Of a DNA stretch of 64,000 bases, positions 1 through 64,000 are shown in pieces. Each line of letters begins with the position of its first letter. The first letter of the stretch is position 1. The notes beneath the pieces were generated by a model that ran no database searches, was not told the origin of the DNA, and saw nothing but the letters and a program-made list of their open reading frames with translations. Position numbers and translations under genes: made by a program. This stretch comes from Myxococcus guangdongensis (lineage in GTDB: Bacteria; Myxococcota; Myxococcia; Myxococcales; Myxococcaceae), in contig NZ_JAJVKW010000001.1 of the NCBI RefSeq assembly GCF_024198255.1, positions 496,001 through 560,000 of the forward strand, given 5' to 3'.

Positions 1-3
1 CGC

Positions 4-594
4 TCAGGACGGGGACGGCGGCGTCTGCGACGCCTCGGGGCTGTCCGCGCGAATCTTGCGCGAGTTCTCGACCAGCTCGCGCCAGGACGCCTCATACTCC
101 CCTCGCAACCGCGCCCACTCACCGCCCCGGGCCTTCATCAGTCGCCGCAGCGACTCACCCGTGCTGGAGAACGACGAGCGCAGGAAGCGCAGCTCCTCCT
201 TCGTGAGCAACGAGTCCTCCGCGCGGGAGCGGGAGATGTCCGCCTCGTACCCGTCGAACTGGGCCCCCAACTGCCGCAGCTCCGCCTCGCGCTTGCGCTC
301 ATAGGCCGCGCGCTTCAAGCCCGCATGCTCCTCCGCGTCGTCGAGCGACTTGCGGGTGTCGTCACAGGCGCGCAGCAGCTCCTGCTTGCCCCGCTCGAAG
401 TCCTCGGTGCCGCGCTGACGCAGCTCCTCCAGCTTGCGGCGGAACGCCTCGCGGCGCTCCTTCACGCCCCTCAGCTCCTGCACCTCGTCCTGTGCCTGGC
501 GGATGTCGGACTGCGCCTCGACCTCGGCGATTCGCGCGTCGATGCGCTGTTTCTCGGCGTCCATCTTCTGCAGGTAAGCCTCGCGCTCGTTCAT
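4..594 (-). CDS. Coiled-coil protein of unknown function
   Basis: I do not recognise a family for this 196-aa protein. Residues 1-110 are almost all Glu, Arg, Lys, Ala and Gln with heptad spacing, the pattern of a long coiled coil. A second charged helical stretch covers about 130-180, and the C-terminus is a short Pro/Ser tail. There is no signal peptide or membrane segment, so it should be cytoplasmic. The start is supported by AGGAGG about ten bases upstream of the ATG. It is transcribed away from the methyltransferase gene at 756 across a 161-bp divergent region. It could be a structural or scaffolding protein, but nothing in the sequence fixes a role. Confidence 0.75.
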   Translation of the reverse strand: MNEREAYLQKMDAEKQRIDARIAEVEAQSDIRQAQDEVQELRGVKERREAFRRKLEELRQRGTEDFERGKQELLRACDDTRKSLDDAEEHAGLKRAAYERKREAELRQLGAQFDGYEADISRSRAEDSLLTKEELRFLRSSFSSTGESLRRLMKARGGEWARLRGEYEASWRELVENSRKIRADSPEASQTPPSPS

Positions 595-755
595 GGCCTG
601 GATGCCTCCTCAAGGTGAGACGCCGCGACCTGGCGTCCTCGCGGGGATATGGATGAGGACGGCGTGGGACATCGGGCACAGGCGAAGGCACGAGGGCCGG
701 GCGTGCCGCGCGGAGTGCTTGACCCCGGGCCCGCTCCAGGCGATGAGCCGGGCGC

Positions 756-1439
756 ATGAAGCCCTGGGAGACACTCGAGAGCGCCGACGTCCCGGACGTG
801 GGGGACCTCACCCTGGTCCGCCGAGGGGACGAGTACGTCCTGCGCGTGCGCGGACAGACGCTGATGTCCAGCCGCATGCACGGCTCCGAGGAGGCGCTCG
901 CGAAGGCCGGCTGCGCGGAGCTGGCGAGCCGGGGCACCGGACGGGTGCTCGTCGGTGGGCTCGGCTTTGGCTACACGGTGCGCGCCGTGCTGGACGCCGT
1001 GGGGCCGGGTGTCGAGGTCACCGTGGCGGAGCTGCTCCCCACGGTCGTCGCCTGGAACCGGGGGCCTCACCTGTCGCCCCTCGCCGGTGCGCCGCTGGAG
1101 GACAAGCGCGTCTCCGTGGTCGAGGCCGACGTCAGTCGCGTCATGGCTCGCAACCCGCAGACGTTCGACACCATCCTGCTCGACGTGGACAACGGCCCCA
1201 CCGCGCTCACCCATCCGGACAACCAGGGCCTCTACGGCCTGCCCGGCCTGTCCAACGCGGCGCGCGCCCTGCGCTCCGGTGGCACGCTCGGCGTCTGGAG
1301 CGCCGGCCCCGCCCCGAGCTTCGAGCGCCGACTGGAGAAGTGCGGCTTCACCGTGGAGGTCCTCCACCCCCACGCCCACGGCACCAAGGGCCCCCGCCAC
1401 GTGCTCTTCATCGCCCGCCTGGGCAAGGGCCGCCGCTGA
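756..1439 (+). CDS. Spermidine synthase-like methyltransferase-fold protein
   Basis: This 227-aa protein has the class I SAM-dependent methyltransferase fold as used in SpeE-like proteins. A glycine-rich loop (VLVGGLGFGYT, about 64-74) is followed by an acidic strand end (VTVAELLPTVV) and the post-motif FDTILLDVDNGP. The N-terminal beta domain of true spermidine synthases is short here. The usual gatekeeper residues for putrescine and decarboxylated SAM are not evident, so polyamine synthesis is not assured. It is soluble and probably monocistronic. Two further SpeE-like domains lie in this window, fused to membrane domains (42393 and 51377). The fold is confident and the substrate is unknown. 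Confidence 0.75.
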   Translation: MKPWETLESADVPDVGDLTLVRRGDEYVLRVRGQTLMSSRMHGSEEALAKAGCAELASRGTGRVLVGGLGFGYTVRAVLDAVGPGVEVTVAELLPTVVAWNRGPHLSPLAGAPLEDKRVSVVEADVSRVMARNPQTFDTILLDVDNGPTALTHPDNQGLYGLPGLSNAARALRSGGTLGVWSAGPAPSFERRLEKCGFTVEVLHPHAHGTKGPRHVLFIARLGKGRR

Positions 1440-1464
1440 AGCCCCAGCGTCGAAGGGCTCGACA

Positions 1465-1486
1465 GAATATGATGACCGGTATATTC
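1465..1486 (+). promoter_or_regulatory. TetR operator (LmrA/YxaF-box-like), autoregulatory
   Basis: An imperfect palindrome with GAATAT and ATATTC arms lies 8 bp before the GTG of the TetR gene. Its core, AATATGATGACCGGTATA (1466-1483), matches most positions of the LmrA/YxaF box consensus as I remember it from Bacillus subtilis. A closer match lies before the SDR gene at 2148. Position and similarity suggest that the regulator represses itself; this is inference. Confidence 0.6.
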
Positions 1487-1494
1487 ATCCGGTC

Positions 1495-2067
1495 GTGAGC
1501 AAGGGAGAGGACACTCGTCGGCGGATGATTGCCGCCGCGGCGGAGATGCTGGAGCGCTCGGGGTATGCCGGCGCGGGCATCAATGAGCTGCTCGAGGCCG
1601 GCAAGGCGCCTCGGGGCTCGCTCTACTTCCATTTCCCAGGGGGCAAGGAGCAGCTCGCCATCGAAGCCCTCCAGGCTTCGTCCGCGGAGGTGACGCGGCT
1701 GCTCGGCGAGCACCTCGCCTCGTCCAAGGGCCTCGTCACCGGACTGCGTCGCGCGCTCGCGCAGCTGGCCGACCGGGCCGAGGCCTCTGGCTTCGAGAAG
1801 GGCTGCCCCGTCTCCGCCGTGGTGCTGTCCTCCGGCGCCACGCCCGAGCCAGTTCGCGCCGCCGCCGCCGAGGCGCTCCAGTCCTGGCAGCAACTGCTCA
1901 CCGAGCGGCTCCGGGCCGAGGGACTCACGGCCGCCGAGTCGCGCCGCCGCGCCGCCCTGGTGCTCTCCTCCATCGAGGGCGCGCTCTTGCTCATGCGCGC
2001 CCACCGCAGCCGGGCTCCCGTCGAGGAGCTCTCCAAGGAACTGGAGCGCCTGCTCTCACTCGATTGA
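1495..2067 (+). CDS. TetR-family repressor, LmrA/YxaF type
   Basis: A 190-aa TetR-family transcription factor. The N-terminal helix-turn-helix includes GAGINELLEAGKAPRGSLYF, with the typical SLYFHF recognition-helix end. The C-terminal ligand domain contains CPVSAVVLSS, as in the LmrA/YxaF group that senses small hydrophobic or flavonoid-like ligands. The GTG at 1495 is chosen because the helix-turn-helix begins about ten residues later and the palindromic operator ends just upstream. No strong Shine-Dalgarno is visible, since the operator occupies that space. The downstream SDR gene (2148) carries the same type of box, so it is the probable target. The inducer is unknown. Confidence 0.88.
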   Translation: MSKGEDTRRRMIAAAAEMLERSGYAGAGINELLEAGKAPRGSLYFHFPGGKEQLAIEALQASSAEVTRLLGEHLASSKGLVTGLRRALAQLADRAEASGFEKGCPVSAVVLSSGATPEPVRAAAAEALQSWQQLLTERLRAEGLTAAESRRRAALVLSSIEGALLLMRAHRSRAPVEELSKELERLLSLD

Positions 2068-2069
2068 TT

Positions 2070-2098
2070 GCGGCCCACGCCGTGCGCGGATGGGCCGC
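2070..2098 (+). terminator. Possible hairpin after the TetR gene
   Basis: GCGGCCCA and TGGGCCGC form a perfect 8-bp stem around a 13-base loop directly after the TetR stop codon. There is no T-run, so it may attenuate rather than terminate transcription. Confidence 0.35.
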
Positions 2099-2114
2099 GT
2101 CGGCGCGACTCCAG

Positions 2115-2136
2115 AATATGTAGACTGGTCTATATA
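2115..2136 (+). promoter_or_regulatory. TetR operator before the SDR gene (LmrA/YxaF-box-like)
   Basis: Bases 2117-2136 form a 20-bp palindrome, TATGTAGACTGGTCTATATA, with one mismatched pair and perfect TAGAC/GTCTA inner arms. The 18 bases from 2115 match all but one position of the LmrA/YxaF box consensus as I recall it (AWTATAtagaNYGgTCTA). The site lies 11-33 bp before the ATG at 2148, where a bound repressor would block initiation. A related site precedes the TetR gene, so the pair looks like a two-target regulon. Confidence 0.72.
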
Positions 2137-2147
2137 CTGAGGTTGTC

Positions 2148-3236
2148 ATGAAGGATTCGTCACCGGACTCACTCGTCATCGGCGCCACGGGATTGCTGGG
2201 GCGCTGGCTCGTGCCGGAGCTGACGCGGCGCGGACGACACGTCGCCGTGCTCTCTCGCAACGCCCAGGCGCGCAGCCAGTCCTACCGGGACTGGGTGGCG
2301 GCGCTCGGAGGCGCCCCCGAGCGACTCGTGTTCCTCGAGGGGGACTTGGACGCGCCGCGCCTGGGGCTCACGCCAGAGGACCGCGCGGCCCTCCAGGGCG
2401 TGTGCGACGTGTTCCACCTGGGCGCGCGCTTCGCCTGGCATCTGTCACCCGAGGAGGCTCAGCGCACCAACGTGGAGGGGACTCGCGCCGTGGTGGAGCT
2501 GGCCGCGGACCTGCCCGCGCTGCGCCGGCTCGTGCTCGTGGGGGGCTATCGCATCGGCCCGCGCCTCGACACCTCGGGGAGAATCGTCCCCGCGCCCCCG
2601 CTGAGCTTCGCGGACTCGGGCGCCTATGAGACATCCAAGGCCCTGTCCCACCAGATAGCCGTGGAGACCGCCGCGAGGCTCGGGGTCCCCCTCACCACGG
2701 TGCACCCGTCCTCCGTCATCGGAGACAGCCGCACCGGCGCGACGGTGCAGAGCCTGGGGCTCGGCGACACCGTGGCCCATGTCCATGCCGGGAAGATGCC
2801 CGTCCTCCTGGGCTCGAAGGACACCTTCGTCCCCGTCGTCGCCGTGGACACGGTGGCGCGCTTCATGGCGGGCGTGGTGGAGGTGCCGGAGGCCGCCGGT
2901 CAGGAGTACACGCTGATGGACCCAGGCTCGCCCACGTTCCACGAGATGATTCGCTGGGCCGCGCGACGCTCGGGGCGATGCGCGCCCCGCCTGTCGCTGC
3001 CCGTCTCGTGGGTGCGCTGGCTGCCCGAGCGACTGTTGGGCGCGGCCACCGAGTCGCTCGACTTCCTCGACACCGCCCGCTACCCCGTGGAGCCCGCACT
3101 CGCGATGGCCCAGCGGATGGGCGTGGAGCTGCCGCCCGTGGAGACGGTGCTGGAGCGCTGGTTCGACTTCCTGCGCGGCACGGGCTTCGCTCCCGACGTG
3201 GAGCGGGCGCGACTCGCGTCGGTGCGTCCGGGATGA
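2148..3236 (+). CDS. NAD(P)-dependent extended SDR (epimerase/dehydratase or ketoreductase type)
   Basis: A 362-aa extended short-chain dehydrogenase. The dinucleotide-binding motif is IGATGLLGRW (residues 11-20) and the catalytic YxxxK is Y160-ETS-K164. The segment NVEGTRAVVELA is typical of dihydroflavonol-reductase/3-beta-HSD-like members. The substrate cannot be read from sequence. Control by a TetR regulator of the LmrA/YxaF type suggests that expression is induced by a small hydrophobic compound, perhaps a substrate that is reduced for detoxification. It is probably monocistronic, with an 85-bp gap to the next gene. Confidence 0.82.
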   Translation: MKDSSPDSLVIGATGLLGRWLVPELTRRGRHVAVLSRNAQARSQSYRDWVAALGGAPERLVFLEGDLDAPRLGLTPEDRAALQGVCDVFHLGARFAWHLSPEEAQRTNVEGTRAVVELAADLPALRRLVLVGGYRIGPRLDTSGRIVPAPPLSFADSGAYETSKALSHQIAVETAARLGVPLTTVHPSSVIGDSRTGATVQSLGLGDTVAHVHAGKMPVLLGSKDTFVPVVAVDTVARFMAGVVEVPEAAGQEYTLMDPGSPTFHEMIRWAARRSGRCAPRLSLPVSWVRWLPERLLGAATESLDFLDTARYPVEPALAMAQRMGVELPPVETVLERWFDFLRGTGFAPDVERARLASVRPG

Positions 3237-3321
3237 CCCGGCGAGGGAGGGGCGTGGAAACCGGGGCCTCGCGCGATGTGCTGTAGTAGCCCGGCCCTCG
3301 AAACGGACCGGAGACCTCCTG

Positions 3322-4629
3322 GTGAACCGCCCTTCCCTGCTGGCCGTGCTCGTCGTCCTGCTGACCGCGCCTGACTCACGCGCGCAGCCGTCCTCCGTGC
3401 TGGGAGGACTCGACGGCCTCTACCCGGACCTGGACGCGCTGTACCGGGACTTGCACCAGCACCCCGAGCTGTCCTTCCAGGAGGAGAAGACCGCCGCGAA
3501 GCTGTCCGAGCGGCTGCGCAAGCTGGGCTTCGACGTCACCACCGGCGTCGGCGGCACGGGCGTGGTGGCGCTGCTGCGCAACGGCCCCGGGCCCACCGTC
3601 ATGCTGCGCACGGACCTGGACGCGCTGCCCATGGAGGAGAAGACGGGCCTGCCCTACGCCAGCAAGGTGCAGGTGAAGGGCGGGGATGGGCAGACGGTGC
3701 CGGTGATGCACGCCTGCGGACATGACGTGCACATGACGGTGTGGATGGGCACGGCGACGCTGCTTTCGCGCAAGAAGGACCAGTGGAAGGGCACGCTGAT
3801 GATGGTGGGCCAGCCCGCGGAGGAGATTGGAGCTGGCGCGCGGAAGATGCTCGCCGATGGGCTCTTCAAGCGCTTCCCCAAGCCCGACTTCGCGGTGGCG
3901 CTGCACAACACCACGGCGGCGCCCGCGGGCCGCGTGGAGTACGTGTCCGGTTACGCCATGGCCCACGTGGACTCGGTGGACATCACCCTCTTCGGCAAGG
4001 GCGGACACGGCGCCTACCCACACACGACGGTGGACCCCATCCTGATTGCCGCGCGCACGGTGCTCGCGCTCCAGACGCTGGTCAGCCGGGAGAAGCACCC
4101 GCTCGAGCCCGCGGTGGTGACGGTGGGCTCCATCCACGGCGGCACCAAGCACAACATCATCCCGGACGACGTGCGCCTGCAGCTCACCGTGCGCTCCTAC
4201 AAGCCCGAGGTCCGCAAGGCGCTCCTGGAGGGCATCGAGCGCGTCGCCAAGGCGGAGGCCCTGGCCTCCGGCGCCCCGCGTCCGCCCAAGGTCGACGTCA
4301 CCGAGGGCACACCCGCCACCTACAACGACCCCGCTCTCACCCGCCGCCTCACCGAGGCCGTGGTGCGCGTGCTCGGGGAGAAGAACGTGGGCGAGGCCCA
4401 GCCCGTCATGGGCGGCGAGGACTTCTCCGAGTACGGCCGCGCCGGAGTCCCCGCCGCGCTCCTGTGGCTGGGCTCGGTGGAGCCGCAGCGCTTCCTGCAG
4501 TCCCGCTCGGGCGGCGAGCCGCTCCCGTCCCTGCACTCGTCCGGCTTCATCCCGGACCGCGAGCGCACGCTGCGCACGGGCGTCACCGCGCTGACGACGT
4601 CCGCGCTGGAGCTGTTGGGCAAGCCCTGA
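3322..4629 (+). CDS. Secreted M20 family amidohydrolase (hippurate hydrolase/aminoacylase type)
   Basis: A 435-aa metallopeptidase-fold hydrolase. Residues 1-21 form a Sec signal peptide (hydrophobic core LLAVLVVLLT, cleavage near SRA-QP). The M20D metal site is intact: RTDLDALP (Asp98), HACGHDVHM (His130, Cys132, His134), the catalytic pair PAEE (Glu167/168) and ALHN (His195). Family members cleave N-acyl amino acids such as hippurate or acetylated amino acids. Export suggests scavenging outside the cytoplasm. Translation begins at GTG 3322. A strong hairpin in the convergent gap follows the gene. Confidence 0.88.
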   Translation: MNRPSLLAVLVVLLTAPDSRAQPSSVLGGLDGLYPDLDALYRDLHQHPELSFQEEKTAAKLSERLRKLGFDVTTGVGGTGVVALLRNGPGPTVMLRTDLDALPMEEKTGLPYASKVQVKGGDGQTVPVMHACGHDVHMTVWMGTATLLSRKKDQWKGTLMMVGQPAEEIGAGARKMLADGLFKRFPKPDFAVALHNTTAAPAGRVEYVSGYAMAHVDSVDITLFGKGGHGAYPHTTVDPILIAARTVLALQTLVSREKHPLEPAVVTVGSIHGGTKHNIIPDDVRLQLTVRSYKPEVRKALLEGIERVAKAEALASGAPRPPKVDVTEGTPATYNDPALTRRLTEAVVRVLGEKNVGEAQPVMGGEDFSEYGRAGVPAALLWLGSVEPQRFLQSRSGGEPLPSLHSSGFIPDRERTLRTGVTALTTSALELLGKP

Positions 4630-4685
4630 GCCCGGTGAAACCACGGCCACGACGAGGGCCTCGAGGACCCTCGCCGCGGCGCGTG

Positions 4686-4719
4686 GGAGTGAGGTCGCCC
4701 CCCAAGGCGACCTCGCTCC
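4686..4719. terminator. Bidirectional terminator-like hairpin
   Basis: A 14-bp stem with one mismatch (arms 4686-4699 and 4706-4719, six-base loop) occupies the 106-bp gap between the converging M20 hydrolase gene and the Cys-rich lipoprotein gene. It is followed by AGTTTCCC on the plus strand. Its position between convergent genes suggests that it serves both. Confidence 0.6.
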
Positions 4720-4735
4720 AGTTTCCCTTCCTGCG

Positions 4736-5458
4736 CTACCGGCAGGCCCCCAGTCGGACGGAGAGGCAGCCGTCGTTCCCGCAGCGCGTGAAGCGCGCGC
4801 AGCGCTGGGCCTCGTACTCGCCGAAGGCCCGGACGGTGGTGGTGCGGCGCCCCTCCGCCGCCGTCTCCACGCACACCTCGATGTCCTGGATGGGGATGTT
4901 GGGCGTGGCGGTGAGCACCTCCGTCATCGGGTCGAACAACGCGCTGGCGGTGGCGCACTCCATCGCCTTCTGCGCCGACGTCGCGCGCACCTCCACGACC
5001 CGCACCGCACAGAACTGCTTGCTCTCGATGCCCAGGGCGAACACCGTCCCCCCGGCGTCACACGCGGTGGCGGCGATCGACTGACACGTCCCCCCCATGC
5101 AGTTGGCGCCGGCGTTGCAGACCTGGCTGCCCGACGAGTTGCAGCACGCCTCGCCGACGTCGCCACAGTTGCGGCACATCTCCCCGCCCGACTCCATCAC
5201 ACACATCAGCGAGCCGCCGCAGTACGCGGCGGAGGCGGCGACACAGCACTCCTGTCCCTCGCCGCCGCACGGCACGCACGTGCCGCTGTTGCAGGCCAGG
5301 CCCGTGTCGCAGCCCGCGGAGTCCGTCCGGCACGCGCAGCCGTTGGTTCCATACTGACTGGGGTCGCATTCGGAGTTGCCGCCCTGGCAGCTTCCGCAGC
5401 CCGCCATGACGACCATGCACAGCATCAGGAGCCCCCGCAGGGGCGAGTTCAGGTTCAC
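4736..5458 (-). CDS. Cysteine-rich lipoprotein
   Basis: A 240-aa lipoprotein. After the chosen GTG start (MNLNSPLRG...), a hydrophobic segment ends in the lipobox VMAGC. The mature part has many cysteines in short modules such as CDTGLACNSGTCVPC and CMGGTC, like the disulfide-rich repeats common in myxobacterial surface proteins. The second half is less Cys-rich and unassigned. The start is placed at 5458 because GAGGAA lies eight bases upstream; an ATG 19 codons further upstream lacks such a site. It is last in a probable four-gene minus-strand cluster of exported proteins, 53 bp after its neighbour. Function unknown. Confidence 0.75.
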   Translation of the reverse strand: MNLNSPLRGLLMLCMVVMAGCGSCQGGNSECDPSQYGTNGCACRTDSAGCDTGLACNSGTCVPCGGEGQECCVAASAAYCGGSLMCVMESGGEMCRNCGDVGEACCNSSGSQVCNAGANCMGGTCQSIAATACDAGGTVFALGIESKQFCAVRVVEVRATSAQKAMECATASALFDPMTEVLTATPNIPIQDIEVCVETAAEGRRTTTVRAFGEYEAQRCARFTRCGNDGCLSVRLGACR

Positions 5459-5511
5459 GATGGGGTTCCTCGTTGCTTGGAAGGACATGGGGTGCACCGG
5501 CTCCGCGCGGC

Positions 5512-7281
5512 TCACGGGCTGAGCACCAGGTGCACGGACTTGCCGTCGCCATTCACGGCGCGGACCAGCACCTCGAGGTTGTCGGAGATGGACAGCGCCT
5601 CCACGACGCGCAGGCCCGCCTTCTCCAGCTCCTTGGGCGCGAGCTGGGAGAGCGGGTAGCTCTTCTCTCCGTCCGGCGGGGTGATGAACGCGAGCTGGGA
5701 CTTGTCCTCACCCGTGGCCGTGCCCACCACCCAGTTGCTGGCGTTGAGGCCCAGGGCCCTCGCGGACAACACACCCTCCGGCAGGGGCAACAGCTCGCCG
5801 CCCTTCTCGCGGGTCCACCGGAAGGGCTGGCTCTGCTTGCCGGAGATGCGCGCGGTGCCCAGCACCGTGCCCACGTCGTTGAGCGCGGCGATGTCCGCCT
5901 CCAGCTCCAGGAGGATGTGACGCTCCTTGCCAGCGATGAGCGCCGCGCGAGGGCCGCTCTCCGTCTGCACCACCGCCGCCGACTCACCCATCGCATTGAA
6001 GAAGAGGCGCCCCGTGCCGAGCCCCATCAGCGCCTCGCGCTTCGCGAGACCGACCTCGTCGACGAGGTAGACGACGTCCTTGTCGTCGGGCCAGCGCACC
6101 AGCGGCGTGCCGTGCGCGTTGCCCACCAGGGCCTCATAGCCGTCGACCCGGAGCTGCGCGCCCGCCTTCACCTCGTTCGCCTTCATCCGGAACGCAGCCA
6201 GGCCCTTGTACGAGTACGCGGTGCCGAACAGGTCTCCGCTGGCGCTGACGCCCTTCACCTCGACGCGGTCCACGCCGAGCGCCTCGCGCAGCGACTGCAC
6301 GGTGGACTTGTTCGTGATGAGGCTGTCCGACTCGTCGTTCGCCAGACGGGCGATGACCGCGCCCTCGTTGGTGATGAGACGGGCAATCGACACCGTCGGG
6401 AGCTGACGCCACCGGTTGAACTCGAACACCTGGGTGACACACCGGTTGAGGGCGACCCGTTGCGACTGGACCATCCCGCCCGAGGAGCCCTGGATGACGG
6501 TGGGACCTCCCCAGTGTGCGGGCAGTCGGATGGCGAAGCGCGCGGTGCGCTGAGCCTCGGGCACGCGCACGTTGAGGACACCGACGCTCGCGTCCACGCT
6601 GAAGAGCTCCACCAGCGTTCCGCCGGCGGGCGCGGGGCTGCTCAGGACGACCTCACCCGACAGCTCCGTGGCGTTCGAGGAGGGGCAGCGGTTGGTGGAC
6701 GTCAGCACCCGAAGCGCCGCCAGACGCGGACGCGGCACGCCCGCATACGCGACGAACTGACGGACCTGCACGGGCTCTGACCAGTAGAACTTGAAGACGA
6801 TGTCCGTGTAGCCGTCCACCCAGACCTGGCTGCCACCGGTCAGCACCAGCTCGACGTTGTGCGGACACGAGGCGCTCTCGCAGTAGGGGTCATCCGCGCC
6901 GCGCACCTGACGGGCAAAGGCCTTGAGCGTGCCGCGCACGCGCGTGACGCTGTTGGCGTCGCCCAGGTAGTACGGCGAGGGCAGCGTGTCGTCGAAGGTC
7001 CAGGTGATGACGTTGCCGCTGCGCGAGCCCCACAGGTTCAGCACCAGGTCGGAGTTCACGCCGAAGGTGCGCGCAGGGACGTGCAGGTTCAGGGTGCCCG
7101 CCGACTTGGGCAGCAGCCAGTAGCCCGTAGCGTAGTCGTTGCCGCGCACGTGGATGCGCGCGGCGTTGAGGCGGACATTCGTGCCGCGCCATACGTCGTC
7201 CACGATGTCCGCGTGGGCGACTGGCGCCAGGAAGAGGCCGAGCAGGGCCACCAGGCCCAGCCCGTTGAGGATGCGATTCAT
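5512..7281 (-). CDS. Secreted protein with HAF-repeat-like C-terminal half
   Basis: A 589-aa exported protein of unknown function. Residues 1-24 are a clear signal peptide (LGLVALLGLFLAPVAHA). The N-terminal half is beta-rich with two cysteine pairs (CESASC and others). The C-terminal half has segments such as GLNASNWVVGTATG and NDVGTVLGTARISG. These resemble HAF repeats of extracellular proteins, where an AxGIN..G.VVG core alternates with descriptive strands. The gene starts 48 bp after the HEAT-protein gene, within the same exported cluster. It may be a binding or display protein, but this is not shown. Confidence 0.7.
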   Translation of the reverse strand: MNRILNGLGLVALLGLFLAPVAHADIVDDVWRGTNVRLNAARIHVRGNDYATGYWLLPKSAGTLNLHVPARTFGVNSDLVLNLWGSRSGNVITWTFDDTLPSPYYLGDANSVTRVRGTLKAFARQVRGADDPYCESASCPHNVELVLTGGSQVWVDGYTDIVFKFYWSEPVQVRQFVAYAGVPRPRLAALRVLTSTNRCPSSNATELSGEVVLSSPAPAGGTLVELFSVDASVGVLNVRVPEAQRTARFAIRLPAHWGGPTVIQGSSGGMVQSQRVALNRCVTQVFEFNRWRQLPTVSIARLITNEGAVIARLANDESDSLITNKSTVQSLREALGVDRVEVKGVSASGDLFGTAYSYKGLAAFRMKANEVKAGAQLRVDGYEALVGNAHGTPLVRWPDDKDVVYLVDEVGLAKREALMGLGTGRLFFNAMGESAAVVQTESGPRAALIAGKERHILLELEADIAALNDVGTVLGTARISGKQSQPFRWTREKGGELLPLPEGVLSARALGLNASNWVVGTATGEDKSQLAFITPPDGEKSYPLSQLAPKELEKAGLRVVEALSISDNLEVLVRAVNGDGKSVHLVLSP

Positions 7282-7329
7282 GAAGTTCTCGGAGGTGTGG
7301 TGGGAGTGAAGTGAAGGCCGCGTCGGGAC

Positions 7330-9255
7330 TCAGCCCCCCAGCTCGGCGGAGGACTGGGCCATCAGCGACATGATGCGAGCGCGAGTGGAGGATTGCTGGC
7401 CCGGGCGCAGCGCGAGCGCCTGGAGCATCTGGAGGACCGGCGCGCCGCCGCCGTCGATGCGATGGGTGATGAGGTTGAGCAGCGTGGCCTCCACCCCGGA
7501 GACCATCCCCCCCGAAACGACCCAGGTGCGCAGTCGCTCCAGGTCCGCCCCGTCCAGCGTGCGCGCGTCGAGCGCGTCCAGCAGCGCCGCCTGCACCAGT
7601 CGCTCCGGCTCCTGGACCAGCGAGTCGAGCAGCATGCGCGTGGCAATCTCCTGCGGCACGGCGCGCAGGGACTCGGCCGCCGCGGCGCGCACCTCGGTGG
7701 AGTCGTCGCGCAGGTAGGGCTGCGCCTGGTCCAGCACGGCCTCCTGTCGCGTGTTGCCCAGCGCGCGCAGCGCGTGCATGCGGTCCTGGGGGTCCTTCGC
7801 GTCGCGCAGCGAGTCCTGGAGCGGGCGCAGGTACGTCGCCACGTTGGGGTCCCCAGGCGGGAGCTTCGACACCACGCCGCCCAGCGCGTACTCGGACGCG
7901 CGCCGGGTGGCCACGTCGTTGCCCACTCGGGCCTGCTCGCGCAGCGTGGTCAGCATCCGGGCCGTCTCCGGCTCGGGCGTCTCGAGGAAGCCCGCGCGCT
8001 GCAGCATCAGCCCATAGGACGTCTCGTGCTCGCGCGCCACGGGGGCCTGGAGCAGCTCGCGCATCAGCGCCTGGGCCTGCGCATGCCCCGTGCCCGCGAG
8101 CACGTCCATGGTGAGCTCGCGCAGCCCCGGATTCACGCCCGGGCGCAGGAAGGACGCGGCGAGCTCCCGCGTCCTGCCGGGCTCCAGCTTGAGCGCGGCG
8201 ATGGCCCGCCGCACGAAGCGGTCCAGCTCCGGGATGGACTCGGGGCGCGTGGCCGAGGCGAGCACGCGGAGGACCTCGTCCACCGTCATGCCATCCGCCT
8301 GGCTGCGCAGGAGCGCCGTCTCCTTGTCGCCCTCGAAGACGATCTGCTCGGGCTTGCGGACGAGGGGCTTGTCCTCGTTCGTCGCCAGCAGCGGCGCCAT
8401 GCTCCGCGCGGAGAACGTCACGCGCAGGCGCATCCGGCGCGACATCAGCGGGGCGCCATCCGTCCGCGTCGCGTCCAGCACCTCGTCGTGGGACACCCCG
8501 GCCATCCGGCCGTCCGGCGTGCGCTCGAAGCGGGTGAGCGAGCGCAGCTCCTGCTGGAACGGCCGTCCCTTCCCCGCGGCGTTCAGCGCCACGTAGCGCG
8601 TGCGCCGCCGCGTCAGGACGGAGTCCCCGTCGAACTGGAAGCGGGCCTGGACCTCGCCCGTCTGGTTGGACTCGACGACGTCCCACTCGGCCGCGTCGCG
8701 CAGCGTGGTGGGGAACAGCTCCGCGGCGAGCGTCTGCGCGAGCTGACGGAACATGGCGGGCTCCGACTCCGAGAAGCGCACCGCCAGGAGCGCGCCCTTC
8801 GCGTCCAGCTCCACCCAGGCGGACGCGGACTCGGGCAGCTGCGCCACCACGGAGGCCGCGTCGGGGAAGAGCTGCTGGCCCGAGAGCACCGCGTCGTGTC
8901 GCTCCAGGGACTTCAGCGACAACCGCACCCGCGTGCCGTCCGGACGGACCTCGAGCGCGCGCAGGGCCAGCGAGCCCTCCAGGTGCAGCGTGCCCTCCAC
9001 CGCGCCGGCGGAGGCCGAGCCCCCCGGCACGGGCATCGGGAGCTCCACGCGCTGCAGGTCATCCCAGGCGAACCGATAGACGCGCTCCTCGCCCGGCGTC
9101 CACTGGAACAGGGGCAGGCGGGAGTCGCTCACGACGACCGGGGTCCCCTCGCCCGCGACGACGGTGGGGCGCGTGAAGTACCAGGCGGACAGCGAGCCGG
9201 TGAGCAGCAGGGTGGACAGCACGGCCGTACGGACGGCGAGCCTCGGGCGACGCAT
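7330..9255 (-). CDS. Membrane-anchored/exported HEAT-repeat protein with vitellogenin-N-like front
   Basis: A 641-aa protein. Residues 11-30 are a hydrophobic signal or anchor (AVLSTLLLTGSLSAWYF). The mature N-terminus reads FQWTPGEERVYRF, followed by about 250 residues of alternating beta strands. The remaining 350 residues are helical HEAT-like repeats (for example LRALGNTRQEAVLDQAQPYL, then RDDSTEVRAAAAESLRAVP). A GxEYxYRY-type opening, then a beta barrel, then a helical superhelix is the layout of the vitellogenin/apolipoprotein N-terminal lipid-transfer module. Homology is a judgement from layout and needs a profile search. The start at 9255 has GAGG at good spacing. Its cluster neighbours are all exported. 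Confidence 0.72.
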   Translation of the reverse strand: MRRPRLAVRTAVLSTLLLTGSLSAWYFTRPTVVAGEGTPVVVSDSRLPLFQWTPGEERVYRFAWDDLQRVELPMPVPGGSASAGAVEGTLHLEGSLALRALEVRPDGTRVRLSLKSLERHDAVLSGQQLFPDAASVVAQLPESASAWVELDAKGALLAVRFSESEPAMFRQLAQTLAAELFPTTLRDAAEWDVVESNQTGEVQARFQFDGDSVLTRRRTRYVALNAAGKGRPFQQELRSLTRFERTPDGRMAGVSHDEVLDATRTDGAPLMSRRMRLRVTFSARSMAPLLATNEDKPLVRKPEQIVFEGDKETALLRSQADGMTVDEVLRVLASATRPESIPELDRFVRRAIAALKLEPGRTRELAASFLRPGVNPGLRELTMDVLAGTGHAQAQALMRELLQAPVAREHETSYGLMLQRAGFLETPEPETARMLTTLREQARVGNDVATRRASEYALGGVVSKLPPGDPNVATYLRPLQDSLRDAKDPQDRMHALRALGNTRQEAVLDQAQPYLRDDSTEVRAAAAESLRAVPQEIATRMLLDSLVQEPERLVQAALLDALDARTLDGADLERLRTWVVSGGMVSGVEATLLNLITHRIDGGGAPVLQMLQALALRPGQQSSTRARIMSLMAQSSAELGG

Positions 9256-9366
9256 GAAGGACCTCGGAAGGAATGGACTGGGGTGGGACGCCATGGCGAG
9301 GGAAGGCCATGGCATCCCTGGAGGACCGCCCCGACGCGTGAGCGCCGGAGCGGCCCCACCGTGTGA

Positions 9367-11565
9367 CTAGAAGATGCGCGCCAGCGGCACCGTCTTGGTC
9401 TCGGTGTAGATGTTGTGCTTCAAGCCGAAGCCGCTCCACGAGAACACGGTGAACTCGGCCTTCAGGTCGAACAGCTGCGCGAAGAGCGAGATGCGCCCGT
9501 CGAGGAAGCGCGTCTCGATGTCCAGCTTCGAGGTGAGGCGCAGGAACAGCGTGTTCGGGTCCGTCGGGTGCGAGGGCGAGCTCAGGTAGATGCCGATGTC
9601 CGTCTCCAGCGGGAGGTTGGCGCGGGTGAGCACCACCGTGCCGCGCACGGCAATCTGAACCTTGGGCAGACCGATGCCCACCGACGCGAAGCCATTGACG
9701 GAGAGGTACGGCGTGAGGATGCCGAACAGGTCCACGCCCAGCAGGTCCGCCGCGCAGTCCCGGGTGATGGCGCCGCCGATGTCGAACTTGACGCCCGTCT
9801 CCGCGGACACGCCCGCCGTCAGCGTGACGGGGATGTACCAGACCATGAACGTGTAGGACGTCTGGGCCTCGTCGAACGCGTACACGGGCTTCGTCTGCGC
9901 GAAGGTGACGCGCAGCGGGTAGGTCTGGTCGTGGGTGTAGACGGACTGACCCAGGAAGCGGGCCCCCACGGTGAGCCGGATGCCGTTGGCCGCGGTGCCC
10001 GCGGAGCCGTCGATGTGGATGACCTCCTGGCGCGTGGGGCTGAAGAGGTTCGCGTACGCGTTGAACTCGCCGTAGATGCGCGCGTTGTACTCGCACCACG
10101 GGCCCGTCAGGCCGAAGCCCTTCGCCTGCATGCGCGCGCTCGACGCACCCGGCGCCGTGACTTCCCAGCCGGCGTTGTAGTCGTAGCCGGCGCCCATGAC
10201 GTTGTCGCCCGTGTAGGCGCTGTCACCGGCCTCGCCGCCATGGCGCACCAGGCCCGTGGACGGGTTGGTGGGCGCCTCCTGCGCCTGGATGTACCGGCCG
10301 TAGTGCAGCACGTACTGGGCCAGCATCGTCGTGTTGAAGGTGTAGTCCTTCTCCTTCAGGGCGGAGATCTTGAGCAGGTGCGCGTTGCGCACGAAGCTCG
10401 TCTCGCTGAAGTCGTTGCCCGTCAGGAACAAGCACGCCTGCAGGTCCGCGGCGCGGCGAGGCCCCATGGCGGCGTCCAGCTCCAGCTTGTAGCGGCGCGG
10501 GCTCCAGTCACAGGACGTCACGTACTTCGAGTCGAGGCAGCCCTGCCCCTCGGCCTGGACCAGGCGCTCCTCGATGGCCTTGTCGAGCGCGTAGAGCCGC
10601 TCGGTGGTGGTGGCGTTCAGCTCCTTCGTGTCGCGGTCCTTCTTCGTGAAGAGCGCGTAGGCCTTCTGCCAGTCGGCGTAGATGCCCGCGCGCTGGGCGA
10701 GCAGCGCGATGAAGCCCTCCTGCTCCTCCTGGCGCACGGTGAGCTCGTCATCCGGGATGTGCGAGAGCTGCTCGGCCATCTCCTGGTGCCACGAGTCCGA
10801 GGCCACCGCCCACTGACGGGCCTCCGGGTTGTTGGCGAGCCGCGCGGCGTCGGTGGTGAACTCGTAGGGCTTGGCGCCCTTCGGGTAGGGGCCGGGCGTG
10901 AAGGCGAAGTACGCGTTCTTCGCCACCCGCGTCTCACCCCAGATGGGGGCCAGCTTCTCGCCATCGCGGCTGTGCAGCGTGCGGTGGGCGATGCCGTCCT
11001 TCTCGTAGGCCGACTGGAAGAGCGCACGGTAGTCGTCGCCGTGCACGCCCGAGAGCCGCTCGAAGCGGCTGTAGTCGTAGTACTTCTCGTCCACGTACTC
11101 CTGGCAGGACGTCACCTGCGTCCCGTTCTTGTCCCACGCCTGCAGCTGCCCCAGGTACGCAAGCTCCGCCTTCGTCAGCTTCTCCAGCTTCTTGCGGTAG
11201 AGGAGCTGCCCCTTGAGCACCTGGCCCGACAGGCCCTGGTCCATGCCGCTCATGCGCGTGGTCCCCAGCGACGCGGGCTGGGTGGCCACCGTCGCCGTCC
11301 CGCTGCCGAACTCGTCCGGCAACAGCACCGTGCGCTTGGGCGCGTTGTTCCAGCGCGCCCTCCACTCCGTCTCGATGGTCTGCTGGCAGTAGGCGTCGTG
11401 GGCGATGCCGCACTTGCTCGAGCGGTAGTCGACGTCCACGCACTGCTGAAGCGACGGTGTCGGGCAATCCGCCGCGAAACTCGCGGGCGCGGAGAGCAAC
11501 GTCACCGACAATCCGGCCCAACGCAGCGGGCTCCCCAACAGACCCACTTTCTTCCCCTGGTTCAT
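9367..11565 (-). CDS. Large secreted beta-rich protein, unknown function
   Basis: A 732-aa protein with a signal peptide (LRWAGLSVTLLSAPASFA-AD) and an early cysteine group (CPTPSLQQC, C, C). Residues of about 70-400 are helical and charged. From about 430 on it is beta-rich with alternating hydrophobics (SVNGFASVGIGLPKVQIAV and later strands), as in lipid-binding or barrel proteins. I do not recognise a named family. The ATG at 11565 is chosen because the signal peptide begins there. It is first in the exported cluster, 111 bp before the HEAT-protein gene and 192 bp after the ECF sigma factor gene. It may be the partner of the vitellogenin-N-like protein; this is inference. Confidence 0.75.
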   Translation of the reverse strand: MNQGKKVGLLGSPLRWAGLSVTLLSAPASFAADCPTPSLQQCVDVDYRSSKCGIAHDAYCQQTIETEWRARWNNAPKRTVLLPDEFGSGTATVATQPASLGTTRMSGMDQGLSGQVLKGQLLYRKKLEKLTKAELAYLGQLQAWDKNGTQVTSCQEYVDEKYYDYSRFERLSGVHGDDYRALFQSAYEKDGIAHRTLHSRDGEKLAPIWGETRVAKNAYFAFTPGPYPKGAKPYEFTTDAARLANNPEARQWAVASDSWHQEMAEQLSHIPDDELTVRQEEQEGFIALLAQRAGIYADWQKAYALFTKKDRDTKELNATTTERLYALDKAIEERLVQAEGQGCLDSKYVTSCDWSPRRYKLELDAAMGPRRAADLQACLFLTGNDFSETSFVRNAHLLKISALKEKDYTFNTTMLAQYVLHYGRYIQAQEAPTNPSTGLVRHGGEAGDSAYTGDNVMGAGYDYNAGWEVTAPGASSARMQAKGFGLTGPWCEYNARIYGEFNAYANLFSPTRQEVIHIDGSAGTAANGIRLTVGARFLGQSVYTHDQTYPLRVTFAQTKPVYAFDEAQTSYTFMVWYIPVTLTAGVSAETGVKFDIGGAITRDCAADLLGVDLFGILTPYLSVNGFASVGIGLPKVQIAVRGTVVLTRANLPLETDIGIYLSSPSHPTDPNTLFLRLTSKLDIETRFLDGRISLFAQLFDLKAEFTVFSWSGFGLKHNIYTETKTVPLARIF

Positions 11566-11757
11566 ATGAAGCTTCGTCCTTGGTGAGGGCCGGCTTCGGG
11601 CGCGGCCCGCCGGACCCCAGAGCACGTGCTGTGCCGCACCGTGTTCCACTCGGGAGCGCGCGACGACGCGCCCTCGACGCGAGGACCCGGGGACAACACG
11701 GCGAACCAGGACGTTGCCTGGGAGGCAACACGCACCAGGACGACGACGTGGGAAGCG

Positions 11758-12315
11758 TCAGTGCCCCACGCCTTCACACAACCAGCCGCGCGCGAAGGCC
11801 CAGTCCCGGCGCACGGTGGCGGGCGCCACGCCCAGCACCGCGGCGGTCTCCTGGATGCCCAGGCCCGCGAAGTAGCGCAGCTCCACGAGGCGGGCCAGCC
11901 GGGGCTTGAACGACTCCAGCGCCACCAGCACCCGCTCCAACCCCAGCACGTCGATGTCGACGCCCACGGGGGACTCCGTCACCTCGTCATGCAGGTACAG
12001 GGGCTCACGCAGCGCGTCCCGACGGCGGGCGTTGCGCACCCGCACCGCCTCCACCAACGCCCGACGCATCGCCTGGGCTCCCACGCCCAGCACATGGCGA
12101 CGTCGCTCCACGTCCGCGGACTCCCCCGCCCAGCGCCCGCAGATGTCGCGAAGCAGCAGCATGGGACGCAGCGTGGCCCGCGAAGCCTCACCACTCATGG
12201 CCGCGTGCGTCATCTCGCGAAGCTCCTGGTACGCCACCCCCTGAAGAGCGTCCCGGGCCTCCGTGCCTTCGTTGCGAGCGCCGTCCAGCAGCGATGTCTT
12301 CTCCGACATGCCCAT
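11758..12315 (-). CDS. ECF-type RNA polymerase sigma factor (sigma-70 ECF-like family)
   Basis: A 185-aa sigma factor. Region 2 is represented by AYQELREMTHAAM and following residues, the layout of the ECF-like group in which a YxELRxLA motif precedes a leucine-rich helix. Region 4 is the C-terminal helix-turn-helix GLGIQETAAVLGVAPATVRR. No anti-sigma gene is adjacent. AGGAGG five bases upstream fixes the ATG at 12315. It reads toward the exported cluster that starts 192 bp downstream, so it is a natural candidate regulator of those genes. Members of this group often pair with Ser/Thr kinases, but none is adjacent here. Confidence 0.82.
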   Translation of the reverse strand: MGMSEKTSLLDGARNEGTEARDALQGVAYQELREMTHAAMSGEASRATLRPMLLLRDICGRWAGESADVERRRHVLGVGAQAMRRALVEAVRVRNARRRDALREPLYLHDEVTESPVGVDIDVLGLERVLVALESFKPRLARLVELRYFAGLGIQETAAVLGVAPATVRRDWAFARGWLCEGVGH

Positions 12316-12660
12316 GGTGTCCTCCTGGGTCTCACATCCCGTCGAGTCGCTTCGCCACGCCTGCTCAGCCTGTCGAACGAAATCCCCCGCAAATCTTGAG
12401 AACAAAGAATTGTTTTCGTGAATACCGACAATTCACTGCCCGCGGGGATGACCAACCTGCACTCAGCGATATTCGCGCGCAACGCGGGAGCGCCTACTTT
12501 CCTGGCTATTCCTTTTTATCCACATTCCCAAAGGCGACTGGAGCACGTCCCCGCGAGGAAGCGTTCGGGGTCCCTCGCATGGGGGGTGGCCACGCCTCGG
12601 CTTCCCGCGACGCCCTGGAGGGCCACCAGTCCCGAGGTCCTGGGTCTGCCCGGACGCGGG
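12316..12660. other. Intergenic region with an A+T-rich promoter island
   Basis: No supported gene is seen in these 345 bases. Bases 12388-12432 are markedly A+T-rich for this genome and hold the near-palindrome GAACAAAGAATTGTTTTC (12400-12417). It lies about 85 bp upstream of the sigma factor start and probably marks its promoter or an operator. Open frames here have ordinary GC drift and no initiation signals. Confidence 0.5.
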
Positions 12661-14412
12661 CTACGCGGTGGGTAGCCAGAGAACGAAGCGGGCGCCGCCC
12701 TCGCGAGCCCGTGCGTAGCGCAGCTCCCCACGCATGCTCCGGGCCAGCTGGCGACACAGGGCGAGCCCCAGGCCCACGCCGGGCGCGGACCGGGCAGCGG
12801 CCTGCACGGACTTGGAGAAGGGCTCGAAGAGCTTGCGGGCCGTTGCCGGGTCCACGCCCGGGCCGTGGTCCCTCACCACCAACCCCGCCCGGCGGCCCCG
12901 CACCTCCAGCACCAGGTGCAGGCGGGTATCGGCGGCGCCGGCGGCGTACTTGGATGCGTTGTCGACGAGGTTGAAGAGGATCTGCTCCACCGCCGACGGG
13001 TCCGTCATCACGGTGACGTCCGGGGGCACATCCACGCTCAGCACCAGCCCCGCCTGGAGCGCGCGCTCGGCCAGCCGGGGCTCCATCCGAGACACGAGCG
13101 CGTCCACCGCCACCGGCTCCAGCCGGGCTGGCGCGCGTCCGCGCTCGATGCGGGCATAGGCGAGCACGTTCTCCACCAGGTGGCTGAGCCGCTCCGCCTC
13201 GCGGTGGAGGATGTCGAAGTATTCCTGTCGCCGCGCGGCGTCCGGGACCATGCCCGCCGACAACATCTCCGTGTACATGCGGAACGTCGTCAGCGGCGTG
13301 CGCAGCTCGTGCGTCACCGCCGACACGAAGGCGCCCCGGCGCTCGCTCAGCGCCATCACCCCCACCAACAGGGCCACCACCGCCACGCCCGCGAGCACCA
13401 CGCCGCTCCAGGCCACCGTGAGGACCAGCGGCAGGGACGACAGCGCCCCCGAGGAGCCCTCTTCTCCTGATGGGGAACCCGGCACCAGCCGCACCGGCAG
13501 GGCCGCCAGGAGCCTCCCCTCCCCCGTCGCCGTGACGTCGCCCCTTGCGGGCTCCAGCGTCGCGCCCGGAAGCAGGTCCTCCACACGGCCCTGGAGCCAG
13601 CGACTCAACCCGGGCCAGTCCAACCAGCAGCCCTGGAGGACCTCCTGGCCGTCCACCTGGACGAGCCGCCCCAGCAGGAGCGCGTCGCCCACCCAGAGCG
13701 CCCGCATCTCCGCGCGGGGGCTCGCTCGGGCCGAAGATGGCTCCTGGGCCTGGTAGGCCACGACATTCTGGTTCGCGGCCTGGCGCGCGCTGCGCGAGCG
13801 GGCATCGAACTCACTGGCGTTCTTGAGCTCCTGGAACGAGTTCGACAGCTTGCTCAGGCTCCGCGACGACGGGCTTCCCCTCGAGGCCGGCGCCTCCCTT
13901 GCCGCCAGCGCCTCGCGCAGCCGGAGGCCACCGAGTTGCCGCGACACGTGCTCGAGGCGCGTCCGCAACACCTCGTCCTTCACGGGTGAAGCAGCCACGC
14001 CGAGCGAGGCCCGCAGCGACGCGTCGATGACCTGCGGAGAGGAGACCTTCCCGGCGGCGTCCACCTGGAAGTGGAGCAGGACATGCTCGGGCGGCCCCGC
14101 GAGCAACGGGGACGCAAGCCACGCCTGGCCCTCGGGCAACGGGGCGTTGCGCGCGTCCAGCACGCCGGGCACGGGAGCGACGGCCGCGTACGCCTCCGCC
14201 GGCACCGCGCTCTCCCGAGCCACCAGCGGCAACAGCTCCGAGTCCAACCGCCACAGCGCCAGCCGCACGTTCTCCTCGCGCGCCGCGCTCATGCGGGCCT
14301 GGCGGTCCGCGCGGTCCAGGCGCAGGGCGAAGACGGACAGCCACACCACGCCGGCCAGGGCCAGCGCCAGACAGGCGCTCACCGCGAGCCAGACACGCCA
14401 GGAGCGAATCAT
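12661..14412 (-). CDS. Membrane sensor histidine kinase
   Basis: A 583-aa kinase. Transmembrane segment 1 spans residues 7-29. A periplasmic sensor region of about 300 residues has no recognised fold. Transmembrane segment 2 is at about 327-355, followed by HisKA with phospho-acceptor His368 in VSAVTHELRTPL. The HATPase_c domain has intact boxes: N box NLVDNASKYA, G1 DHGPGVDP and G2 GVGLGLALC. Its partner is the OmpR-type regulator directly upstream. The ATG at 14412 overlaps the stop of a 30-codon mini-ORF created by an 89-bp tandem duplication, so translation is probably coupled through that mini-ORF. The signal sensed is unknown; a secreted VWA protein begins the operon. Confidence 0.9.
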   Translation of the reverse strand: MIRSWRVWLAVSACLALALAGVVWLSVFALRLDRADRQARMSAAREENVRLALWRLDSELLPLVARESAVPAEAYAAVAPVPGVLDARNAPLPEGQAWLASPLLAGPPEHVLLHFQVDAAGKVSSPQVIDASLRASLGVAASPVKDEVLRTRLEHVSRQLGGLRLREALAAREAPASRGSPSSRSLSKLSNSFQELKNASEFDARSRSARQAANQNVVAYQAQEPSSARASPRAEMRALWVGDALLLGRLVQVDGQEVLQGCWLDWPGLSRWLQGRVEDLLPGATLEPARGDVTATGEGRLLAALPVRLVPGSPSGEEGSSGALSSLPLVLTVAWSGVVLAGVAVVALLVGVMALSERRGAFVSAVTHELRTPLTTFRMYTEMLSAGMVPDAARRQEYFDILHREAERLSHLVENVLAYARIERGRAPARLEPVAVDALVSRMEPRLAERALQAGLVLSVDVPPDVTVMTDPSAVEQILFNLVDNASKYAAGAADTRLHLVLEVRGRRAGLVVRDHGPGVDPATARKLFEPFSKSVQAAARSAPGVGLGLALCRQLARSMRGELRYARAREGGARFVLWLPTA

Positions 14413-14558
14413 CGGGCGCCGCCCGACTGGGAGGGCATGGAGCCCTTGCCGTGCACCGTCCAGTCGCGCACCGCGAGCCAGGCGCGCCAGGGGCGAATCA
14501 TCGGGCGCCACCCGACTGGGAGAACATGTAGCCCTTCCCGCGCACCGTGAGGATGACG
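14381..14558. repeat. 89-bp imperfect tandem duplication at the regulator/kinase junction
   Basis: Bases 14381-14469 and 14470-14558 are two diverged copies of one 89-bp unit, both beginning ACCGCGAGCC on the plus strand. Each contains the end of a regulator reading frame, an ATGA stop/start overlap and the first codons of the kinase. The outer copy supplies the real end of the response regulator and the inner copy the real start of the kinase. The copies differ at scattered bases, so the event is not recent. Confidence 0.88.
14409..14501 (-). CDS. 30-codon chained mini-ORF between regulator and kinase
   Basis: This is a small reading frame made by the duplication. It starts at the ATG within the ATGA that ends the response regulator, and it stops at the TGA within the ATGA that begins the kinase. 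Its first 11 residues (MIRPWRAWLAV) copy the kinase N-terminus, and its last residues (KGSMPSQSGGAR) copy the regulator C-terminus. The repeat length of 89 is one less than a multiple of 3, which is what keeps both ATGA couplings. It could act only as a ribosome relay; no function for the peptide is implied. Translation is not proven. Confidence 0.45.
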   Translation of the reverse strand: MIRPWRAWLAVRDWTVHGKGSMPSQSGGAR

Positions 14559-15205
14559 CGGGGCTCGGCGGAGTCGTCGCGCAGCTTCTCGCGCAGGCGC
14601 GCCATCGTCATGTCCACGGTGCGCGTCTGCAGGCCACGCGCGGGCAGATGCCACACGCGCTCGAGCAACTCCTCGCGGGAGATGGCCCGACCCGGGTTCT
14701 CCCCGAGGTAGCGCAGCGCGTCCGCCTCGCGCTCCGACAGGTCCATCCGCGTGCCGTCATCGAAGCTCAGTTCGCGGCGCTCCACCACGAAGTGCCCGCC
14801 GGGGAAGTCCACGCGGGAGGCCCCCACGGGGCGCTCGGCCGAGCGTCGAAGCACCGCGCCCACCCGGGCCAGCAGCTCACGCACCGAGAAGGGCTTCACC
14901 ACGTAGTCGTCCGCGCCGAGCTTCAAGCCCTTCACCCGGTCCTCCTCCTGGCCCCGGGCGGTGAGGATGATGACGGGCAGCGTGGGCCGGCTCTTGCGCA
15001 CCGCCGCCAGCAAATCCAACCCGTCACCATCCGGGAGGACCAGGTCCAGCAGCACCAGGTCCACCGGCGTGCGCTCAGCCACGCGCTGGCCCTCTTCCCG
15101 CACGCCCGCCTCGAGGACCTCGTAGCCCTCGAAGCGAAGCGCATCCACGATTCCGCGCCGGATGGCGGGATCATCCTCGACGACGAGCACTCGGCGCGCG
15201 GCCAT
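14498..15205 (-). CDS. OmpR/PhoB-family response regulator
   Basis: A 235-aa regulator. The receiver domain has the acidic pair Asp11/Asp12, the phospho-acceptor Asp54 in VLLDLVLPDGDG, Thr in IILTARG and Lys in YVVKPFS. The C-terminal winged-helix domain has LSEREADALRYL, the RTVDMTMARLREKL recognition helix and VRGKGYMF. The ATG at 15205 begins nine bases after the VWA gene stop. Its stop overlaps the mini-ORF start by ATGA. Two direct TGTAACCG repeats 11 bp apart lie upstream of the operon, which suits binding by this class and suggests autoregulation. Confidence 0.93.
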   Translation of the reverse strand: MAARRVLVVEDDPAIRRGIVDALRFEGYEVLEAGVREEGQRVAERTPVDLVLLDLVLPDGDGLDLLAAVRKSRPTLPVIILTARGQEEDRVKGLKLGADDYVVKPFSVRELLARVGAVLRRSAERPVGASRVDFPGGHFVVERRELSFDDGTRMDLSEREADALRYLGENPGRAISREELLERVWHLPARGLQTRTVDMTMARLREKLRDDSAEPRVILTVRGKGYMFSQSGGAR

Positions 15206-15213
15206 GACGCATC

Positions 15214-16464
15214 CTACTCCAGGGTGAAGCTCCGCTTGCTCGCCTCGCGCTGCACCACCTGGCCGATGACGCCGTCCAGCGTGTCGTCGCCCTCCGTCGC
15301 CTGCGTCTTGCGCGCCTCCGCCAGGAACTGCTGGCGCTCCTTGCCGAGCTGCTGGATGCGCTGCTGCAACGCCTCGCGCTCCTTCTCCCGGGCCGTGAGC
15401 CACGCCTTGCGACCCTCGGCGTCCAGGTTGCGCATGGGCTCGGGCAACTCCTCGGCGGCGACGGCGCCCAGGTCCACCTTGTTCTTCTTCACCGCGTCCA
15501 CCAGGTCCCAGCTCTCGTTGGAGTAGTTCCCGGAGCTCTTCGCCATCGCCCGCGAGGCCATGTTCGACAGCGACACCCCGCGCGAGAGCTTGTCCTGCGT
15601 GGCCTGACGCTGCTGGCTCTCCTTGGCCTCCGCACCGCCGTACACCACGTAGGTGTTGTTCAGCTCGGCGCCCAGACGGGCAATCTCTTCATCCTGCGGA
15701 GCGGCGAGCTCGACGACCTTCAGGTTCTGGTCGATGTTCATGTAGCTGCCGTCGGCGCGCGTGGCCGCGTCCTTCCAGTGGTCCGCGATGCCCTGCTCGT
15801 AGTCACCGCAGTGGATGGTGTTCACCGTGATGCCCTTCTTGCGCGCGGCGGCCACCGCCTCGCGGTAGTCGACCGGGCCCTGGATGAAGGTCTCGTTGCC
15901 AGCGACGAAGATGAGCCGCATCGAGTCCTCCTTGGCGCTCCACTCGAGCTTCTGGGTGGCCTCCTGGATGACCTCGCCACCGTGCTCCGAGCCGCCGGAG
16001 GTCCGCAGGGCGAACAGCCGCTCGGAGAGGGCGTCCAGGTCCGAGGTGAAGGCCGTCACCTGGCGGATCTCATTCGCGCTGGAGCCCGGAGTGGTGTCGC
16101 CGTACGTGTAGAGGGCCAGCTCCAACCGGGGGGCCGCGCCGCCGCGCTTCGCCTTCGCGAAGCGGTTCACGATGTTCCACAGCTGCGTGCGCGCCTGGTC
16201 CAAGAGCCCATCCATGCTGCCGCTCGTGTCGAGCAGGAGCGCAATCTGGATGACCGGCGCCGTCTTCGAGTCCACGACCGGAGTCACGGTCGGCGCCACC
16301 GGCGGGGACGGAATCACCGCCACGGGCGCGGGCGGAGCGACGGGAGGCGCCACGACGACGGAGGCGGGGGTATCGCCGGGAGAAGGCTTGCCCAACAGGA
16401 GCGCGGAGACCGCGAGCGCCGCGGCCGAGCCGAGGATGATGGGGAGCTTGAGGGCCGGTTTCAT
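15214..16464 (-). CDS. Exported VWA-domain protein
   Basis: A 416-aa protein with an N-terminal hydrophobic signal or anchor (LPIILGSAAALAVSALLL), then a Pro/Val linker (about 30-65). A von Willebrand factor A domain follows, with the MIDAS motif DTSGSMD (Asp79, Ser81, Ser83) and later conserved Thr/Asp positions. The C-terminal 130 residues form a charged coiled coil (REKEREALQQRIQQLGKERQ). VWA domains bind metal and protein ligands. As the first gene of the operon with a two-component pair, it may be the sensory or target surface component. The start matches the signal peptide. Confidence 0.85.
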   Translation of the reverse strand: MKPALKLPIILGSAAALAVSALLLGKPSPGDTPASVVVAPPVAPPAPVAVIPSPPVAPTVTPVVDSKTAPVIQIALLLDTSGSMDGLLDQARTQLWNIVNRFAKAKRGGAAPRLELALYTYGDTTPGSSANEIRQVTAFTSDLDALSERLFALRTSGGSEHGGEVIQEATQKLEWSAKEDSMRLIFVAGNETFIQGPVDYREAVAAARKKGITVNTIHCGDYEQGIADHWKDAATRADGSYMNIDQNLKVVELAAPQDEEIARLGAELNNTYVVYGGAEAKESQQRQATQDKLSRGVSLSNMASRAMAKSSGNYSNESWDLVDAVKKNKVDLGAVAAEELPEPMRNLDAEGRKAWLTAREKEREALQQRIQQLGKERQQFLAEARKTQATEGDDTLDGVIGQVVQREASKRSFTLE

Positions 16465-16536
16465 CGTGTGTCCTTTCGTACCGCGGTGCCCTGGTGAGCA
16501 CGCTTGGGACAGTAACGAGTGAGCCCTCGTAAAAGG

Positions 16537-16555
16537 TGTAACCGCCCTGTAACCG
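16537..16555 (-). promoter_or_regulatory. Direct repeats for an OmpR-type regulator
   Basis: TGTAACCG occurs at 16537-16544 and again at 16548-16555, spaced 11 bp start to start. Read on the coding strand this is CGGTTACA repeated. The site lies about 75 bp upstream of the VWA start. Tandem repeats with one-helical-turn spacing are how OmpR/PhoB-type regulators bind, so the operon's own regulator is the likely ligand. Confidence 0.55.
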
Positions 16556-16564
16556 CGTGCCGCG

Positions 16565-17173
16565 CTACCCCGCGTCCCAGAGGAAACCCAGCTCCAGTTC
16601 GAGCGCCTCGAACGGCTCCGCGCGCACCTTGGCCAGCCCCTCGTGCTGGGCGATTTTCTGGTACCCCTGCCCCACCAGCCGCCAGACCTCCAGCGTCCGG
16701 ACCTTCGGATCGATGAGCCACAGGTGCTTCACACCCTCACGCCCATAGACGGGCTGCTTGGCGAAGCGGTCCAGCCGTGCGGTCGATGGAGAAAGCACCT
16801 CGCAGACCCAGTCCGGGACGATGGTGCAGCCGACCCCGTCTGGAATCCCCGGCATCCGCTCGCGCCGCCACCCTACGAGGTCCGGGACGAGGACGTTGCC
16901 GCCAGACAGATGGAGCTCCGGCTCGAACAGGATGAGCCAGCCACCGGGGCCTCCCCTGCCCTTGCCATAGGGAGCGCTCAACTCACCGTTCAGACGCGAC
17001 GTCGCCAACGAATGCCGCAGCGCCGGCCTGGGACTGGCATACAGCACGCCATCGATGAGCTCCCCGATGACCGTGTCGGGGAGCGCCTCCAGGTCCGCAT
17101 AGGTGGCCGGTTTCTTCTCCACGTTGCCCTCACTCCGATAAGCCCCGACGCCCAACCCCGATTCCATGGTCAT
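16565..17173 (-). CDS. Uma2-family (DUF820) putative endonuclease-fold protein
   Basis: A 202-aa protein of the Uma2 family, a PD-(D/E)XK-like fold often found in many copies per genome. The core motifs are visible: a conserved Glu-Leu-Ile-Asp-Gly near the start (GELIDGVLYA), PDLVGW, then WVCEVLSPSTARLDR and VKHLWLIDP. The catalytic-type Asp and Glu-X-Leu-Ser-Pro-Ser are present. Cellular function of the family is unsettled, and some members are linked to mobile DNA. I choose the ATG at 17173; ATGs 23 codons upstream and 2 codons downstream are possible because no start has a strong Shine-Dalgarno. Confidence 0.78.
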   Translation of the reverse strand: MTMESGLGVGAYRSEGNVEKKPATYADLEALPDTVIGELIDGVLYASPRPALRHSLATSRLNGELSAPYGKGRGGPGGWLILFEPELHLSGGNVLVPDLVGWRRERMPGIPDGVGCTIVPDWVCEVLSPSTARLDRFAKQPVYGREGVKHLWLIDPKVRTLEVWRLVGQGYQKIAQHEGLAKVRAEPFEALELELGFLWDAG

Positions 17174-17321
17174 GCTCACGAAGTAGCACGGGGGTCTGAC
17201 GTGTTGGGTCGTCCCTAGAGAAACCTCCTTCCAAGGTTGCATCGCCCAGGACTCGAGCGCAAGCCTCGCGCCGGGCCAGCCTCCCGCGCGAAGAACCCTG
17301 CATCCGCCATTCCCTCGCGTC

Positions 17322-17747
17322 TCAGGCGCTGCGCAGCATCAAGCGCTCCACCACGGAGCGGACCTCTCGCAGGCGGGACGGGTCCGTCACCGCGACGAAG
17401 ATGGTGTCGTCACCCGCCACCGTGCCGGCGAGCCCCGGCACCTCCGGCTCGCGGTCCAACGCCAGCGCCAGCACCGGCGCGTAGCCGGGGCTCGTCTTCA
17501 CCACGAGCAGGTTCGGCGGCGCCTCGACGATGCTCACGCGCGGACGCTCCGGCGTCGCCACCGGCTCCGTCAGGGACGCGCGTTGATAGCGCCCGCCCAC
17601 CTTCTGCACGCCCAGCTTCTTGAGCCGCCGCGACAGCGTGGACTGGCTCGGCGCCTGCCCCTCCGCCTCCAGCAGCTCCTGCAAGACGGCCTGATCGCTG
17701 ATCTCCCGCTCCGAGATGAGCCGAAGGATTTCGTCGTCCAGGTTCAT
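17322..17747 (-). CDS. argR: Arginine repressor ArgR
   Basis: A 141-aa repressor. The N-terminal winged helix has the family recognition helix SQSTLSRRLKKLG (about 34-46). The C-terminal arginine-binding and oligomerisation domain has GTVAGDDTIFVAVTD, close to the family GTIAGDDTI motif with its paired aspartates. With arginine bound, ArgR hexamers repress arginine biosynthesis genes. It is divergent from the argF'-argC operon, and the 183-bp space holds palindromes resembling ARG boxes. The start at 17747 gives the usual N-terminus; an ATG four codons upstream is also possible because GGAAGGA sits very close to the chosen one. Confidence 0.92.
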   Translation of the reverse strand: MNLDDEILRLISEREISDQAVLQELLEAEGQAPSQSTLSRRLKKLGVQKVGGRYQRASLTEPVATPERPRVSIVEAPPNLLVVKTSPGYAPVLALALDREPEVPGLAGTVAGDDTIFVAVTDPSRLREVRSVVERLMLRSA

Positions 17748-17768
17748 TCCTTCCACCATGCATGCACG

Positions 17769-17782
17769 TGAATTTCCATGCA
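17769..17782. promoter_or_regulatory. ARG-box-like site near argR
   Basis: TGAATTTCCATGCA resembles the ArgR half-site pair TGAAT...ATGCA of known ARG boxes. It lies about 20 bp upstream of argR, where it could mediate autorepression. Assigned by similarity only. Confidence 0.45.
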
Positions 17783-17817
17783 AGGAACCCGCATGGAAGA
17801 TTGCGGGAACAATACTC

Positions 17818-17845
17818 TTGCGCGCCGCGTCCTTCTGCATAATAT
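17818..17845 (+). promoter_or_regulatory. Sigma-70-like promoter of the arginine operon
   Basis: TTGCGC and TAATAT are separated by 16 bp, a good match to housekeeping -35 and -10 elements and rare in such GC-rich DNA. Transcription would start near 17852, about 80 bp before argF'. The palindromes that follow at 17865-17903 would lie just downstream of the start. Confidence 0.55.
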
Positions 17846-17864
17846 CCGCGCCCCATTCGCGGAA

Positions 17865-17903
17865 ATGCACGCATGAAGGTGCATACTCATCCACCTATGC
17901 ACC
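17865..17903 (+). promoter_or_regulatory. Overlapping operator palindromes before argF'
   Basis: Two inverted repeats overlap here. ATGCAC (17865-17870) pairs with GTGCAT (17879-17884) around 8 bp. GGTGCATA (17878-17885) pairs perfectly with TATGCACC (17896-17903) around 10 bp. The shared half-site suggests cooperative binding by ArgR just downstream of the promoter, or alternative RNA hairpins in the leader. Confidence 0.55.
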
Positions 17904-17930
17904 GGTCCAGGCCGGGGAGCGCACAGGCCC

Positions 17931-18941
17931 ATGAAGCACGTCACCCACATCAAGGATCTCGGCCCCGCGGGTGTGGAGGCCGTCCTCTCGCAGGCGGAGG
18001 CTTGGAAGAAGAAGGCCCCCGGCGCGCTCTTCCCGGGGAGCATCCTGGGCATGGTGTTCTTCAACCCGTCCTTGCGCACGCGCACCTCGTTCGAGGCGGT
18101 GATGCTGCGCGGTGGCGGCAACGCCATCATCCTGGACGTGGGCGCGGGCGTGTGGAAGCTCGAGCACCGCGAGGGCGCGGTGATGAACCTGGACCGCGCC
18201 GAGCACCTCAAGGAGGCCGCGCCCGTCCTGTCGCGCTTCGTGGACATGCTGGGCGTGCGCACCTTCTCGCAGGGCGGCGGTGACGAGGAGGACGAGGTCG
18301 ACCCCATCATCAACGCCTTCCGCAAGTGGGCCACCGTCCCCGTGGTCAGCATGGAGTCCGCGCGCGAGCACCCCTGCCAGGGCCTGGCGGACGTGCTCAC
18401 CCTGCGCGAGACGTTCGGCTCCACCCAGAAGCTGCCGGTGACGCTGACGTGGGCGCCCCACATCAAGCCCCTGCCCAAGGCGGTGCCCAACTCGTTCCTG
18501 CTCAGCGCGGCCGCGGCCGGCTGCGAGGTGCGCGTGGCCCACCCACCCGGCTTCGAGCTGCACCCGGCCGTGCGCGCGGAGGCGGAGGCGTACGCCAAGG
18601 CCACCGGCGGCAGCATCACCTACACCCACGAGCAGGACGAGGCGCTCGCCGGCAGCCGCGCCGTCTACGCCAAGTCCTGGGGCCCGACGGCCGCGGCGGC
18701 CTTCTCGCCCAACGACGTCACGGCGCTGCTCGCGTCGTACTCCGGATGGATGCCCACGCTGCGCACCATGTCGCGCGCCGCCAAGGACGCCGCCTTCCTG
18801 CACTGCCTCCCCGTGCGTCGCAACGTGGAGGTCGCCGACGAGGTCCTGGACCACCCCAGCAGCCGCGTGGTGGACGAGGCGGGCAACCGCTACCACGTCC
18901 AGCGCGCCCTCCTGCACTGGATGCGCTCGCAGTCCCTCTGA
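17931..18941 (+). CDS. argF': N-acylornithine carbamoyltransferase, N-succinylornithine (SOTCase)-like
   Basis: A 336-aa transcarbamylase. The carbamoyl-phosphate site is NPSLRTRTSF (Ser47, Arg49, Thr50, Arg51) with HPCQ later. The end motif HCLPVRRN marks the acylornithine branch, since ornithine enzymes have a shorter HCLP motif. Residue 90, just before EHLKEA, is Ala. In characterised enzymes Glu at this place (Glu92, Xanthomonas) favours N-acetylornithine, while Pro90 (Bacteroides fragilis), or Pro, Ser, Val or Ala by mutation, favours N-succinylornithine. LDVGAGVWKLE and WAPHIKPLPKAVPNSF also follow the Bacteroides enzyme. Product: N-acylcitrulline, cytoplasmic. First gene of the arginine operon. 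Confidence 0.88.
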   Translation: MKHVTHIKDLGPAGVEAVLSQAEAWKKKAPGALFPGSILGMVFFNPSLRTRTSFEAVMLRGGGNAIILDVGAGVWKLEHREGAVMNLDRAEHLKEAAPVLSRFVDMLGVRTFSQGGGDEEDEVDPIINAFRKWATVPVVSMESAREHPCQGLADVLTLRETFGSTQKLPVTLTWAPHIKPLPKAVPNSFLLSAAAAGCEVRVAHPPGFELHPAVRAEAEAYAKATGGSITYTHEQDEALAGSRAVYAKSWGPTAAAAFSPNDVTALLASYSGWMPTLRTMSRAAKDAAFLHCLPVRRNVEVADEVLDHPSSRVVDEAGNRYHVQRALLHWMRSQSL

Positions 18942-18995
18942 ACCGAGGCGCCCTTCCAGGCGCGCCCGTCACCCTTCTTCCTTTCGAGGTCTCCC

Positions 18996-19925
18996 GTGCC
19001 CCTGTCGCCCGACCCGTACTCCGCGCTTCGCAACGCCGCGCGCTATGTGCAGCAGTTCCGTCGCAAGACGTTCGTCGTGAAGCTCGGCGGCGCCATGCTG
19101 AGCGACCCGCGCCTGCGCCGCTCCGCGTGCGAGCAGATCGCCCTCTTGTGGACCTTCTCCATCCGCCCCGTCGTCGTGCACGGCGGCGGTCCGGAGCTGG
19201 ACACGCTGTGTGACGCCCTCCACCTGCCGGTGGAGAAGGTGGCGGGCCGCCGCGTCACGTCCGCGCCCGTGCTGGACGCGGCGAAGATGGTGCTCGCCGG
19301 CAAGCTGCACACGGACCTGCTCGCGGACCTGCAGGCGGCGGGCGTGCCCGCGGTGGGCCTGAGCGGCGTGGACGCGGGCCTCATCAAGGCGCGCAAGCGT
19401 CCCCCCGTCATGGTGACGGAGCCGGGCGCCACCGAGGGCCGGCTGGTGGACTACGGGCTGGTGGGCGACATCGAGGCGGTGGACACGCGCGTCGTCGAGC
19501 ACCTGCGCTCGGCCGACTACGTGCCCGTCATCGCGCCCCTCTCCGGCGGCGTGGACGGCGCCGTGTACAACACCAACGCGGACACCGTGGCGGCGGCGCT
19601 GTCGGTGGCCCTGTCGGCGGAGAAGCTCTTCTTCCTGGTCCAGGTGCCGGGCCTGCTCAAGGACCTGAACGACCCGACGTCGCTGGTGACGCTGGCGAAC
19701 CTGACGGACCTGGCGACCATGGAGAACACGGGCGCCATCTCCGGCGGCATGCGGCCCAAGGCGCACGCCATCCGCCACGCGCTCGTGGGCGGGGTGGGCA
19801 GCGTGCACCTGGTCAGCGGCGTCGCGCCCAACGCGCTGCTCGAGGAGGTCTTCACCAACGAGGGCAGCGGCACCATGGTCGTCCGCGAGAAGGCGCCCAA
19901 GACGGCCGCCGGGAACGCGGGATGA
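18996..19925 (+). CDS. argB: N-acylglutamate kinase ArgB
   Basis: A 309-aa amino-acid kinase that phosphorylates N-acetyl- (or N-succinyl-) glutamate. Motifs: VVKLGGAML with catalytic Lys29, VVVHGGGPELD, the acylglutamate-binding stretch AGRRVT, and the nucleotide-side YNTNADTVAAAL. The C-terminal GGMRPKAHA contains the conserved Lys of the active site. GTG start at 18996. The stop overlaps the next start as ATGA, so translation is coupled to the deacylase. In an operon with a SOTCase-like enzyme, the true substrate may be the succinyl form; the sequence alone does not decide this. Confidence 0.9.
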   Translation: MPLSPDPYSALRNAARYVQQFRRKTFVVKLGGAMLSDPRLRRSACEQIALLWTFSIRPVVVHGGGPELDTLCDALHLPVEKVAGRRVTSAPVLDAAKMVLAGKLHTDLLADLQAAGVPAVGLSGVDAGLIKARKRPPVMVTEPGATEGRLVDYGLVGDIEAVDTRVVEHLRSADYVPVIAPLSGGVDGAVYNTNADTVAAALSVALSAEKLFFLVQVPGLLKDLNDPTSLVTLANLTDLATMENTGAISGGMRPKAHAIRHALVGGVGSVHLVSGVAPNALLEEVFTNEGSGTMVVREKAPKTAAGNAG

Positions 19926-20983
19926 AGCCGGCGGAGCTGCTCCAGGCGCTGGTGGCCATCCCCAGCGTGTCGGGTGACGAGCGTCTCATCGCGGACACGG
20001 TGTCCGGGTGGGCGGAGGGCTGGGGTGCGCGCGTCCAGCGCAAGGGCCACAACGTGTGGTTCTCCGTGGGCAGCGGCCCCCGACGCCTGCTCGTCAACTC
20101 GCACCTGGACACGGTCAAGCCGTGTGCCGGGTGGACGTACGCGCCCCACGCGCCCGAGTGGCGCGAGGACCGCCTGTACGGCCTGGGCAGCAACGACGCC
20201 AAGGGGTGCGTGACGGGGATGCTCGTCGCGGCCCGCACCCTGCTCGCCGAAGGCGCGCCCCAGGGCGCCGAAGTCGTCTTCGCCTTCACCGCCGAAGAGG
20301 AGACCGGAGGCCAGGGCCTGGGCACGCTCCTGCCCGAGCTGGGGCCGCTCGACGCCGCGGTGGTGGGCGAGCCGACCAGCCTCAAGCCCTGCACCGCGCA
20401 GCGAGGCATGCTGCTCCTGCGCTGCACCGCGCACGGCAAGAGCGCGCACGTGGCGCACGCGCACAAGGCGCAGGCGGTCAACGCCATCCACATGGCGGCC
20501 GGGGACATCTCCAAGCTCGCGGAGCTGCGCTTCCCGTCGCATCCGCTGCTGGGTGAGGCGCGGGCGCAGGTGACGCAGATCTCCGGGGGCCTGGCGCGCA
20601 ACCAGGTGCCCGACGCGTGCGAGTTCTTCGTGGACCTGCGCACCACGCCGAGCATGGACCACGCGCAGGTGGCGAAGGAGCTGGGCGAGGCGCTCCAGAG
20701 CGAGGTGAAGGTGCACTCGGCGCGCTACCTGCCGAAGGCGACGGCGGACCATCAGCCCATCGTCCGCGCGGCGATCGCGGCGTCGGGCGAGGCACCGGTG
20801 GGCTCCAGCACCACGTCGGACTGGGCCTTCCTGGGCGAACTGCCCGCGGTGAAGGTGGGCCCGGGCGACACGCTGCGAAGCCACCTGGCGGACGAGTACA
20901 TCACCCGGGCGGAGCTGGAAGCCGGCGCCGCCTTCTACACGCGCCTTCTGCGCGGCTACTTCGAGGAGGTGGCCCGTGGCTGA
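19922..20983 (+). CDS. argE': M20 family N-acylcitrulline (or acylornithine) deacylase
   Basis: A 353-aa M20 metallohydrolase. Metal ligands and catalytic residues are seen: NSHLDTV (His61, Asp63), GLGSNDAKG (Asp92), TAEEETGG (catalytic Glu125, Glu126) and GEPTS (Glu150). NSHLDTVKP with GSNDA is the form I associate with Bacteroidota ArgE-type enzymes. After a SOTCase/AOTCase step the expected reaction is removal of the acyl group from N-acylcitrulline, giving citrulline for ArgG. It overlaps argB by four bases and argH by eight. Cytoplasmic, with no signal peptide. Confidence 0.88.
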   Translation: MKPAELLQALVAIPSVSGDERLIADTVSGWAEGWGARVQRKGHNVWFSVGSGPRRLLVNSHLDTVKPCAGWTYAPHAPEWREDRLYGLGSNDAKGCVTGMLVAARTLLAEGAPQGAEVVFAFTAEEETGGQGLGTLLPELGPLDAAVVGEPTSLKPCTAQRGMLLLRCTAHGKSAHVAHAHKAQAVNAIHMAAGDISKLAELRFPSHPLLGEARAQVTQISGGLARNQVPDACEFFVDLRTTPSMDHAQVAKELGEALQSEVKVHSARYLPKATADHQPIVRAAIAASGEAPVGSSTTSDWAFLGELPAVKVGPGDTLRSHLADEYITRAELEAGAAFYTRLLRGYFEEVARG

Positions 20984-22325
20984 AACCCTGTGGGGCAAGG
21001 GCGCCGCGCTCGACGCGGTCATCCATCGTTTCACCGTGGGCGACGACCCGGTCGTCGACCTGTCGCTCGCGCCGCACGACGCGCTGGGCAGCGCCGCGCA
21101 CGCGCGCATGCTGGGCAAGGTGGGGCTCCTGAAGGCCGAGGAGTCCCGCGCGCTCGTGCGCGCGCTCAAGACGCTGCACGACGAGGCCCGCGCGGGCCAG
21201 TTCACCATCCGCCCCGAGCAGGAGGACGGCCACACCGCGCTGGAGGCGGCGCTCGTGGAGCGCGTGGGCGAGCCGGGCAAGCGCATCCACCTGGCGCGCT
21301 CGCGCAACGACCAGGTGCTGCTCGCGGTGCGCCTGTTCCTGCGCGAGGAGGTGCTCGCGCTCGGCGCGGGCGCGGTGAAGCTCGCCGAGACCTTCCTCGA
21401 CTTCGCCCAGACGCATCAGCACGTCGCCCTGCCGGGCTACACGCACCTGCGCCGCGCCATGCCCTCCACCTTCGGCATGTGGGCCATGGCCTTCGCGGAA
21501 GGGCTGCTCGAGGAGCTGGAGGCGCTGCGCGGCGTGTGGGGCCGGTTGGACCGGTGTCCGCTCGGCGCGGCCGCGGGCTTCGGCGTGCCGCTGCCCATCG
21601 ACCGTGAATACGTCGCGTCGCTGCTCGGTTTCAGTCGCGTGCAGAGAAGTCCCATCGATGCGCAGAACGGCCGCGGTCGCCACGAGACCGCGGTGCTGAC
21701 ATGGGCCTGCAGCGTGGCGGGCACGCTGGAGAAGTGGCTGTGGGACGTGCAGCTCTACAGCACGGACGAGTTCGGCTTCCTGGGCCTCCCGGACGCCTTC
21801 ACCACCGGCTCGTCCATCATGCCGCAGAAGAAGAACCCGGACGTGGTGGAGCTGGCGCGCGGACGGTGCCGCGAGCTGCGGGGCCTGCTGCACCAGGTGG
21901 AGGCCGTGGCGAGCGGACTGCCGTCCAGCTACCACCGTGACTTCCAGCTGCTCAAGCGCCCCACCCTGGCGGCGCTGTCCTCCAGCCGCTCGCTCTTGGA
22001 TGTGCTGTCCCGGCTGGTGCCGGTGCTCCAGGTCAAGGCGGACGCGGCGCTGGCCGCCTGTGACGACACGCTCTATGCGGCCCACCATGCGTACACGCTG
22101 GTGGCCGGTGGACAGGCCTTCCGCGACGCGTACCGGCAGGTGGGCCGGGAGCTGGCGGACGGCACGTTCCATCCGGACCGCGAGGCCTTGACGGCCACCC
22201 ACCTGGGTGGCGCCGGCAACCTGGGACTGGCCCAGGCCCGAGAGGAGCTGGGCGCCCAGCGCGCCTGGCTCGACGACACCCACCGCGCCCTGGCCACGGC
22301 GGCCGAGCGCGTCTGGGATGTGTGA
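20976..22325 (+). CDS. argH: Argininosuccinate lyase ArgH
   Basis: A 449-aa fumarase/aspartase-superfamily enzyme that splits argininosuccinate into arginine and fumarate. The superfamily signature GSSIMPQKKNPD is at about residues 279-290. HLARSRNDQVLLAVRLFLRE and PGYTHLRRAMP follow the ArgH pattern, including catalytic His and Ser regions. The GTG start at 20976 lies within the end of argE', giving an eight-base overlap. The gene is followed 27 bp later by argG, with AGGAG before its ATG. Confidence 0.95.
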   Translation: MAETLWGKGAALDAVIHRFTVGDDPVVDLSLAPHDALGSAAHARMLGKVGLLKAEESRALVRALKTLHDEARAGQFTIRPEQEDGHTALEAALVERVGEPGKRIHLARSRNDQVLLAVRLFLREEVLALGAGAVKLAETFLDFAQTHQHVALPGYTHLRRAMPSTFGMWAMAFAEGLLEELEALRGVWGRLDRCPLGAAAGFGVPLPIDREYVASLLGFSRVQRSPIDAQNGRGRHETAVLTWACSVAGTLEKWLWDVQLYSTDEFGFLGLPDAFTTGSSIMPQKKNPDVVELARGRCRELRGLLHQVEAVASGLPSSYHRDFQLLKRPTLAALSSSRSLLDVLSRLVPVLQVKADAALAACDDTLYAAHHAYTLVAGGQAFRDAYRQVGRELADGTFHPDREALTATHLGGAGNLGLAQAREELGAQRAWLDDTHRALATAAERVWDV

Positions 22326-22352
22326 CGACGATTCCCCGCGAGGAGTGATGAC

Positions 22353-23546
22353 ATGAGCAAGAAGAACGTGGTGCTGGCCTTCTCCGGCGGACTCGATACC
22401 GCTTTCTGCACGGTGTACCTGCGCGAGCAGGGCTACGACGTGACCACCGTCACGGTGGACACGGGCGGCTTCCCGCCCGAGCAGCTGGCGAACATCGCGG
22501 CCCTGTCGGCGAAGCTGGGCGCCGTGGAGCACATCAAGGTGGACGCGCGCGGCACCCTCTTCGAGGGCTACCTGCGCTACCTCATCGCCGGCAACGTGCT
22601 GCGCGGCCAGCTCTACCCCCTGAGCGTCTCCGCCGAGCGCGCCTGCCAGGCCGTGGAGGTGGTGCGCGTGGCGCGCGAGAAGGGCGTGCAGTCGCTCGCG
22701 CACGGCAGCACCGGCGCCGGCAATGACCAGGTGCGCTTCGACGTGGCGTTCCGCTCGCTGGCGGGAGACCTCGAGCTGCTCACCCCCATCCGCACGCTGG
22801 GCCTGAGCCGTCAGCAGGAGCTGTCGTTCCTGGCCGAGCGCGGCATCCACATGCCGCCGAAGCTGGGCTCGTACTCGGTCAACGAGGGCATGTGGGGCAC
22901 GTCCGTGGGCGGCAGCGAGACGCTCAACTCGTGGAGCGCGCTGCCCGAGGCGGCGTTCCCCTCCGGCGAGATTCCCACCGACCTGAAGCCCCGCCCGCTG
23001 ACGGTGGGCTTCGACAAGGGCGTGCCCTCGTCGCTGGACGGCAAGGCGCTGGGCCCGGTGGAGCTGGTCGAGGCGCTCAACGTGCTGGGCCGTCAGTACG
23101 GCATCGGCCGCGGCGTGCACCTGGGTGACACCATCCTGGGCATCAAGGGCCGCGTGGGCTTCGAGGCGCCCGCGGCGCACCTGCTCATCACCTCGCACCG
23201 CGAGCTGGAGAAGCTGGTGCTGTCGGGCAAGCAGCTCTTCTGGAAGGAGACGGTGGGCAACCTGTACGGCTCACTGCTCCACGAGGGTCACTTCTTCGAC
23301 CCGCTCGTGAAGGACCTGGAGGCGTTCCTCACGTCCTCGCAGGAGCGGGTGACGGGCGAGGTGCGGCTGGTGCTGCACCCGCGCACGCTGGTGGTGGAGG
23401 GCGTGCGCTCGCCGTACTCGCTGATGGACGCGAAGGTGGCGACGTACGGAGAGGCGAACGTGTTGTGGACGGGCTCGGAGGCCGCTGGCTTCGCCAAGCT
23501 GTACGGCGTGGCGCAGATGCTCTCGCACAAGGCGAAGGGAGGCTGA
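22353..23546 (+). CDS. argG: Argininosuccinate synthase ArgG
   Basis: A 397-aa enzyme that joins citrulline and aspartate with ATP to argininosuccinate. The N-type ATP pyrophosphatase loop AFSGGLDT is at residues 9-16. The later segments AHGSTGAGNDQVRF and TVGFDKGVP are typical of the citrulline/aspartate sites. It belongs to the shorter ArgG branch with ASLDTxx-type variation (GGLDTAFC). AGGAG precedes the ATG. One base separates its stop from the next gene, so gene X at 23548 is very probably co-translated. Confidence 0.94.
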   Translation: MSKKNVVLAFSGGLDTAFCTVYLREQGYDVTTVTVDTGGFPPEQLANIAALSAKLGAVEHIKVDARGTLFEGYLRYLIAGNVLRGQLYPLSVSAERACQAVEVVRVAREKGVQSLAHGSTGAGNDQVRFDVAFRSLAGDLELLTPIRTLGLSRQQELSFLAERGIHMPPKLGSYSVNEGMWGTSVGGSETLNSWSALPEAAFPSGEIPTDLKPRPLTVGFDKGVPSSLDGKALGPVELVEALNVLGRQYGIGRGVHLGDTILGIKGRVGFEAPAAHLLITSHRELEKLVLSGKQLFWKETVGNLYGSLLHEGHFFDPLVKDLEAFLTSSQERVTGEVRLVLHPRTLVVEGVRSPYSLMDAKVATYGEANVLWTGSEAAGFAKLYGVAQMLSHKAKGG

Positions 23547-23547
23547 C

Positions 23548-24609
23548 ATGAAGGTCTTCGTCGACAAGGTCGGTAGCGTCACCCGCAACCTGGGGCTGGG
23601 CCGCACCGTGCACCTGGCGCCCGAGGTGAAGGCCGAGGAGGGCGCCGTCGTGGCCGTGCGCATCCACGGCGAGAAGAGCGTCTACAACCAGCTGGAGGAC
23701 TGCCACGGCCGGCTGGTGACGCTGCACGCGGGCGACATCATGGTGGGCGCCCTGGGGCACCGCAACGCGCTGCACGGCTACGAGGGCGTGGTGCCGGAGT
23801 CCGTCACCGTGGGCCAGCGGCTGCACGTGCTGAACATGGGCGGCGTCATCGGCAAGTGCACCTCGCACAACCCCGGCGTGGGCATGCCCTTCGAGGCGGA
23901 GGTGCTCGGACAGGTGCTCGAGTTCCCGGAGCTGTTGTCGCGCAACGGGCAGCCGGCGCACATCTCCTCGGGCGCGCTCAAGGGCACGGGGACGATGGTG
24001 AAGTGCCCCGTGGTCTACGTGGTGGGCACGTGCATGAACGCGGGCAAGACGTACGCGGCGAGCGCGATGGTGCGCAAGCTCGCGCAGGCGGGCTACCGCG
24101 TGGGCGGCGCGAAGCTCACGGGGGTGTCGCTGATGCGCGACACGCTGAGCATGCAGGACTCCGGCGCGGACGTGGTGATGGACTTCACGGACGCGGGCAT
24201 CGTCTGCACGGGGCCTCGCACGGCGGCGCGGGTGGCGCGGGTGCTGTTCAGCGAGCTGGCGTCGGCGGACGTGGACGTCATCGTCGCGGAGACGGGCGAC
24301 GGCATCATGGGTGAGTACGGCGTCCAGGCGATTCTGGCGGACCCGGAGCTCAAGGGCCTGGCGGGCGCGTGGGTGATGTGCGCGAACGACCCGGTGGGCG
24401 CGGCCGGCGGAGTGCGGCACCTAAAGGAGACGTACGGCATCGAGGTGGACGTGCTGGCGGGGCCGGCGACGGACAACGCGGTGGGCGTGCGCTTCGTGGA
24501 GCAGGTCGTCGGGGTTCCGGCGCGCAACGCCCGCGCGGACGCGGCGGCGCTGGGTGGTCTCATCCTGGAGAAGCTCACGCCCAAGCTGGGCGTGGGGAGG
24601 AAGTCATGA
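23548..24609 (+). CDS. Two-domain P-loop protein embedded in the arginine operon, function unknown
   Basis: A 353-aa protein. Residues 1-140 are beta-rich with many Gly and His (GDIMVGALGHRNALHGYEG). Residues 152-353 form a P-loop NTPase domain with Walker A GTCMNAGKT (160-168) and a Walker-B-like strand DVDVIVAETGDG. The layout recalls dethiobiotin-synthetase/CobQ-type ligases and, more distantly, DUF1611. I cannot assign a reaction. It lies one base after argG, and its stop overlaps the argC start by four bases, so it is fixed in the pathway's translation unit. The cluster lacks an N-acylglutamate synthase and an ArgD aminotransferase. A role in the first step or in carbamoyl/acyl supply is possible but unproven. 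Confidence 0.75.
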   Translation: MKVFVDKVGSVTRNLGLGRTVHLAPEVKAEEGAVVAVRIHGEKSVYNQLEDCHGRLVTLHAGDIMVGALGHRNALHGYEGVVPESVTVGQRLHVLNMGGVIGKCTSHNPGVGMPFEAEVLGQVLEFPELLSRNGQPAHISSGALKGTGTMVKCPVVYVVGTCMNAGKTYAASAMVRKLAQAGYRVGGAKLTGVSLMRDTLSMQDSGADVVMDFTDAGIVCTGPRTAARVARVLFSELASADVDVIVAETGDGIMGEYGVQAILADPELKGLAGAWVMCANDPVGAAGGVRHLKETYGIEVDVLAGPATDNAVGVRFVEQVVGVPARNARADAAALGGLILEKLTPKLGVGRKS

Positions 24610-25673
24610 CGCGGGCACATATCTACATCCTGGGCGCCTCCGGCTTCGGCGGCGGCGAGCTCTTGCGGATTCTCTCCGGCCACCCGGCGGTGGCGGGCAT
24701 CCGCGCGGTGTCCCGGCACCACGCGGGCGAGCCCATCCACAAGGTGCACCCGCACCTGCGCGGGCTGGTGGACGCGAAGTTCGAGGCGGAGCCGGACTGG
24801 CGCTGGCTGGCCGACTCGCAGCAGCCCGTCGTCTTCAGCGCGCTGGGCCACGGGGAGCTGGCCACCCAGTTCCTCGGCCTGGAGAAGAAGTGGGCCGAGG
24901 CCGGCCTCGCCGAGCGCGTGCTCCTGGTGGACCTGTCCTCGGACTTCCGCCTGGACCACCCGGGCCGCTACGCGGGCGCCTACGGCAAGCCGCACCCCGC
25001 GCCGGACCTGCTGGGCACCTTCACGTATGGCCTCACCGAGTGGAAGCGCGAGGAGCTCAAGGGCGCCAAGCGCATCGCGAACCCGGGCTGCTTCGCCACC
25101 GCGGTGCAGCTGGCGCTCTTGCCCATCGCGTCCACGCCGGGCCTGGGCCTGCTGGCCGTCTCGGGCGTGACGGGCTCGTCCGGCTCCGGCTCGCTGCCGG
25201 GCGAGGGCACGCACCACCCCACCCGCGCGCACGACTTCCGCGCGTACAAGCCGCTCGAGCACCAGCACGAGGCGGAGGTGGAGGTCATGCTGGTGGCCCA
25301 CGGCGCGCAGCGCCACCGGTTGGCCTTCGTGCCGCACTCGGCCCCCATGGTGCGCGGCATCTTCGCCACCGTGCAGTTCGAGTGGCCCGAGCATGGCGGC
25401 GCGGTGGTGACGCAGTCGCTGACGGACAAGTTCCGGCGCTACTACGAAGGCTCGAAGTTCGTGCGCATCGTCGAGGGCACCCCGCGCATCGCCGCCGTCA
25501 CCGGCAGCAACTTCTGCGACATCTCCGTCGCGACGAAGGGCCGCTCGGTGGCCGTCATGGCCGCGCTGGACAACCTGGTGAAGGGCATGGCCGGCCAGGC
25601 CGTGCAGAACTTCAACGTGTCCCTGGGCCTGCCCGAGGACACCGGCCTGCGCCAGGCGGCCTGTTACCCGTGA
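24606..25673 (+). CDS. argC: N-acylglutamyl-phosphate reductase ArgC
   Basis: A 355-aa NADPH-dependent reductase that converts N-acylglutamyl phosphate to the semialdehyde. The Rossmann motif is LGASGFGGGELL (9-20). The active-site Cys162 is in ANPGCFATA, and the catalytic His is in the FVPHSAPMVRGI region. The ATG overlaps the stop of the P-loop gene as ATGA; a longer in-frame opening upstream is only read-through of the shadow frame. It is the last gene of the operon. A strong hairpin follows six bases after its stop. Confidence 0.93.
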   Translation: MTRAHIYILGASGFGGGELLRILSGHPAVAGIRAVSRHHAGEPIHKVHPHLRGLVDAKFEAEPDWRWLADSQQPVVFSALGHGELATQFLGLEKKWAEAGLAERVLLVDLSSDFRLDHPGRYAGAYGKPHPAPDLLGTFTYGLTEWKREELKGAKRIANPGCFATAVQLALLPIASTPGLGLLAVSGVTGSSGSGSLPGEGTHHPTRAHDFRAYKPLEHQHEAEVEVMLVAHGAQRHRLAFVPHSAPMVRGIFATVQFEWPEHGGAVVTQSLTDKFRRYYEGSKFVRIVEGTPRIAAVTGSNFCDISVATKGRSVAVMAALDNLVKGMAGQAVQNFNVSLGLPEDTGLRQAACYP

Positions 25674-25679
25674 CGAAGC

Positions 25680-25717
25680 CCGCGCCCGCCCCCGAGTCCC
25701 TTCGGCGGCGGGCGCGG
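25680..25717 (+). terminator. Hairpin after argC
   Basis: A perfect 11-bp GC stem, CCGCGCCCGCC (25680-25690) with GGCGGGCGCGG (25707-25717) and a 16-base loop, begins six bases after the argC stop. There is no T-run. As the last element of the arginine operon it is a plausible terminator or 3' stabiliser. The remaining ~250 bases before 25976 hold no gene I can support. Confidence 0.55.
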
Positions 25718-25975
25718 TGGCCTCACGACTCCGTGCCCGCGGGGCGCATGCACGCCAGGCCCAAGAGAGCCCTCGTGTAGACGAGGGACCCAGGCATCGC
25801 CGCGGGCCGCTGTCAGGAGTCACCGTTCCACACGGTCGGGTATGTGGAAGCCCCCACTTTTCGTCTGAGCCGTGCGCGCGCTCGAGCGTGAGAATCCTCC
25901 GCCAGCGCGTCAGGCCCTCCGTGTGCCCGCGTCCGGGTTGCGCTCTCGCTCCCTGCTCTCGACGAAAGGCCGCGC

Positions 25976-26299
25976 ATGCCCATCGCTGAATGTGCTGGAG
26001 GCTGTCCTCGCGTCATCTCGCTCTCGGTGGACCCCGCGGGAAATCCCGTGGCCGCGGCCCAGCCGGAGCACTTCGCCACCCGCTACCGACACTGCCCCTC
26101 TTGCAGACGCTTCTGGTGCGAGCGCTGCATCGGCGGGGCCCTCGCCTGCATTCGCTGCGATGGCCCGCTCGAGTCCCCCACGCCGCGCCACGCGCTGGAC
26201 ATCCTCTTCGGCGGACGGATTCCCGAGGGGCTGCTGGCCAGCATCGACCTCGAGGCCGCGACCTCGGAGGACGACTCGAAGCGCCAGGGAGGGAACTAG
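25976..26299 (+). CDS. Small Cys-rich zinc-binding protein
   Basis: A 107-aa protein with eight cysteines: C6 and C10, then three CxxC pairs at 40/43, 48/51 and 58/61 (CPSC, CERC, CIRC). The spacing suits a treble-clef or RING/FYVE-like zinc site that binds two metals. No enzyme motif is seen. Its stop is two bases before the ATP-grasp gene start, so the two are an operon and probably work together, perhaps as substrate adaptor and ligase. The exact fold is not assigned. Confidence 0.7.
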   Translation: MPIAECAGGCPRVISLSVDPAGNPVAAAQPEHFATRYRHCPSCRRFWCERCIGGALACIRCDGPLESPTPRHALDILFGGRIPEGLLASIDLEAATSEDDSKRQGGN

Positions 26300-26301
26300 C
26301 C

Positions 26302-27177
26302 ATGGCTCGCACCGCACGCGCCCTGCTCTTCGGTCGCAATCCCTCCCAGCACGACACCTTCGACGTGGAGGCAGAGGCCGCCGAGGCCCTGGGGTTCGAC
26401 ACGTATCAGGTGGACCTGGCCGCCCTGCTCAACGGCAACGCGGAGCTGGCACTCGAGGCCATGCCGCGCCAAGGCCCCCTGCGCCTGCTCTACCGGGGGT
26501 GGATGCTCACCGAGGAGGAGTACACCGCGCTCGACGAGGCCCTCTCCGAGCGCGGCCACCGGCTCACCACCACGCCCACGCAGTACGCCGCCGCGATGTA
26601 CCTGCCCCACTGGTACCCGCGGCTCGCGCGCTACACCGCGCGCTCCATCTGGACCGAGGGCACCGAGGCCCGCGAGGCCTGGAGTGAAGCGGTCCGCGTG
26701 CTCGGCCCTCCGCCGTGGATCCTCAAGGACCACGTGAAGTCCGCGAAGGAGCGCTGGGAGGAGGCCTGCTACGTGCCCGCGGGCGCCACGCTCGAGGACT
26801 TCGCGCGCACGTGCGAGAACCTCGTGGAGGAGCGCGGCGAGCGCTTCGAGCGGGGACTCGTCGTCCGCAAATACCTGCCCCTCAAGGTCTACGGCCGCAC
26901 GCCCACCGGCCCCGCCCACCTGGAGTTCCGACTCTTCTTCGGCCACGGCCGCCTGCTCGCCGCCGAGCCCCAGCATGAGTTCGACGTCGAGGTCCCCGAT
27001 TTCTCATCCTTCGAGCCCCTGGGACGTCGCATCGACTCCCCCTTCTTCGCCCTCGACGTCGCCATGCTCCAGGACGGTGGCTGGGCCGTCGTCGAAGTGA
27101 ACGACGGAGGTGTCTCCGGCCTGCCTCCGGGCCTGGACCCTCGCGTCCTCTTCGAGCCCTTGCTGGGGACCGGGTAG
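26302..27177 (+). CDS. ATP-grasp domain protein (DUF4343-like)
   Basis: A 291-aa protein with an ATP-grasp-type layout. The N-terminal third is an alpha/beta domain, followed by the central nucleotide-binding strands WILKDHVKSAKERW and VVRKYLPLKVYG. The C-terminal metal/ATP motif is WAVVEVNDGGVSGLP, in which Glu and Asn bind Mg-ATP in this superfamily. Such enzymes join a carboxylate to an amine or thiol, but the substrate is unknown. It starts two bases after the small zinc protein. The chosen ATG at 26302 excludes a long upstream read-through that overlaps that gene in another frame. Confidence 0.8.
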   Translation: MARTARALLFGRNPSQHDTFDVEAEAAEALGFDTYQVDLAALLNGNAELALEAMPRQGPLRLLYRGWMLTEEEYTALDEALSERGHRLTTTPTQYAAAMYLPHWYPRLARYTARSIWTEGTEAREAWSEAVRVLGPPPWILKDHVKSAKERWEEACYVPAGATLEDFARTCENLVEERGERFERGLVVRKYLPLKVYGRTPTGPAHLEFRLFFGHGRLLAAEPQHEFDVEVPDFSSFEPLGRRIDSPFFALDVAMLQDGGWAVVEVNDGGVSGLPPGLDPRVLFEPLLGTG

Positions 27178-27253
27178 ACAGGCACCCGCCGCCCCATTTG
27201 CGCCTGGGTGCCTCGCCTCGCGGGGCATCTGGGTTATGGTCCGTTCCTTTGAA

Positions 27254-27269
27254 GTTTTGACGTCAAAAC
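27254..27269. promoter_or_regulatory. Perfect 16-bp palindrome before the antiporter gene
   Basis: GTTTTGACGTCAAAAC is a perfect palindrome 12 bp upstream of the antiporter ATG, in otherwise GC-rich DNA. Its place over the probable promoter or ribosome-loading region suggests an operator for a dimeric repressor. No regulator gene is adjacent. Confidence 0.55.
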
Positions 27270-27281
27270 AGGCAAGGAACG

Positions 27282-28892
27282 ATGCATTTCGAATTGGCCT
27301 TCGTCCTCATCTTCGCAGTCGCGACCGCGGTGGCCATCGCGGCGCGGTACTTCAAGATTCCCTACACGGTGGCCCTGGTGGTGGCGGGGTTGTCACTGGG
27401 AGCGGTGCATCTGTTCGAGCCACCGCACCTCACCAAGGAGCTGCTCTTCGCCATCATCCTGCCGGGCCTCTTGTTCGAGGCGGCGTTCCACCTCGAGTTC
27501 CGCAAGTTCTGGAAGAACAAGCTGACCATCCACGCCATGGCGATTCCGGGCGTGGCGGCGTCGGCGGGCCTGACGGCGTTCATCCTCTCGCACTGGGTGG
27601 AGGGGATGAACGTGGTGACGGGGTTCGGGATGATTCCGGCGATGGTGTTCGCGTCGGTCATCGTCTCCACGGACCCGATCGCGGTGGTGGGCCTGTTCAA
27701 GTCGCTGGGCGCGCCCAAGCGGCTGCTCATCCTGGTGGAGGGCGAGAGCCTGCTGAACGACGGCACCGCCGTGGTGCTCTTCACGCTGGTGGTGGCCGTG
27801 GCGATGGGCGGCCAGTTCACCGTGGGCGGCGCGGTGATGGACTTCATCAAGGTCGCCGGCATGGGCATGGTGGTGGGCAGCGCGGTGGGCTACGTGGCCG
27901 CGCGGGTCATCAAGAAGGTGGATGACGCGATGGTGGAAATCACCTGCACCGTCATCGCGGCGTACGGCTCGTTCGTCATCGCGGAGAACTTCCACTACTC
28001 GGGCGTCATCGCGACGGTGGTGGCCGGCATGCTGTGCGGCAACTGGGCCACGCACGAAGGCATGAGCCCCACCACGCGCGTCGCGGTGGAGAGCTTCTGG
28101 GAGTACTGGTCCTTCGCGCTCAACTCGGTGGTGTTCCTGCTCATCGGCCTGGAGGTGAACCTCACCTCGCTGCTCGCGTCGTGGCAGCCGATTCTGGCGG
28201 CCTACTTCGCGGTCATCGCGGGCCGCGCGGTGGTGGTGTACGGCGTGTCCGCCATCCTGAGGCGCACGTCGGAGCGCATGCCGTGGTCCTGGAGCGCGGT
28301 GCTCACCTGGGCGGGCTTGCGAGGCGCCATCTCCATGGTGCTGGTGCTGAGTCTTCCGGCGGACTTCACGCACCGCGAGCTGCTCGTGAACATGACGTTC
28401 GGCGTGGTGGTGCTCTCCATCGTGTTCCAGGGCCTCACCATGGCGCCCTTGCTGCGCAAGCTGCGCATCACCGGCCTCAAGGACGAGTACCAGGAGCAGT
28501 ACGAGCTGGCCCGCGGCCGACTGGGCGCCATCCACGCCGCGATGGCCGCGCTCGAGGCGATGCGTCGCGCGCGGGAGATTCCTGCCGACGTGGTGAGCCA
28601 GGTCGAGAAGGACTACCAGGAGAAGGAGCGCGTGATGGAGGCGGAGCTGGCGCAGCTCAAGCAGCAGTCGATGCGCTTCCACGAGGAGGAGCACCAGGAG
28701 GCCATCCGCCGCGTGCTCATCGTCGAGAAGGAGTCGCTGCTCAAGGCGTACCAGTCGGCGACCATCGGCAAGGAGGCCTTCGCGAGGCTCACCGCGGAGC
28801 TGGACGAGCGCATCGCCCAGGCCGACGCCGCCGAGGCCCACACCTCGTCGCCCGCCGCACCGTCGACGCCCACGAGCGCCGTCGGGACCTGA
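27282..28892 (+). CDS. CPA1-family Na+/H+ antiporter (NhaP type)
   Basis: A 536-aa inner-membrane cation/proton antiporter. Residues 1-395 contain about 12 hydrophobic segments with CPA1 motifs: STDPIAVVGLF (ion-binding Asp), EGESLLNDGTAVV and WAGLRGAISM. The C-terminal 140 residues are cytoplasmic, helical and charged (EKDYQEKERVMEAELAQLKQQ region), probably regulatory. The family exchanges Na+ or K+ for H+ and controls pH and salt. The start follows AAGGAA at good spacing. A perfect palindrome just upstream suggests a dedicated regulator. It is probably monocistronic. Confidence 0.93.
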   Translation: MHFELAFVLIFAVATAVAIAARYFKIPYTVALVVAGLSLGAVHLFEPPHLTKELLFAIILPGLLFEAAFHLEFRKFWKNKLTIHAMAIPGVAASAGLTAFILSHWVEGMNVVTGFGMIPAMVFASVIVSTDPIAVVGLFKSLGAPKRLLILVEGESLLNDGTAVVLFTLVVAVAMGGQFTVGGAVMDFIKVAGMGMVVGSAVGYVAARVIKKVDDAMVEITCTVIAAYGSFVIAENFHYSGVIATVVAGMLCGNWATHEGMSPTTRVAVESFWEYWSFALNSVVFLLIGLEVNLTSLLASWQPILAAYFAVIAGRAVVVYGVSAILRRTSERMPWSWSAVLTWAGLRGAISMVLVLSLPADFTHRELLVNMTFGVVVLSIVFQGLTMAPLLRKLRITGLKDEYQEQYELARGRLGAIHAAMAALEAMRRAREIPADVVSQVEKDYQEKERVMEAELAQLKQQSMRFHEEEHQEAIRRVLIVEKESLLKAYQSATIGKEAFARLTAELDERIAQADAAEAHTSSPAAPSTPTSAVGT

Positions 28893-28898
28893 AGCACG

Positions 28899-29726
28899 TC
28901 AGGGCACGGGAGGCTTCGGTGACTCCGGAGCCTCCGGTGCCTGGGCGGACAGGGACTGCTCGGGCAGGCGAATCACCTGTCCGGGGAGCGCCTCACCGAG
29001 GGGCGCTTCCGTCGTGGCACTCGTCGTCGAGGCGCCCAGGGTCTCCACCGCGCTCGGGGCCGGCACCACGGCAGCCGCCTCCTCGGTGACGACGGGCGCC
29101 GCCACGGAGGGGGCTTCGGCGGCTGGAGCGCTCTCGAGAGAAGGCGTCGCCGCGGCCTGCGCGGAGGCCACCTGGGCCTCGCGCTGTTCCAGTCGGGCGC
29201 CGCCCTGCTCCGCCGCGCGGAGGAACTCGTCGTACTCGGACTTGCGGGACTCGGACTTCGCCTGCGTCTTCTCCGTCTGCTTCGCCGCCGCGTCCCGACC
29301 GAGCTTCAGCGCCCGGGCGCTGAGCACCACGCCGCCCGCGAAGGCGACGACGTTCAGCACCGAGCCCAGCCCCCCCAGCCACAGCGAATCCGCGCCGCTC
29401 TGCACGAAGCCCAGCGCGAGGACGAAGGTGGCGCCGGACACCGCCGCGCCCGCCGCCGTCTTCCAGGGCCGCAGCTCCATCACCCGGCCCGCGCCGTAGC
29501 AGAGCGTCGGCAGCACCGCGAGCAGCCACAGGTTCTCGAGCAGCACCGCCACCAGGATCTTGAGCGGAGCGAAGGACAGCGACTGCACCCGCTGACTCAG
29601 CCGCAGCGTCAGCGACACACTCAGCGTCGAGCCGAGGACCAGCGCGATGAAACCCAGTCCCACGATGAACTGGAAACGGCGGATCCGAACGCGCAACGGC
29701 TCGAGGGCACTGGTCTTGGGGCTCAC
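28899..29726 (-). CDS. Four-helix membrane protein with charged, Pro/Ala-rich tail
   Basis: A 275-aa protein of unknown family. The first 140 residues hold four hydrophobic segments, beginning with FIVGLGFIALVLGSTLSVSL. The rest is soluble: a short Lys/Glu helix (KQTEKTQAKSESRKSEYDEF) and then an Ala/Pro/Glu-rich disordered tail. GTG at 29726 is chosen because it directly precedes the basic, membrane-entering N-terminus; the longer opening overlaps truA. It converges with the antiporter gene (6-bp gap) and lies 20 bp after truA. Role unknown. Confidence 0.65.
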   Translation of the reverse strand: MSPKTSALEPLRVRIRRFQFIVGLGFIALVLGSTLSVSLTLRLSQRVQSLSFAPLKILVAVLLENLWLLAVLPTLCYGAGRVMELRPWKTAAGAAVSGATFVLALGFVQSGADSLWLGGLGSVLNVVAFAGGVVLSARALKLGRDAAAKQTEKTQAKSESRKSEYDEFLRAAEQGGARLEQREAQVASAQAAATPSLESAPAAEAPSVAAPVVTEEAAAVVPAPSAVETLGASTTSATTEAPLGEALPGQVIRLPEQSLSAQAPEAPESPKPPVP

Positions 29727-29746
29727 GCCCGGCAGCCTACTCCACT

Positions 29747-30544
29747 TCAGCCCTCGTCCTCGTCCGCGTCCGCTTCGCCCCCCGCTGAGCGAGGAGGCGG
29801 GCCGTCCGCGTAGAAGACCTCCTCCATCACCAGCCCCTGGGGCGGCGCGGTGGGCCCGGCGTTCTTCCGGTTCCGAGAGGCCAGCACCTCGGCCACCCAC
29901 GCCTCGGAGCGACGCCCCTTGCCCACCTCCACCAGCGTCCCGACGAGGTTTCGGACCATGTGCTTCAGGAAGGCGGTCCCCTCCACCACGAAGCTGATGG
30001 CCCCTCCCGGCTCGCCCTCGACGGACAGCCGGCGCACCTCGCGCACCGCGTGCTTCGCCTGGCAGTCCGACGCCCGGAACGCGGAGTAGTCATGCCGGCC
30101 CAACAGGTGCGCCGATGCCCTCCGCATCGCCTCCACATCCAGCGGCGCGAACACCTCCCAGTGCGTCGTGCGCAAGAGCGGCGAGCGCGTGCGGCGATTG
30201 TTCACCCGGTAACGGTAACGCTTGCCTCGGGACCAGCGCCTCGGGTCGAAACCCTCGGGCGCCTCCACCGCGCTCACCACCGCCACATCCTCCGGCAGCA
30301 GGCTGTTGAGGCCCTGCACATAGGCCTTCAGCGGCAGCGCACGTTCGGTGTCGAAGCAGATGACCTGCCCCGTCGCATGCACGCCCGAATCCGTGCGTCC
30401 GGCGGAGCGCACGGACACCTGTTCTCCGAGCAGCCGTCCCAGGGACTCCTCGAGCACGGCCTGGAGCGCGCGGCCATTGGGTTGCACCTGCCAGCCCACG
30501 TACCGCGTGCCCTCGTATTCGAGCGTCAGCTTCAACCGAGGCAT
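29747..30544 (-). CDS. truA: tRNA pseudouridine(38-40) synthase TruA
   Basis: A 265-aa enzyme that isomerises uridines 38-40 in the tRNA anticodon arm. The catalytic Asp52 is in SAGRTDSGVHATGQV, the family hallmark. Other conserved parts are the N-terminal LEYEGTRYVGWQ, KRYRYRVNN and HDYSAFRASD, and HMVRNLVGTLVEVG near the end. The ATG at 30544 comes one base after the stop of the Ser/Thr kinase gene, so the two are translationally linked. The C-terminus has an acidic extension (ADADEDEG). Confidence 0.95.
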   Translation of the reverse strand: MPRLKLTLEYEGTRYVGWQVQPNGRALQAVLEESLGRLLGEQVSVRSAGRTDSGVHATGQVICFDTERALPLKAYVQGLNSLLPEDVAVVSAVEAPEGFDPRRWSRGKRYRYRVNNRRTRSPLLRTTHWEVFAPLDVEAMRRASAHLLGRHDYSAFRASDCQAKHAVREVRRLSVEGEPGGAISFVVEGTAFLKHMVRNLVGTLVEVGKGRRSEAWVAEVLASRNRKNAGPTAPPQGLVMEEVFYADGPPPRSAGGEADADEDEG

Positions 30545-30545
30545 G

Positions 30546-31823
30546 TCAGCGGTACTTGAGCCAGGACTCGAGGAGCTCCGCCACCATACGGCCCGGCTGC
30601 ACGTTGTTGCGATGGGCCACGGCCTCCAGCGCCTCCATCTGCTCCTCGGTGAGCGGCACGGCCAGCATGCGCGGCTCGGTGCGCTCCTCGGGGCCACCGG
30701 GCGCGAGCGCGGCGATGCCGGGCGGAATCGTGAGGGGCGTGGTGACGGCGGGAGACGGCTCGGCCATGGGCGGCGGAGCGGAGTCCAGCGCACCGACGAC
30801 CTCGGACAGCTCCAGCGCCTCCTCGGAGGTGGGCGCGGTGGCCTGGCGCGCGCGATGACGACGCTGCTCCTCCTGGAGCTCATCCTCGAAGAGCTGCTTG
30901 ATGAAGTTGGCCAGGTGCAGCGGCGAGGGCGTGAAGTCGTACGCGTCCAGGAACGCGTCCAGGTCCTTCTGCATCTCCGCTGCCGTCTGATATCGGCGGT
31001 CCCTGTCCCGCTCGAGCGCCTTCATCAGGATGACTTCGACGCGCTCGGGCAGGTCCTCGCGGAAGTACGAGGGCGCGTAGATCTTCCCCTCGGTGATGCT
31101 GCGCATCACGGCGACCTCGGACTCGCCCGTGAAGAGCTTGAAGCCCGTGAGCCACTCGTAGAGCACGACGCCGAGCGAGAACACGTCACTGCGGCAGTCC
31201 AGCGCCTTGCCCAGACACTGCTCGGGGCTCATGTAGCTGAGCTTGCCCTTGATTTCGCCCGTGCGCGTCTGGCTGACCTGGTTGGCCGCCTTCGCAATGC
31301 CGAAGTCGAGGATCTTCACCGAGCCGTCGAAGGCGACGACGATGTTCTCCGGCGACACGTCCCGGTGAACGATGTTGAGCGGGTTGTCGTAGAGGTCCGC
31401 CTTCGTGTGCGCGTGGTGCAGGCCCGCGCAGACACAGGACGCAATCTTCACCGCGTAGACCAGCGGGAAGGGGATGCCGAGCGCCTCCGCCTTGGGCACG
31501 ACGCGGCGCATGTCGCGGCCAGCCACGTACTCCATGGCGATGAAGTAGCTCTCGGCAATCTTTCCCAGGTCGTGGATCTGCACCACGTTGGGGTGATTGA
31601 GCTGGGCGGCGAGCCGAGCCTCGTTGAGGAACATCTTCACGAAGGCCGCGTGCTTGGACAGGTGCGGGCGGATGCGCTTGATGACGACGGGCGACTCGCG
31701 TCCGTCCTCGCCTTCCTGGTGCGCGAGGAAGATCTCCGCCATCCCTCCGACGGCGATGCGGTCGATGAGCCGGTACTTGCCGAAGCGACCGGTTTCGCGC
31801 TGCTGCGGTGCGGCGGGAGACAT
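30546..31823 (-). CDS. Ser/Thr protein kinase with C-terminal ribbon-helix-helix-like tail
   Basis: A 425-aa Hanks-type kinase. It has a Gly loop IAVGGMAEIFLA, the ATP Lys49 in VVIKRIRP, catalytic HRDVSPEN (Asp155), DFG at 173-175 and the APE-equivalent YMSPEQ. There is no transmembrane segment, so it is cytoplasmic, unlike many PknB-type kinases. After a Pro/Ala linker, residues 389-425 (VPLTEEQMEALEAVAHRNNV and on) look like a ribbon-helix-helix DNA-binding unit: a short strand, helix, turn and helix. This combination is unusual. It starts the operon with truA one base downstream. Confidence 0.88.
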   Translation of the reverse strand: MSPAAPQQRETGRFGKYRLIDRIAVGGMAEIFLAHQEGEDGRESPVVIKRIRPHLSKHAAFVKMFLNEARLAAQLNHPNVVQIHDLGKIAESYFIAMEYVAGRDMRRVVPKAEALGIPFPLVYAVKIASCVCAGLHHAHTKADLYDNPLNIVHRDVSPENIVVAFDGSVKILDFGIAKAANQVSQTRTGEIKGKLSYMSPEQCLGKALDCRSDVFSLGVVLYEWLTGFKLFTGESEVAVMRSITEGKIYAPSYFREDLPERVEVILMKALERDRDRRYQTAAEMQKDLDAFLDAYDFTPSPLHLANFIKQLFEDELQEEQRRHRARQATAPTSEEALELSEVVGALDSAPPPMAEPSPAVTTPLTIPPGIAALAPGGPEERTEPRMLAVPLTEEQMEALEAVAHRNNVQPGRMVAELLESWLKYR

Positions 31824-31860
31824 GGACCCTGGACCTTAACCCGCGCCAGGGCACGTCGCG

Positions 31861-32835
31861 CTAACGAAGTTGGACGACGTGGACCTTCAAGGCCGGCTCC
31901 TGGCCAGGAGGGCTCGGGAAGTCGAGGGAAGAAGGACCCGAAGAACTCAGCCCCCTCCCCTGTCGTCCGGCCAGGGCGATGCCCTCGGCCACCATCGTCT
32001 CGAAGCGCTTCAGGGGCAGGCCCGCGTGGTTGCAGCAGGCGACCAGCCGGCCTCCGGGAGCAACGACGCGAGCGGCGGCCTCGGCCAGTCGGGCGTAGTC
32101 GCGCGCCGCGGAGAAGCGGGCCTCCTTCGTGTTGGAGAAGGACGGTGGATCCGCGATGACGAGGTCGAACGTCTCGCCCTTCTTCGTCAAGCGCTTGAGC
32201 CAGTCGAAGACATCCCCGGCCACATAGTCATAGCGGTCCGCGGACTGTCCGTTGAGGCGCGCGTTCTCCTCGCCCCACTCGAGCACGCGGCGGCTCGCGT
32301 CCAGGTTGAGCGCCCGCTTCGCGCCGGCCGCCGTGGCGACGACGCCGAACGCGCAGGTGTACGAGAAGAGGTTGAGCACGGTGAGGCCGCGCGCCTCGTT
32401 CAGGAGCCACGCGCGGGTGTCGCGCATGTCCAGGTACAGCCCGACGGAGAGGCCCTGGCCGGGGCGGATGAGGAAGGACAGGCCGTTCTCGAGCGCCGTG
32501 AGGGACTCGACGGGCTCACCGCGCGCTGCGCTCTCCGGCGCGAGCGTCTCCTTCGCCACGTTGGCGAGGACGCGGGCCTCCCGGGGGCGACGCTTGAGAT
32601 AGAGGCTCGTCGGGGCCCACGCGGCCATGGCGGCGTCGAGGAGGGACTCTTCTTCCGAGGGGGAGAGGTCGCGGTAGAGGCTGACGACGTACATCCCGCC
32701 GAAGCGGTCGACGGTGACGTCGGGAACGCCGTCCGCCTCGCCATTCAGGACGCGGAAAGCGGTGGTGCGAGGGTCGTCGAGCAGGGGGCCCCGCCGGGCC
32801 TGCGCGGTCCGCAGTGTGTCCACGAGGGTGGGCAT
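31861..32835 (-). CDS. Class I SAM-dependent rRNA methyltransferase, RlmI/RlmK-like
   Basis: A 324-aa methyltransferase. The N-terminal part has the short EEHEE-like domain of RlmI-type enzymes (VTVDRFGGMYVVSLYRDLS). The catalytic domain has SAM motif I LNLFSYTCAFGVVA, an acidic strand end (NLDASRRVLEWGEENARLNG) and motif IV ADPPSFSN, the DPP[SF] form used for cytosine-C5 methylation in 23S rRNA. The N-terminal PUA domain of E. coli RlmI is missing. GGGAGGG before the ATG fixes the start; a longer in-frame opening is a shadow of the amidohydrolase gene. It lies 14 bp after that gene. Confidence 0.85.
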   Translation of the reverse strand: MPTLVDTLRTAQARRGPLLDDPRTTAFRVLNGEADGVPDVTVDRFGGMYVVSLYRDLSPSEEESLLDAAMAAWAPTSLYLKRRPREARVLANVAKETLAPESAARGEPVESLTALENGLSFLIRPGQGLSVGLYLDMRDTRAWLLNEARGLTVLNLFSYTCAFGVVATAAGAKRALNLDASRRVLEWGEENARLNGQSADRYDYVAGDVFDWLKRLTKKGETFDLVIADPPSFSNTKEARFSAARDYARLAEAAARVVAPGGRLVACCNHAGLPLKRFETMVAEGIALAGRQGRGLSSSGPSSLDFPSPPGQEPALKVHVVQLR

Positions 32836-32849
32836 GGGCCCTCCCTGTA

Positions 32850-34184
32850 TCAGCTTCCCAGTCGCGCGCGGGACCAGACGCGCTCGAGCGCCTCGGTGGC
32901 GGCGAGGGACAAGTCCACGTAGTCGGTGCCGAGCAACTGACCCTCCCGCACACGGACGCGGCCATCGACGATGGTCCAAGCGACGGGAGAGCGGGCGAGC
33001 TGGCCGATGAGATAGGGCGAGTAGCCCGTCTCGGGGTCCGCGGCCGGAATCGAGTCGTAGACGACGAGGTCGGCGAGGCTGCCCTCTTCGACGGTGCCGG
33101 AGGGCAGACCGAACAGGCGCGTGCACAGCTCCGCGGGGCCGCTGACGAGCAGGTGCGCGAGCGTGCTGTCCACGTCGGGCAGGTGACCCGCGCGGGAGAT
33201 GCGCAGCACGCCGACGAGGGCCGCGAGCAGCTCGTCCTGCAGGGTGCCATGGCCGCCGGTGCCCAGGCCGAGCAGGTGCAGGCGAAGGAGGATGGCCTCC
33301 ATCGGGTCCGTGCCGCGCTCGAGGGTGCGCACGCCGCGGGCCGCGAGCGAGACGAAGGTCTCGGTCTGCTCCAGGCGGGTGGCCTCGGCGCTGTCCAGGG
33401 CGCGGGCGTAGCCGGCGATGGCGCGGGGGCCGAGCAGTCCGAGCGAGTCGAGCCGGGGCACCACGCGCTGACCGTGTCGCGCGTAGGTGGTGCTGAGGTC
33501 GTCCTCGTTCTCGGCGAGGTGGAAGACGGTGGGGACGTCGAGCTCCGCGCTCAGGCGGGAGATGCGCGACAGGAGCGCGTCCTCGCAGGTGTACGAGGCG
33601 TGGAAGCCGAGCGCGCCGCGCACGAGGCGGTGCTTCGCGTGACTGCGGGCGAAGTCCGCGTTGGCATCGAGCCACGCATCGGCCTGGGTGGCGCCGTCCA
33701 TGCTGTGGGTGGCGTGACTGGTGACGAGCCGCAGGCCGACGCTCTCGGCGGCGCGGGCCTGGGCGGCGAGCCCTCCGGCGACATCGGAGCAGGCCAGGTG
33801 CTCGACGACGAGGGTGACGCCGTCGCGCAGGGCGCGCGCGGCGGCGAAGCGCGTGAGGGCCTCCACGTCCTCGGTGGAAACGAGGCGGGCCACGCGGCGC
33901 ATGCGCTCCAGTCGCTCGCGAGGCGGCAGGAGGAGGAACTGGCCATTGGGCGGCAACAGCTGCCCGTTGACGAGGTGCGAGTGGCTGTCGACCAGGCCCG
34001 GAGCGACGAGGCGCCCGCGACAGGCGACCTCCCAGTCACCCGGCAGCACGGGTACGTGGGCGTCGGGAGCGACGCGACGGATGACGCCACCTTCGACCAC
34101 CACGGCCATGCCACGGCGGACCCGACCGTCCGCTCGGAACACAGCGCAGTTCTTCAGCAGCAGGCGACCTTCCATGTCCGGCAT
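32850..34184 (-). CDS. Amidohydrolase-superfamily protein (SsnA/ATZ-TRZ like) with lost catalytic residues
   Basis: A 444-aa protein with the TIM-barrel amidohydrolase layout. It has an N-terminal beta-sandwich strand, the metal motif DSHSHL, GFHASYTCED, the FHLAENE strand, and a C-terminal LADLVVYD with barrel closure. Two usual active-site parts are changed. The stretch normally carrying the third His (AHCVHL-like) reads GYARAL, and the LGTDG Asp is replaced in LGTGGHG. The barrel is probably kept, but hydrolysis may be lost or altered. It forms a minus-strand unit with the RlmI-like gene. True family members deaminate guanine-like substrates. Confidence 0.8.
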   Translation of the reverse strand: MPDMEGRLLLKNCAVFRADGRVRRGMAVVVEGGVIRRVAPDAHVPVLPGDWEVACRGRLVAPGLVDSHSHLVNGQLLPPNGQFLLLPPRERLERMRRVARLVSTEDVEALTRFAAARALRDGVTLVVEHLACSDVAGGLAAQARAAESVGLRLVTSHATHSMDGATQADAWLDANADFARSHAKHRLVRGALGFHASYTCEDALLSRISRLSAELDVPTVFHLAENEDDLSTTYARHGQRVVPRLDSLGLLGPRAIAGYARALDSAEATRLEQTETFVSLAARGVRTLERGTDPMEAILLRLHLLGLGTGGHGTLQDELLAALVGVLRISRAGHLPDVDSTLAHLLVSGPAELCTRLFGLPSGTVEEGSLADLVVYDSIPAADPETGYSPYLIGQLARSPVAWTIVDGRVRVREGQLLGTDYVDLSLAATEALERVWSRARLGS

Positions 34185-34676
34185 CTGTCATAGCACGGGG
34201 TCAGGAGGGCGGGAGTGGAGTAAATCCGGGAATCCCGGGCCCATAACGAGGACTTGCCATCGCCCAATAGTCGAGGCAGGCCCTGGATGGGAGTAGCGCA
34301 TTTCCGTGACTCTCCCGCATTTCGTGCGGACAGTGGTTCCAGATAGTGAGCAGCACTCAACAACGCAGTAGGTCGAAGTTGGAGTTTCACCGGTCTCGTT
34401 GAGAATGAGCCGGTGCGGTACACTTCCATGCACCACCCTTGACCTGATGCGGCAGCAGAGGGGCCAAGGCCCTCCACTGTCACTCGTTCAATTCGTAGCG
34501 CATCACGCCGGCTTGCCTCCCTACGGAGGACAAACCGGCGACGGTGCATCCAACAGACAGGGCACAACTGACGATGCTCATCAGCCCTCGAAAGTGCTTG
34601 GTTCTCGGGGCTGATAAGACTCGGAGCCTACTGCGCCACCGAGTTCATTCTTCGTATCGGACGGCGGCTGGCTTTC
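34185..34676. other. Gene-poor, lower-GC spacer beside the rhs block
   Basis: I see no supported gene in these 492 bases. Base composition is visibly lower in GC than the genes to the left and continues into the immunity gene. Open frames lack a convincing start and known motifs. It may hold a decayed remnant of an older toxin or immunity cassette, but no remnant is recognisable by eye. Confidence 0.4.
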
Positions 34677-35066
34677 CTACCAAAGCAACTCAGCCTTGGC
34701 CCTCAACATTTTCATGAATCTTGAAAACTCTCTCGACGAAGCGAACTGCAGCTTATTGCAAGAGACCTCCGCGCCACTTTCAAGAATCTCATTCCACTTG
34801 GCTTTGCCGGTTGGCGAGGGCAGCACGTCAACAACGGCTCGAACGCCGCGAAACTCAATACTAGCATCTGCCTTGCTTCGTCGAGCATGAAGCCGTCCAA
34901 TACTGGCTGCCTTTCGTTTGGCTGCGGCCGCGTTCACCGCCTTAATGAGAACGATGTTTTCCCATACATCCACGGCCGCCCGATTGGCACGCACCTTCGG
35001 TACGATCACCAAGACTATGTGGGCCGAAAACCACTTCTCTCGCGCACGCTTAGCCACGGTGGCCAC
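34677..35066 (-). CDS. DUF4288-like putative immunity protein for the Rhs toxin
   Basis: A 129-aa protein. The motifs WFSAHIVLV, VWENIVLIKAVNAAAAKRKA and SGAEVS follow the pattern I recall for DUF4288, a family seen among polymorphic-toxin immunity proteins. It is soluble. Its start lies inside the end of the rhs gene (17-base overlap), the normal place for an immunity gene. Its composition is near 50% GC, well below the genome norm, as expected for a horizontally exchanged toxin/immunity cassette. The immunity role is inferred from position and family. Confidence 0.68.
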   Translation of the reverse strand: MATVAKRAREKWFSAHIVLVIVPKVRANRAAVDVWENIVLIKAVNAAAAKRKAASIGRLHARRSKADASIEFRGVRAVVDVLPSPTGKAKWNEILESGAEVSCNKLQFASSREFSRFMKMLRAKAELLW

Positions 35067-38000
35067 GACAGTACTCCTTCCATGCAGCTTGATAGTCCAG
35101 CGCTAGTCTCGAATTTCCTGCACGCCGCGCCTCTTGCTCCCGCCCCTTGAGGTATTTGCAGAGGTCAGTTCCCTTCGGGAGTCTGCCGATCTCTTCACGG
35201 ATTGGAGTCGTCGTTACGCCGCCCTTACCGCCCTTGCCCATCTCGCACACATTCGGTGGAGCTGTGGGATTGCTGGGAGGAGCATCTGGAACCGGAGGTG
35301 CTGATGGGTTATCCCAGGGCCAGTGGAGATCGCCCAGGCACTGCGTCCCAATGCAGTAGACGCCGCCAGCAATCAAACCAGTCGCAACTGCGGCTTCCCC
35401 AAGGGCTAATCCAATCCCGACAGGAATGACGAGCGGATTTCGTCCATTCAAATCCACCTTGTTGATGGAGTTGTTCTGTGCGTAGGCGTACGTGGGCAGT
35501 GACTCTCCCCGCTGGGCGTACATCGCTACGACGTCTGGGTTCTGAAGAACCGGCTCTGCCTGGAGGTATCCACCTATCGATGGATTATAGAAACGATTCC
35601 AATTTTCAGCGAATCCCGTTTCGTCATCGTGGTACTGGCCCGGGAAACGCAGCGGAATCCAGAAGGGCTGCGCTCCAGACTGGTACCGCTGATACTCGTA
35701 CCCCTCCAGCACCACGCCCTGGTAGCCCGACGCGGCCGCCCCGCTCGCTGCAAAACGCACTTCCACCCGCCCATTCGCCGGCTGAACCCACGGCGTCACG
35801 ACATTCCCCTTCCTCACCTCCGAGGTGGAATGCAGGCTCGCCGTCGTGTCCACATCCACCAGGCTGACGCTGGCCGCACCACTCTGCGTATCCACCAGGT
35901 GGTACAGCGCACGCATCCTCACCACCTCCACTCCCGCACTCACCGGCTGCGTCAGCGTCCCCAGACTCACGCTGCTTCCGCTCGTGTACGGGTGCGCCGT
36001 CTCCGCCACTTGCGACACCCGGTTGACGTGCCCAAACGGGTCATAGTCCGCGGCCCCCGCCACTCGCCTCGAGGCGTCCAGCATCACCACCGGCTTGTCG
36101 AGGTGGTCCACCACCGGGAAGTACACCCCACACGCAACCGCCTCCTCGTTGCGCGTGCAGCTGCCCACCCCGTCCGCCTGGCGCGCCCACGCGCTGCTGA
36201 ATTTCGCGCGGATGACGGCCACCGACTTGCCTCCCAGCCATACATAGTCGTCCGTCGTGTAGTGCCCCACCGCCGTCGCGAAGCCGTCACTCCCCCGGTC
36301 CGTCAGCAGCTTGTGCCCGTAGCTGTTGAAGTACTCGTCCTTCGTCCCTCCGGGGTACGCCTTCAGTCGCCTCCGCCCCTGCGCGTCGTAGAAGTAGTTG
36401 TAGATGAGTCCATTGCGATTGACGGCCCGGAAGACGGTGTCCGTCGCGACGCCAGTCTGCGCGCCCTCGTCGACGCCATACTCGAACCCTTGCACATACA
36501 CCTGCGTCCCACTCACCCCAGGCGCCCACCGCTGCGACGTCACCCGCCCGTCCGCGTCATGCGCCAGCGCATACCTCAGCAGACTCCCTGACGCCGTCTT
36601 CCCCCACTCCGCCAGCCTGTCCACCGCTGGCGCCGACGCCATTGTGTACGCATATGCCGTCCCATCCGCGGACATGCTGGTGCGGTTGCCTCGACTGTCG
36701 TACCCGTAGCTCCGACTCGTGTACGCACCTCCCGTCGCCGCCACATTCCCCGTCGGCCTCCCCGCCGTCACCAGCCTCAGGCTCCTGTCGTACCCGTAGG
36801 TTTCGACTCGTGGCGTCGTCGCACCCAGCACGCACGTGTCCACCTGCGACACCTGGTCCCCACTCCACGTGTACGTCCGCTTGTAGATGTCGCCACTCCC
36901 CGCCCCTGGCGTCAGCGTCCCCGTCGACACCCGCAGCGCCCTCAGCCTTCCCGTCAAATCCCCACCCGACACACTCGGCGCAGACGCGGGGCACGCCGTG
37001 GGCACCTCCCCGGCATTGCCTCCCAGCATGTACTCCACCGCGCTGCTGTTGCTCGTCGTCGGGTGATTCACCTGGTAGCCCCTCAGCTGCCCATAGGGCT
37101 CCCAGACGACGCCTTGAATGAGTCGCGTGTCCGTAAAGCCCGAGCTGCCCCACAGCCTCACGTCCACCGCCTGCACCCTGTCCGCCGCCGCCCCCGTCCC
37201 GTACACGTACTTCACCACCCGGCCATGCGGGTAGGTGACGACGTCCACATTCCCGTTGGCCGTGTACGTGTAGAAGGTGTGCGGCTTGTCATTCAGGCCC
37301 GCCGAGGCGCACCCCGTCTGCCCCTCGCGCAGTCTCACCTCGCCAGCCAGTCGGCCGTGCGCGTCGTACTGGTACCAAGTGCGCCCGAAGGAGTCGTGCT
37401 GGTAGCGCAGCCGCCCCCGCGTATTCGCAGGCTGCGGGCAATCCACCGGCGGCGTGCTCGTCGCATCCCCCGTGTCCGTCACGTCGTATGAGAGGACGAA
37501 GAGGTTTTGCACCGCCGGCGTACTGGACGAGGAGATGAAGTGGCGCTTGCGCCTCAGCAGCCGGCCCACCGCGTCGTACTCCTGCGACACCCTCTCCCCG
37601 TGCGCTTGCATCTCTGGGGACGCCTTCTCCACCAGCAGCCCCAGCGCGTTGTATGCGTACCGCGTCGTCCCTGCCCCTCCCACTCCGTCCTGAGTGTGCG
37701 GCAGCTTCGCCCATACCAGGTTGCCGAAGTCGTCATGGGCATACTCGCTGGCGGGGCTTTCCGCTGTGCAACTCCCGCACTCATTCCCCGTGCCCACCGC
37801 GCACCCCTGCCGCACCGCCGTCACGTTGCTTTGCACGTCGTACGAGAAGCACGTGCGCTGACTCACCCCCGTGGAAGGGAATTCGTCCAGCTTCGCCAAC
37901 CTGTCCAACCTGTCGTACCCCAGCGAAGCGCAGAGAGTCGACACGGGCTGCCCCGCGCTGTCCGGCCCTCCGCACACCGCGGGCGCCGCATTCGAGGCAA

Positions 38001-40716
38001 AGCCCACCCCCGTCAGGTTTCCATTCGCGTCAAACAGACGCGTGGCAGCAACCGGCGACGGCAGGTTGCCCAACCCCTGGTAGGTGGGGTTTCGGCGGGC
38101 GTCCGCCGCGAATGTCACCACCCGCCGCGTCTCCGCCGCGCTGCCCGTCCACGAGAGGTACGTCTCCGTCTTCACCGTCTCGTCCGGCCAGTACGCGTAC
38201 TCCACCTTCTCCGTCCAACTCGCCCCATTCGCGTCCGCCCCCTTCGCCCTCCACTGCAGCAGGTATGTCGGCGTCCCTCCCACGCACCCCATCCCCGTCG
38301 TCGTCCCCGTCCGGTAGCAGAAGACGTCGTAGTTGCCCTGCGGGTGCTGAATCGCCTTCAGCCTCCCGTTGTCGTAGCTCACCTGCGTCGTCGTCGTCAC
38401 GCTCCCCGCAACCACACTCTGCCGCGTCAACTGACTCTGGTTGTACTGACGCTCCACCACCACCCCGTTGAAGTCCTGCACTCGCGTCGCATTGCCGTAA
38501 ACGTCGTAGTCCAGGTACTGCGTCTCCAATGACGTCGCCCCTCCGCACCCACCCGGCAGCACCGACTTCTTCTTCAACTGGTTGCGCTTGTGCCCCGTCT
38601 CCGTCGTCGCCCAGTACTCGTACTTCACGACGGGGAATACCGTCCCCACCGGGCAACCCGTAATCGTCGCCACGTCCGCCGTCTCATCCACGAAGCATGG
38701 GCCGTGCGTCTCCAACTCCCGCCCCTGCGCATCCACCGTCCCCACCCCTCCGCACTGCGGCGCCCCGTAATGGAAGAGGCCCACCCGCTTCTTCACCACC
38801 TGCCACGCCCCCGCGGTGTTGTTCCACACCTGCGTCCACCCCGTCCGGAACTCCGCCTTCAGCCGGTTCGTCGCCGTGTCGTAGACGAATTGCGTCTGCG
38901 CCACCCCACCACCCGGCGCCAGCACGCTCGGTACCTCCAGCCTCTCCAAAAGCCTCTCGTACGCCGGCGCCGCGCGCCCCGTGCTACCCAGCGTGTACTT
39001 CAAATCCGTCTGCGCCAACGCCCCCGTCCCACTCGAGTCCTGCGCCCCCTCCACCAGCCTCGTCAGCGACTTCATGTGCTGAATCGGCACTCCCGCGTCC
39101 CCCTCAACCACTCCCGCGTCCGGCACCGCCGCGTGCGTGTACAACTCCCACGCATTGCGCCGGTCCTTGTGTGCCTTCGGCATCGCCGGAATAGTCGACG
39201 TGTCCCCGGGAGCCAGCGGGCACTCGTACTCCCACTTCTGAATCCCACCCACGAAGCCGGGGCAGGACGTCCCGTCGCATCGCTCCTCCATCGAGTTCAG
39301 CCGCCACGTCTGGTGCTGGTAGTGCGCCGGCGCCGACACGAAGCGCGACGTCATCGTCGTCGCCCCATTCGCCCCCGTCCCCAACCCCGCCTTCGAGTCC
39401 ACGAATTCTCGCGTCGGACGCGTCCCTCCGTGCACCAGCGTGCACGCATCCGCCACCCCGGGGTTGCTGCTCGTCACGTCGTTGATGGTGAAGTCGTGCC
39501 CCTCCCCCTCGTCCCGCGTCGCCACCGTCCCGTTGTAGTAGTAGCTGTGTCGACTCGTCAGCGCTCCGCCCTCCTTGCGCTCGAACGTCGTCGTCGCATT
39601 CCCTGAAACGGGGTACGTGTACTCGATGCTCCGCCCCGTCTGCGGGTAGTCCACCTTCACCAGGAAATTCGACGCAGGCTTGTACTGGTACTGCACCAGC
39701 GTCTTCTCCGTCGCACCACCGTCCTCCTGCGACTCCACGTTGATGTGGTCCAGCACGCACTCCGTACGCCCTCGCGTATTCACCAACCGCTGGTAGTAGA
39801 AGCGCAGCACCGTCCCGTCTCGCGTCGTCACCGTGTTGATGTACGGCACCCCGGGCGTCGACCCCGCGCCTCCCACCGGGCACAGCGTGTCCGGCGTCGT
39901 CCCTCCCGACGTCACCGGCACCGCGTACGTCACCACCGCGCGCGGAATCTCCGTCGCTCCCGTCGGAGCGTACTCCGTGTCGAAGATGCGCGTGAGGAAG
40001 TAGTGCCGCGCCCCCGTCCCGTCCGGGTGCACGTACACCGCCTCATGCTCGTACCTCCCGCTCTCCTCCCGGTAATAGACGAACTTCTGCGGCCACGTCC
40101 CTACCGTCGCCACGTCCTGCCACAACCGGTCCGCCGCATTCTTGTTGTTATCGTTGACGTACCACCGCCCAGACACCGCCGCCTTGCTGCTCAACTGGTA
40201 CGTATTCCGAAACCCGTCCACGTCCCGGATTTCCGCCTCTGCTCCCGACGCGGACCACTTGTAGACGGCGCTGTAGAAGTTGTGCCACCAGTTGAGGCTT
40301 CCCCCATTCCGGTGCTCTCCAAACGGCCGCGCGAGGTAGTTGTTGCTTGTGCTCGGCAGGAAACCCTCCGAGAAACGTGAGTACGCATACGAGCGCGCCG
40401 GCGACACGTACATCCGGATGAACGGCAGGCTCCCCTGGCTCAGCTTCAGCTCGAAGTCCTGCTCCCGCAGGTACGAGTACCCGTCCGACACATTCACCGG
40501 GTCCCCATGGAAACCGGGCGCCTCAATCTTCGGCATCGGCGGCGGCCCATTCCCACCTCCGCCTCCGCCGCCTCCTCCTCCTCCTCCCCCACCTCCGCTA
40601 GGATTGCCTTGCGAATCCTGGCATCGCGGAATGACGTCCTGCGGGCAGAACTGCGCCAACGCCAGCGCCGGCATCACCACTGCCACCACGCACACACCTT
40701 GGATAATCTGTCTCAA
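35050..40716 (-). CDS. Sec-exported Rhs/YD-repeat polymorphic toxin
   Basis: A 1888-aa Rhs protein. A signal peptide (residues 1-21, VCVVAVVMPALALA) is followed by a 15-Gly linker (about 41-55), an N-terminal DUF6531-like part, and many YD repeats such as YDRLDRLAKLDEFPS and YQYDAHGRLAGEV. The Rhs core closes with RFYNPSIGGYLQAEP and AYAQNNSINKVDLNG. The 128-residue tail after the core has a hydrophobic helix (IPVGIGLALGEAAVATGLIAG), a Pro-rich linker and a final ~65-aa basic module (KGTDLCKYLKGREQEARRAG), probably the toxin. I do not recognise its fold. A Sec signal rather than a PAAR domain suggests delivery outside type VI secretion. It overlaps both neighbours. Confidence 0.9.
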   Translation of the reverse strand: MRQIIQGVCVVAVVMPALALAQFCPQDVIPRCQDSQGNPSGGGGGGGGGGGGGGGNGPPPMPKIEAPGFHGDPVNVSDGYSYLREQDFELKLSQGSLPFIRMYVSPARSYAYSRFSEGFLPSTSNNYLARPFGEHRNGGSLNWWHNFYSAVYKWSASGAEAEIRDVDGFRNTYQLSSKAAVSGRWYVNDNNKNAADRLWQDVATVGTWPQKFVYYREESGRYEHEAVYVHPDGTGARHYFLTRIFDTEYAPTGATEIPRAVVTYAVPVTSGGTTPDTLCPVGGAGSTPGVPYINTVTTRDGTVLRFYYQRLVNTRGRTECVLDHINVESQEDGGATEKTLVQYQYKPASNFLVKVDYPQTGRSIEYTYPVSGNATTTFERKEGGALTSRHSYYYNGTVATRDEGEGHDFTINDVTSSNPGVADACTLVHGGTRPTREFVDSKAGLGTGANGATTMTSRFVSAPAHYQHQTWRLNSMEERCDGTSCPGFVGGIQKWEYECPLAPGDTSTIPAMPKAHKDRRNAWELYTHAAVPDAGVVEGDAGVPIQHMKSLTRLVEGAQDSSGTGALAQTDLKYTLGSTGRAAPAYERLLERLEVPSVLAPGGGVAQTQFVYDTATNRLKAEFRTGWTQVWNNTAGAWQVVKKRVGLFHYGAPQCGGVGTVDAQGRELETHGPCFVDETADVATITGCPVGTVFPVVKYEYWATTETGHKRNQLKKKSVLPGGCGGATSLETQYLDYDVYGNATRVQDFNGVVVERQYNQSQLTRQSVVAGSVTTTTQVSYDNGRLKAIQHPQGNYDVFCYRTGTTTGMGCVGGTPTYLLQWRAKGADANGASWTEKVEYAYWPDETVKTETYLSWTGSAAETRRVVTFAADARRNPTYQGLGNLPSPVAATRLFDANGNLTGVGFASNAAPAVCGGPDSAGQPVSTLCASLGYDRLDRLAKLDEFPSTGVSQRTCFSYDVQSNVTAVRQGCAVGTGNECGSCTAESPASEYAHDDFGNLVWAKLPHTQDGVGGAGTTRYAYNALGLLVEKASPEMQAHGERVSQEYDAVGRLLRRKRHFISSSSTPAVQNLFVLSYDVTDTGDATSTPPVDCPQPANTRGRLRYQHDSFGRTWYQYDAHGRLAGEVRLREGQTGCASAGLNDKPHTFYTYTANGNVDVVTYPHGRVVKYVYGTGAAADRVQAVDVRLWGSSGFTDTRLIQGVVWEPYGQLRGYQVNHPTTSNSSAVEYMLGGNAGEVPTACPASAPSVSGGDLTGRLRALRVSTGTLTPGAGSGDIYKRTYTWSGDQVSQVDTCVLGATTPRVETYGYDRSLRLVTAGRPTGNVAATGGAYTSRSYGYDSRGNRTSMSADGTAYAYTMASAPAVDRLAEWGKTASGSLLRYALAHDADGRVTSQRWAPGVSGTQVYVQGFEYGVDEGAQTGVATDTVFRAVNRNGLIYNYFYDAQGRRRLKAYPGGTKDEYFNSYGHKLLTDRGSDGFATAVGHYTTDDYVWLGGKSVAVIRAKFSSAWARQADGVGSCTRNEEAVACGVYFPVVDHLDKPVVMLDASRRVAGAADYDPFGHVNRVSQVAETAHPYTSGSSVSLGTLTQPVSAGVEVVRMRALYHLVDTQSGAASVSLVDVDTTASLHSTSEVRKGNVVTPWVQPANGRVEVRFAASGAAASGYQGVVLEGYEYQRYQSGAQPFWIPLRFPGQYHDDETGFAENWNRFYNPSIGGYLQAEPVLQNPDVVAMYAQRGESLPTYAYAQNNSINKVDLNGRNPLVIPVGIGLALGEAAVATGLIAGGVYCIGTQCLGDLHWPWDNPSAPPVPDAPPSNPTAPPNVCEMGKGGKGGVTTTPIREEIGRLPKGTDLCKYLKGREQEARRAGNSRLALDYQAAWKEYCRGHRG
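40553..40598 (-). repeat. Trinucleotide run encoding poly-glycine in the rhs gene
   Basis: A GGN run that includes five pure CCT units on the plus strand (40571-40585) encodes 15 consecutive Gly between the signal peptide and the Rhs body. Changes in unit number would stay in frame, so length could vary by slippage. Confidence 0.7.
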
Positions 40717-41564
40717 GGCACTTCCCCCACCGCAAAGAGTCGTGTCACACGCCCACCCGCCAGCACCATCACCGCCTGCTCATCCTGAAAGAATATCTCT
40801 CGCCCATCGACGCCATATTGCGCGCGTGCACGAAAATCCTCCGCCAACAGCAGGCGGTGCAACACCCGGGCGGGACGCTTCAACGACGTCCACTCCTTGA
40901 GGACTGCATGCGGCCCATCCCTCGCCACGAAGACCAGTCGTTTCCCATCAGGGGAGAACGCCGGCTCATTCAAATCTTCCGCCGCGAGGACTTCCGGCTG
41001 CACCACTCCGTTCTTCATCAAATGCAAACTCTTCTTCGTCACGCTGCACAGCGTATGCACGTAGAGGAGTTCTCCATCTGGCCGAAACGTCGGACTGAGA
41101 TGGCACCCCACCTCATCCGTCATCGCCTGCACCTCCGTCCCGTCCATCCTCACGCGATATAGCTGGGCATTGGCTTGCGGCTGGTGCTGCCCCGGTGGCC
41201 CTCCCATTTGCGGATGGTGCGCGTAGTAGACCCACTTGCCATCCGGACTGAGTGCCGGATCAGCGTGAAAGCCCAATTCCCTTCCGATTCGTACCGGCGC
41301 CGTATCCGAGCGCCACTCCCAGCGATACATCAAATCGTTCCGCGCCGTCTCATCATACGCGGTGAAGACCACGTACCGCCCATCTGTCGAGAGAGTCAGC
41401 GTCCTCGCTCTATAGGGCGGCGGAAGGACAATCCGCTCGGGCTTCCGCGAATGCACTTCCAATGCCACCCACTCTCCTGACCTCCCAAACGTCACGAACC
41501 TCGCCTCCACTTTCGCAGGGGGAGACGTTGAAACCAGCACTGCCAGCAGGGCGCCCAGTATCAT
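40713..41564 (-). CDS. TolB-like/PD40 beta-propeller protein in the rhs operon
   Basis: A 283-aa protein with a short N-terminal hydrophobic segment (ILGALLAVLVSTS), probably exported. It carries several PD40-type blades with LSPDGKWVYYA, FRPDGELLYVH and FSPDGKRLVFVA, as in TolB. Such propellers bind proteins or peptides. Its start overlaps the preceding lipoprotein stop (ATGA), and its stop overlaps the rhs start (ATGA), so all three are translationally coupled. A role in export, anchoring or maturation of the Rhs protein is suggested by this placement but not shown. Confidence 0.78.
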   Translation of the reverse strand: MILGALLAVLVSTSPPAKVEARFVTFGRSGEWVALEVHSRKPERIVLPPPYRARTLTLSTDGRYVVFTAYDETARNDLMYRWEWRSDTAPVRIGRELGFHADPALSPDGKWVYYAHHPQMGGPPGQHQPQANAQLYRVRMDGTEVQAMTDEVGCHLSPTFRPDGELLYVHTLCSVTKKSLHLMKNGVVQPEVLAAEDLNEPAFSPDGKRLVFVARDGPHAVLKEWTSLKRPARVLHRLLLAEDFRARAQYGVDGREIFFQDEQAVMVLAGGRVTRLFAVGEVP

Positions 41565-41947
41565 TTATCCGCCCCTCTCACTTCGGTCAGGACAGGCATC
41601 CAATCCGAGGGAGGAATACAAACGCCTGTCGCAGCTTGCGGATGGACCGTTCCGCATTTCCATCCCGCCGGACATTCAGCTTCCGCTCGACAGCCCTTAG
41701 AGCAGACGTACCCCGTACTTGGCGCCGCCTTGACATGAAGACACACGCCAGACACACACCCGGCTTCGCCTGAGCTAGAGCAATCCTCCCCCAGACCCGT
41801 GGCGCGCGCGGAGGCCGCCTTCTGGCGATGCTCTCCAAAAACTTCCTCGATAGGAGCCTCTTGCGTCACCATCTCTGGTGATGGCTCCTTACACGCCCCG
41901 GCCAGCACCGCCATGACTCCAATCAACAGAGTAATTCGGTTCGTCAC
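41561..41947 (-). CDS. Small cysteine-containing lipoprotein heading the rhs operon
   Basis: A 128-aa lipoprotein. The GTG at 41947 with GGAG six bases upstream is chosen over an ATG eight codons before it. Signal sequence TLLIGVMAVLAGAC gives a lipobox with lipidated Cys. The mature part has eight further cysteines in CSSSGEAGCVSGVC, CSKGC, C, C and C, the 'EB-module-like' style common in myxobacterial lipoproteins. Its stop overlaps the propeller gene start by ATGA. It may anchor the exported Rhs complex; unproven. Confidence 0.75.
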   Translation of the reverse strand: MTNRITLLIGVMAVLAGACKEPSPEMVTQEAPIEEVFGEHRQKAASARATGLGEDCSSSGEAGCVSGVCLHVKAAPSTGYVCSKGCRAEAECPAGWKCGTVHPQAATGVCIPPSDWMPVLTEVRGADK

Positions 41948-42392
41948 AGCGTCTCCAAGGCAAGACCTCACGAATCTTTGTCCAATAGTTCACATATCGC
42001 TCCCTTCACACGCAAGTCAACTAATCCCTGCATTCCCACGTCGCGCATACTTGCCACCACGATACGCATGCATCAGGTGAACAGAACCCACACCGCGAGA
42101 GGACATCGCCTCCTCTGCGATTCATGAAGTCGTAAGTTTCGACCCTCACGCTCCAAACCTCTGACGCATCCGACGCCCGCGAATGGCCGGCCTGCAGGTT
42201 GCGATTCGCATGGCGCACCTGGATGGGCAGCCCCTCGCGTCTACTACTGAGAAGCAGGGTTCACCGACCCCTCCCTGCAGAAAAGCGCCCGCTCAGCACG
42301 CGAATCGAATGCGAGCACGAGGAGCAGCAAGGGACTTGCCAGCGCGATGCCTCGCTGGGATAACCGAACCATCCGACTTTACAGGGAAACCA
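41948..42392. other. Divergent promoter region, lower GC
   Basis: This 445-bp space separates the rhs operon start from a membrane protein gene. It is lower in GC than the backbone and should hold promoters for both. No clear gene, repeat or operator is visible by eye. An in-frame extension of the 42393 gene reaches back to 42183 but looks non-coding. Confidence 0.4.
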
Positions 42393-44483
42393 ATGGAAGC
42401 TCCTCCCCAGAAATCCTTCGCCCGTACCTACATCGGCACTCTTTTTCACCTCTGGGTATTCCTTGGCTCCTTTCTCCTCTTCCAGGTCGAGCTCATCCTA
42501 GCCAAGCGGCTCCTCCCCTCTTACGGCAGCAGCGCGGCCATCTGGACAACCTGTCTTGTTTTCTATCAAGCCGTTCTGGTGCTCGGGTACTTCTACTCGA
42601 GCAGGGTGACTCTGGCGGTTCAGCAGGGAAGCTATCGTTGGGCGCATCTGATCTTCGTGCTGCTCGCGGTGGTCGTCTTTCCTTTCCGACTGCATCATTT
42701 CGACCTGCCACCTGTCGCAGCCATTCTCCTGACGCTGACGATATCCATGGGATGGCCGTTCCTCGCTTTGTCAACGACAAGCGTCGTCGCACAGGGGTGG
42801 TTTACAAGAACAGAGCACCCGTCAAGAGCTGATCCGTTCTTTCTTTACGGAACATCCAACGCAGGGGCACTTCTGGCCCTTCTATCCTTTCCATTCCTGG
42901 TGGAACCAGCACTCGACCTCGAAGTGCAACTCCTGGTCTGGTATGTCGGGTATGGGTGCTTTGTTCTCCTGGCGTGGCTTTGTATCCTGCAGGTTCGAAC
43001 TGGAGCCCCCACCGACAGAACAGCGGAGACCTCCCTCAACACAGAGCCCCGCCTTCAGGCTCCGCGCTCATCACGAGTCACCTGGATGCTGCTTTCAGCG
43101 AGCGCCAACGCTCTGCTACTTGCAGTCACGAACGTCCTCACCCTGGACGCATCCATCCCGCTGCTGTGGATTCTCCCCCTCTCACTCTACCTGCTCACTC
43201 TCGTCATTTGCTTTTCCAAGCGACCGCCCACCGAAGCGGGGCTGAACCGGCTGGCTGTAGGAAGTCTTGCCATCGCCGTCATCGCAGCCATCTTCGCACT
43301 GGCTCGGGCACAAACATCCATACCGTCGCTGGTCCTCCACAGCACCGTGCTGTGGGTGGGCTGCTTGCTGATGCATGGAAACCTCGTGTGGAGCCGCCCA
43401 AGCGACCCTCGCCTTCTGGGCTCCTTCTACCTCCACGTTTCTCTCGGAGGATTGGCCGGGACTCTATTACTTGCACTGATCGTCCCCCTGACCCTCGGCT
43501 CCCTGGCGCTTCCTTATCTGGATCACGGGCTGGCCGGACTTCTTCTCCTGGCCGGACTGGCGGCTCGCGATGTGATGCGTCAGGCCCAAGGGGTGCCTCG
43601 ACCCAGACTCGCGCCCTACGTTTCGGGCGGAGCAGCTCTTTTCATCATCGCAATCCTCACGCTCTCCGGGTGGATGCTTGCTCGCGGGCGAATCGAGGGG
43701 TCCCGGACCTTCTATGGTCACTACACCGTCAAGGACACGGGGACACTGAGACTGTTTCAGCACGGCAGCACCGTTCATGGAGTCGAGAACCTCCACCCGG
43801 ATGAACGCGGAGAACCGCTCTCGTACTATCACCGCGGTTCGCCAGTGGGTCGCGTGCTCGCCACGGAGCGCATTGGGCGAGGCCAGGTTGCCGTTGTGGG
43901 GCTTGGCATCGGGAGTCTCGCCGCATACGGCCGGCGCGGTGAATCCTGGGACTTTTATGAACTCGACCCAGAAGTCGAACGACTCGCCCGCCAGCACTTC
44001 AGCCTGCTCAATACGAGCCAAGCACAGATCCGCGTGATTACTGGCGATGCGCGTTTGCGCATCGAGGAAGCCGAGGATGCTCGCTACGACATCATCGTCC
44101 TTGATGCGTTCTCCAGCGACTTCGTTCCAACACACCTGCTGACCCGTGAAGCGCTGGACCTCTATCTCCGGAAGTTGAAGCCAGAGGGGATTCTGCTCTT
44201 TCACGTTTCGAGCCGACTGTTCAACCTCATCCCAGTCCTCACCCGCCTGAGCACTGAACTGGGCGTCCAGGGACTCGTCAGTCAGAACGAGACGCTGACC
44301 GCCGACGAACTCGCGACGGGCCGCTCACCGAGTCTCTGGTTCGCAATGAGCCCTGACAGCACGGTCACGAGCATCCTCGAGCAGGAGCTTCCATTCCAGG
44401 CGATGGAGTCGTCTCCTGACCTCCTGGGTCGACGAGCCTGGACAGACAACTACGTCAATCTCCTGCATGCACTCGCCCAATGA
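42393..44483 (+). CDS. Polytopic membrane protein with C-terminal spermidine synthase-like domain
   Basis: A 696-aa protein. Residues 1-430 contain about ten hydrophobic helices, beginning with LFHLWVFLGSFLLFQVELIL. Residues 460-696 form a SpeE-like methyltransferase fold with VAVVGLGIGSLAAYG, FYELDPEVERLA and YDIIVLDAFSSDFVP; DAFSSD is common in this fused group. These fused proteins are widespread and poorly characterised, and polyamine synthesis is not established. The ATG at 42393 places the start just before the first helix. Composition is intermediate between the rhs block and the backbone. Confidence 0.82.
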   Translation: MEAPPQKSFARTYIGTLFHLWVFLGSFLLFQVELILAKRLLPSYGSSAAIWTTCLVFYQAVLVLGYFYSSRVTLAVQQGSYRWAHLIFVLLAVVVFPFRLHHFDLPPVAAILLTLTISMGWPFLALSTTSVVAQGWFTRTEHPSRADPFFLYGTSNAGALLALLSFPFLVEPALDLEVQLLVWYVGYGCFVLLAWLCILQVRTGAPTDRTAETSLNTEPRLQAPRSSRVTWMLLSASANALLLAVTNVLTLDASIPLLWILPLSLYLLTLVICFSKRPPTEAGLNRLAVGSLAIAVIAAIFALARAQTSIPSLVLHSTVLWVGCLLMHGNLVWSRPSDPRLLGSFYLHVSLGGLAGTLLLALIVPLTLGSLALPYLDHGLAGLLLLAGLAARDVMRQAQGVPRPRLAPYVSGGAALFIIAILTLSGWMLARGRIEGSRTFYGHYTVKDTGTLRLFQHGSTVHGVENLHPDERGEPLSYYHRGSPVGRVLATERIGRGQVAVVGLGIGSLAAYGRRGESWDFYELDPEVERLARQHFSLLNTSQAQIRVITGDARLRIEEAEDARYDIIVLDAFSSDFVPTHLLTREALDLYLRKLKPEGILLFHVSSRLFNLIPVLTRLSTELGVQGLVSQNETLTADELATGRSPSLWFAMSPDSTVTSILEQELPFQAMESSPDLLGRRAWTDNYVNLLHALAQ

Positions 44484-44623
44484 AACTGAAGGGCCGCCCG
44501 GCCAACCTGGATAGCCCTGGGGAGGAGCTGCCTGCTGCAACAGGCAGCTATCGAGCTTGCTCGATCTGCTCCATCGAGCGAGCCTTCGCAGGAGGCCTGG
44601 GAGCACTGTAGGCTGCGGCCCAC

Positions 44624-46132
44624 ATGAGAACGCGGTCCCTCCTCCTCCCAGGACCGGCGGCTCTGGCGGCACTGGTGCTTACCGTGCGGCTCGGGATGTC
44701 GCCGCTCAAGAACTTCGACCTCTTCTTTCACCTCGCCGGGGGTCAGTTCGTCCTCAAGAACGGCTTCACCCGCGTGGACCCCTTCAGTGTCACGGGGACC
44801 GCCGGCTGGGTGCCTCACGAGTGGGGCTTCGGCGTGCTCTGCGTCGGCCTCATCCGCCTGCTCGGCGCCGCGGGGCCCGCGCTGCTCGTCGCGGGGCTCG
44901 TCGCGCTCAACCTCATGCTCCTGTGGAAGGTCCTCGAGCGCGCGGCCTCGGGTCGACGTGGCCTGCTGGCCGTGGCCACGCTCGCCGCCCTGCTCGTGGT
45001 CTACGGCCCCACCTGGCCCCAGGAGCGGCCGTACCACCTGGGCCACCTCCTCTTCACCCTCGCCGTGCTCGCCATCCAGTCGTGGCGCGCGGGCAATGAC
45101 CGCATCCTCTGGGTCTTCCCCTTCCTCGGCGCCCTCTGGGCCAACGTCCACGGCAGCTGGTTGCTCGGGCCCGCGCTCCTCGGTTCCACCGCCGTGGGCC
45201 AGTACCTCGACGAGCGCACCCCGGAGTCGCTCCGTCGCTCACTGAAGGCCGTCGGATTCAGCGTGGCCGCGTTCCTCGCCTCGGGACTGGGGCCCGATGG
45301 CATCAACATCTACCTGTACCCCATCCACCACTCGCTCCTGGCCTCCACGCAGACCATCGTCGAGTGGCGCCCCCTCAACCTCGACCTCGCGTCGAGCTGG
45401 GCCTATCTCGCCCTCGGCGGTGCGGCCTGCTTCGCCGTGGGCCAGTCCCGCGTCCGCAAGGTGGCCATCCTGCTGCCGGCCTTCGTGCTCGGGCTCGCCG
45501 CCATCAAGGTCCAGCGACATGCCCCCTTCGCGGCCGTGCTGCTCGCGCTCGCCCTGCTGGAGCATTCGGCGCTGACCCGCGTCGCGGGCGAGACCCCAGA
45601 GACGGTGGTCGGTGCCTGGAAGCGTTTCTGGAGTCGGGTCGATGCGTGGACAGCCGGGTGGAGCGCCAAAGCAGGTGGCGGACTCTGGCCCACGCTGGCA
45701 CTGCTCGGGCTCGTCATGATTCACGCCCAGAACCCGCTTCCCTTCAATCAAGGCGTGAAGCGCTCCGTCATCCCGATTCCCGTGTTCGAGGCGCTGCGCA
45801 AGCACCCTCCGGGCAAGGTGCTCAACCCCTTCGTCATCGGCGGGCCCATCTCGTTCTTCGCGGGCGCCGACTACAAGGTGTTCATCGACAGCCGGAACGA
45901 CCCGTTCCCCATGTCCATCCACGAGGACTACGACAAGCTCGTCTGGGGCGAGCCTGGCTGGGAGGACGCCCTGGCGCGCTATGACCCGGACTACCTCCTC
46001 TGGGACATCGAGAACCCGGGGAACATCTTGCTCGACAACCTCCGCGTGCTCGGGGGTTGGCGAGAGGAGGCGCGGGACGGCAACTACGTCCTGTGGATTC
46101 GTGAGCGTCCCACCGCGACGGGCCACCCATGA
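44624..46132 (+). CDS. Polytopic membrane protein, GT-C glycosyltransferase-like
   Basis: A 502-aa membrane protein with about ten hydrophobic segments. The first extracytoplasmic loop has NFDLFFHLAGGQFVLKNG and VDPFSVTG..WVPHEWG, a pattern with Asp and charged residues typical of GT-C-type or dolichol-mannosyltransferase-like proteins, where such a loop holds the catalytic Asp. The C-terminal 120 residues are soluble and read like an extracytoplasmic domain (KVFIDSRNDPFPMSIHEDY). Its stop overlaps the YfhO-like gene by ATGA, so the pair is probably a functional unit in cell-surface polysaccharide or lipid-linked sugar handling. Substrate unknown. Confidence 0.72.
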   Translation: MRTRSLLLPGPAALAALVLTVRLGMSPLKNFDLFFHLAGGQFVLKNGFTRVDPFSVTGTAGWVPHEWGFGVLCVGLIRLLGAAGPALLVAGLVALNLMLLWKVLERAASGRRGLLAVATLAALLVVYGPTWPQERPYHLGHLLFTLAVLAIQSWRAGNDRILWVFPFLGALWANVHGSWLLGPALLGSTAVGQYLDERTPESLRRSLKAVGFSVAAFLASGLGPDGINIYLYPIHHSLLASTQTIVEWRPLNLDLASSWAYLALGGAACFAVGQSRVRKVAILLPAFVLGLAAIKVQRHAPFAAVLLALALLEHSALTRVAGETPETVVGAWKRFWSRVDAWTAGWSAKAGGGLWPTLALLGLVMIHAQNPLPFNQGVKRSVIPIPVFEALRKHPPGKVLNPFVIGGPISFFAGADYKVFIDSRNDPFPMSIHEDYDKLVWGEPGWEDALARYDPDYLLWDIENPGNILLDNLRVLGGWREEARDGNYVLWIRERPTATGHP

Positions 46133-48930
46133 CGACGCGGAGAATCGGGGGGCGCAAGGCGGTGCTCGCCCTCGTCGGGCTCGTGGCAATGCTCGCGTTC
46201 GACTACAGTCCCGTGCTGCGCGGCGAGCTGCTCGCGGGCCGCGACGTGTTCCGCATCTTCTTCCCCGACTCCGCGTTCCTGCTCGAGTCCCTGCGCACAG
46301 GGGAGCTACCCCTGTGGACGCCGTACATGCGGCTGGGGCAGCCGTTCGCCGCGACGCTCTACTCGCAGGTGTTCTATCCGCCGCGATGGGTGGCCGTGCT
46401 CGTCTCCGGGCACATCGTCTCCATGACGGTGATGCACATCGCGCACGCGGCGCTCGCGGCGGTAGGCGTGTTCCTGCTCGCGAGGAGACTGCGCGCCTCG
46501 TGGCCCGCGTCGCTCGTCGCGGGGGCGATGTTCGGTCTGTCGCCGATGATGACGGACCTGGGCATCCAGCAGAACGTCGTGGATGCCGCGGCCTGGAGTG
46601 GGTTCATCCTCCTGGCGGCGTATGACCTCGCGCTCCAGCCCGGACGAGGGCCGCTGACCCGCCTCGCCATCTTCTCCACCCTGTCCCTGTTCGCCGGCTC
46701 GCCCGAGACGACGCTGTGGCAGGGAATCATCGCGGTGCTCGTGGCTGGTTTCGTCGGCGCGACGAGGACACCTGGAGCGGTTGGCACAGGCACAGCAGAT
46801 TCGGCGGATCACGCAGCGAGCCTCGGCTCGTCGCGATACGCAGGCAGCGTGGCACCTCGCACAACCGCGGGACATATCGCGCCCCCCGCAGCCTCAGTGC
46901 CAGCGCCTCATGGCGTGGTGCCCCGCGAAGCCTCGGCCCAGGCCGAGGAAGAATCCGCCGCCAGACCCACTCTCACGGGGCATCGCCCCACAGACGCATC
47001 CGCGACCGAGGGTGCGGCTCACGTCACCGAGCACCCCGCCGCACAGCGCACGCTCGCGAGCCCCTCATCGCAGATCGCATCCGAAGGTGATGTCTCGGTC
47101 GGACATCCCGACGCGCAGCGTTCCCTCGCGAGCCACTCATCACAGGTCGCGTCAGCATCCGAAGAGGATGTCTCTGTCGGACGCCCCGCCGCGCTGGGCC
47201 CGCTCGCGGGCTCCGCCTCTCAGGTTGAATCCGCGCTCAAGAGTGCACCCCACGTCGAATCCAGTCCCACCTCCGAGCCGGAGCAGGCCCTCCACGTCAC
47301 CACCGCCTCGCCGCGCTCATCACGGACCTCGCGGAGTGGACTCCGCTCCCGAGTCCTCGCCGTGGCGGCCATCGCGGGTGGCTTCATCCTGTCCGCCGTG
47401 CTCGCGTCCGTCGTCCTGCTGCCCACGGCCGAGTTCGCGCTCAACTCGCTGCGTGCGCAGGGGGGCTGGTCGGAGCAGCTCGCGTGGTCCGTGTCGTGGC
47501 CGCAGGTCCTCTCGTCGGTGTGGCCGCTCGCGGACTGGCCTCGCGACAGGTACTGGGGCAAGGACCAGTGGTTCATCCTCAACCTGTTCCTGGGTACCCT
47601 TCCCTGCACGCTCGCCATCGTCGGTGGGCTCCACGGCCCGCGGCGCGCTCGGCCCTTCGTCATCGGCGCTCTTGCATTGGTGCTGCTGAGCCTGGGTCGG
47701 CACTTCCCTCCCGCGGCCTGGGTCCTCCAGTCCGTGCCGCCGTTCTCCCTGTTCCGCTATCCCGCGAAGTACTTCGTCGGCACCGCCTTCTGTCTCTCCG
47801 TGCTCGCGGCCTTCGGACTGGATGCCCTGGGCCGGCTCGCCCGGAAGCTTCCTCCCTCGCGAGTGAAGGCCGCCGTCGCTTTCGTCCTCATGGGCGCCGC
47901 CATCGCCGCGAGCGGCCCCGGGGTCCGCATGCTCCCCATGCGAGCCTCCGCTGAGGCAGGCGCCCCCTGGGTGCCCTTCGCGCTCGGGCTCGCGGTGGTC
48001 ACCGTGCTCCTGCTGCCGTGGTCCTTCGCCCGCCCGCGCCGCGTGCGACACGGACTCGCGGCGCTCGCCGTGCTGGAGCTCGCGGCCGCGCACTCGTTGC
48101 TCGGGGTCCCCCGGTACACGCCCTGGGAGGCCTTGAAGCAACCCTTCTCCCTCCGCGCCTTCCTGCCCGAACCCTTCCAGGGCCGCATCAGCGCGGACAT
48201 CGAAGGGCCCGAGGACCCGACTCGCGTCGGCATCACCAACACCATCGAGCGCAGCCTCGACCGCCTCATCCCCAACCGATTCGTCGAGGAACGCCTCCCC
48301 GCCCTCGAAGGCTACGGCGCCCCCGAGCCGCTGCGCTCGGACATCTTCCACCTCGCCGGAGAGCGCGGCGTCTACGACCTCGCGGGCGTCACGCACTACA
48401 TCCGCAAGGGGCCTCCCCCGTTCGAAGACCTCGAACTGCTCCACCAGGCCGAGGACGGCACCACGCTGTCCCGCTCACGCACCGCGCTGCCTCGCGCGTT
48501 CCTGGTCCAGCGCGCCCGCGTCGTCTCCGACGAAGAAGCCCTGGAGGCCGTCCTCGACGAGGACCACCCCTTCCGTGAGATTGCGTTCCTCGCCACCGGC
48601 GAGCCCCTGGACCAGCCCGAGTGCGCGGGAGGCTCCGTGCGAATCGAGAAGAGCACCGCCCAGCATCTGGAGCTCGACGTCAGCGCGTGTGACGACAGCT
48701 ACCTCGTCGTCTCGGACAGCTACTACCCCGGGTGGCGCGCGACGGTGGACGGGAAGGACACCCCCATCCACCGCGCCAACCACGCCCTGCGCGCCGTGCG
48801 CCTGACTCCCGGAGCCCACCGCGTCCACTTCGACTACGTGCCCACGAGCTTCCGGCTGGGGCTCGCCCTGTCACTGCTCGGCTGGGTGGGGCTCGGCTTC
48901 GTGTGGCTCAGGGGCAGACGCCGCGCGTGA
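46129..48930 (+). CDS. YfhO-family membrane protein with inserted low-complexity repeats
   Basis: A 933-aa protein of the YfhO kind, large GT-C-like membrane proteins linked to glycosylation of lipid-linked or cell-wall polymers. About 12 hydrophobic segments are seen, with LLAGRDVFRIFFPDS and GELPLWTPYMRLGQPF near the start. The C-terminal 250 residues form a soluble beta-rich domain (SDSYYPGWRATVDGKDTPIH), typical of YfhO. Unusually, residues of about 211-406 are a Ser/Ala/Pro-rich insertion between two membrane helices, containing imperfect repeats (302-369). The start overlaps the preceding gene. Confidence 0.82.
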   Translation: MTTRRIGGRKAVLALVGLVAMLAFDYSPVLRGELLAGRDVFRIFFPDSAFLLESLRTGELPLWTPYMRLGQPFAATLYSQVFYPPRWVAVLVSGHIVSMTVMHIAHAALAAVGVFLLARRLRASWPASLVAGAMFGLSPMMTDLGIQQNVVDAAAWSGFILLAAYDLALQPGRGPLTRLAIFSTLSLFAGSPETTLWQGIIAVLVAGFVGATRTPGAVGTGTADSADHAASLGSSRYAGSVAPRTTAGHIAPPAASVPAPHGVVPREASAQAEEESAARPTLTGHRPTDASATEGAAHVTEHPAAQRTLASPSSQIASEGDVSVGHPDAQRSLASHSSQVASASEEDVSVGRPAALGPLAGSASQVESALKSAPHVESSPTSEPEQALHVTTASPRSSRTSRSGLRSRVLAVAAIAGGFILSAVLASVVLLPTAEFALNSLRAQGGWSEQLAWSVSWPQVLSSVWPLADWPRDRYWGKDQWFILNLFLGTLPCTLAIVGGLHGPRRARPFVIGALALVLLSLGRHFPPAAWVLQSVPPFSLFRYPAKYFVGTAFCLSVLAAFGLDALGRLARKLPPSRVKAAVAFVLMGAAIAASGPGVRMLPMRASAEAGAPWVPFALGLAVVTVLLLPWSFARPRRVRHGLAALAVLELAAAHSLLGVPRYTPWEALKQPFSLRAFLPEPFQGRISADIEGPEDPTRVGITNTIERSLDRLIPNRFVEERLPALEGYGAPEPLRSDIFHLAGERGVYDLAGVTHYIRKGPPPFEDLELLHQAEDGTTLSRSRTALPRAFLVQRARVVSDEEALEAVLDEDHPFREIAFLATGEPLDQPECAGGSVRIEKSTAQHLELDVSACDDSYLVVSDSYYPGWRATVDGKDTPIHRANHALRAVRLTPGAHRVHFDYVPTSFRLGLALSLLGWVGLGFVWLRGRRRA
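47032..47235 (+). repeat. Imperfect 24-26-codon repeats within the YfhO-like gene
   Basis: Residues 302-325, 326-351 and 352-369 repeat the pattern HP.AQR.LAS.SSQ.AS..DVSVG, with the third copy degenerate (RPAALGPLAGSASQVES). The nucleotide sequence is also similar between copies, so they arose by tandem duplication. They lie in the inserted hydrophilic loop. Confidence 0.78.
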
Positions 48931-48936
48931 CGCGCC

Positions 48937-49704
48937 TCACGACGTCACGCCGTGCCGCTCCGCGTTCGCCACGAAAGCATCCCGCAGGTACCGCGCGAGC
49001 CCCGGCTTCACGCGGTCCAGGTTCTCCGTGAAGCGCGAGTCCCCCACGTACATCTCCCCGAGCCCACGCTGCATCACAGGTGAGCACGGATAGAACCACT
49101 TCGAGATGAACTGGCGATACGCCTCCGCGAGCGCCAGCACCTCGGGGTCCGTCGCCAGTCGCCCCGCTTCGAGCTGCGCCGCGAACGTCCCGAGCAGGCC
49201 GTCCTGCTCCGCCTTGATGGCGCTCCAGTCCTCCTTCTTGTAGCGCGAGGTCCGTCGAGACGATTCCCGGTAGGCCTCGGTGTCGCCCCAGCGCTCCTTC
49301 ACCTCCGCCTCGTACTTCGACGGATCGAAGTCCCCAAACGCCTCGAACATCTTCTCGTTGTCCATGTGCTTCCCCTGCTCGAGTGCCTCCAGCGCCTGGT
49401 CCACCGTGCGCCGGAGGGCGTCCAGTCGCGAGGCTCGCTCGGACAGCAACTGCCGCTGCATGAGCAAGGCCGCGCGGAGGTCGAAGTGAGGGTCGCCCAG
49501 GATGCGGCGGATCTCCTCCAGCGGGAATCCGAGCTCCCGGAAGAAGAGCACCTGCTGCAACCGCTGCAGGTCCGCCTGCGTGTACAGCCGGTAACCCGCC
49601 TCGCTGCGTCCCGAGGGACTCAACAGGCCCAGGTCGTCATAGTGATGCAACGCCCGGACGCTGACCTTCGCCAGACGGGCTACCTGGCTGACTGTAAGGG
49701 CCAT
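48937..49704 (-). CDS. MerR-family regulator with TipAS drug-sensing domain
   Basis: A 255-aa transcription factor. The N-terminal MerR winged helix (TVSQVARLAKVSVRALHHYD) is followed by the GYRLYTQADL wing and a dimerisation coil to about residue 110. The C-terminal TipAS domain has FGDFDPSKYEAEVKERWGDT and WSAIKAEQDGLLG, as in TipA-like multidrug sensors that bind thiopeptides or other compounds. It probably activates a resistance or efflux gene elsewhere; its own promoter is the usual first target. Start ATG 49704. It converges with the YfhO-like gene. Confidence 0.92.
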   Translation of the reverse strand: MALTVSQVARLAKVSVRALHHYDDLGLLSPSGRSEAGYRLYTQADLQRLQQVLFFRELGFPLEEIRRILGDPHFDLRAALLMQRQLLSERASRLDALRRTVDQALEALEQGKHMDNEKMFEAFGDFDPSKYEAEVKERWGDTEAYRESSRRTSRYKKEDWSAIKAEQDGLLGTFAAQLEAGRLATDPEVLALAEAYRQFISKWFYPCSPVMQRGLGEMYVGDSRFTENLDRVKPGLARYLRDAFVANAERHGVTS

Positions 49705-49910
49705 CTCTCTCCACCTCGGATGAGATGACTAAGGCCTCACGTCGCGTGAGGGTCAACCCCGGGCGTGCATGAAGCACACGGCTGCTTCCCCGCAAGCCCT
49801 TGAGCCCGCTCGCAGGGCCTCGCGCTATTCGCGGAAGAGGCCATGTGCAGGAGGAAGAGGTCAGTCTCCAGCGGTGAGCCCTCTGCCGCGAGGACTCGCA
49901 GCCCTCTGCT

Positions 49911-50825
49911 TCAGTCGCCGCGCGCCACGCTCGCGGGAGCGTCCATGGGCGGACGGAAGACGTAGAACATCAACGGCGAGCCCTCCGTCGCGCGCACCGT
50001 CGCGCCCCGACGCAGCACCCACAACTGGCCCACCTTCACGGGCTTCTCCTCGTCCGCGGCGAGGACACCCGAGCCCTCCGCCACGTAGACGATGACCGGC
50101 TCGGCGCGCGTCGCCTCCAGCGAATGCGCCCCTCGCGCGAGCACCACGCTGGACATCCTCCCCTCCAACGCGGGCAGCTTCACGACCACCGCCTCCCCAC
50201 CCGCCTCGGCCAGCTTCGCAAGCGCCTGCAACGGCGTGAACGTGAAGGGCTCCGGCCCCCGCTGCATCCGCGCGTCGTCCGCGTCGATGTAGAGGTTCCC
50301 ATCGAAGCGCGGCGCGGCGAACACCAGGTTGCCCAGCATCTGGTCCTCCGCGCGGTTGAACCACGCGTGCCCGGTGAACGGCTTGGAGGCAATCAGGTCC
50401 CCCGGAGGATGCGTCCCACGTCGCCCCGTCAGCGCCCCGTCCTGCCCCCAGATCTGCTGCACCTCCGCCGCACCCGCGACAATGACCGTGGCCTCGTGCG
50501 TCCGACGGTGGATGTGCAGCGGGCACGCCTGTCCCCGCCCCATGACGTGCAGGTGCACCGTCGCGCCGTCGGCGAAGAAGAACGTGTCCGAGATGTCCGC
50601 CGCGTCGGGGTTCTTTTTGGCCAGCGACTCGAAGACGGCGGGCACGTCGAAGACCTCGACCTCCGGGTCCTCGGGCACCGTCATCGCGCGCTTCACCGCG
50701 AACAGCACCGCCACCAGGAACACCGTCAGCACCAACGACAGCGTCCGGTACAACACCACCCGACGTCGCAGCGTGGCGGACTCAACCGAGATGGGCTCGC
50801 TCAAGGAGGACATCCTGGACGTCAC
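49911..50825 (-). CDS. Membrane-anchored cupin-domain protein
   Basis: A 304-aa protein with one transmembrane helix (VLYRTLSLVLTVFLVAVLFAV, about 24-44), so most of it lies outside the cytoplasm. Two cupin-like halves follow. The first has PLHIHRRTHEATVIVAGAAEV, with the His-x-His metal pair and the Glu of a cupin; the second is less conserved (VIVYVAEGSGVLAADEE). The GTG at 50825 has GAGGGG at good spacing; an ATG four codons later is possible. It may sense or bind a small ligand. Function unknown. Confidence 0.72.
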   Translation of the reverse strand: MTSRMSSLSEPISVESATLRRRVVLYRTLSLVLTVFLVAVLFAVKRAMTVPEDPEVEVFDVPAVFESLAKKNPDAADISDTFFFADGATVHLHVMGRGQACPLHIHRRTHEATVIVAGAAEVQQIWGQDGALTGRRGTHPPGDLIASKPFTGHAWFNRAEDQMLGNLVFAAPRFDGNLYIDADDARMQRGPEPFTFTPLQALAKLAEAGGEAVVVKLPALEGRMSSVVLARGAHSLEATRAEPVIVYVAEGSGVLAADEEKPVKVGQLWVLRRGATVRATEGSPLMFYVFRPPMDAPASVARGD

Positions 50826-50913
50826 GCCGGGCCCCTCGCACTGCCGCCGAGCCCGAGCGCACAAAGAAACATGGCGGGGCCCTCCGTGAGGAGGACACCC
50901 GCCACATGATTCG

Positions 50914-50939
50914 GAGGAAGCGCCGCGAGGCGACTCCTC
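50914..50939 (-). terminator. Hairpin after the pilin gene
   Basis: GAGGAAGCGCC and GGCGACTCCTC form an imperfect 11-bp stem with a four-base loop. It starts about 17 bp after the pilin stop on the minus strand. No T-run is present, so the assignment is weak. Confidence 0.35.
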
Positions 50940-50955
50940 ACGAGACCCGAGGGAC

Positions 50956-51213
50956 TCAGTAGGCGTTGTTCTTGCCGAAGTCCTTCATCGTCTTCTTGTT
51001 CAGCGCGACGTTGGACGACTGACCGTCGTTGTCCACGTCGGAGTTGCCGGCGAGGGCGGCCGCGGAGGCGCCGAACAGCTTGCGGATGTTGTCACCGAAC
51101 AGCGTCACAACGCCGATGGCGGCGATCGCGATGAGGGCAACGATGATGATGTACTCGGTCATGCCCTGACCACGAGCCTTGCGGAGCTGGTTCTTCTTCG
51201 AGATCGCCTTCAT
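50956..51213 (-). CDS. Flp-type pilin (class III prepilin) with hydrophilic tail
   Basis: An 85-aa prepilin-like protein. A basic leader ends at RKARGQG and is followed by MTEYIIIVALIAIAAIGVV, the G-x-TEY-hydrophobic motif of Flp/Tad pilins, with cleavage expected near the Gly before the helix. Typical Flp pilins end soon after the helix, but this one adds about 45 hydrophilic residues (GNSDVDNDGQSSNV...KDFGKNNAY). No tad assembly genes are near. GGAG precedes the ATG. It could be a minor pilin or a pseudopilin-like surface fibre. Confidence 0.82.
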   Translation of the reverse strand: MKAISKKNQLRKARGQGMTEYIIIVALIAIAAIGVVTLFGDNIRKLFGASAAALAGNSDVDNDGQSSNVALNKKTMKDFGKNNAY

Positions 51214-51376
51214 GGAAGTCTCCTGGGGATTCCGACGGGAAAGACACCCTGTTACTCGGGGTTGAAACGCACACTAAAGGAGATCCCACCTGCACCTCCA
51301 TCCGTCATCGGGAGGATGGGGGCAATCTCCTGTGATTCCGGGCGAATAGCTCACTTCTTGAGAATTGGAGGCCTGC

Positions 51377-54247
51377 TCAGGGGCCGACCGGGGCCGCGAC
51401 GGGCGGAGAATCCCGGGTGCACGCCGAGGCAGGGAGAGCATCGCACAGGTTCCGCACCGCTCGTGAGAGGTCCTCGTCCCCCGGGTGCTCGGCGGCGGCC
51501 TGCCGTCCCAGGGCGAGCGCCTCCCGGGCATCCACCGGGGTCCAGACGGTGCGCGTGGCCCAGGCCTGTTCGGCCATGAGCTTCAGGTACGCGGCGATCA
51601 GCTCCGGCTCACGCCCACCCTTGCGCACCTCGGGCTCCAGCAACGAGGCGGCCAGCGTCAAATCCTTCTGGGCCAGGGCAGCGCGGGCCAGGGCCACGGC
51701 GGCCCCTCGGCTGTCCGGCGCCACCTGACGCCACAGCGAGGCCACGCCCCGGACCAGCGGATCATTCGCGGCGTGGTAGCGTTCCATGTTCCGGTAGAGC
51801 CGCTCGGCCTGCTCGGGCGTGGGCGGGTGCTGACGCAGGTAGTCCTCGATGAACAGCCGCGAGCTGCCATCCGGGGAGCGCCGCTCGTCCTTCACGCGCA
51901 CGTCCAGGTTCGCCACGAAGAAGGCGATGGGCGAGGCGTACTCGAGCAGGTTGTGGTCATCCGTGTTGATGGGCCCTGGTCCCGCGAAGGCGAGCTGCCC
52001 CTCCTCGCTGTGCACCTGCTTGGAGAGCAGCGAGAACACGTCCGTGAGCCCCACCCGCTCCAAGTCCTTGCGGACCTCGGGCAGCGCCATGCGCCGGGCC
52101 AGCCGCTCGGCGTCGAGGGCCAGCGGCTTGCGGCTCGCCACCATCACCAGGTCCTGAGGCCCCAGCCACGTGGTGGCGTGCGGGAAGGTGTCGCGCATGG
52201 TGCGGACCACCAGCCGGATGAGCTCGTCGTTGCTCTCGTACGTGTGGATCCACTGCACCAACACACCGTCGTCGGTGAGGTGCCGGTCCACCGTCTGGAA
52301 GAAGTCCCGCGTGAAGAGGCCGGATACGCCCGCCACCCACGGGTTGGAGGGCACGCTCACGACCAAATCGTATTTGCGGTCCGCCAGCGCCATGAACGTC
52401 TTGGCGTCGTCGATGTGCACGCGCGTGCGCGGATCATCCACCGCATTGCGGTTGTCATCCTTGAACAGGCGCGCGGCGTCGATGACCGCCGGGGCGATCT
52501 CCACCATGTCCAGCCGCTCCACCGGATGCGCCAGCACGCTGCCCGCGGTAATCGCCGCGCCCGCCCCCACCAGCAGCACGTTCTTGGGCTCGCGCGCGTG
52601 GAGCAGCGCGCCCAGGTGCCCGGCCATCACCTGCGTCTCCACGTCGCTGCCGTTGGAGGCGTCAATCTTGCCGTTGAGCTTCATGAAGCGCAGGTGGTCC
52701 TTCGGGTAGTCGGCCACCAGCACCGTCGCGAAGGTGTCGTCCCGATAGAACACGGGCTGGAAGTTCTTCTCCGTGTCCGCCACCAGCTTCGCGTAGCTGT
52801 CCGGCGGCTTCTGGTGCGAGCGGATGGAGGCGATGCCCGACAGCCGCACGGACCAGCCGCTCATGCTGCCCAGCACCACCACGGCCAGCAGCGCCGCCGC
52901 GCCCACCGGCCACAGCGCGCGGACAGAACCCTGGGGACGACCCGACAGCGCGTGGAAGGCCAGCGCCGCCGCGGCGAGGTTCGCCACCACGCCCGCCACG
53001 AAGTTGCCCTCCATGCCCCACCACGGCATCAGCACCAGACCGCCCAGCGCCGAGCCGGTGATGGTGCCCACCGTGTTCCACAGGTACACGCCGCCCAGCT
53101 CGCGCCCCACCTCGGACACCTTCGCCGTGGCCACGCGCGCCGCCGCCGGGAAGGCCGCGCCCATGAAGAACGTGGGCACCAACAGCACGAGGCAGCAGAA
53201 GCCGAACGTCAGCAACTGGAACAACGGCCAGGTGTCCACCGAGCGCGTCATCATCCACTGCGCCGTGCGGAACAGGTGCGGCAGCCGCACGTACAGGGGC
53301 AGCGCCACGCAGAGGCTCGCCACCAGCGCCAGCTGCGTCACGCCGTACACGCGCAGCGAGTCCACCTTCTGCGCCCGCGTCATCAGCCAGAAGCTGCCCA
53401 GGCCGATGCCCAGGATGAACGCGGTGAGGATGAGCGTGAAGGCGTACGTGGACGCGCCCAGGACGATGGACAACAGGCGGATCCACGTCACCTGGTAGAG
53501 CATGGACGTGAAGCCCGACAGCAGCACGCCCACCAGCGCCGCGCGCACCGCCACGCGGGGATAGGCCACGTCCTGGGCCCCCTCGGCCACCGGCGCCGCC
53601 TGTCCGGGCGCGAGCGCCGGAGGGTGCCTGCGCGCGAGCAGCAGCGCCGCCACCGCCAACAGGATGTTCAGCCCCGCCGCCAGCTTCGCGGAGGCCGACA
53701 GCCCCAGCACCGGCACCAACCGGGTGCCCGCGATGAACACGCCCAGCGCCGCGCCCAGGCTGTTGACCGCGTACAACCGCGCCAGCTCCCGCTGCACCCC
53801 CGACAGACTGTCCGCGAAATGACGAACCAGCGCCGGCAGCGTGCCGCCCATCAGCAGCGTGGGCACCACCAAGGACAGCGCGGCCACCAGGAGCCTGGGC
53901 CCCACGCGCCACCCGTCCGGCACGCTGGGCGCCACCGCCAGCCACAAGGCGCCCAGGGCGTCGAGGACGTAGGGGAACGCCAGCGCGTACAGCGCCACGC
54001 CCAGCTCCAGCACGCCATACAGGGCCAGGGGGCTCTTCACCCGGTCCGCTGTCCGCCCGAAGACAGATGCGCCCAGCGCCAGGCCGCCCATGAAGGTGGC
54101 GAGCACCACGGCATGCGCCTGACCACTGTTGCCCAGGACGTTCCCGAGATACTTGGACCAGACCAACTCGTAGACCAGCGCGGTGCCTCCGGACAGGAAG
54201 AGGAGGGCCGACACAAGGTTCTTCGGGAAACGCGCGATGAGGGACAT
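51377..54247 (-). CDS. Large MFS-like membrane protein fused to a spermidine synthase-like domain and helical tail
   Basis: A 956-aa protein. Residues 1-480 hold two six-helix membrane bundles (LVSALLFLSGGTALVYELVW opens the first and VLLSGFTSMLYQVTWIR the second), as in fused spermidine synthase-like transporters. Residues 500-760 are a methyltransferase fold with VLLVGAGAAITAGSVL, LDMVEIAPAV and YDLVVSVPSNPWVAGVSGLFT. The last 150 residues are TPR-like helices. These proteins are common in myxobacteria and uncharacterised. The ATG at 54247 lies only 45 bp from the divergent mrpA start, so the promoters must overlap. No Shine-Dalgarno is obvious. Confidence 0.85.
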   Translation of the reverse strand: MSLIARFPKNLVSALLFLSGGTALVYELVWSKYLGNVLGNSGQAHAVVLATFMGGLALGASVFGRTADRVKSPLALYGVLELGVALYALAFPYVLDALGALWLAVAPSVPDGWRVGPRLLVAALSLVVPTLLMGGTLPALVRHFADSLSGVQRELARLYAVNSLGAALGVFIAGTRLVPVLGLSASAKLAAGLNILLAVAALLLARRHPPALAPGQAAPVAEGAQDVAYPRVAVRAALVGVLLSGFTSMLYQVTWIRLLSIVLGASTYAFTLILTAFILGIGLGSFWLMTRAQKVDSLRVYGVTQLALVASLCVALPLYVRLPHLFRTAQWMMTRSVDTWPLFQLLTFGFCCLVLLVPTFFMGAAFPAAARVATAKVSEVGRELGGVYLWNTVGTITGSALGGLVLMPWWGMEGNFVAGVVANLAAAALAFHALSGRPQGSVRALWPVGAAALLAVVVLGSMSGWSVRLSGIASIRSHQKPPDSYAKLVADTEKNFQPVFYRDDTFATVLVADYPKDHLRFMKLNGKIDASNGSDVETQVMAGHLGALLHAREPKNVLLVGAGAAITAGSVLAHPVERLDMVEIAPAVIDAARLFKDDNRNAVDDPRTRVHIDDAKTFMALADRKYDLVVSVPSNPWVAGVSGLFTRDFFQTVDRHLTDDGVLVQWIHTYESNDELIRLVVRTMRDTFPHATTWLGPQDLVMVASRKPLALDAERLARRMALPEVRKDLERVGLTDVFSLLSKQVHSEEGQLAFAGPGPINTDDHNLLEYASPIAFFVANLDVRVKDERRSPDGSSRLFIEDYLRQHPPTPEQAERLYRNMERYHAANDPLVRGVASLWRQVAPDSRGAAVALARAALAQKDLTLAASLLEPEVRKGGREPELIAAYLKLMAEQAWATRTVWTPVDAREALALGRQAAAEHPGDEDLSRAVRNLCDALPASACTRDSPPVAAPVGP

Positions 54248-54292
54248 AAGGGGACAGCGCGGAACCTTACTCGTTATGTTCGGGACCCACCA

Positions 54293-55267
54293 ATGAACGC
54301 CCACCTCCTGCAAGCCGCATTGCTCGCCTGGTCTGCTGGCCTGCGGGTGACCCGCGCGCAGGGAGACTGCGCCGCCATCCTCCAGCACCCCGCCGAAGCG
54401 CTCGTGGACCGCCCGCTCCACCTGGCCCTCGGCGTCTCCCAGGAGCGCGCCCGGGAGCTGGACCGCATCGCGCGCGAGGACCGCCGCGCCGTGGAGTTCG
54501 CCTCCGCGCACCTGGGCGGCGAGGACGCCACGCCGCTGCGGCTCACGCTCGGTCAGGAGGACGGCGAGGCCTGCGCGTGCGTCCAGGACCTGAACGTGCT
54601 GCTCGAGGGCGCGCCGCCGGTGCAGATTTCACGGCTGTCCTCGTCGCTCAGCCATGAGATCCGCAACCCCCTTTCCTCGGTGAAGATGGCGGTGCAGACG
54701 CTCGCGAGGAACACCGCGCTGTCGGACCGGGACAAGCGGCGGCTGACCATCGCCAACCGTGAGATTCGCACCATGGAGCGCATGCTGTGGCTCCTGTCCG
54801 AGTACGGCCGCGACACCACGCCCAACCTGGACGCGCACGCGCTGCGCTCGGTCATCCAGGAGGCCCAGGGCATGGTGGCGCTGGAATTGGCCGAGCGGCG
54901 CATCGAGGTGCGCGTGGACGAGGAGGCGGAGCTGCCGCGCGTGCGCGTGGACCCCAATCGACTCCGGCCCGTGCTGGCGCAGGTGCTGCTCAACGTGGCC
55001 ATGGGCCGCCCCGAGGACAGCCCCGTGGAGGTCTTCCTGAAGCGGGGCGGGCCGGGCCGGGTGCTCATGGTGCTCAAGGACCCCGCCGCCGCCCTGCCCC
55101 CCGAGGAGAGCGGCACCTTGTTCGAGCCCTTCGGCTCGCGGCTGGCGCGGGGGGCGGGCCTGTCGCTGGCGGCCCTGCGCCGGGTGATGATGGGGCAAGG
55201 AGGAGACGTGGCCGCCGAGGGCAGCGCCGAGCCCGGCATGGTGTTCACGCTGACGTTCGCCACCTGA
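54293..55267 (+). CDS. mrpA: MrpA histidine kinase of the Mrp developmental system
   Basis: A 324-aa cytoplasmic histidine kinase without a transmembrane segment. The HisKA motif SLSHEIRNPLSSVKMAV has phospho-acceptor His121. The ATP-binding domain looks eroded: the N box reads VLLNVAMG, the G1 box DPAAALP lacks its glycines and G2 is GAGLSLA. MrpA is the kinase upstream of MrpB in M. xanthus, where it is thought to act mainly as a phosphatase; the eroded boxes agree with that. Assignment rests on the mrpA-mrpB-mrpC order and on recognition of MrpC. It shares a 45-bp divergent gap with the 51377 gene. Confidence 0.85.
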   Translation: MNAHLLQAALLAWSAGLRVTRAQGDCAAILQHPAEALVDRPLHLALGVSQERARELDRIAREDRRAVEFASAHLGGEDATPLRLTLGQEDGEACACVQDLNVLLEGAPPVQISRLSSSLSHEIRNPLSSVKMAVQTLARNTALSDRDKRRLTIANREIRTMERMLWLLSEYGRDTTPNLDAHALRSVIQEAQGMVALELAERRIEVRVDEEAELPRVRVDPNRLRPVLAQVLLNVAMGRPEDSPVEVFLKRGGPGRVLMVLKDPAAALPPEESGTLFEPFGSRLARGAGLSLAALRRVMMGQGGDVAAEGSAEPGMVFTLTFAT

Positions 55268-55277
55268 GAGGGACGCC

Positions 55278-56729
<1,452 letters not shown>

Positions 56730-56736
56730 ACACTGT

Positions 56737-56766
56737 CCGGGCCGCGACAGAGGCCCGGGCGGTTTT
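56737..56766 (+). terminator. Rho-independent-type terminator after mrpB
   Basis: CCGGGCC (56737-56743) and GGCCCGG (56752-56758) form a perfect 7-bp stem with an 8-base loop, followed by GCGGTTTT. It starts seven bases after the mrpB stop, so it separates the mrpAB unit from mrpC. Confidence 0.68.
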
Positions 56767-56812
56767 AACGTTTCGTTCAACTTGATCAGACTGTTTGAAC
56801 GTTTTGTTTCAG
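56767..56812 (+). promoter_or_regulatory. Candidate enhancer (MrpB UAS) upstream of mrpC
   Basis: A 15-bp element, AACGTTTCGTTCAAC (56767-56781), recurs as AACGTTTTGTTTCAG (56798-56812) 31 bp away, about three helical turns. The same stretch contains the inverted repeat CGTTCAA/TTGAACG (56774-56780 and 56795-56801). It lies 94-139 bp before the -24 box, the usual distance for an NtrC-type activator, so MrpB is the likely ligand. MrpC or FruA sites may also be here. Confidence 0.58.
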
Positions 56813-56905
56813 GTTTTGGACACAGACGGGTGGGTGCTACGGACCTCTAGCGCTAAGTACCCGGCATTCTTGGATGTGTTCCCCCTGGAGCACTTCATTC
56901 CCCGC

Positions 56906-56920
56906 TGGCACGTTCCTTGG
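56906..56920 (+). promoter_or_regulatory. Sigma-54 promoter of mrpC
   Basis: TGGCACGTTCCTTGG matches the -24/-12 consensus TGGCACG-N4-TTGC except at the last base. Transcription would start near 56932, giving a leader of about 60 bases. A sigma-54 promoter just behind the MrpB gene fits the known dependence of mrpC on MrpB in M. xanthus. Confidence 0.72.
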
Positions 56921-56993
56921 AAATGGAAAGCCCCGTTGCCGCCGAAGCAGGCGGCCGCTTCTACCCCCGACTGCCTTCCACGGAGTGAATGCC

Positions 56994-57740
56994 ATGCACG
57001 GTTTCAATCGCCCCCTCGGCCCTATCGGTTCCAACGTCGTGGCGCCGCTCCAGGCGACCAGCTCCGGGATGATGGTCACCGCGAACAAGCTGGTTCCGGG
57101 GCAGGAGGCGATCGACTTCAAGGGCTACTTCAAGGTCGAGTCCTTCCCGCACAACTCGACCATCTACCGCCCCGGCGACAACACGGACCGCGTCTATCTG
57201 CTCAAGTCCGGCCGCGTGCGCCTGATGCGCATCGGGAAGAACGGCACCCGCTCGGTGGTGTCCATCCTGCGCCCGGGCGACTTGTTCGGCGAGCTGTTCC
57301 GCCCCGAGGGGACGCCCATCGAGGAGATGGCCATCGCGGCGGGTGAGGCCGAGGTGTGGAGCATCGAGGGTCGTGACTTCCGCGCGCAGCTCGAGGCCCG
57401 TCCGGCCCTGGCGGTGGACGTGGTGCGCGCCTACGCCGAGCGCGTGCGTGCCCTGCGCAAGCGCGTGCTGGGCCTGACCTTCAAGGAAGTCCCCGCCCGT
57501 CTGGCGGACACCCTGCTGACGCTGGTGGAGGCGCACGGTGAGCGCTGCCCCCACGGCGGTGAGACGGACCTGCGCGGCATCACCCAGCAGGACCTGGCGG
57601 ACCTGGTGGGCGCCTCGCGCTCGTTCGTGTCCACGCTCATCAACGAGATGAAGCGCGAGGGCGTGCTCGGCAACGTCGGCCGCATCCTCTGCGTGCGCGA
57701 CCAGAAGGCCCTGCGCAAGATCGCCTCGAAGGAGAAGTGA
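56994..57740 (+). CDS. mrpC: MrpC, CRP-family developmental transcription factor
   Basis: A 248-aa CRP/Fnr-type regulator, the length of M. xanthus MrpC. The N-terminal 25 residues (MHGFNRPLGPIGSNVVAPLQ, then TSSG) form the regulatory extension; Thr22 is in the part phosphorylated by the Pkn14 cascade in M. xanthus. A cNMP-binding-like beta roll follows (RPGDLFGELFRPEGTP) without the full cAMP-contact set. The C-terminal helix-turn-helix is GITQQDLADLVGASRSFVST. MrpC activates fruA and other fruiting and sporulation genes and controls its own gene. The ATG is supported by GGAG eight bases upstream. Confidence 0.93.
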   Translation: MHGFNRPLGPIGSNVVAPLQATSSGMMVTANKLVPGQEAIDFKGYFKVESFPHNSTIYRPGDNTDRVYLLKSGRVRLMRIGKNGTRSVVSILRPGDLFGELFRPEGTPIEEMAIAAGEAEVWSIEGRDFRAQLEARPALAVDVVRAYAERVRALRKRVLGLTFKEVPARLADTLLTLVEAHGERCPHGGETDLRGITQQDLADLVGASRSFVSTLINEMKREGVLGNVGRILCVRDQKALRKIASKEK

Positions 57741-57780
57741 GCCGCGCCCCGCACTCGCGGGTGTGACGGGAAGGGTGTTC

Positions 57781-57832
57781 AACGACGGGCCTGACCATGC
57801 GCTTGGCGTGTGGCCGGGCCCGCGTCGTTTTC
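57781..57832 (+). terminator. Hairpin with short T-run after mrpC
   Basis: AACGACGGGCC (57781-57791) pairs, with a two-base bulge, with GGCCCGCGTCGTT around 57817-57829, and a TTTT run follows. It lies about 40 bp after the mrpC stop and is a plausible terminator. Confidence 0.5.
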
Positions 57833-58440
57833 TGGGGGACTTCGGGTGATGCGCGGCGCGAGCGCACGCCTGTCGTGGCCCTGCTCTCCGGTGCGGGCGA
57901 CGTCGTGTGTCCCCGGATGAGCGGCTGCACGACTCGTTCAATCCGAAGCCCGTGCTGATCGAAAGTGAACGTCCGAGGCTTCCGGACAAGCCGCCATGTG
58001 GGCGTGATTTCCACGGTCGCGGACGCCACGGTGCGGGGCTGAGTGAACGAACGGGCCGCCGCGCCGGGTACACCCTGAACGCCGACGAGTGAACCTCTCC
58101 GTTCAACTCGTTCAATCCGCCCCGCGTCGCGCGAGATAGCGAACGCTCGACGGGCTGTGAGCGGCCAGAAACTTGCCGCCCGCTCGAGTCGAGCCGTCTG
58201 TCCGCGCGCACCCAGGGGACTGTCTGGCGACAGGGGACCCACGGCGTGGGGCTCACACCTTTGACGAGACGCCACGTCGCGCGAACCCCACGCGTCATGC
58301 TGGAGGTCCGTCGGGACCTCCTCCACCGGCGGCCGCGTCACGACTCGAGCGCGGTCCCGAGCGCCTCGGCCTCGGCGCGATGAGGCCCGTCCGCGTGGAG
58401 TTCCATCAAGACCGCGCCTCTCGGGCGGCCCCATCACGAC
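57833..58440. other. Long spacer after mrpC with scattered CGTTCAA motifs
   Basis: These ~600 bases hold no gene I can support. CGTTCAA is found at 57935-57941, 58100-58106 and 58109-58115 (the last two nine bp apart). The near match TGTTCAACG lies just before, at 57776-57784, and GTGAACG variants occur around 57965 and 58043. The same motif makes the inverted repeat upstream of mrpC. A 61-codon open frame at 57907 has no motif or clear start. Confidence 0.5.
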
Positions 58441-60012
58441 TCAGGCGCGGACCTTGAGCTCCTCGACCTCGGCGCGCAGGAGCCAGTCATCCTGGAAGTC
58501 CGTCGCGGCGGCGGCGATCTGCGCCAGGCGCTCCGACTTCGCGCGCCCCGACTCACGCAGCCCGCGCACCTCGCGGTAGAGCGCCGCGAGGGACGGGTGC
58601 AGCGCCAGCGACTTGCGCTCACGCGCCTTCGACTCGCCGTCGCCCTCCGAGAACGCCTCCAGCTCACCGAACCACCGGTCCCACGTCGCCGGATCCGCGG
58701 GCCCACCCGCCACCGAGGGCAGGTGCGTGCTGAGGAAGAGCTTCGTCACCGCGGGCACGTCCAACACCCGGCCCGCGATCCGCGCGCGCAGCGCCAGCAC
58801 GTCGCCTCCGCCGCCGGCGAAGCCCTCCAACTCCAACCCGCTCGACAGCGACAACTTGAACGGCCCGCGCTCCGGCAACTCGCCCGCGCCGAAGGCCACC
58901 AGCGCCGAGCCATTCCACGGCCGCGCGCCGTCCGCGTTGCCACCGCGAGACACGAGGACGGGGCCATCCAGCCGCACCAACGCCGACGTGAGCCCGGGCG
59001 CCACCGGCCCCGGCGCCAGCACCGACTCCATCACCCGCCCCGTCACCTCGCGCCCATCCGCCAGCACCAGGTGATTCACCGTGCGCGCCTCGCGCGCCAC
59101 TTCCAGTCCGAAGTCCCCACCGCGCTTGAACGCCAGCGTCGACTCGAACTCCGCGAGCACCTCGAACAGGTGCTCGAAGTCGCGCGCCACGAAGAGCTGC
59201 GGCTGCATCCGGGTGATGTCGTATTCCGCGTCCGCGCACGCCACCGTGAGGGGCAGCTTGCGCACGGCCGGCGTCATACAGTGCTCCGCCTCGCCGATGC
59301 TCGACAGGATGCCCGCGCCGTAGATGCGCGGCCGCTCCAAATCGCCCACCAGGCCGTACTCCGCCGTCCACCAGTACAGGCGGCTGGCGCGCGTGCTCTC
59401 GCTCACGTAGCGACGGCTCGCGCTCGCCGCCGTCAGCCGGGCCTCCGCGTGCGCGACCTCGTCCTCGCTCGCGTCCGGGTCCTCCTTCACCACCGACAGG
59501 TTGCGGATGGCCTCGAACACCGCCTGGTCCTCCAGGCTCGCGATGGACTTGAACCCCACCAGGCCGCACGCCTTGAGGTACTCCGAGTAGCGCCGGTTCG
59601 CGATGATGGGCGCGTGCCCCGCGCTCTCGTGCACGATGTCCGGCGCGGGCGTGTAGCCGATGTGCTCGTGCGTGCGGATGTCCGACGCGATGGCCAGCAC
59701 GCCCATCGACTGGAGCTCGGTGAACACCGCCGGCGGGATGAAGCCGCGCACGCCCACGCACGCCCAGCCCAGCCGCGACAGCCGCTCGTTCATCTCATCG
59801 AGGCTGGGAATCGCCTCCAGGTTGATGCCCGTCGCCGACAGGCCCTCCAGGTACACCGGATGCGCCCGCTCGGAGAGATGTCCGCGCAGCTTGCCCAGGA
59901 TGTGCCGCCACACCGCGTGGTCCCTCGGCGTGTACGCGTCGTAGTCCTGGCTCACCACGTAGCGCCGCAGGTGCGCGGGCAGGCGGGATATCGTCAGTTC
60001 CGTTGGCGTCAT
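58441..60012 (-). CDS. Aromatic amino acid (phenylalanine) hydroxylase with long C-terminal extension
   Basis: A 523-aa protein. The catalytic domain (about 1-290) has the iron ligands in VHESAGH (His128, His133) and the Glu in WWTAEYGLVGD, with GYTPAPDIVHE before them, as in pterin-dependent phenylalanine 4-hydroxylases. It should convert Phe to Tyr with tetrahydropterin and O2. Ordinary bacterial enzymes are about 260-300 aa. Here some 230 extra residues follow, beta-rich then helical (FGAGELPERGPFKLSLSSGL onward), of unknown role. The start follows AGGAG. A LysR gene lies upstream on the same strand, beyond an inverted repeat. Confidence 0.85.
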   Translation of the reverse strand: MTPTELTISRLPAHLRRYVVSQDYDAYTPRDHAVWRHILGKLRGHLSERAHPVYLEGLSATGINLEAIPSLDEMNERLSRLGWACVGVRGFIPPAVFTELQSMGVLAIASDIRTHEHIGYTPAPDIVHESAGHAPIIANRRYSEYLKACGLVGFKSIASLEDQAVFEAIRNLSVVKEDPDASEDEVAHAEARLTAASASRRYVSESTRASRLYWWTAEYGLVGDLERPRIYGAGILSSIGEAEHCMTPAVRKLPLTVACADAEYDITRMQPQLFVARDFEHLFEVLAEFESTLAFKRGGDFGLEVAREARTVNHLVLADGREVTGRVMESVLAPGPVAPGLTSALVRLDGPVLVSRGGNADGARPWNGSALVAFGAGELPERGPFKLSLSSGLELEGFAGGGGDVLALRARIAGRVLDVPAVTKLFLSTHLPSVAGGPADPATWDRWFGELEAFSEGDGESKARERKSLALHPSLAALYREVRGLRESGRAKSERLAQIAAAATDFQDDWLLRAEVEELKVRA

Positions 60013-60075
60013 ATCCGAGTACTCCTGGTGAAAACTTCCAACCTGGAGAGGATACTGACGGGAGCGGGCTCCGGA

Positions 60076-60107
60076 AAACCGACAGAATTCGACGTCTTCG
60101 TCGGTTT
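60076..60107. promoter_or_regulatory. Inverted repeat upstream of the hydroxylase gene
   Basis: AAACCGAC (60076-60083) and GTCGGTTT (60100-60107) are perfect 8-bp arms around 16 bases. The site is 63-95 bp upstream of the hydroxylase start and just after the LysR stop. It may be an operator for that LysR protein or part of a terminator. Confidence 0.45.
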
Positions 60108-60119
60108 ATCGACGAGAAC

Positions 60120-61037
60120 TCATACGCGCTGACGCAGTCCGTCGAGGACGCTGGCGGCGCCAGGGCTCAGTGAGCCGGAGGGCCAGAGGGCCACGACCTC
60201 CACGGCCTGGGGCTCTTCTTCCTTCAGGGGCCAGGCGTGGATGTCATCGGGGAACGGGTGCATGGGGCGCAGGTCCGGTGTGATCGCGCACGCTCGAAAC
60301 GCTCGCAGCAGCTCGTAGAGGAGCAGGAAGCTCTCGACGCGGGCGACCTCCTGCACCGCGACGCCGTGCTCCGCGAAGCGCGCGCTGTTCGCGCCACCGT
60401 ACGGGTCGTCGCGCAGCCAGTCGACGAAGGGCTGGCCCGCCAGGTCCCTCACATGCAGCGTGCGTCTGGCAGTGGCCGACGTCGCGAGCCCGCTCCCGGG
60501 GCCGGCGAGCACGACGAAGGGCATGCGCAGCAGCGACTCCGACTCCACGCCCTCATGCGGCGGCAGGGGCGTGAAGTCGAGGGCCAGGTCCAACTGACGC
60601 GTCTGCACCTGGCGCGTCAGCTCGTGAGGACCACCGAAGCTGAGCACCAGCTTGAGCCCCGTGGCCGCCGCGTCGTGGGCGACCTTGCCGAGCAGGGAGA
60701 GCGACAGCGTGGGGTTCAAGCCCAGGCGCACCACGGGCTCGGCGCTGGCCAGGTCTCTCAGGCGCTTCATGTCGAGCTGGTGCAGGGGCGTCTGGGTGCC
60801 GGCGAAGAGCCGCTCGCCCCGCGCGGTGAGCTGGAGTCGTCGTCCCGGGCCGCGCTCGAGCAGCGTGGCGCCGTCCGCCAGCGCCATCTCCAGCGCGCGG
60901 ATGTGCTCGCTCACGACGGAGCGCGCCACGCCCAGGTGCTCGGCGGCGGACTCGATGCTGCCCGCCTCCACGGCGGCGGTGAAGGACTCCAGCCAGACGA
61001 GGTGTCGCACCAGCTTGCGTGGCGGCATGCGTCCCAT
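60120..61037 (-). CDS. LysR-family transcriptional regulator
   Basis: A 305-aa LysR-type regulator. The winged helix-turn-helix is in residues 10-65 (FTAAVEAGSIESAAEHLGVA, SVVSEHIRALE), followed by the linker helix and a two-lobed effector-binding domain (VVRLGLNPTLSLSLLGK and AGQPFVDWLRDD). The effector is unknown. GAGGGG eight bases upstream supports the ATG at 61037. It is followed on the same strand by the aromatic hydroxylase gene, which it may control; many LysR proteins act on a neighbouring gene. Confidence 0.9.
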   Translation of the reverse strand: MGRMPPRKLVRHLVWLESFTAAVEAGSIESAAEHLGVARSVVSEHIRALEMALADGATLLERGPGRRLQLTARGERLFAGTQTPLHQLDMKRLRDLASAEPVVRLGLNPTLSLSLLGKVAHDAAATGLKLVLSFGGPHELTRQVQTRQLDLALDFTPLPPHEGVESESLLRMPFVVLAGPGSGLATSATARRTLHVRDLAGQPFVDWLRDDPYGGANSARFAEHGVAVQEVARVESFLLLYELLRAFRACAITPDLRPMHPFPDDIHAWPLKEEEPQAVEVVALWPSGSLSPGAASVLDGLRQRV

Positions 61038-61163
61038 CCTGGCACCCCTCCCACACGCGGCACGAGGACTCTGGAGCCACCCGGCGCGCTTCCACTGCGA
61101 GGAAGCAGTCGGGCGCGCGTCGCTGCTTGAACATGCGTCAGGAGCGGGCTAGCAGAAGGCGCG

Positions 61164-63101
61164 ATGTCCCGGACGCCTTCCGACACCCTCCCGCCCGCCC
61201 AGGGGCTGCGCCAGCGTCTGGCCGGCGCCGCGCCCCTGCTGGGCCCCGCGCTGCTGTGGTGCACGCTGCACGGGTTGATCGCGCTGGCGTTCTTCGGGGC
61301 TCCGCTGCTCGCCTCCGTGGAGCGGCTGGCCGCCTCGCTGCGTCCCGTGCTGCTGGTGGGCGGCGTCATCCAGGCGCTGTTCCTGGGCCTGCTCACCTTC
61401 GTCGCCACGCTCCCGTTGATGCTGCTCGGGCGTCGCTACGCGGTGGCCCTGCCCATCGCCGTGGCGCTGGGCGTGGCGATGCTGGGCGTGGACGCGCTCG
61501 TGTTGTCCTCGCTGGGCTTCCACATCAACGGCCTGGTGCTCGCGGTGGCGATGCAGCCTCGCGCGCTCGCGGAGACGGGGCTCGCGCCGCATGAACTGGC
61601 GCTCCTGGCCGTCGGAACCCTGGCCGTGCTGTCGCTCGACGTCTGGGTCGGCGTCCAGTTCCTGCGCCGGGTCCATCGGCCTCGGCATGTGGCGAGGCTC
61701 GTCGCCGTCCTCGTGTTGACCACGGCGGTGGAGCGATTGACGAGCGCGTGGCTGGTCTTCGCCCATGGGGGCGCGGTGCTGCACGCGGCCACCACCCTGC
61801 CCCTCCAGGCGCCCGTGCGGATGAACACGCTGCTCATGCGGCTGACGAGCCGGCCTCCCGCCTCAGGCCTGCGCCTGGGGGTGAGCCCCGAGGCCGGCGC
61901 GCCCGCGTCGACCATCGACCCCGCCGCCGTGCGCTTCACGCGCAAGCCCGACATCCTGCTCATCCTCGTCGAGAGTCTGCGCGACGACTTCTTCCGTCCG
62001 GACGTCATGCCCCACCTGTGGCGGCGCGCGGAGCACGGCACGCGCTTCCTGCACCACCACAGCGCGGCGAGCTCCACGGACTACTCGGTCTTCAGCCTCT
62101 TCTTCGGCCTGGAGGCCCAGCGCCGTGACGCGGTGGTGGGCGCGGGCCGCGCGCCCCTGCTCTTCCCCGCGCTGCGGGAGAATGGCTATCGCCAGGCCTT
62201 CTTCGCCGCGTCCTCCGTGGACTGGATGGGGCTGAAGGACACGGTGTTCCGCGACGTGCAGGGCGGACTGCGCACGGACTACGAGGGCAAGAGCCACCTG
62301 CGCGACGCGGCCATGGTGAAGGACGCGCTGGACCTGGCGCGCTCCACGCCCGTGGACACGCCGCTCTTCACCTTCGTGTTCTTCGCGGGCACGCACTTCG
62401 ACTACGACTATCCGCCGCGCTCCGCGGTGTTCTCGCCCGCGTGGGACGGCAAGGGCGGCCTCGCCACCGCGCGCGTTCCAGCCGAGCACCTCAAGGCCCG
62501 CGCGTGGAACTCCGCCTACGAGGTGGACTCGAAGGTGGAGGAGCTCTTGTCCCGGTGGGAGGCCGTGCGTGGCACGCGTCCCCTGGTCGTCTTCACCGGA
62601 GACCATGGCGAGGAGTTCCGCGAGCACGGCCGCGTGGGCCACGCCAGCGATGTCACCGAGCTGCAGTTGCATGTGCCCATGCTCGTCTTCGATGAGCGCT
62701 TGCCGCCCGGACAGGTCGAAGCCGTCACCGGACACATCGACCTGGTGCCCACGCTGTTCGACCTGCTGGGGGACACGCACACGCCGGAGCAGTTGGGGGA
62801 TGGGATTCCGATGAGCCGTCCGGACCCTCGGCGCTACCTGCTCACCACCATCGGCTGGGAGCCGCGCTACGCGCTCATCGGGCGTGAGCTCAAGGTGCGC
62901 TTCGGCGCGGGCCTGCCCGGCACCGAGCTGAGTGATTTGTGGGACCGCCCGCTCCCGGATGCGCAGGAGCGCTTCGCGGCCGAGGCGCCACGCATCCTGC
63001 GCAGGCTGCGCGGTGGGGGCGCCCAGAGCGAAGCTTCCGAGTCCACTCCGCGGCCCGTACCCGCGGGCGCTCCCGCCACCGCGACCCAGCCGCCGCGCTG
63101 A
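61164..63101 (+). CDS. Membrane sulfatase-fold enzyme (LtaS/phosphoglycerol transferase-like)
   Basis: A 645-aa protein. Residues 25-200 contain about five transmembrane helices. The extracytoplasmic domain (about 260-600) has the alkaline-phosphatase/sulfatase layout: ILLILVESLRDDFF (metal Glu/Asp), a Ser/Thr-rich nucleophile region AASSTDYSVFSL, FFAGTHFDYDYP and FTGDHGEEF with metal Asp-His. This is the LtaS/MdoB/EptA type, which transfers phosphoglycerol or phosphoethanolamine groups or hydrolyses sulfate esters. The exact donor is unknown. A Pro/Ala-rich tail of about 25 residues ends it. Confidence 0.82.
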   Translation: MSRTPSDTLPPAQGLRQRLAGAAPLLGPALLWCTLHGLIALAFFGAPLLASVERLAASLRPVLLVGGVIQALFLGLLTFVATLPLMLLGRRYAVALPIAVALGVAMLGVDALVLSSLGFHINGLVLAVAMQPRALAETGLAPHELALLAVGTLAVLSLDVWVGVQFLRRVHRPRHVARLVAVLVLTTAVERLTSAWLVFAHGGAVLHAATTLPLQAPVRMNTLLMRLTSRPPASGLRLGVSPEAGAPASTIDPAAVRFTRKPDILLILVESLRDDFFRPDVMPHLWRRAEHGTRFLHHHSAASSTDYSVFSLFFGLEAQRRDAVVGAGRAPLLFPALRENGYRQAFFAASSVDWMGLKDTVFRDVQGGLRTDYEGKSHLRDAAMVKDALDLARSTPVDTPLFTFVFFAGTHFDYDYPPRSAVFSPAWDGKGGLATARVPAEHLKARAWNSAYEVDSKVEELLSRWEAVRGTRPLVVFTGDHGEEFREHGRVGHASDVTELQLHVPMLVFDERLPPGQVEAVTGHIDLVPTLFDLLGDTHTPEQLGDGIPMSRPDPRRYLLTTIGWEPRYALIGRELKVRFGAGLPGTELSDLWDRPLPDAQERFAAEAPRILRRLRGGGAQSEASESTPRPVPAGAPATATQPPR

Positions 63102-63167
63102 GGCCACGTCCGTGACAAGCGCGGCCAGCGCGCCGTGAGCACAAAGCCGCGTGGGAATCCGCCTGGC

Positions 63168-63785
63168 TCAGAAACGGACGCGGGCTCCGAGCGCGAGCGA
63201 GAACAGGCCCAGCTTCACGGTGTCCGGGTTCCGGAGGAACTGGACGATGCGGTAGTCCGTGGCGACCAGCTCGTAGTACCCCTCGAGCCGCTCGAACCCG
63301 AGCACCTTCGCCGGCCGACCCACGCCCCCACCCATCAAGAACGCCGGGCGCAGCGCCGTCTTGAACCAGTAGTAGCCCGACGCGTACCGGTCCGGCAGCG
63401 TCAGGTAGAAGTCATCCCCGAACGTGTAGCTGAACGCCGCGCCCAGGGTGAGCGGACGGATGTCCCACTCCCCATGGCGCACCCGGAACGGATGCCACTG
63501 CGCCTTGAGCGTCAGCGTCACGAAGTCCGAGCCCGCCACCGCCTGCGGCGCCCACCCCACGAGCACCTCCAGGTCCACCTGCTCGTCCAGGAACGCCCAC
63601 CCAGGCCCCGCCGCGAGCATCCCGATGGAGCCCGCGAACTGCACGGCCGCATGGTCTGGCACGTACCACGGCGCCTTCTTCGACTCCGAGGCGTCTTCGT
63701 GCAGCTCCTGCTCCTGCGCACGCGAGGAGGACGCCACCAGGAGCAGCGACGTCAGCAGCCCCCCCGCGAGCCCGGAGCGCGACAT
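63168..63785 (-). CDS. Outer-membrane beta-barrel-like protein
   Basis: A 205-aa exported protein with a signal peptide (GLAGGLLTSLLLVASSSRA). The mature part alternates aromatic and hydrophobic residues in strand-sized blocks (AFSYTFGDDFYLTLPDRYAS, YYWFKTALRPAFLMGG) and ends in ALGARVRF, with the C-terminal Phe that marks many outer-membrane barrels. I do not recognise a family. Its ATG overlaps the stop of the upstream metallophosphoesterase gene (TGATG), so the two form an operon. Confidence 0.75.
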   Translation of the reverse strand: MSRSGLAGGLLTSLLLVASSSRAQEQELHEDASESKKAPWYVPDHAAVQFAGSIGMLAAGPGWAFLDEQVDLEVLVGWAPQAVAGSDFVTLTLKAQWHPFRVRHGEWDIRPLTLGAAFSYTFGDDFYLTLPDRYASGYYWFKTALRPAFLMGGGVGRPAKVLGFERLEGYYELVATDYRIVQFLRNPDTVKLGLFSLALGARVRF

Positions 63786-64000
63786 CAGAAGAAGACCTGT
63801 TGGACATCCACCGACGGCCCCTCGACGGAGACCAACAGGTAGCTGCGGATGTCGAGCGCGTCGGTGACGAAGTAGCGCACGCCCAGTCGCTCATCGCTCC
63901 GGAAGCGGTGGGAGTGGCCGTGGAAGGACACCGTCACGCCCCGCTCCGACTGGAGCTCCTCGATGGGCCCGGTCAGCGTCGGGTCGAAGTCCTGATGCCC
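63785..64000 (-). CDS. Metallophosphoesterase, C-terminal part (cut by window end)
   Basis: The last 71 codons of a gene that runs in from beyond base 64000. The visible part reads VTVSFHGHSHRFRSD, whose GHxH motif is the final metal-binding motif of calcineurin-type metallophosphoesterases. Then come LGVRYFVTDALDIRSY and a short end (VDVQQVFF). The 5' part with the first metal motifs is outside. The stop overlaps the outer-membrane protein gene start. Substrate unknown. Confidence 0.78.
   Translation of the reverse strand, partial: GHQDFDPTLTGPIEELQSERGVTVSFHGHSHRFRSDERLGVRYFVTDALDIRSYLLVSVEGPSVDVQQVFF

Follow-up and report, generated by a model that had tools for sequence, protein, structure and literature searches.

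The first enzyme of arginine biosynthesis commits glutamate to the pathway and is often its point of feedback control. Several unrelated proteins are reported for this step, namely ArgA, the fused NAGS-kinase, ArgJ and the S-, O-, H- and C-NAGS (PMC4490483), with ArgA2 and ArgA3 as further examples (PMC9026213). Acetylornithine carbamoyltransferase is reportedly found together with the bifunctional NAGS-kinase (PMC4490483). A review lists Glu92, Asn185 and Lys302 (Xanthomonas positions) as the residues of the acetylornithine enzyme and, for succinylornithine carbamoyltransferase, A, S, P, V or Q at 92, P at 185 and V, I or E at 302; mutation switches the substrate preference (PMC4581275). GapMind describes a succinyl route in Bacteroidetes that is supported by the same carbamoyltransferase position (PMC7311316). 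The first enzyme of that route is a GNAT, ArgA2 (PMC9026213), with a distribution reported to be limited to Bacteroidetes and Caldithrix, the latter having the gene order argAGCBEH (PMC5317091).

The gene described here encodes a P-loop protein within an arginine operon of a myxobacterium. In the open-access literature we found no function assigned to its family and no paper that extends the succinyl route to its carriers. Myxococcus xanthus is not known to require arginine. According to a 2007 paper it lacks ornithine acetyltransferase and its pathway is linear, with N-acetylglutamate synthase as sole source; the passage names no gene for the synthase (PMC1865377). A paper on freshwater Acidobacteriota reports that the Holophagaceae, except Acidiparvus, have no N-acetylglutamate synthase (PMC11561045).

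The arginine operon and its missing step

The window analyzed is a stretch of 64,000 nucleotides from Myxococcus guangdongensis. Its arginine operon (17931–25673) has, by family scans, the order carbamoyltransferase, argB, argE-like, argH, argG, P-loop gene, argC (Table 1). The argG stop codon (23544–23546) is followed by a single base and then the ATG of the P-loop gene, the 3′ end of which (24606–24609, ATGA) overlaps the start of argC by 4 bases; the ORF coordinates thus confirm the spacing given in the initial annotation. The GC content of the gene at codon positions 1/2/3 is 0.71/0.45/0.97, which is typical for coding sequence. An R2K-clade ATP-grasp protein (PF14243) is encoded soon after the operon, at 26299–27174 on the plus strand.

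Table 1. Features of the arginine locus and of the P-loop protein (window positions)
Feature	Position	Strand	Evidence
argR, divergent, upstream of operon	17322–17894	-	PF02863/PF01316
Knotted-type carbamoyltransferase, predicted N-succinylornithine type	17931–18941	+	NF003384, 443 bits; A, P, E at three diagnostic positions
argB, N-acylglutamate kinase, without NAT domain	18996–19925	+	TIGR00761, 200 bits
argE-like M20 deacylase, predicted substrate N-acyl(succinyl)citrulline	19922–20983	+	M20; below cut-off of every NCBIfam model listed
argH	20976–22325	+	TIGR00838, 300 bits
argG	22353–23546	+	TIGR00032, 301 bits
P-loop gene, candidate N-acyl(succinyl)glutamate synthase	23548–24609	+	353 aa, ATG start; ORF check, family scans, model, operon conservation
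Beta-rich N-terminal domain, residues 1–152	23548–24003	+	Model; conserved K43, Y46, E50, R55, D63, R72, Y78, N96, E118, R132
Walker A motif GTCMNAGKT, residues 160–168	24025–24051	+	G160, G166, K167, T168 in 92/92 family rows
Invariant Lys189, aligned with BioD second lysine	24112–24114	+	92/92 rows; 1dts, 1a82 weak profile alignment, E 0.12–0.13
E248-x-G-D251 acidic motif, Walker B-like position, putative role	24289–24300	+	E248, D251 in 92/92 rows
argC	24606–25673	+	TIGR01850, 329 bits; start checked

The genome (11.2 Mb, completeness 99.96%) contains one match to the P-loop gene, and argD is located outside the operon, on contig C9 (482 bits). Among the arginine pathway steps checked (carAB was not one of them), only the first has no recognized gene. 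As the initial annotation had stated, the operon contains no N-acylglutamate synthase: ArgB is a short kinase of 309 residues, and the family scans matched no other family of this kind in the operon. The best of the two matches of the window genome to the ArgA profile proved to be argB itself and covers the kinase part only (profile 4–282).

Distribution of the P-loop gene and of known first enzymes

At least 566 relatives were confirmed in the genome collection, of which the best 80 (identity ≥49%) were kept. Every one of these best 80 has at least one arg-gene match in the same stretch, ArgG being the sole such match nearby in two (L117 and L121), and in 77 of the 78 loci among them with an ArgC match, argC begins downstream on the same strand at a distance of no more than 700 bases. 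The gene order varies: one locus (L031) has carbamoyltransferase-argB-gene-argC and another (L032) has argR-argG-gene-argC-carbamoyltransferase-argB-argE-argH. The earlier description of the gene as locked into the arginine operon is borne out by the best 80 of at least 566 relatives, but more distant relatives, at about 28–34% identity, sit outside arginine operons, so the description is valid for the closer family only.

Carriers among the best 80 of at least 566 include Myxococcaceae, Geothrix and other Holophagaceae; for the last, the comparison with the report on freshwater Acidobacteriota is at the level of the taxon, not genome by genome. Further carriers are MAGs labelled Lysobacterales, Phycisphaerae, Gemmatimonadetes, Elusimicrobia, Armatimonadetes and Bdellovibrionales, labels of MAGs or records that may be wrong. 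The titles of three loci (L044, Comamonas; L112, Methanoregulaceae; L115, a Klebsiella pneumoniae MAG) seem ill-matched to the sequence, and the records are possibly mislabelled or contaminated.

In one genome (G016) a 29% paralogue (L037:1412-3878) adjoins a gene for an M14/AstE-AspA-like peptidase, and the same genome has ArgJ. Relatives on plasmids have 28–49% identity, seven spanning 70–75% of the P-loop protein and one 19%, and those examined (four annotated records) lie in non-arginine gene clusters. On a Priestia megaterium plasmid (NZ_CP085446.1; L198:3682-12370), the genes clustered around a distant P-loop relative encode a PEP-mutase-like protein, two proteins of the ATP-grasp type, an M20 enzyme and a carbamoyltransferase of ornithine type, and may belong to a phosphonate peptide pathway; ordinary OTC models are the best fit to this carbamoyltransferase, which makes the resemblance to the arginine operon a loose one. 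On Paracoccus and Sulfitobacter plasmids (L195, L196, L197) the relatives are annotated as dethiobiotin synthase or DUF1611 and directly precede an ABC transporter gene, and on both Paracoccus plasmids an alpha/beta hydrolase gene precedes the P-loop relative.

Among 195 Myxococcota genomes, the P-loop gene is present in 59 (the G016 paralogue is additional), ArgJ in 90, the NAT domain of N-acetylglutamate synthase in 10 and the carbamoyltransferase, scored at E 1e-40, in 69. None of the 59 carriers has ArgJ and none has NAT; these counts are phylogenetically non-independent and, within the window's family (96 genomes: P-loop gene 53, ArgJ 40, neither 3), may represent one switch. Full-length ArgA exceeds the cut-off in a single genome (G145), one without the P-loop gene, and hence in 0 of the 59 carriers. 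In the window's family the set of genomes with the carbamoyltransferase is identical to the set with the P-loop gene (53), and among all 59 carriers it is found in 57, G187 and G194 giving no match. Conversely, 12 genomes have the carbamoyltransferase and no P-loop gene. Six of these have NAT, five belong to family f11, and the last is G186. In the four f11 genomes that were fetched, the carbamoyltransferase matches lie outside arg operons; G186 has an argG-carbamoyltransferase fragment and no NAT match. In all three gene-less operons tested NAT is fused to the ArgB kinase, whereas the ArgB that adjoins the P-loop gene is a short kinase, mostly of 270–335 residues.

A second set comprised the carrier genomes behind 38 of the 80 fetched loci, for which there are no completeness figures; at least four of them (G208, G230, G231 and G232) are apparently also among the 195, having identical match coordinates. 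ArgJ was found in 0 and NAT in 0 of the 38; control genomes were silent in this NAT search, and the same model matched 10 of the 195 Myxococcota genomes. Full-length ArgA occurs in one of the 38 (G212), near a contig start, and is possibly contamination, while several carriers weakly match the acetyltransferase portion of the ArgA profile, with G215 highest at 51.9 bits. Apart from ArgA in G212, therefore, no recognized first enzyme was found in the carriers, which include relatives of Myxococcus and Geothrix. Because it does not overlap with ArgJ or NAT, and because its neighbor is a short ArgB rather than a fused synthase-kinase, the P-loop gene fits the first-step hole. Together with the operon conservation across phyla, this context lends good support to the earlier proposal of the gene as a candidate for the missing N-acylglutamate synthase.

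Two alternatives place the first step elsewhere. The window genome has 43 GNAT matches (PF00583 being the GNAT model searched), and a search of 40 of them with NCBIfam (1e-8, 25 families listed) gave RimI and other families and no acylglutamate synthase; an unrecognized GNAT could be the first enzyme there. The P-loop protein would then be an accessory NTPase, serving metal delivery or assembly of the M20 deacylase or sensing arginine or nucleotides. HypB and MobB are metal-delivery or assembly factors that serve other enzymes, and proteins of these types share the fold of the P-loop protein or give weak profile matches. We consider this rather improbable, since it leaves unexplained both the absence of overlap with NAT and ArgJ and the general lack of a recognized synthase in carriers, and since some carrier operons (e.g. 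L034, L057, L063, L073 and L078) have no ArgE match.

The second alternative concerns the window strain. A DUF1611/DgcN homologue and the ORF that follows it (L191:2421-4500; G000:C1:562421-564500) lie 2.4 kb to the right of the window and are patchy in the genus. The homologue is a full match (242.6 bits) and the next ORF reads like a DgcA-type enolase-superfamily epimerase, a pair that could make N-acetyl-L-glutamate in this strain and leave the operon gene another job. Three single-contig carriers (G118, G121 and G136) have neither ArgJ nor DUF1611 over the cut-off, so this pair cannot serve carriers in general, a role already ruled out by its patchy distribution, and even for the window strain we hold the explanation to be very improbable. 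The initial annotation had named a separate functional acylglutamate synthase elsewhere in the genome as an argument against its proposal; none of the recognized synthase families searched was found there, but the DgcN-DgcA-like pair lies close by, and an unrecognized GNAT may be present.

Acetyl- or succinyl-type intermediates

An acetyl pathway was the first assumption and was dropped once the carbamoyltransferase residues had been read. The window enzyme has the A/P/E residues published for the succinylornithine type and not those of the acetylornithine type (E/N/K), and is predicted to be of the former type, although its NCBIfam label is N-acetylornithine. The same positions were read in 75 carrier rows, consisting of the window and 74 loci with a carbamoyltransferase reading longer than 250 residues; many are near-copies, and one mis-hit (L097: G, gap, E) is retained in the count. 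Position 92 is A in 48, V in 11, P in 7, T in 4, Q in 3, S in 1 and G in 1, with Glu in none; T and the G of the mis-hit lie outside the residue list of the review. At position 185, 72 rows have P, two have A and one has a gap, and position 302 is E in 54, V in 11, I in 5 and K in 5 (E, V or I in 70 of 75). All six gene-less relatives have E/N/K: (i) L123, L125 and L127 come from synthase-kinase operons, (ii) L124 and L126 from genomes whose NAT lies on a different contig, and (iii) L134 from G186, which has no NAT match. Six further loci (L128–L133; five from four f11 genomes and one from G182) are not part of arg operons and form a separate tally.

The window enzyme scores 228.9 and 228.4 bits against Xanthomonas entries whose printed sequences have Ala at 92 and Glu at 302, and 226.6 bits against the wild type, a marginal difference. 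In a tree from which 7 off-target rows and 20 near-copies were left out, the six gene-less enzymes group with that of Xanthomonas in a single clade (100/100), which lies within the carrier enzymes, so that the succinyl type of residues may be the ancestral one; the succinylornithine enzyme of Bacteroides is on a long branch and its placement is unsure. Two ArgE proteins from synthase-kinase operons score above the cut-off of NF006439, the model for acetylornithine deacetylase (421 and 462 bits), and three ArgE-like proteins from carrier operons and that of the window exceed no cut-off among the models listed. Because the carbamoyltransferase has A/P/E and not E/N/K, the arginine pathway of this operon probably runs on N-succinyl intermediates.

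The P-loop protein and its proposed role

The AlphaFold2 model of the P-loop protein (41 family rows) has a pLDDT of 94.8 and a pTM of 0.91 and comprises a strand-rich N-terminal domain and, from about residue 150 on, a P-loop domain. Modelled separately, residues 1–152 gave a pLDDT of 92.6, with strands and one short helix. This domain has no significant match in the PDB (best Foldseek E 1.2; best Z 3.1 in a second fold search), which is not proof of a new fold, and residues 1–144 have no Pfam match up to E 1. The DUF1611_C, MobB, BioD and CobQ profiles match from residue 145–160 on, each below its cut-off. The closest structures by Z are 2g0t (DUF1611; 16.4, rmsd 3.3, 181 residues aligned) and CTP synthases (16.4), followed by dethiobiotin synthetase (15.8), 2obn (15.4) and 7xrj (DgcN; 14.7, rmsd 3.3, 183 aligned), several being tied. 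Ranked by E-value in Foldseek, the SRP GTPases Ffh and FtsY are at the top with BioD in the top rows, all with TM-scores below 0.42 to the whole model. Both the CobQ/BioD-type P-loop domain and the novel beta-rich front described in the initial annotation are therefore present.

No solved relative was found by sequence with the single protein as query, and the matches to the family profile, two to BioD (E 0.12 and 0.13) and one to an anti-sigma factor (E 1.7), were all non-significant. Pfam and NCBIfam matched neither a GNAT/NAT domain nor ArgJ in the P-loop protein. The fold matches and a GxxxxGKT Walker A sequence in 92 of 92 family rows identify a P-loop NTPase of the SIMIBI type. In this 92-row alignment, from which the G016 paralogue (L037) was excluded, G160, G166, K167, T168, K189, D198, D204, E248, D251, D281 and N327 are invariant. 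In the weak profile alignment to BioD (E 0.12), K189 corresponds to a lysine that is catalytic in BioD.

The initial annotation had linked the protein to DUF1611 and DgcN, the latter of which reportedly acetylates D-glutamate from acetyl-CoA. The title of structure 7xrj names an N-acetyltransferase. The P-loop protein scores 22.3 bits with PF07755 (cut-off 25 bits), some of its homologues score 25–27 bits, and a profile comparison of the two families gave a probability of 13% (E 0.0022) with an alignment limited to the P-loop half. The N-terminal domain of DUF1611 is not shared. Where the P-loop family has GKT and K-x-T-G, the DUF1611 rows from Myxococcota have GKK or GKR (7 of 7, five being close kin) and a TGQT motif. 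The sub-threshold score, the N terminus and the P-loop residues rule out DUF1611 membership, and on the tests made the link is at most one of fold, CTP synthase and BioD being in the same Z range as the DUF1611 structures. BioD membership is likewise absent (17.5 bits with the equivalog TIGR00347, cut-off 83.3). The fold and profile comparisons proposed earlier thus place the protein among P-loop folds but not in the DUF1611 family.

Given the retention of GKT and K189, as against GKK or GKR in DUF1611, we infer that the P-loop family retains Mg-ATP chemistry. This bears on a DgcN-like version of the first step, which is included in the probability given below for the role as a whole: the P-loop would hold acyl-CoA, and acetyl or succinyl would pass directly to glutamate without ATP. 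The DUF1611 structures among the fold matches are compatible with it, as is DUF1611_C, which matches 20 of 41 family members weakly and is the Pfam model with most members matching. However, CTP synthase equals 2g0t in Z score and BioD is about 1 above 7xrj, the profile comparison is weak, and K or R replaces the Thr after GK in the DUF1611 rows. We regard such a mechanism as doubtful. The BioD-like fold, with the carbamoyltransferase in nearly all carriers, could also suggest that the protein makes carbamoyl phosphate for that enzyme by BioD-like activation of carbamate with ATP. carAB is also required for pyrimidines. This proposal leaves the first-step hole in place and the non-overlap with NAT and ArgJ unexplained, and we judge it extremely improbable.

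Our preferred reading, which we put at a probability of roughly 0.62 and which is based throughout on sequence and predicted structure, is that arginine synthesis begins with the P-loop protein, its first committed enzyme and an N-acylglutamate synthase. We infer that it acylates the alpha-amine of L-glutamate, most likely with succinyl; given the role, a succinyl group is the likelier choice. ArgB, ArgC and ArgD would convert the product to N-acylornithine, the operon carbamoyltransferase would form N-acylcitrulline, and the ArgE-like M20 enzyme would strip the acyl group ahead of ArgG and ArgH. By a weaker argument the P-loop protein might form an acyl-phosphate from ATP and free succinate (or another acid), much as carboxyl groups are activated in BioD and the CobB-type enzymes, with no acyl-CoA donor; if the role is correct, dependence on ATP is an even question. 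The full proposal, a new class of ATP-dependent, acyl-CoA-independent N-succinylglutamate ligase that combines a BioD-like P-loop with a new beta-rich substrate domain and defines a succinyl-arginine pathway across Myxococcota, Acidobacteriota, Planctomycetota, Gemmatimonadota and others, is tentative and, as a whole, unlikely. The initial annotation is supported in its candidate for the first enzyme, its DUF1611/DgcN route is weaker than stated, and succinyl is a likelier acyl group than acetyl. If the role is correct, the first-step hole would be filled in many lineages together, the carbamoyltransferase and ArgE of carriers would be re-annotated as succinyl- rather than acetyl-type, and the unrelated proteins reported for the first step would come to include one with a P-loop scaffold.

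Among known systems, DUF1611 (PF07755; DgcN 7xrj, 2g0t, 2obn) resembles the P-loop protein in its P-loop fold and, if the proposed role is correct, in the N-acylation of glutamate by DgcN; the P-loop protein differs in its sub-threshold score, its own beta-rich front, the retained GKT and Lys189, and its setting in an arginine operon. BioD, CTP synthase and CobQ-CobB have a similar P-loop fold and the P-loop Lys-Thr, and the second Lys aligns with that of BioD, but the P-loop protein is far under the cut-offs of these families and has its own N-terminal domain and an arginine context. The bifunctional NAGS-kinase of the Xanthomonas/Maricaulis type occupies the pathway position proposed for the P-loop protein but consists of a kinase with a fused NAT domain, goes with carbamoyltransferase residues of the acetylornithine type, and never occurs with the P-loop gene in the genomes analyzed here. 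ArgA2 (BT3761/Cabys_1732), a probable N-succinylglutamate synthase of Bacteroidetes, would carry out the same step beside a succinylornithine-type carbamoyltransferase, but is described as a GNAT (PMC9026213) and is set apart from the P-loop protein by that description rather than by sequence.
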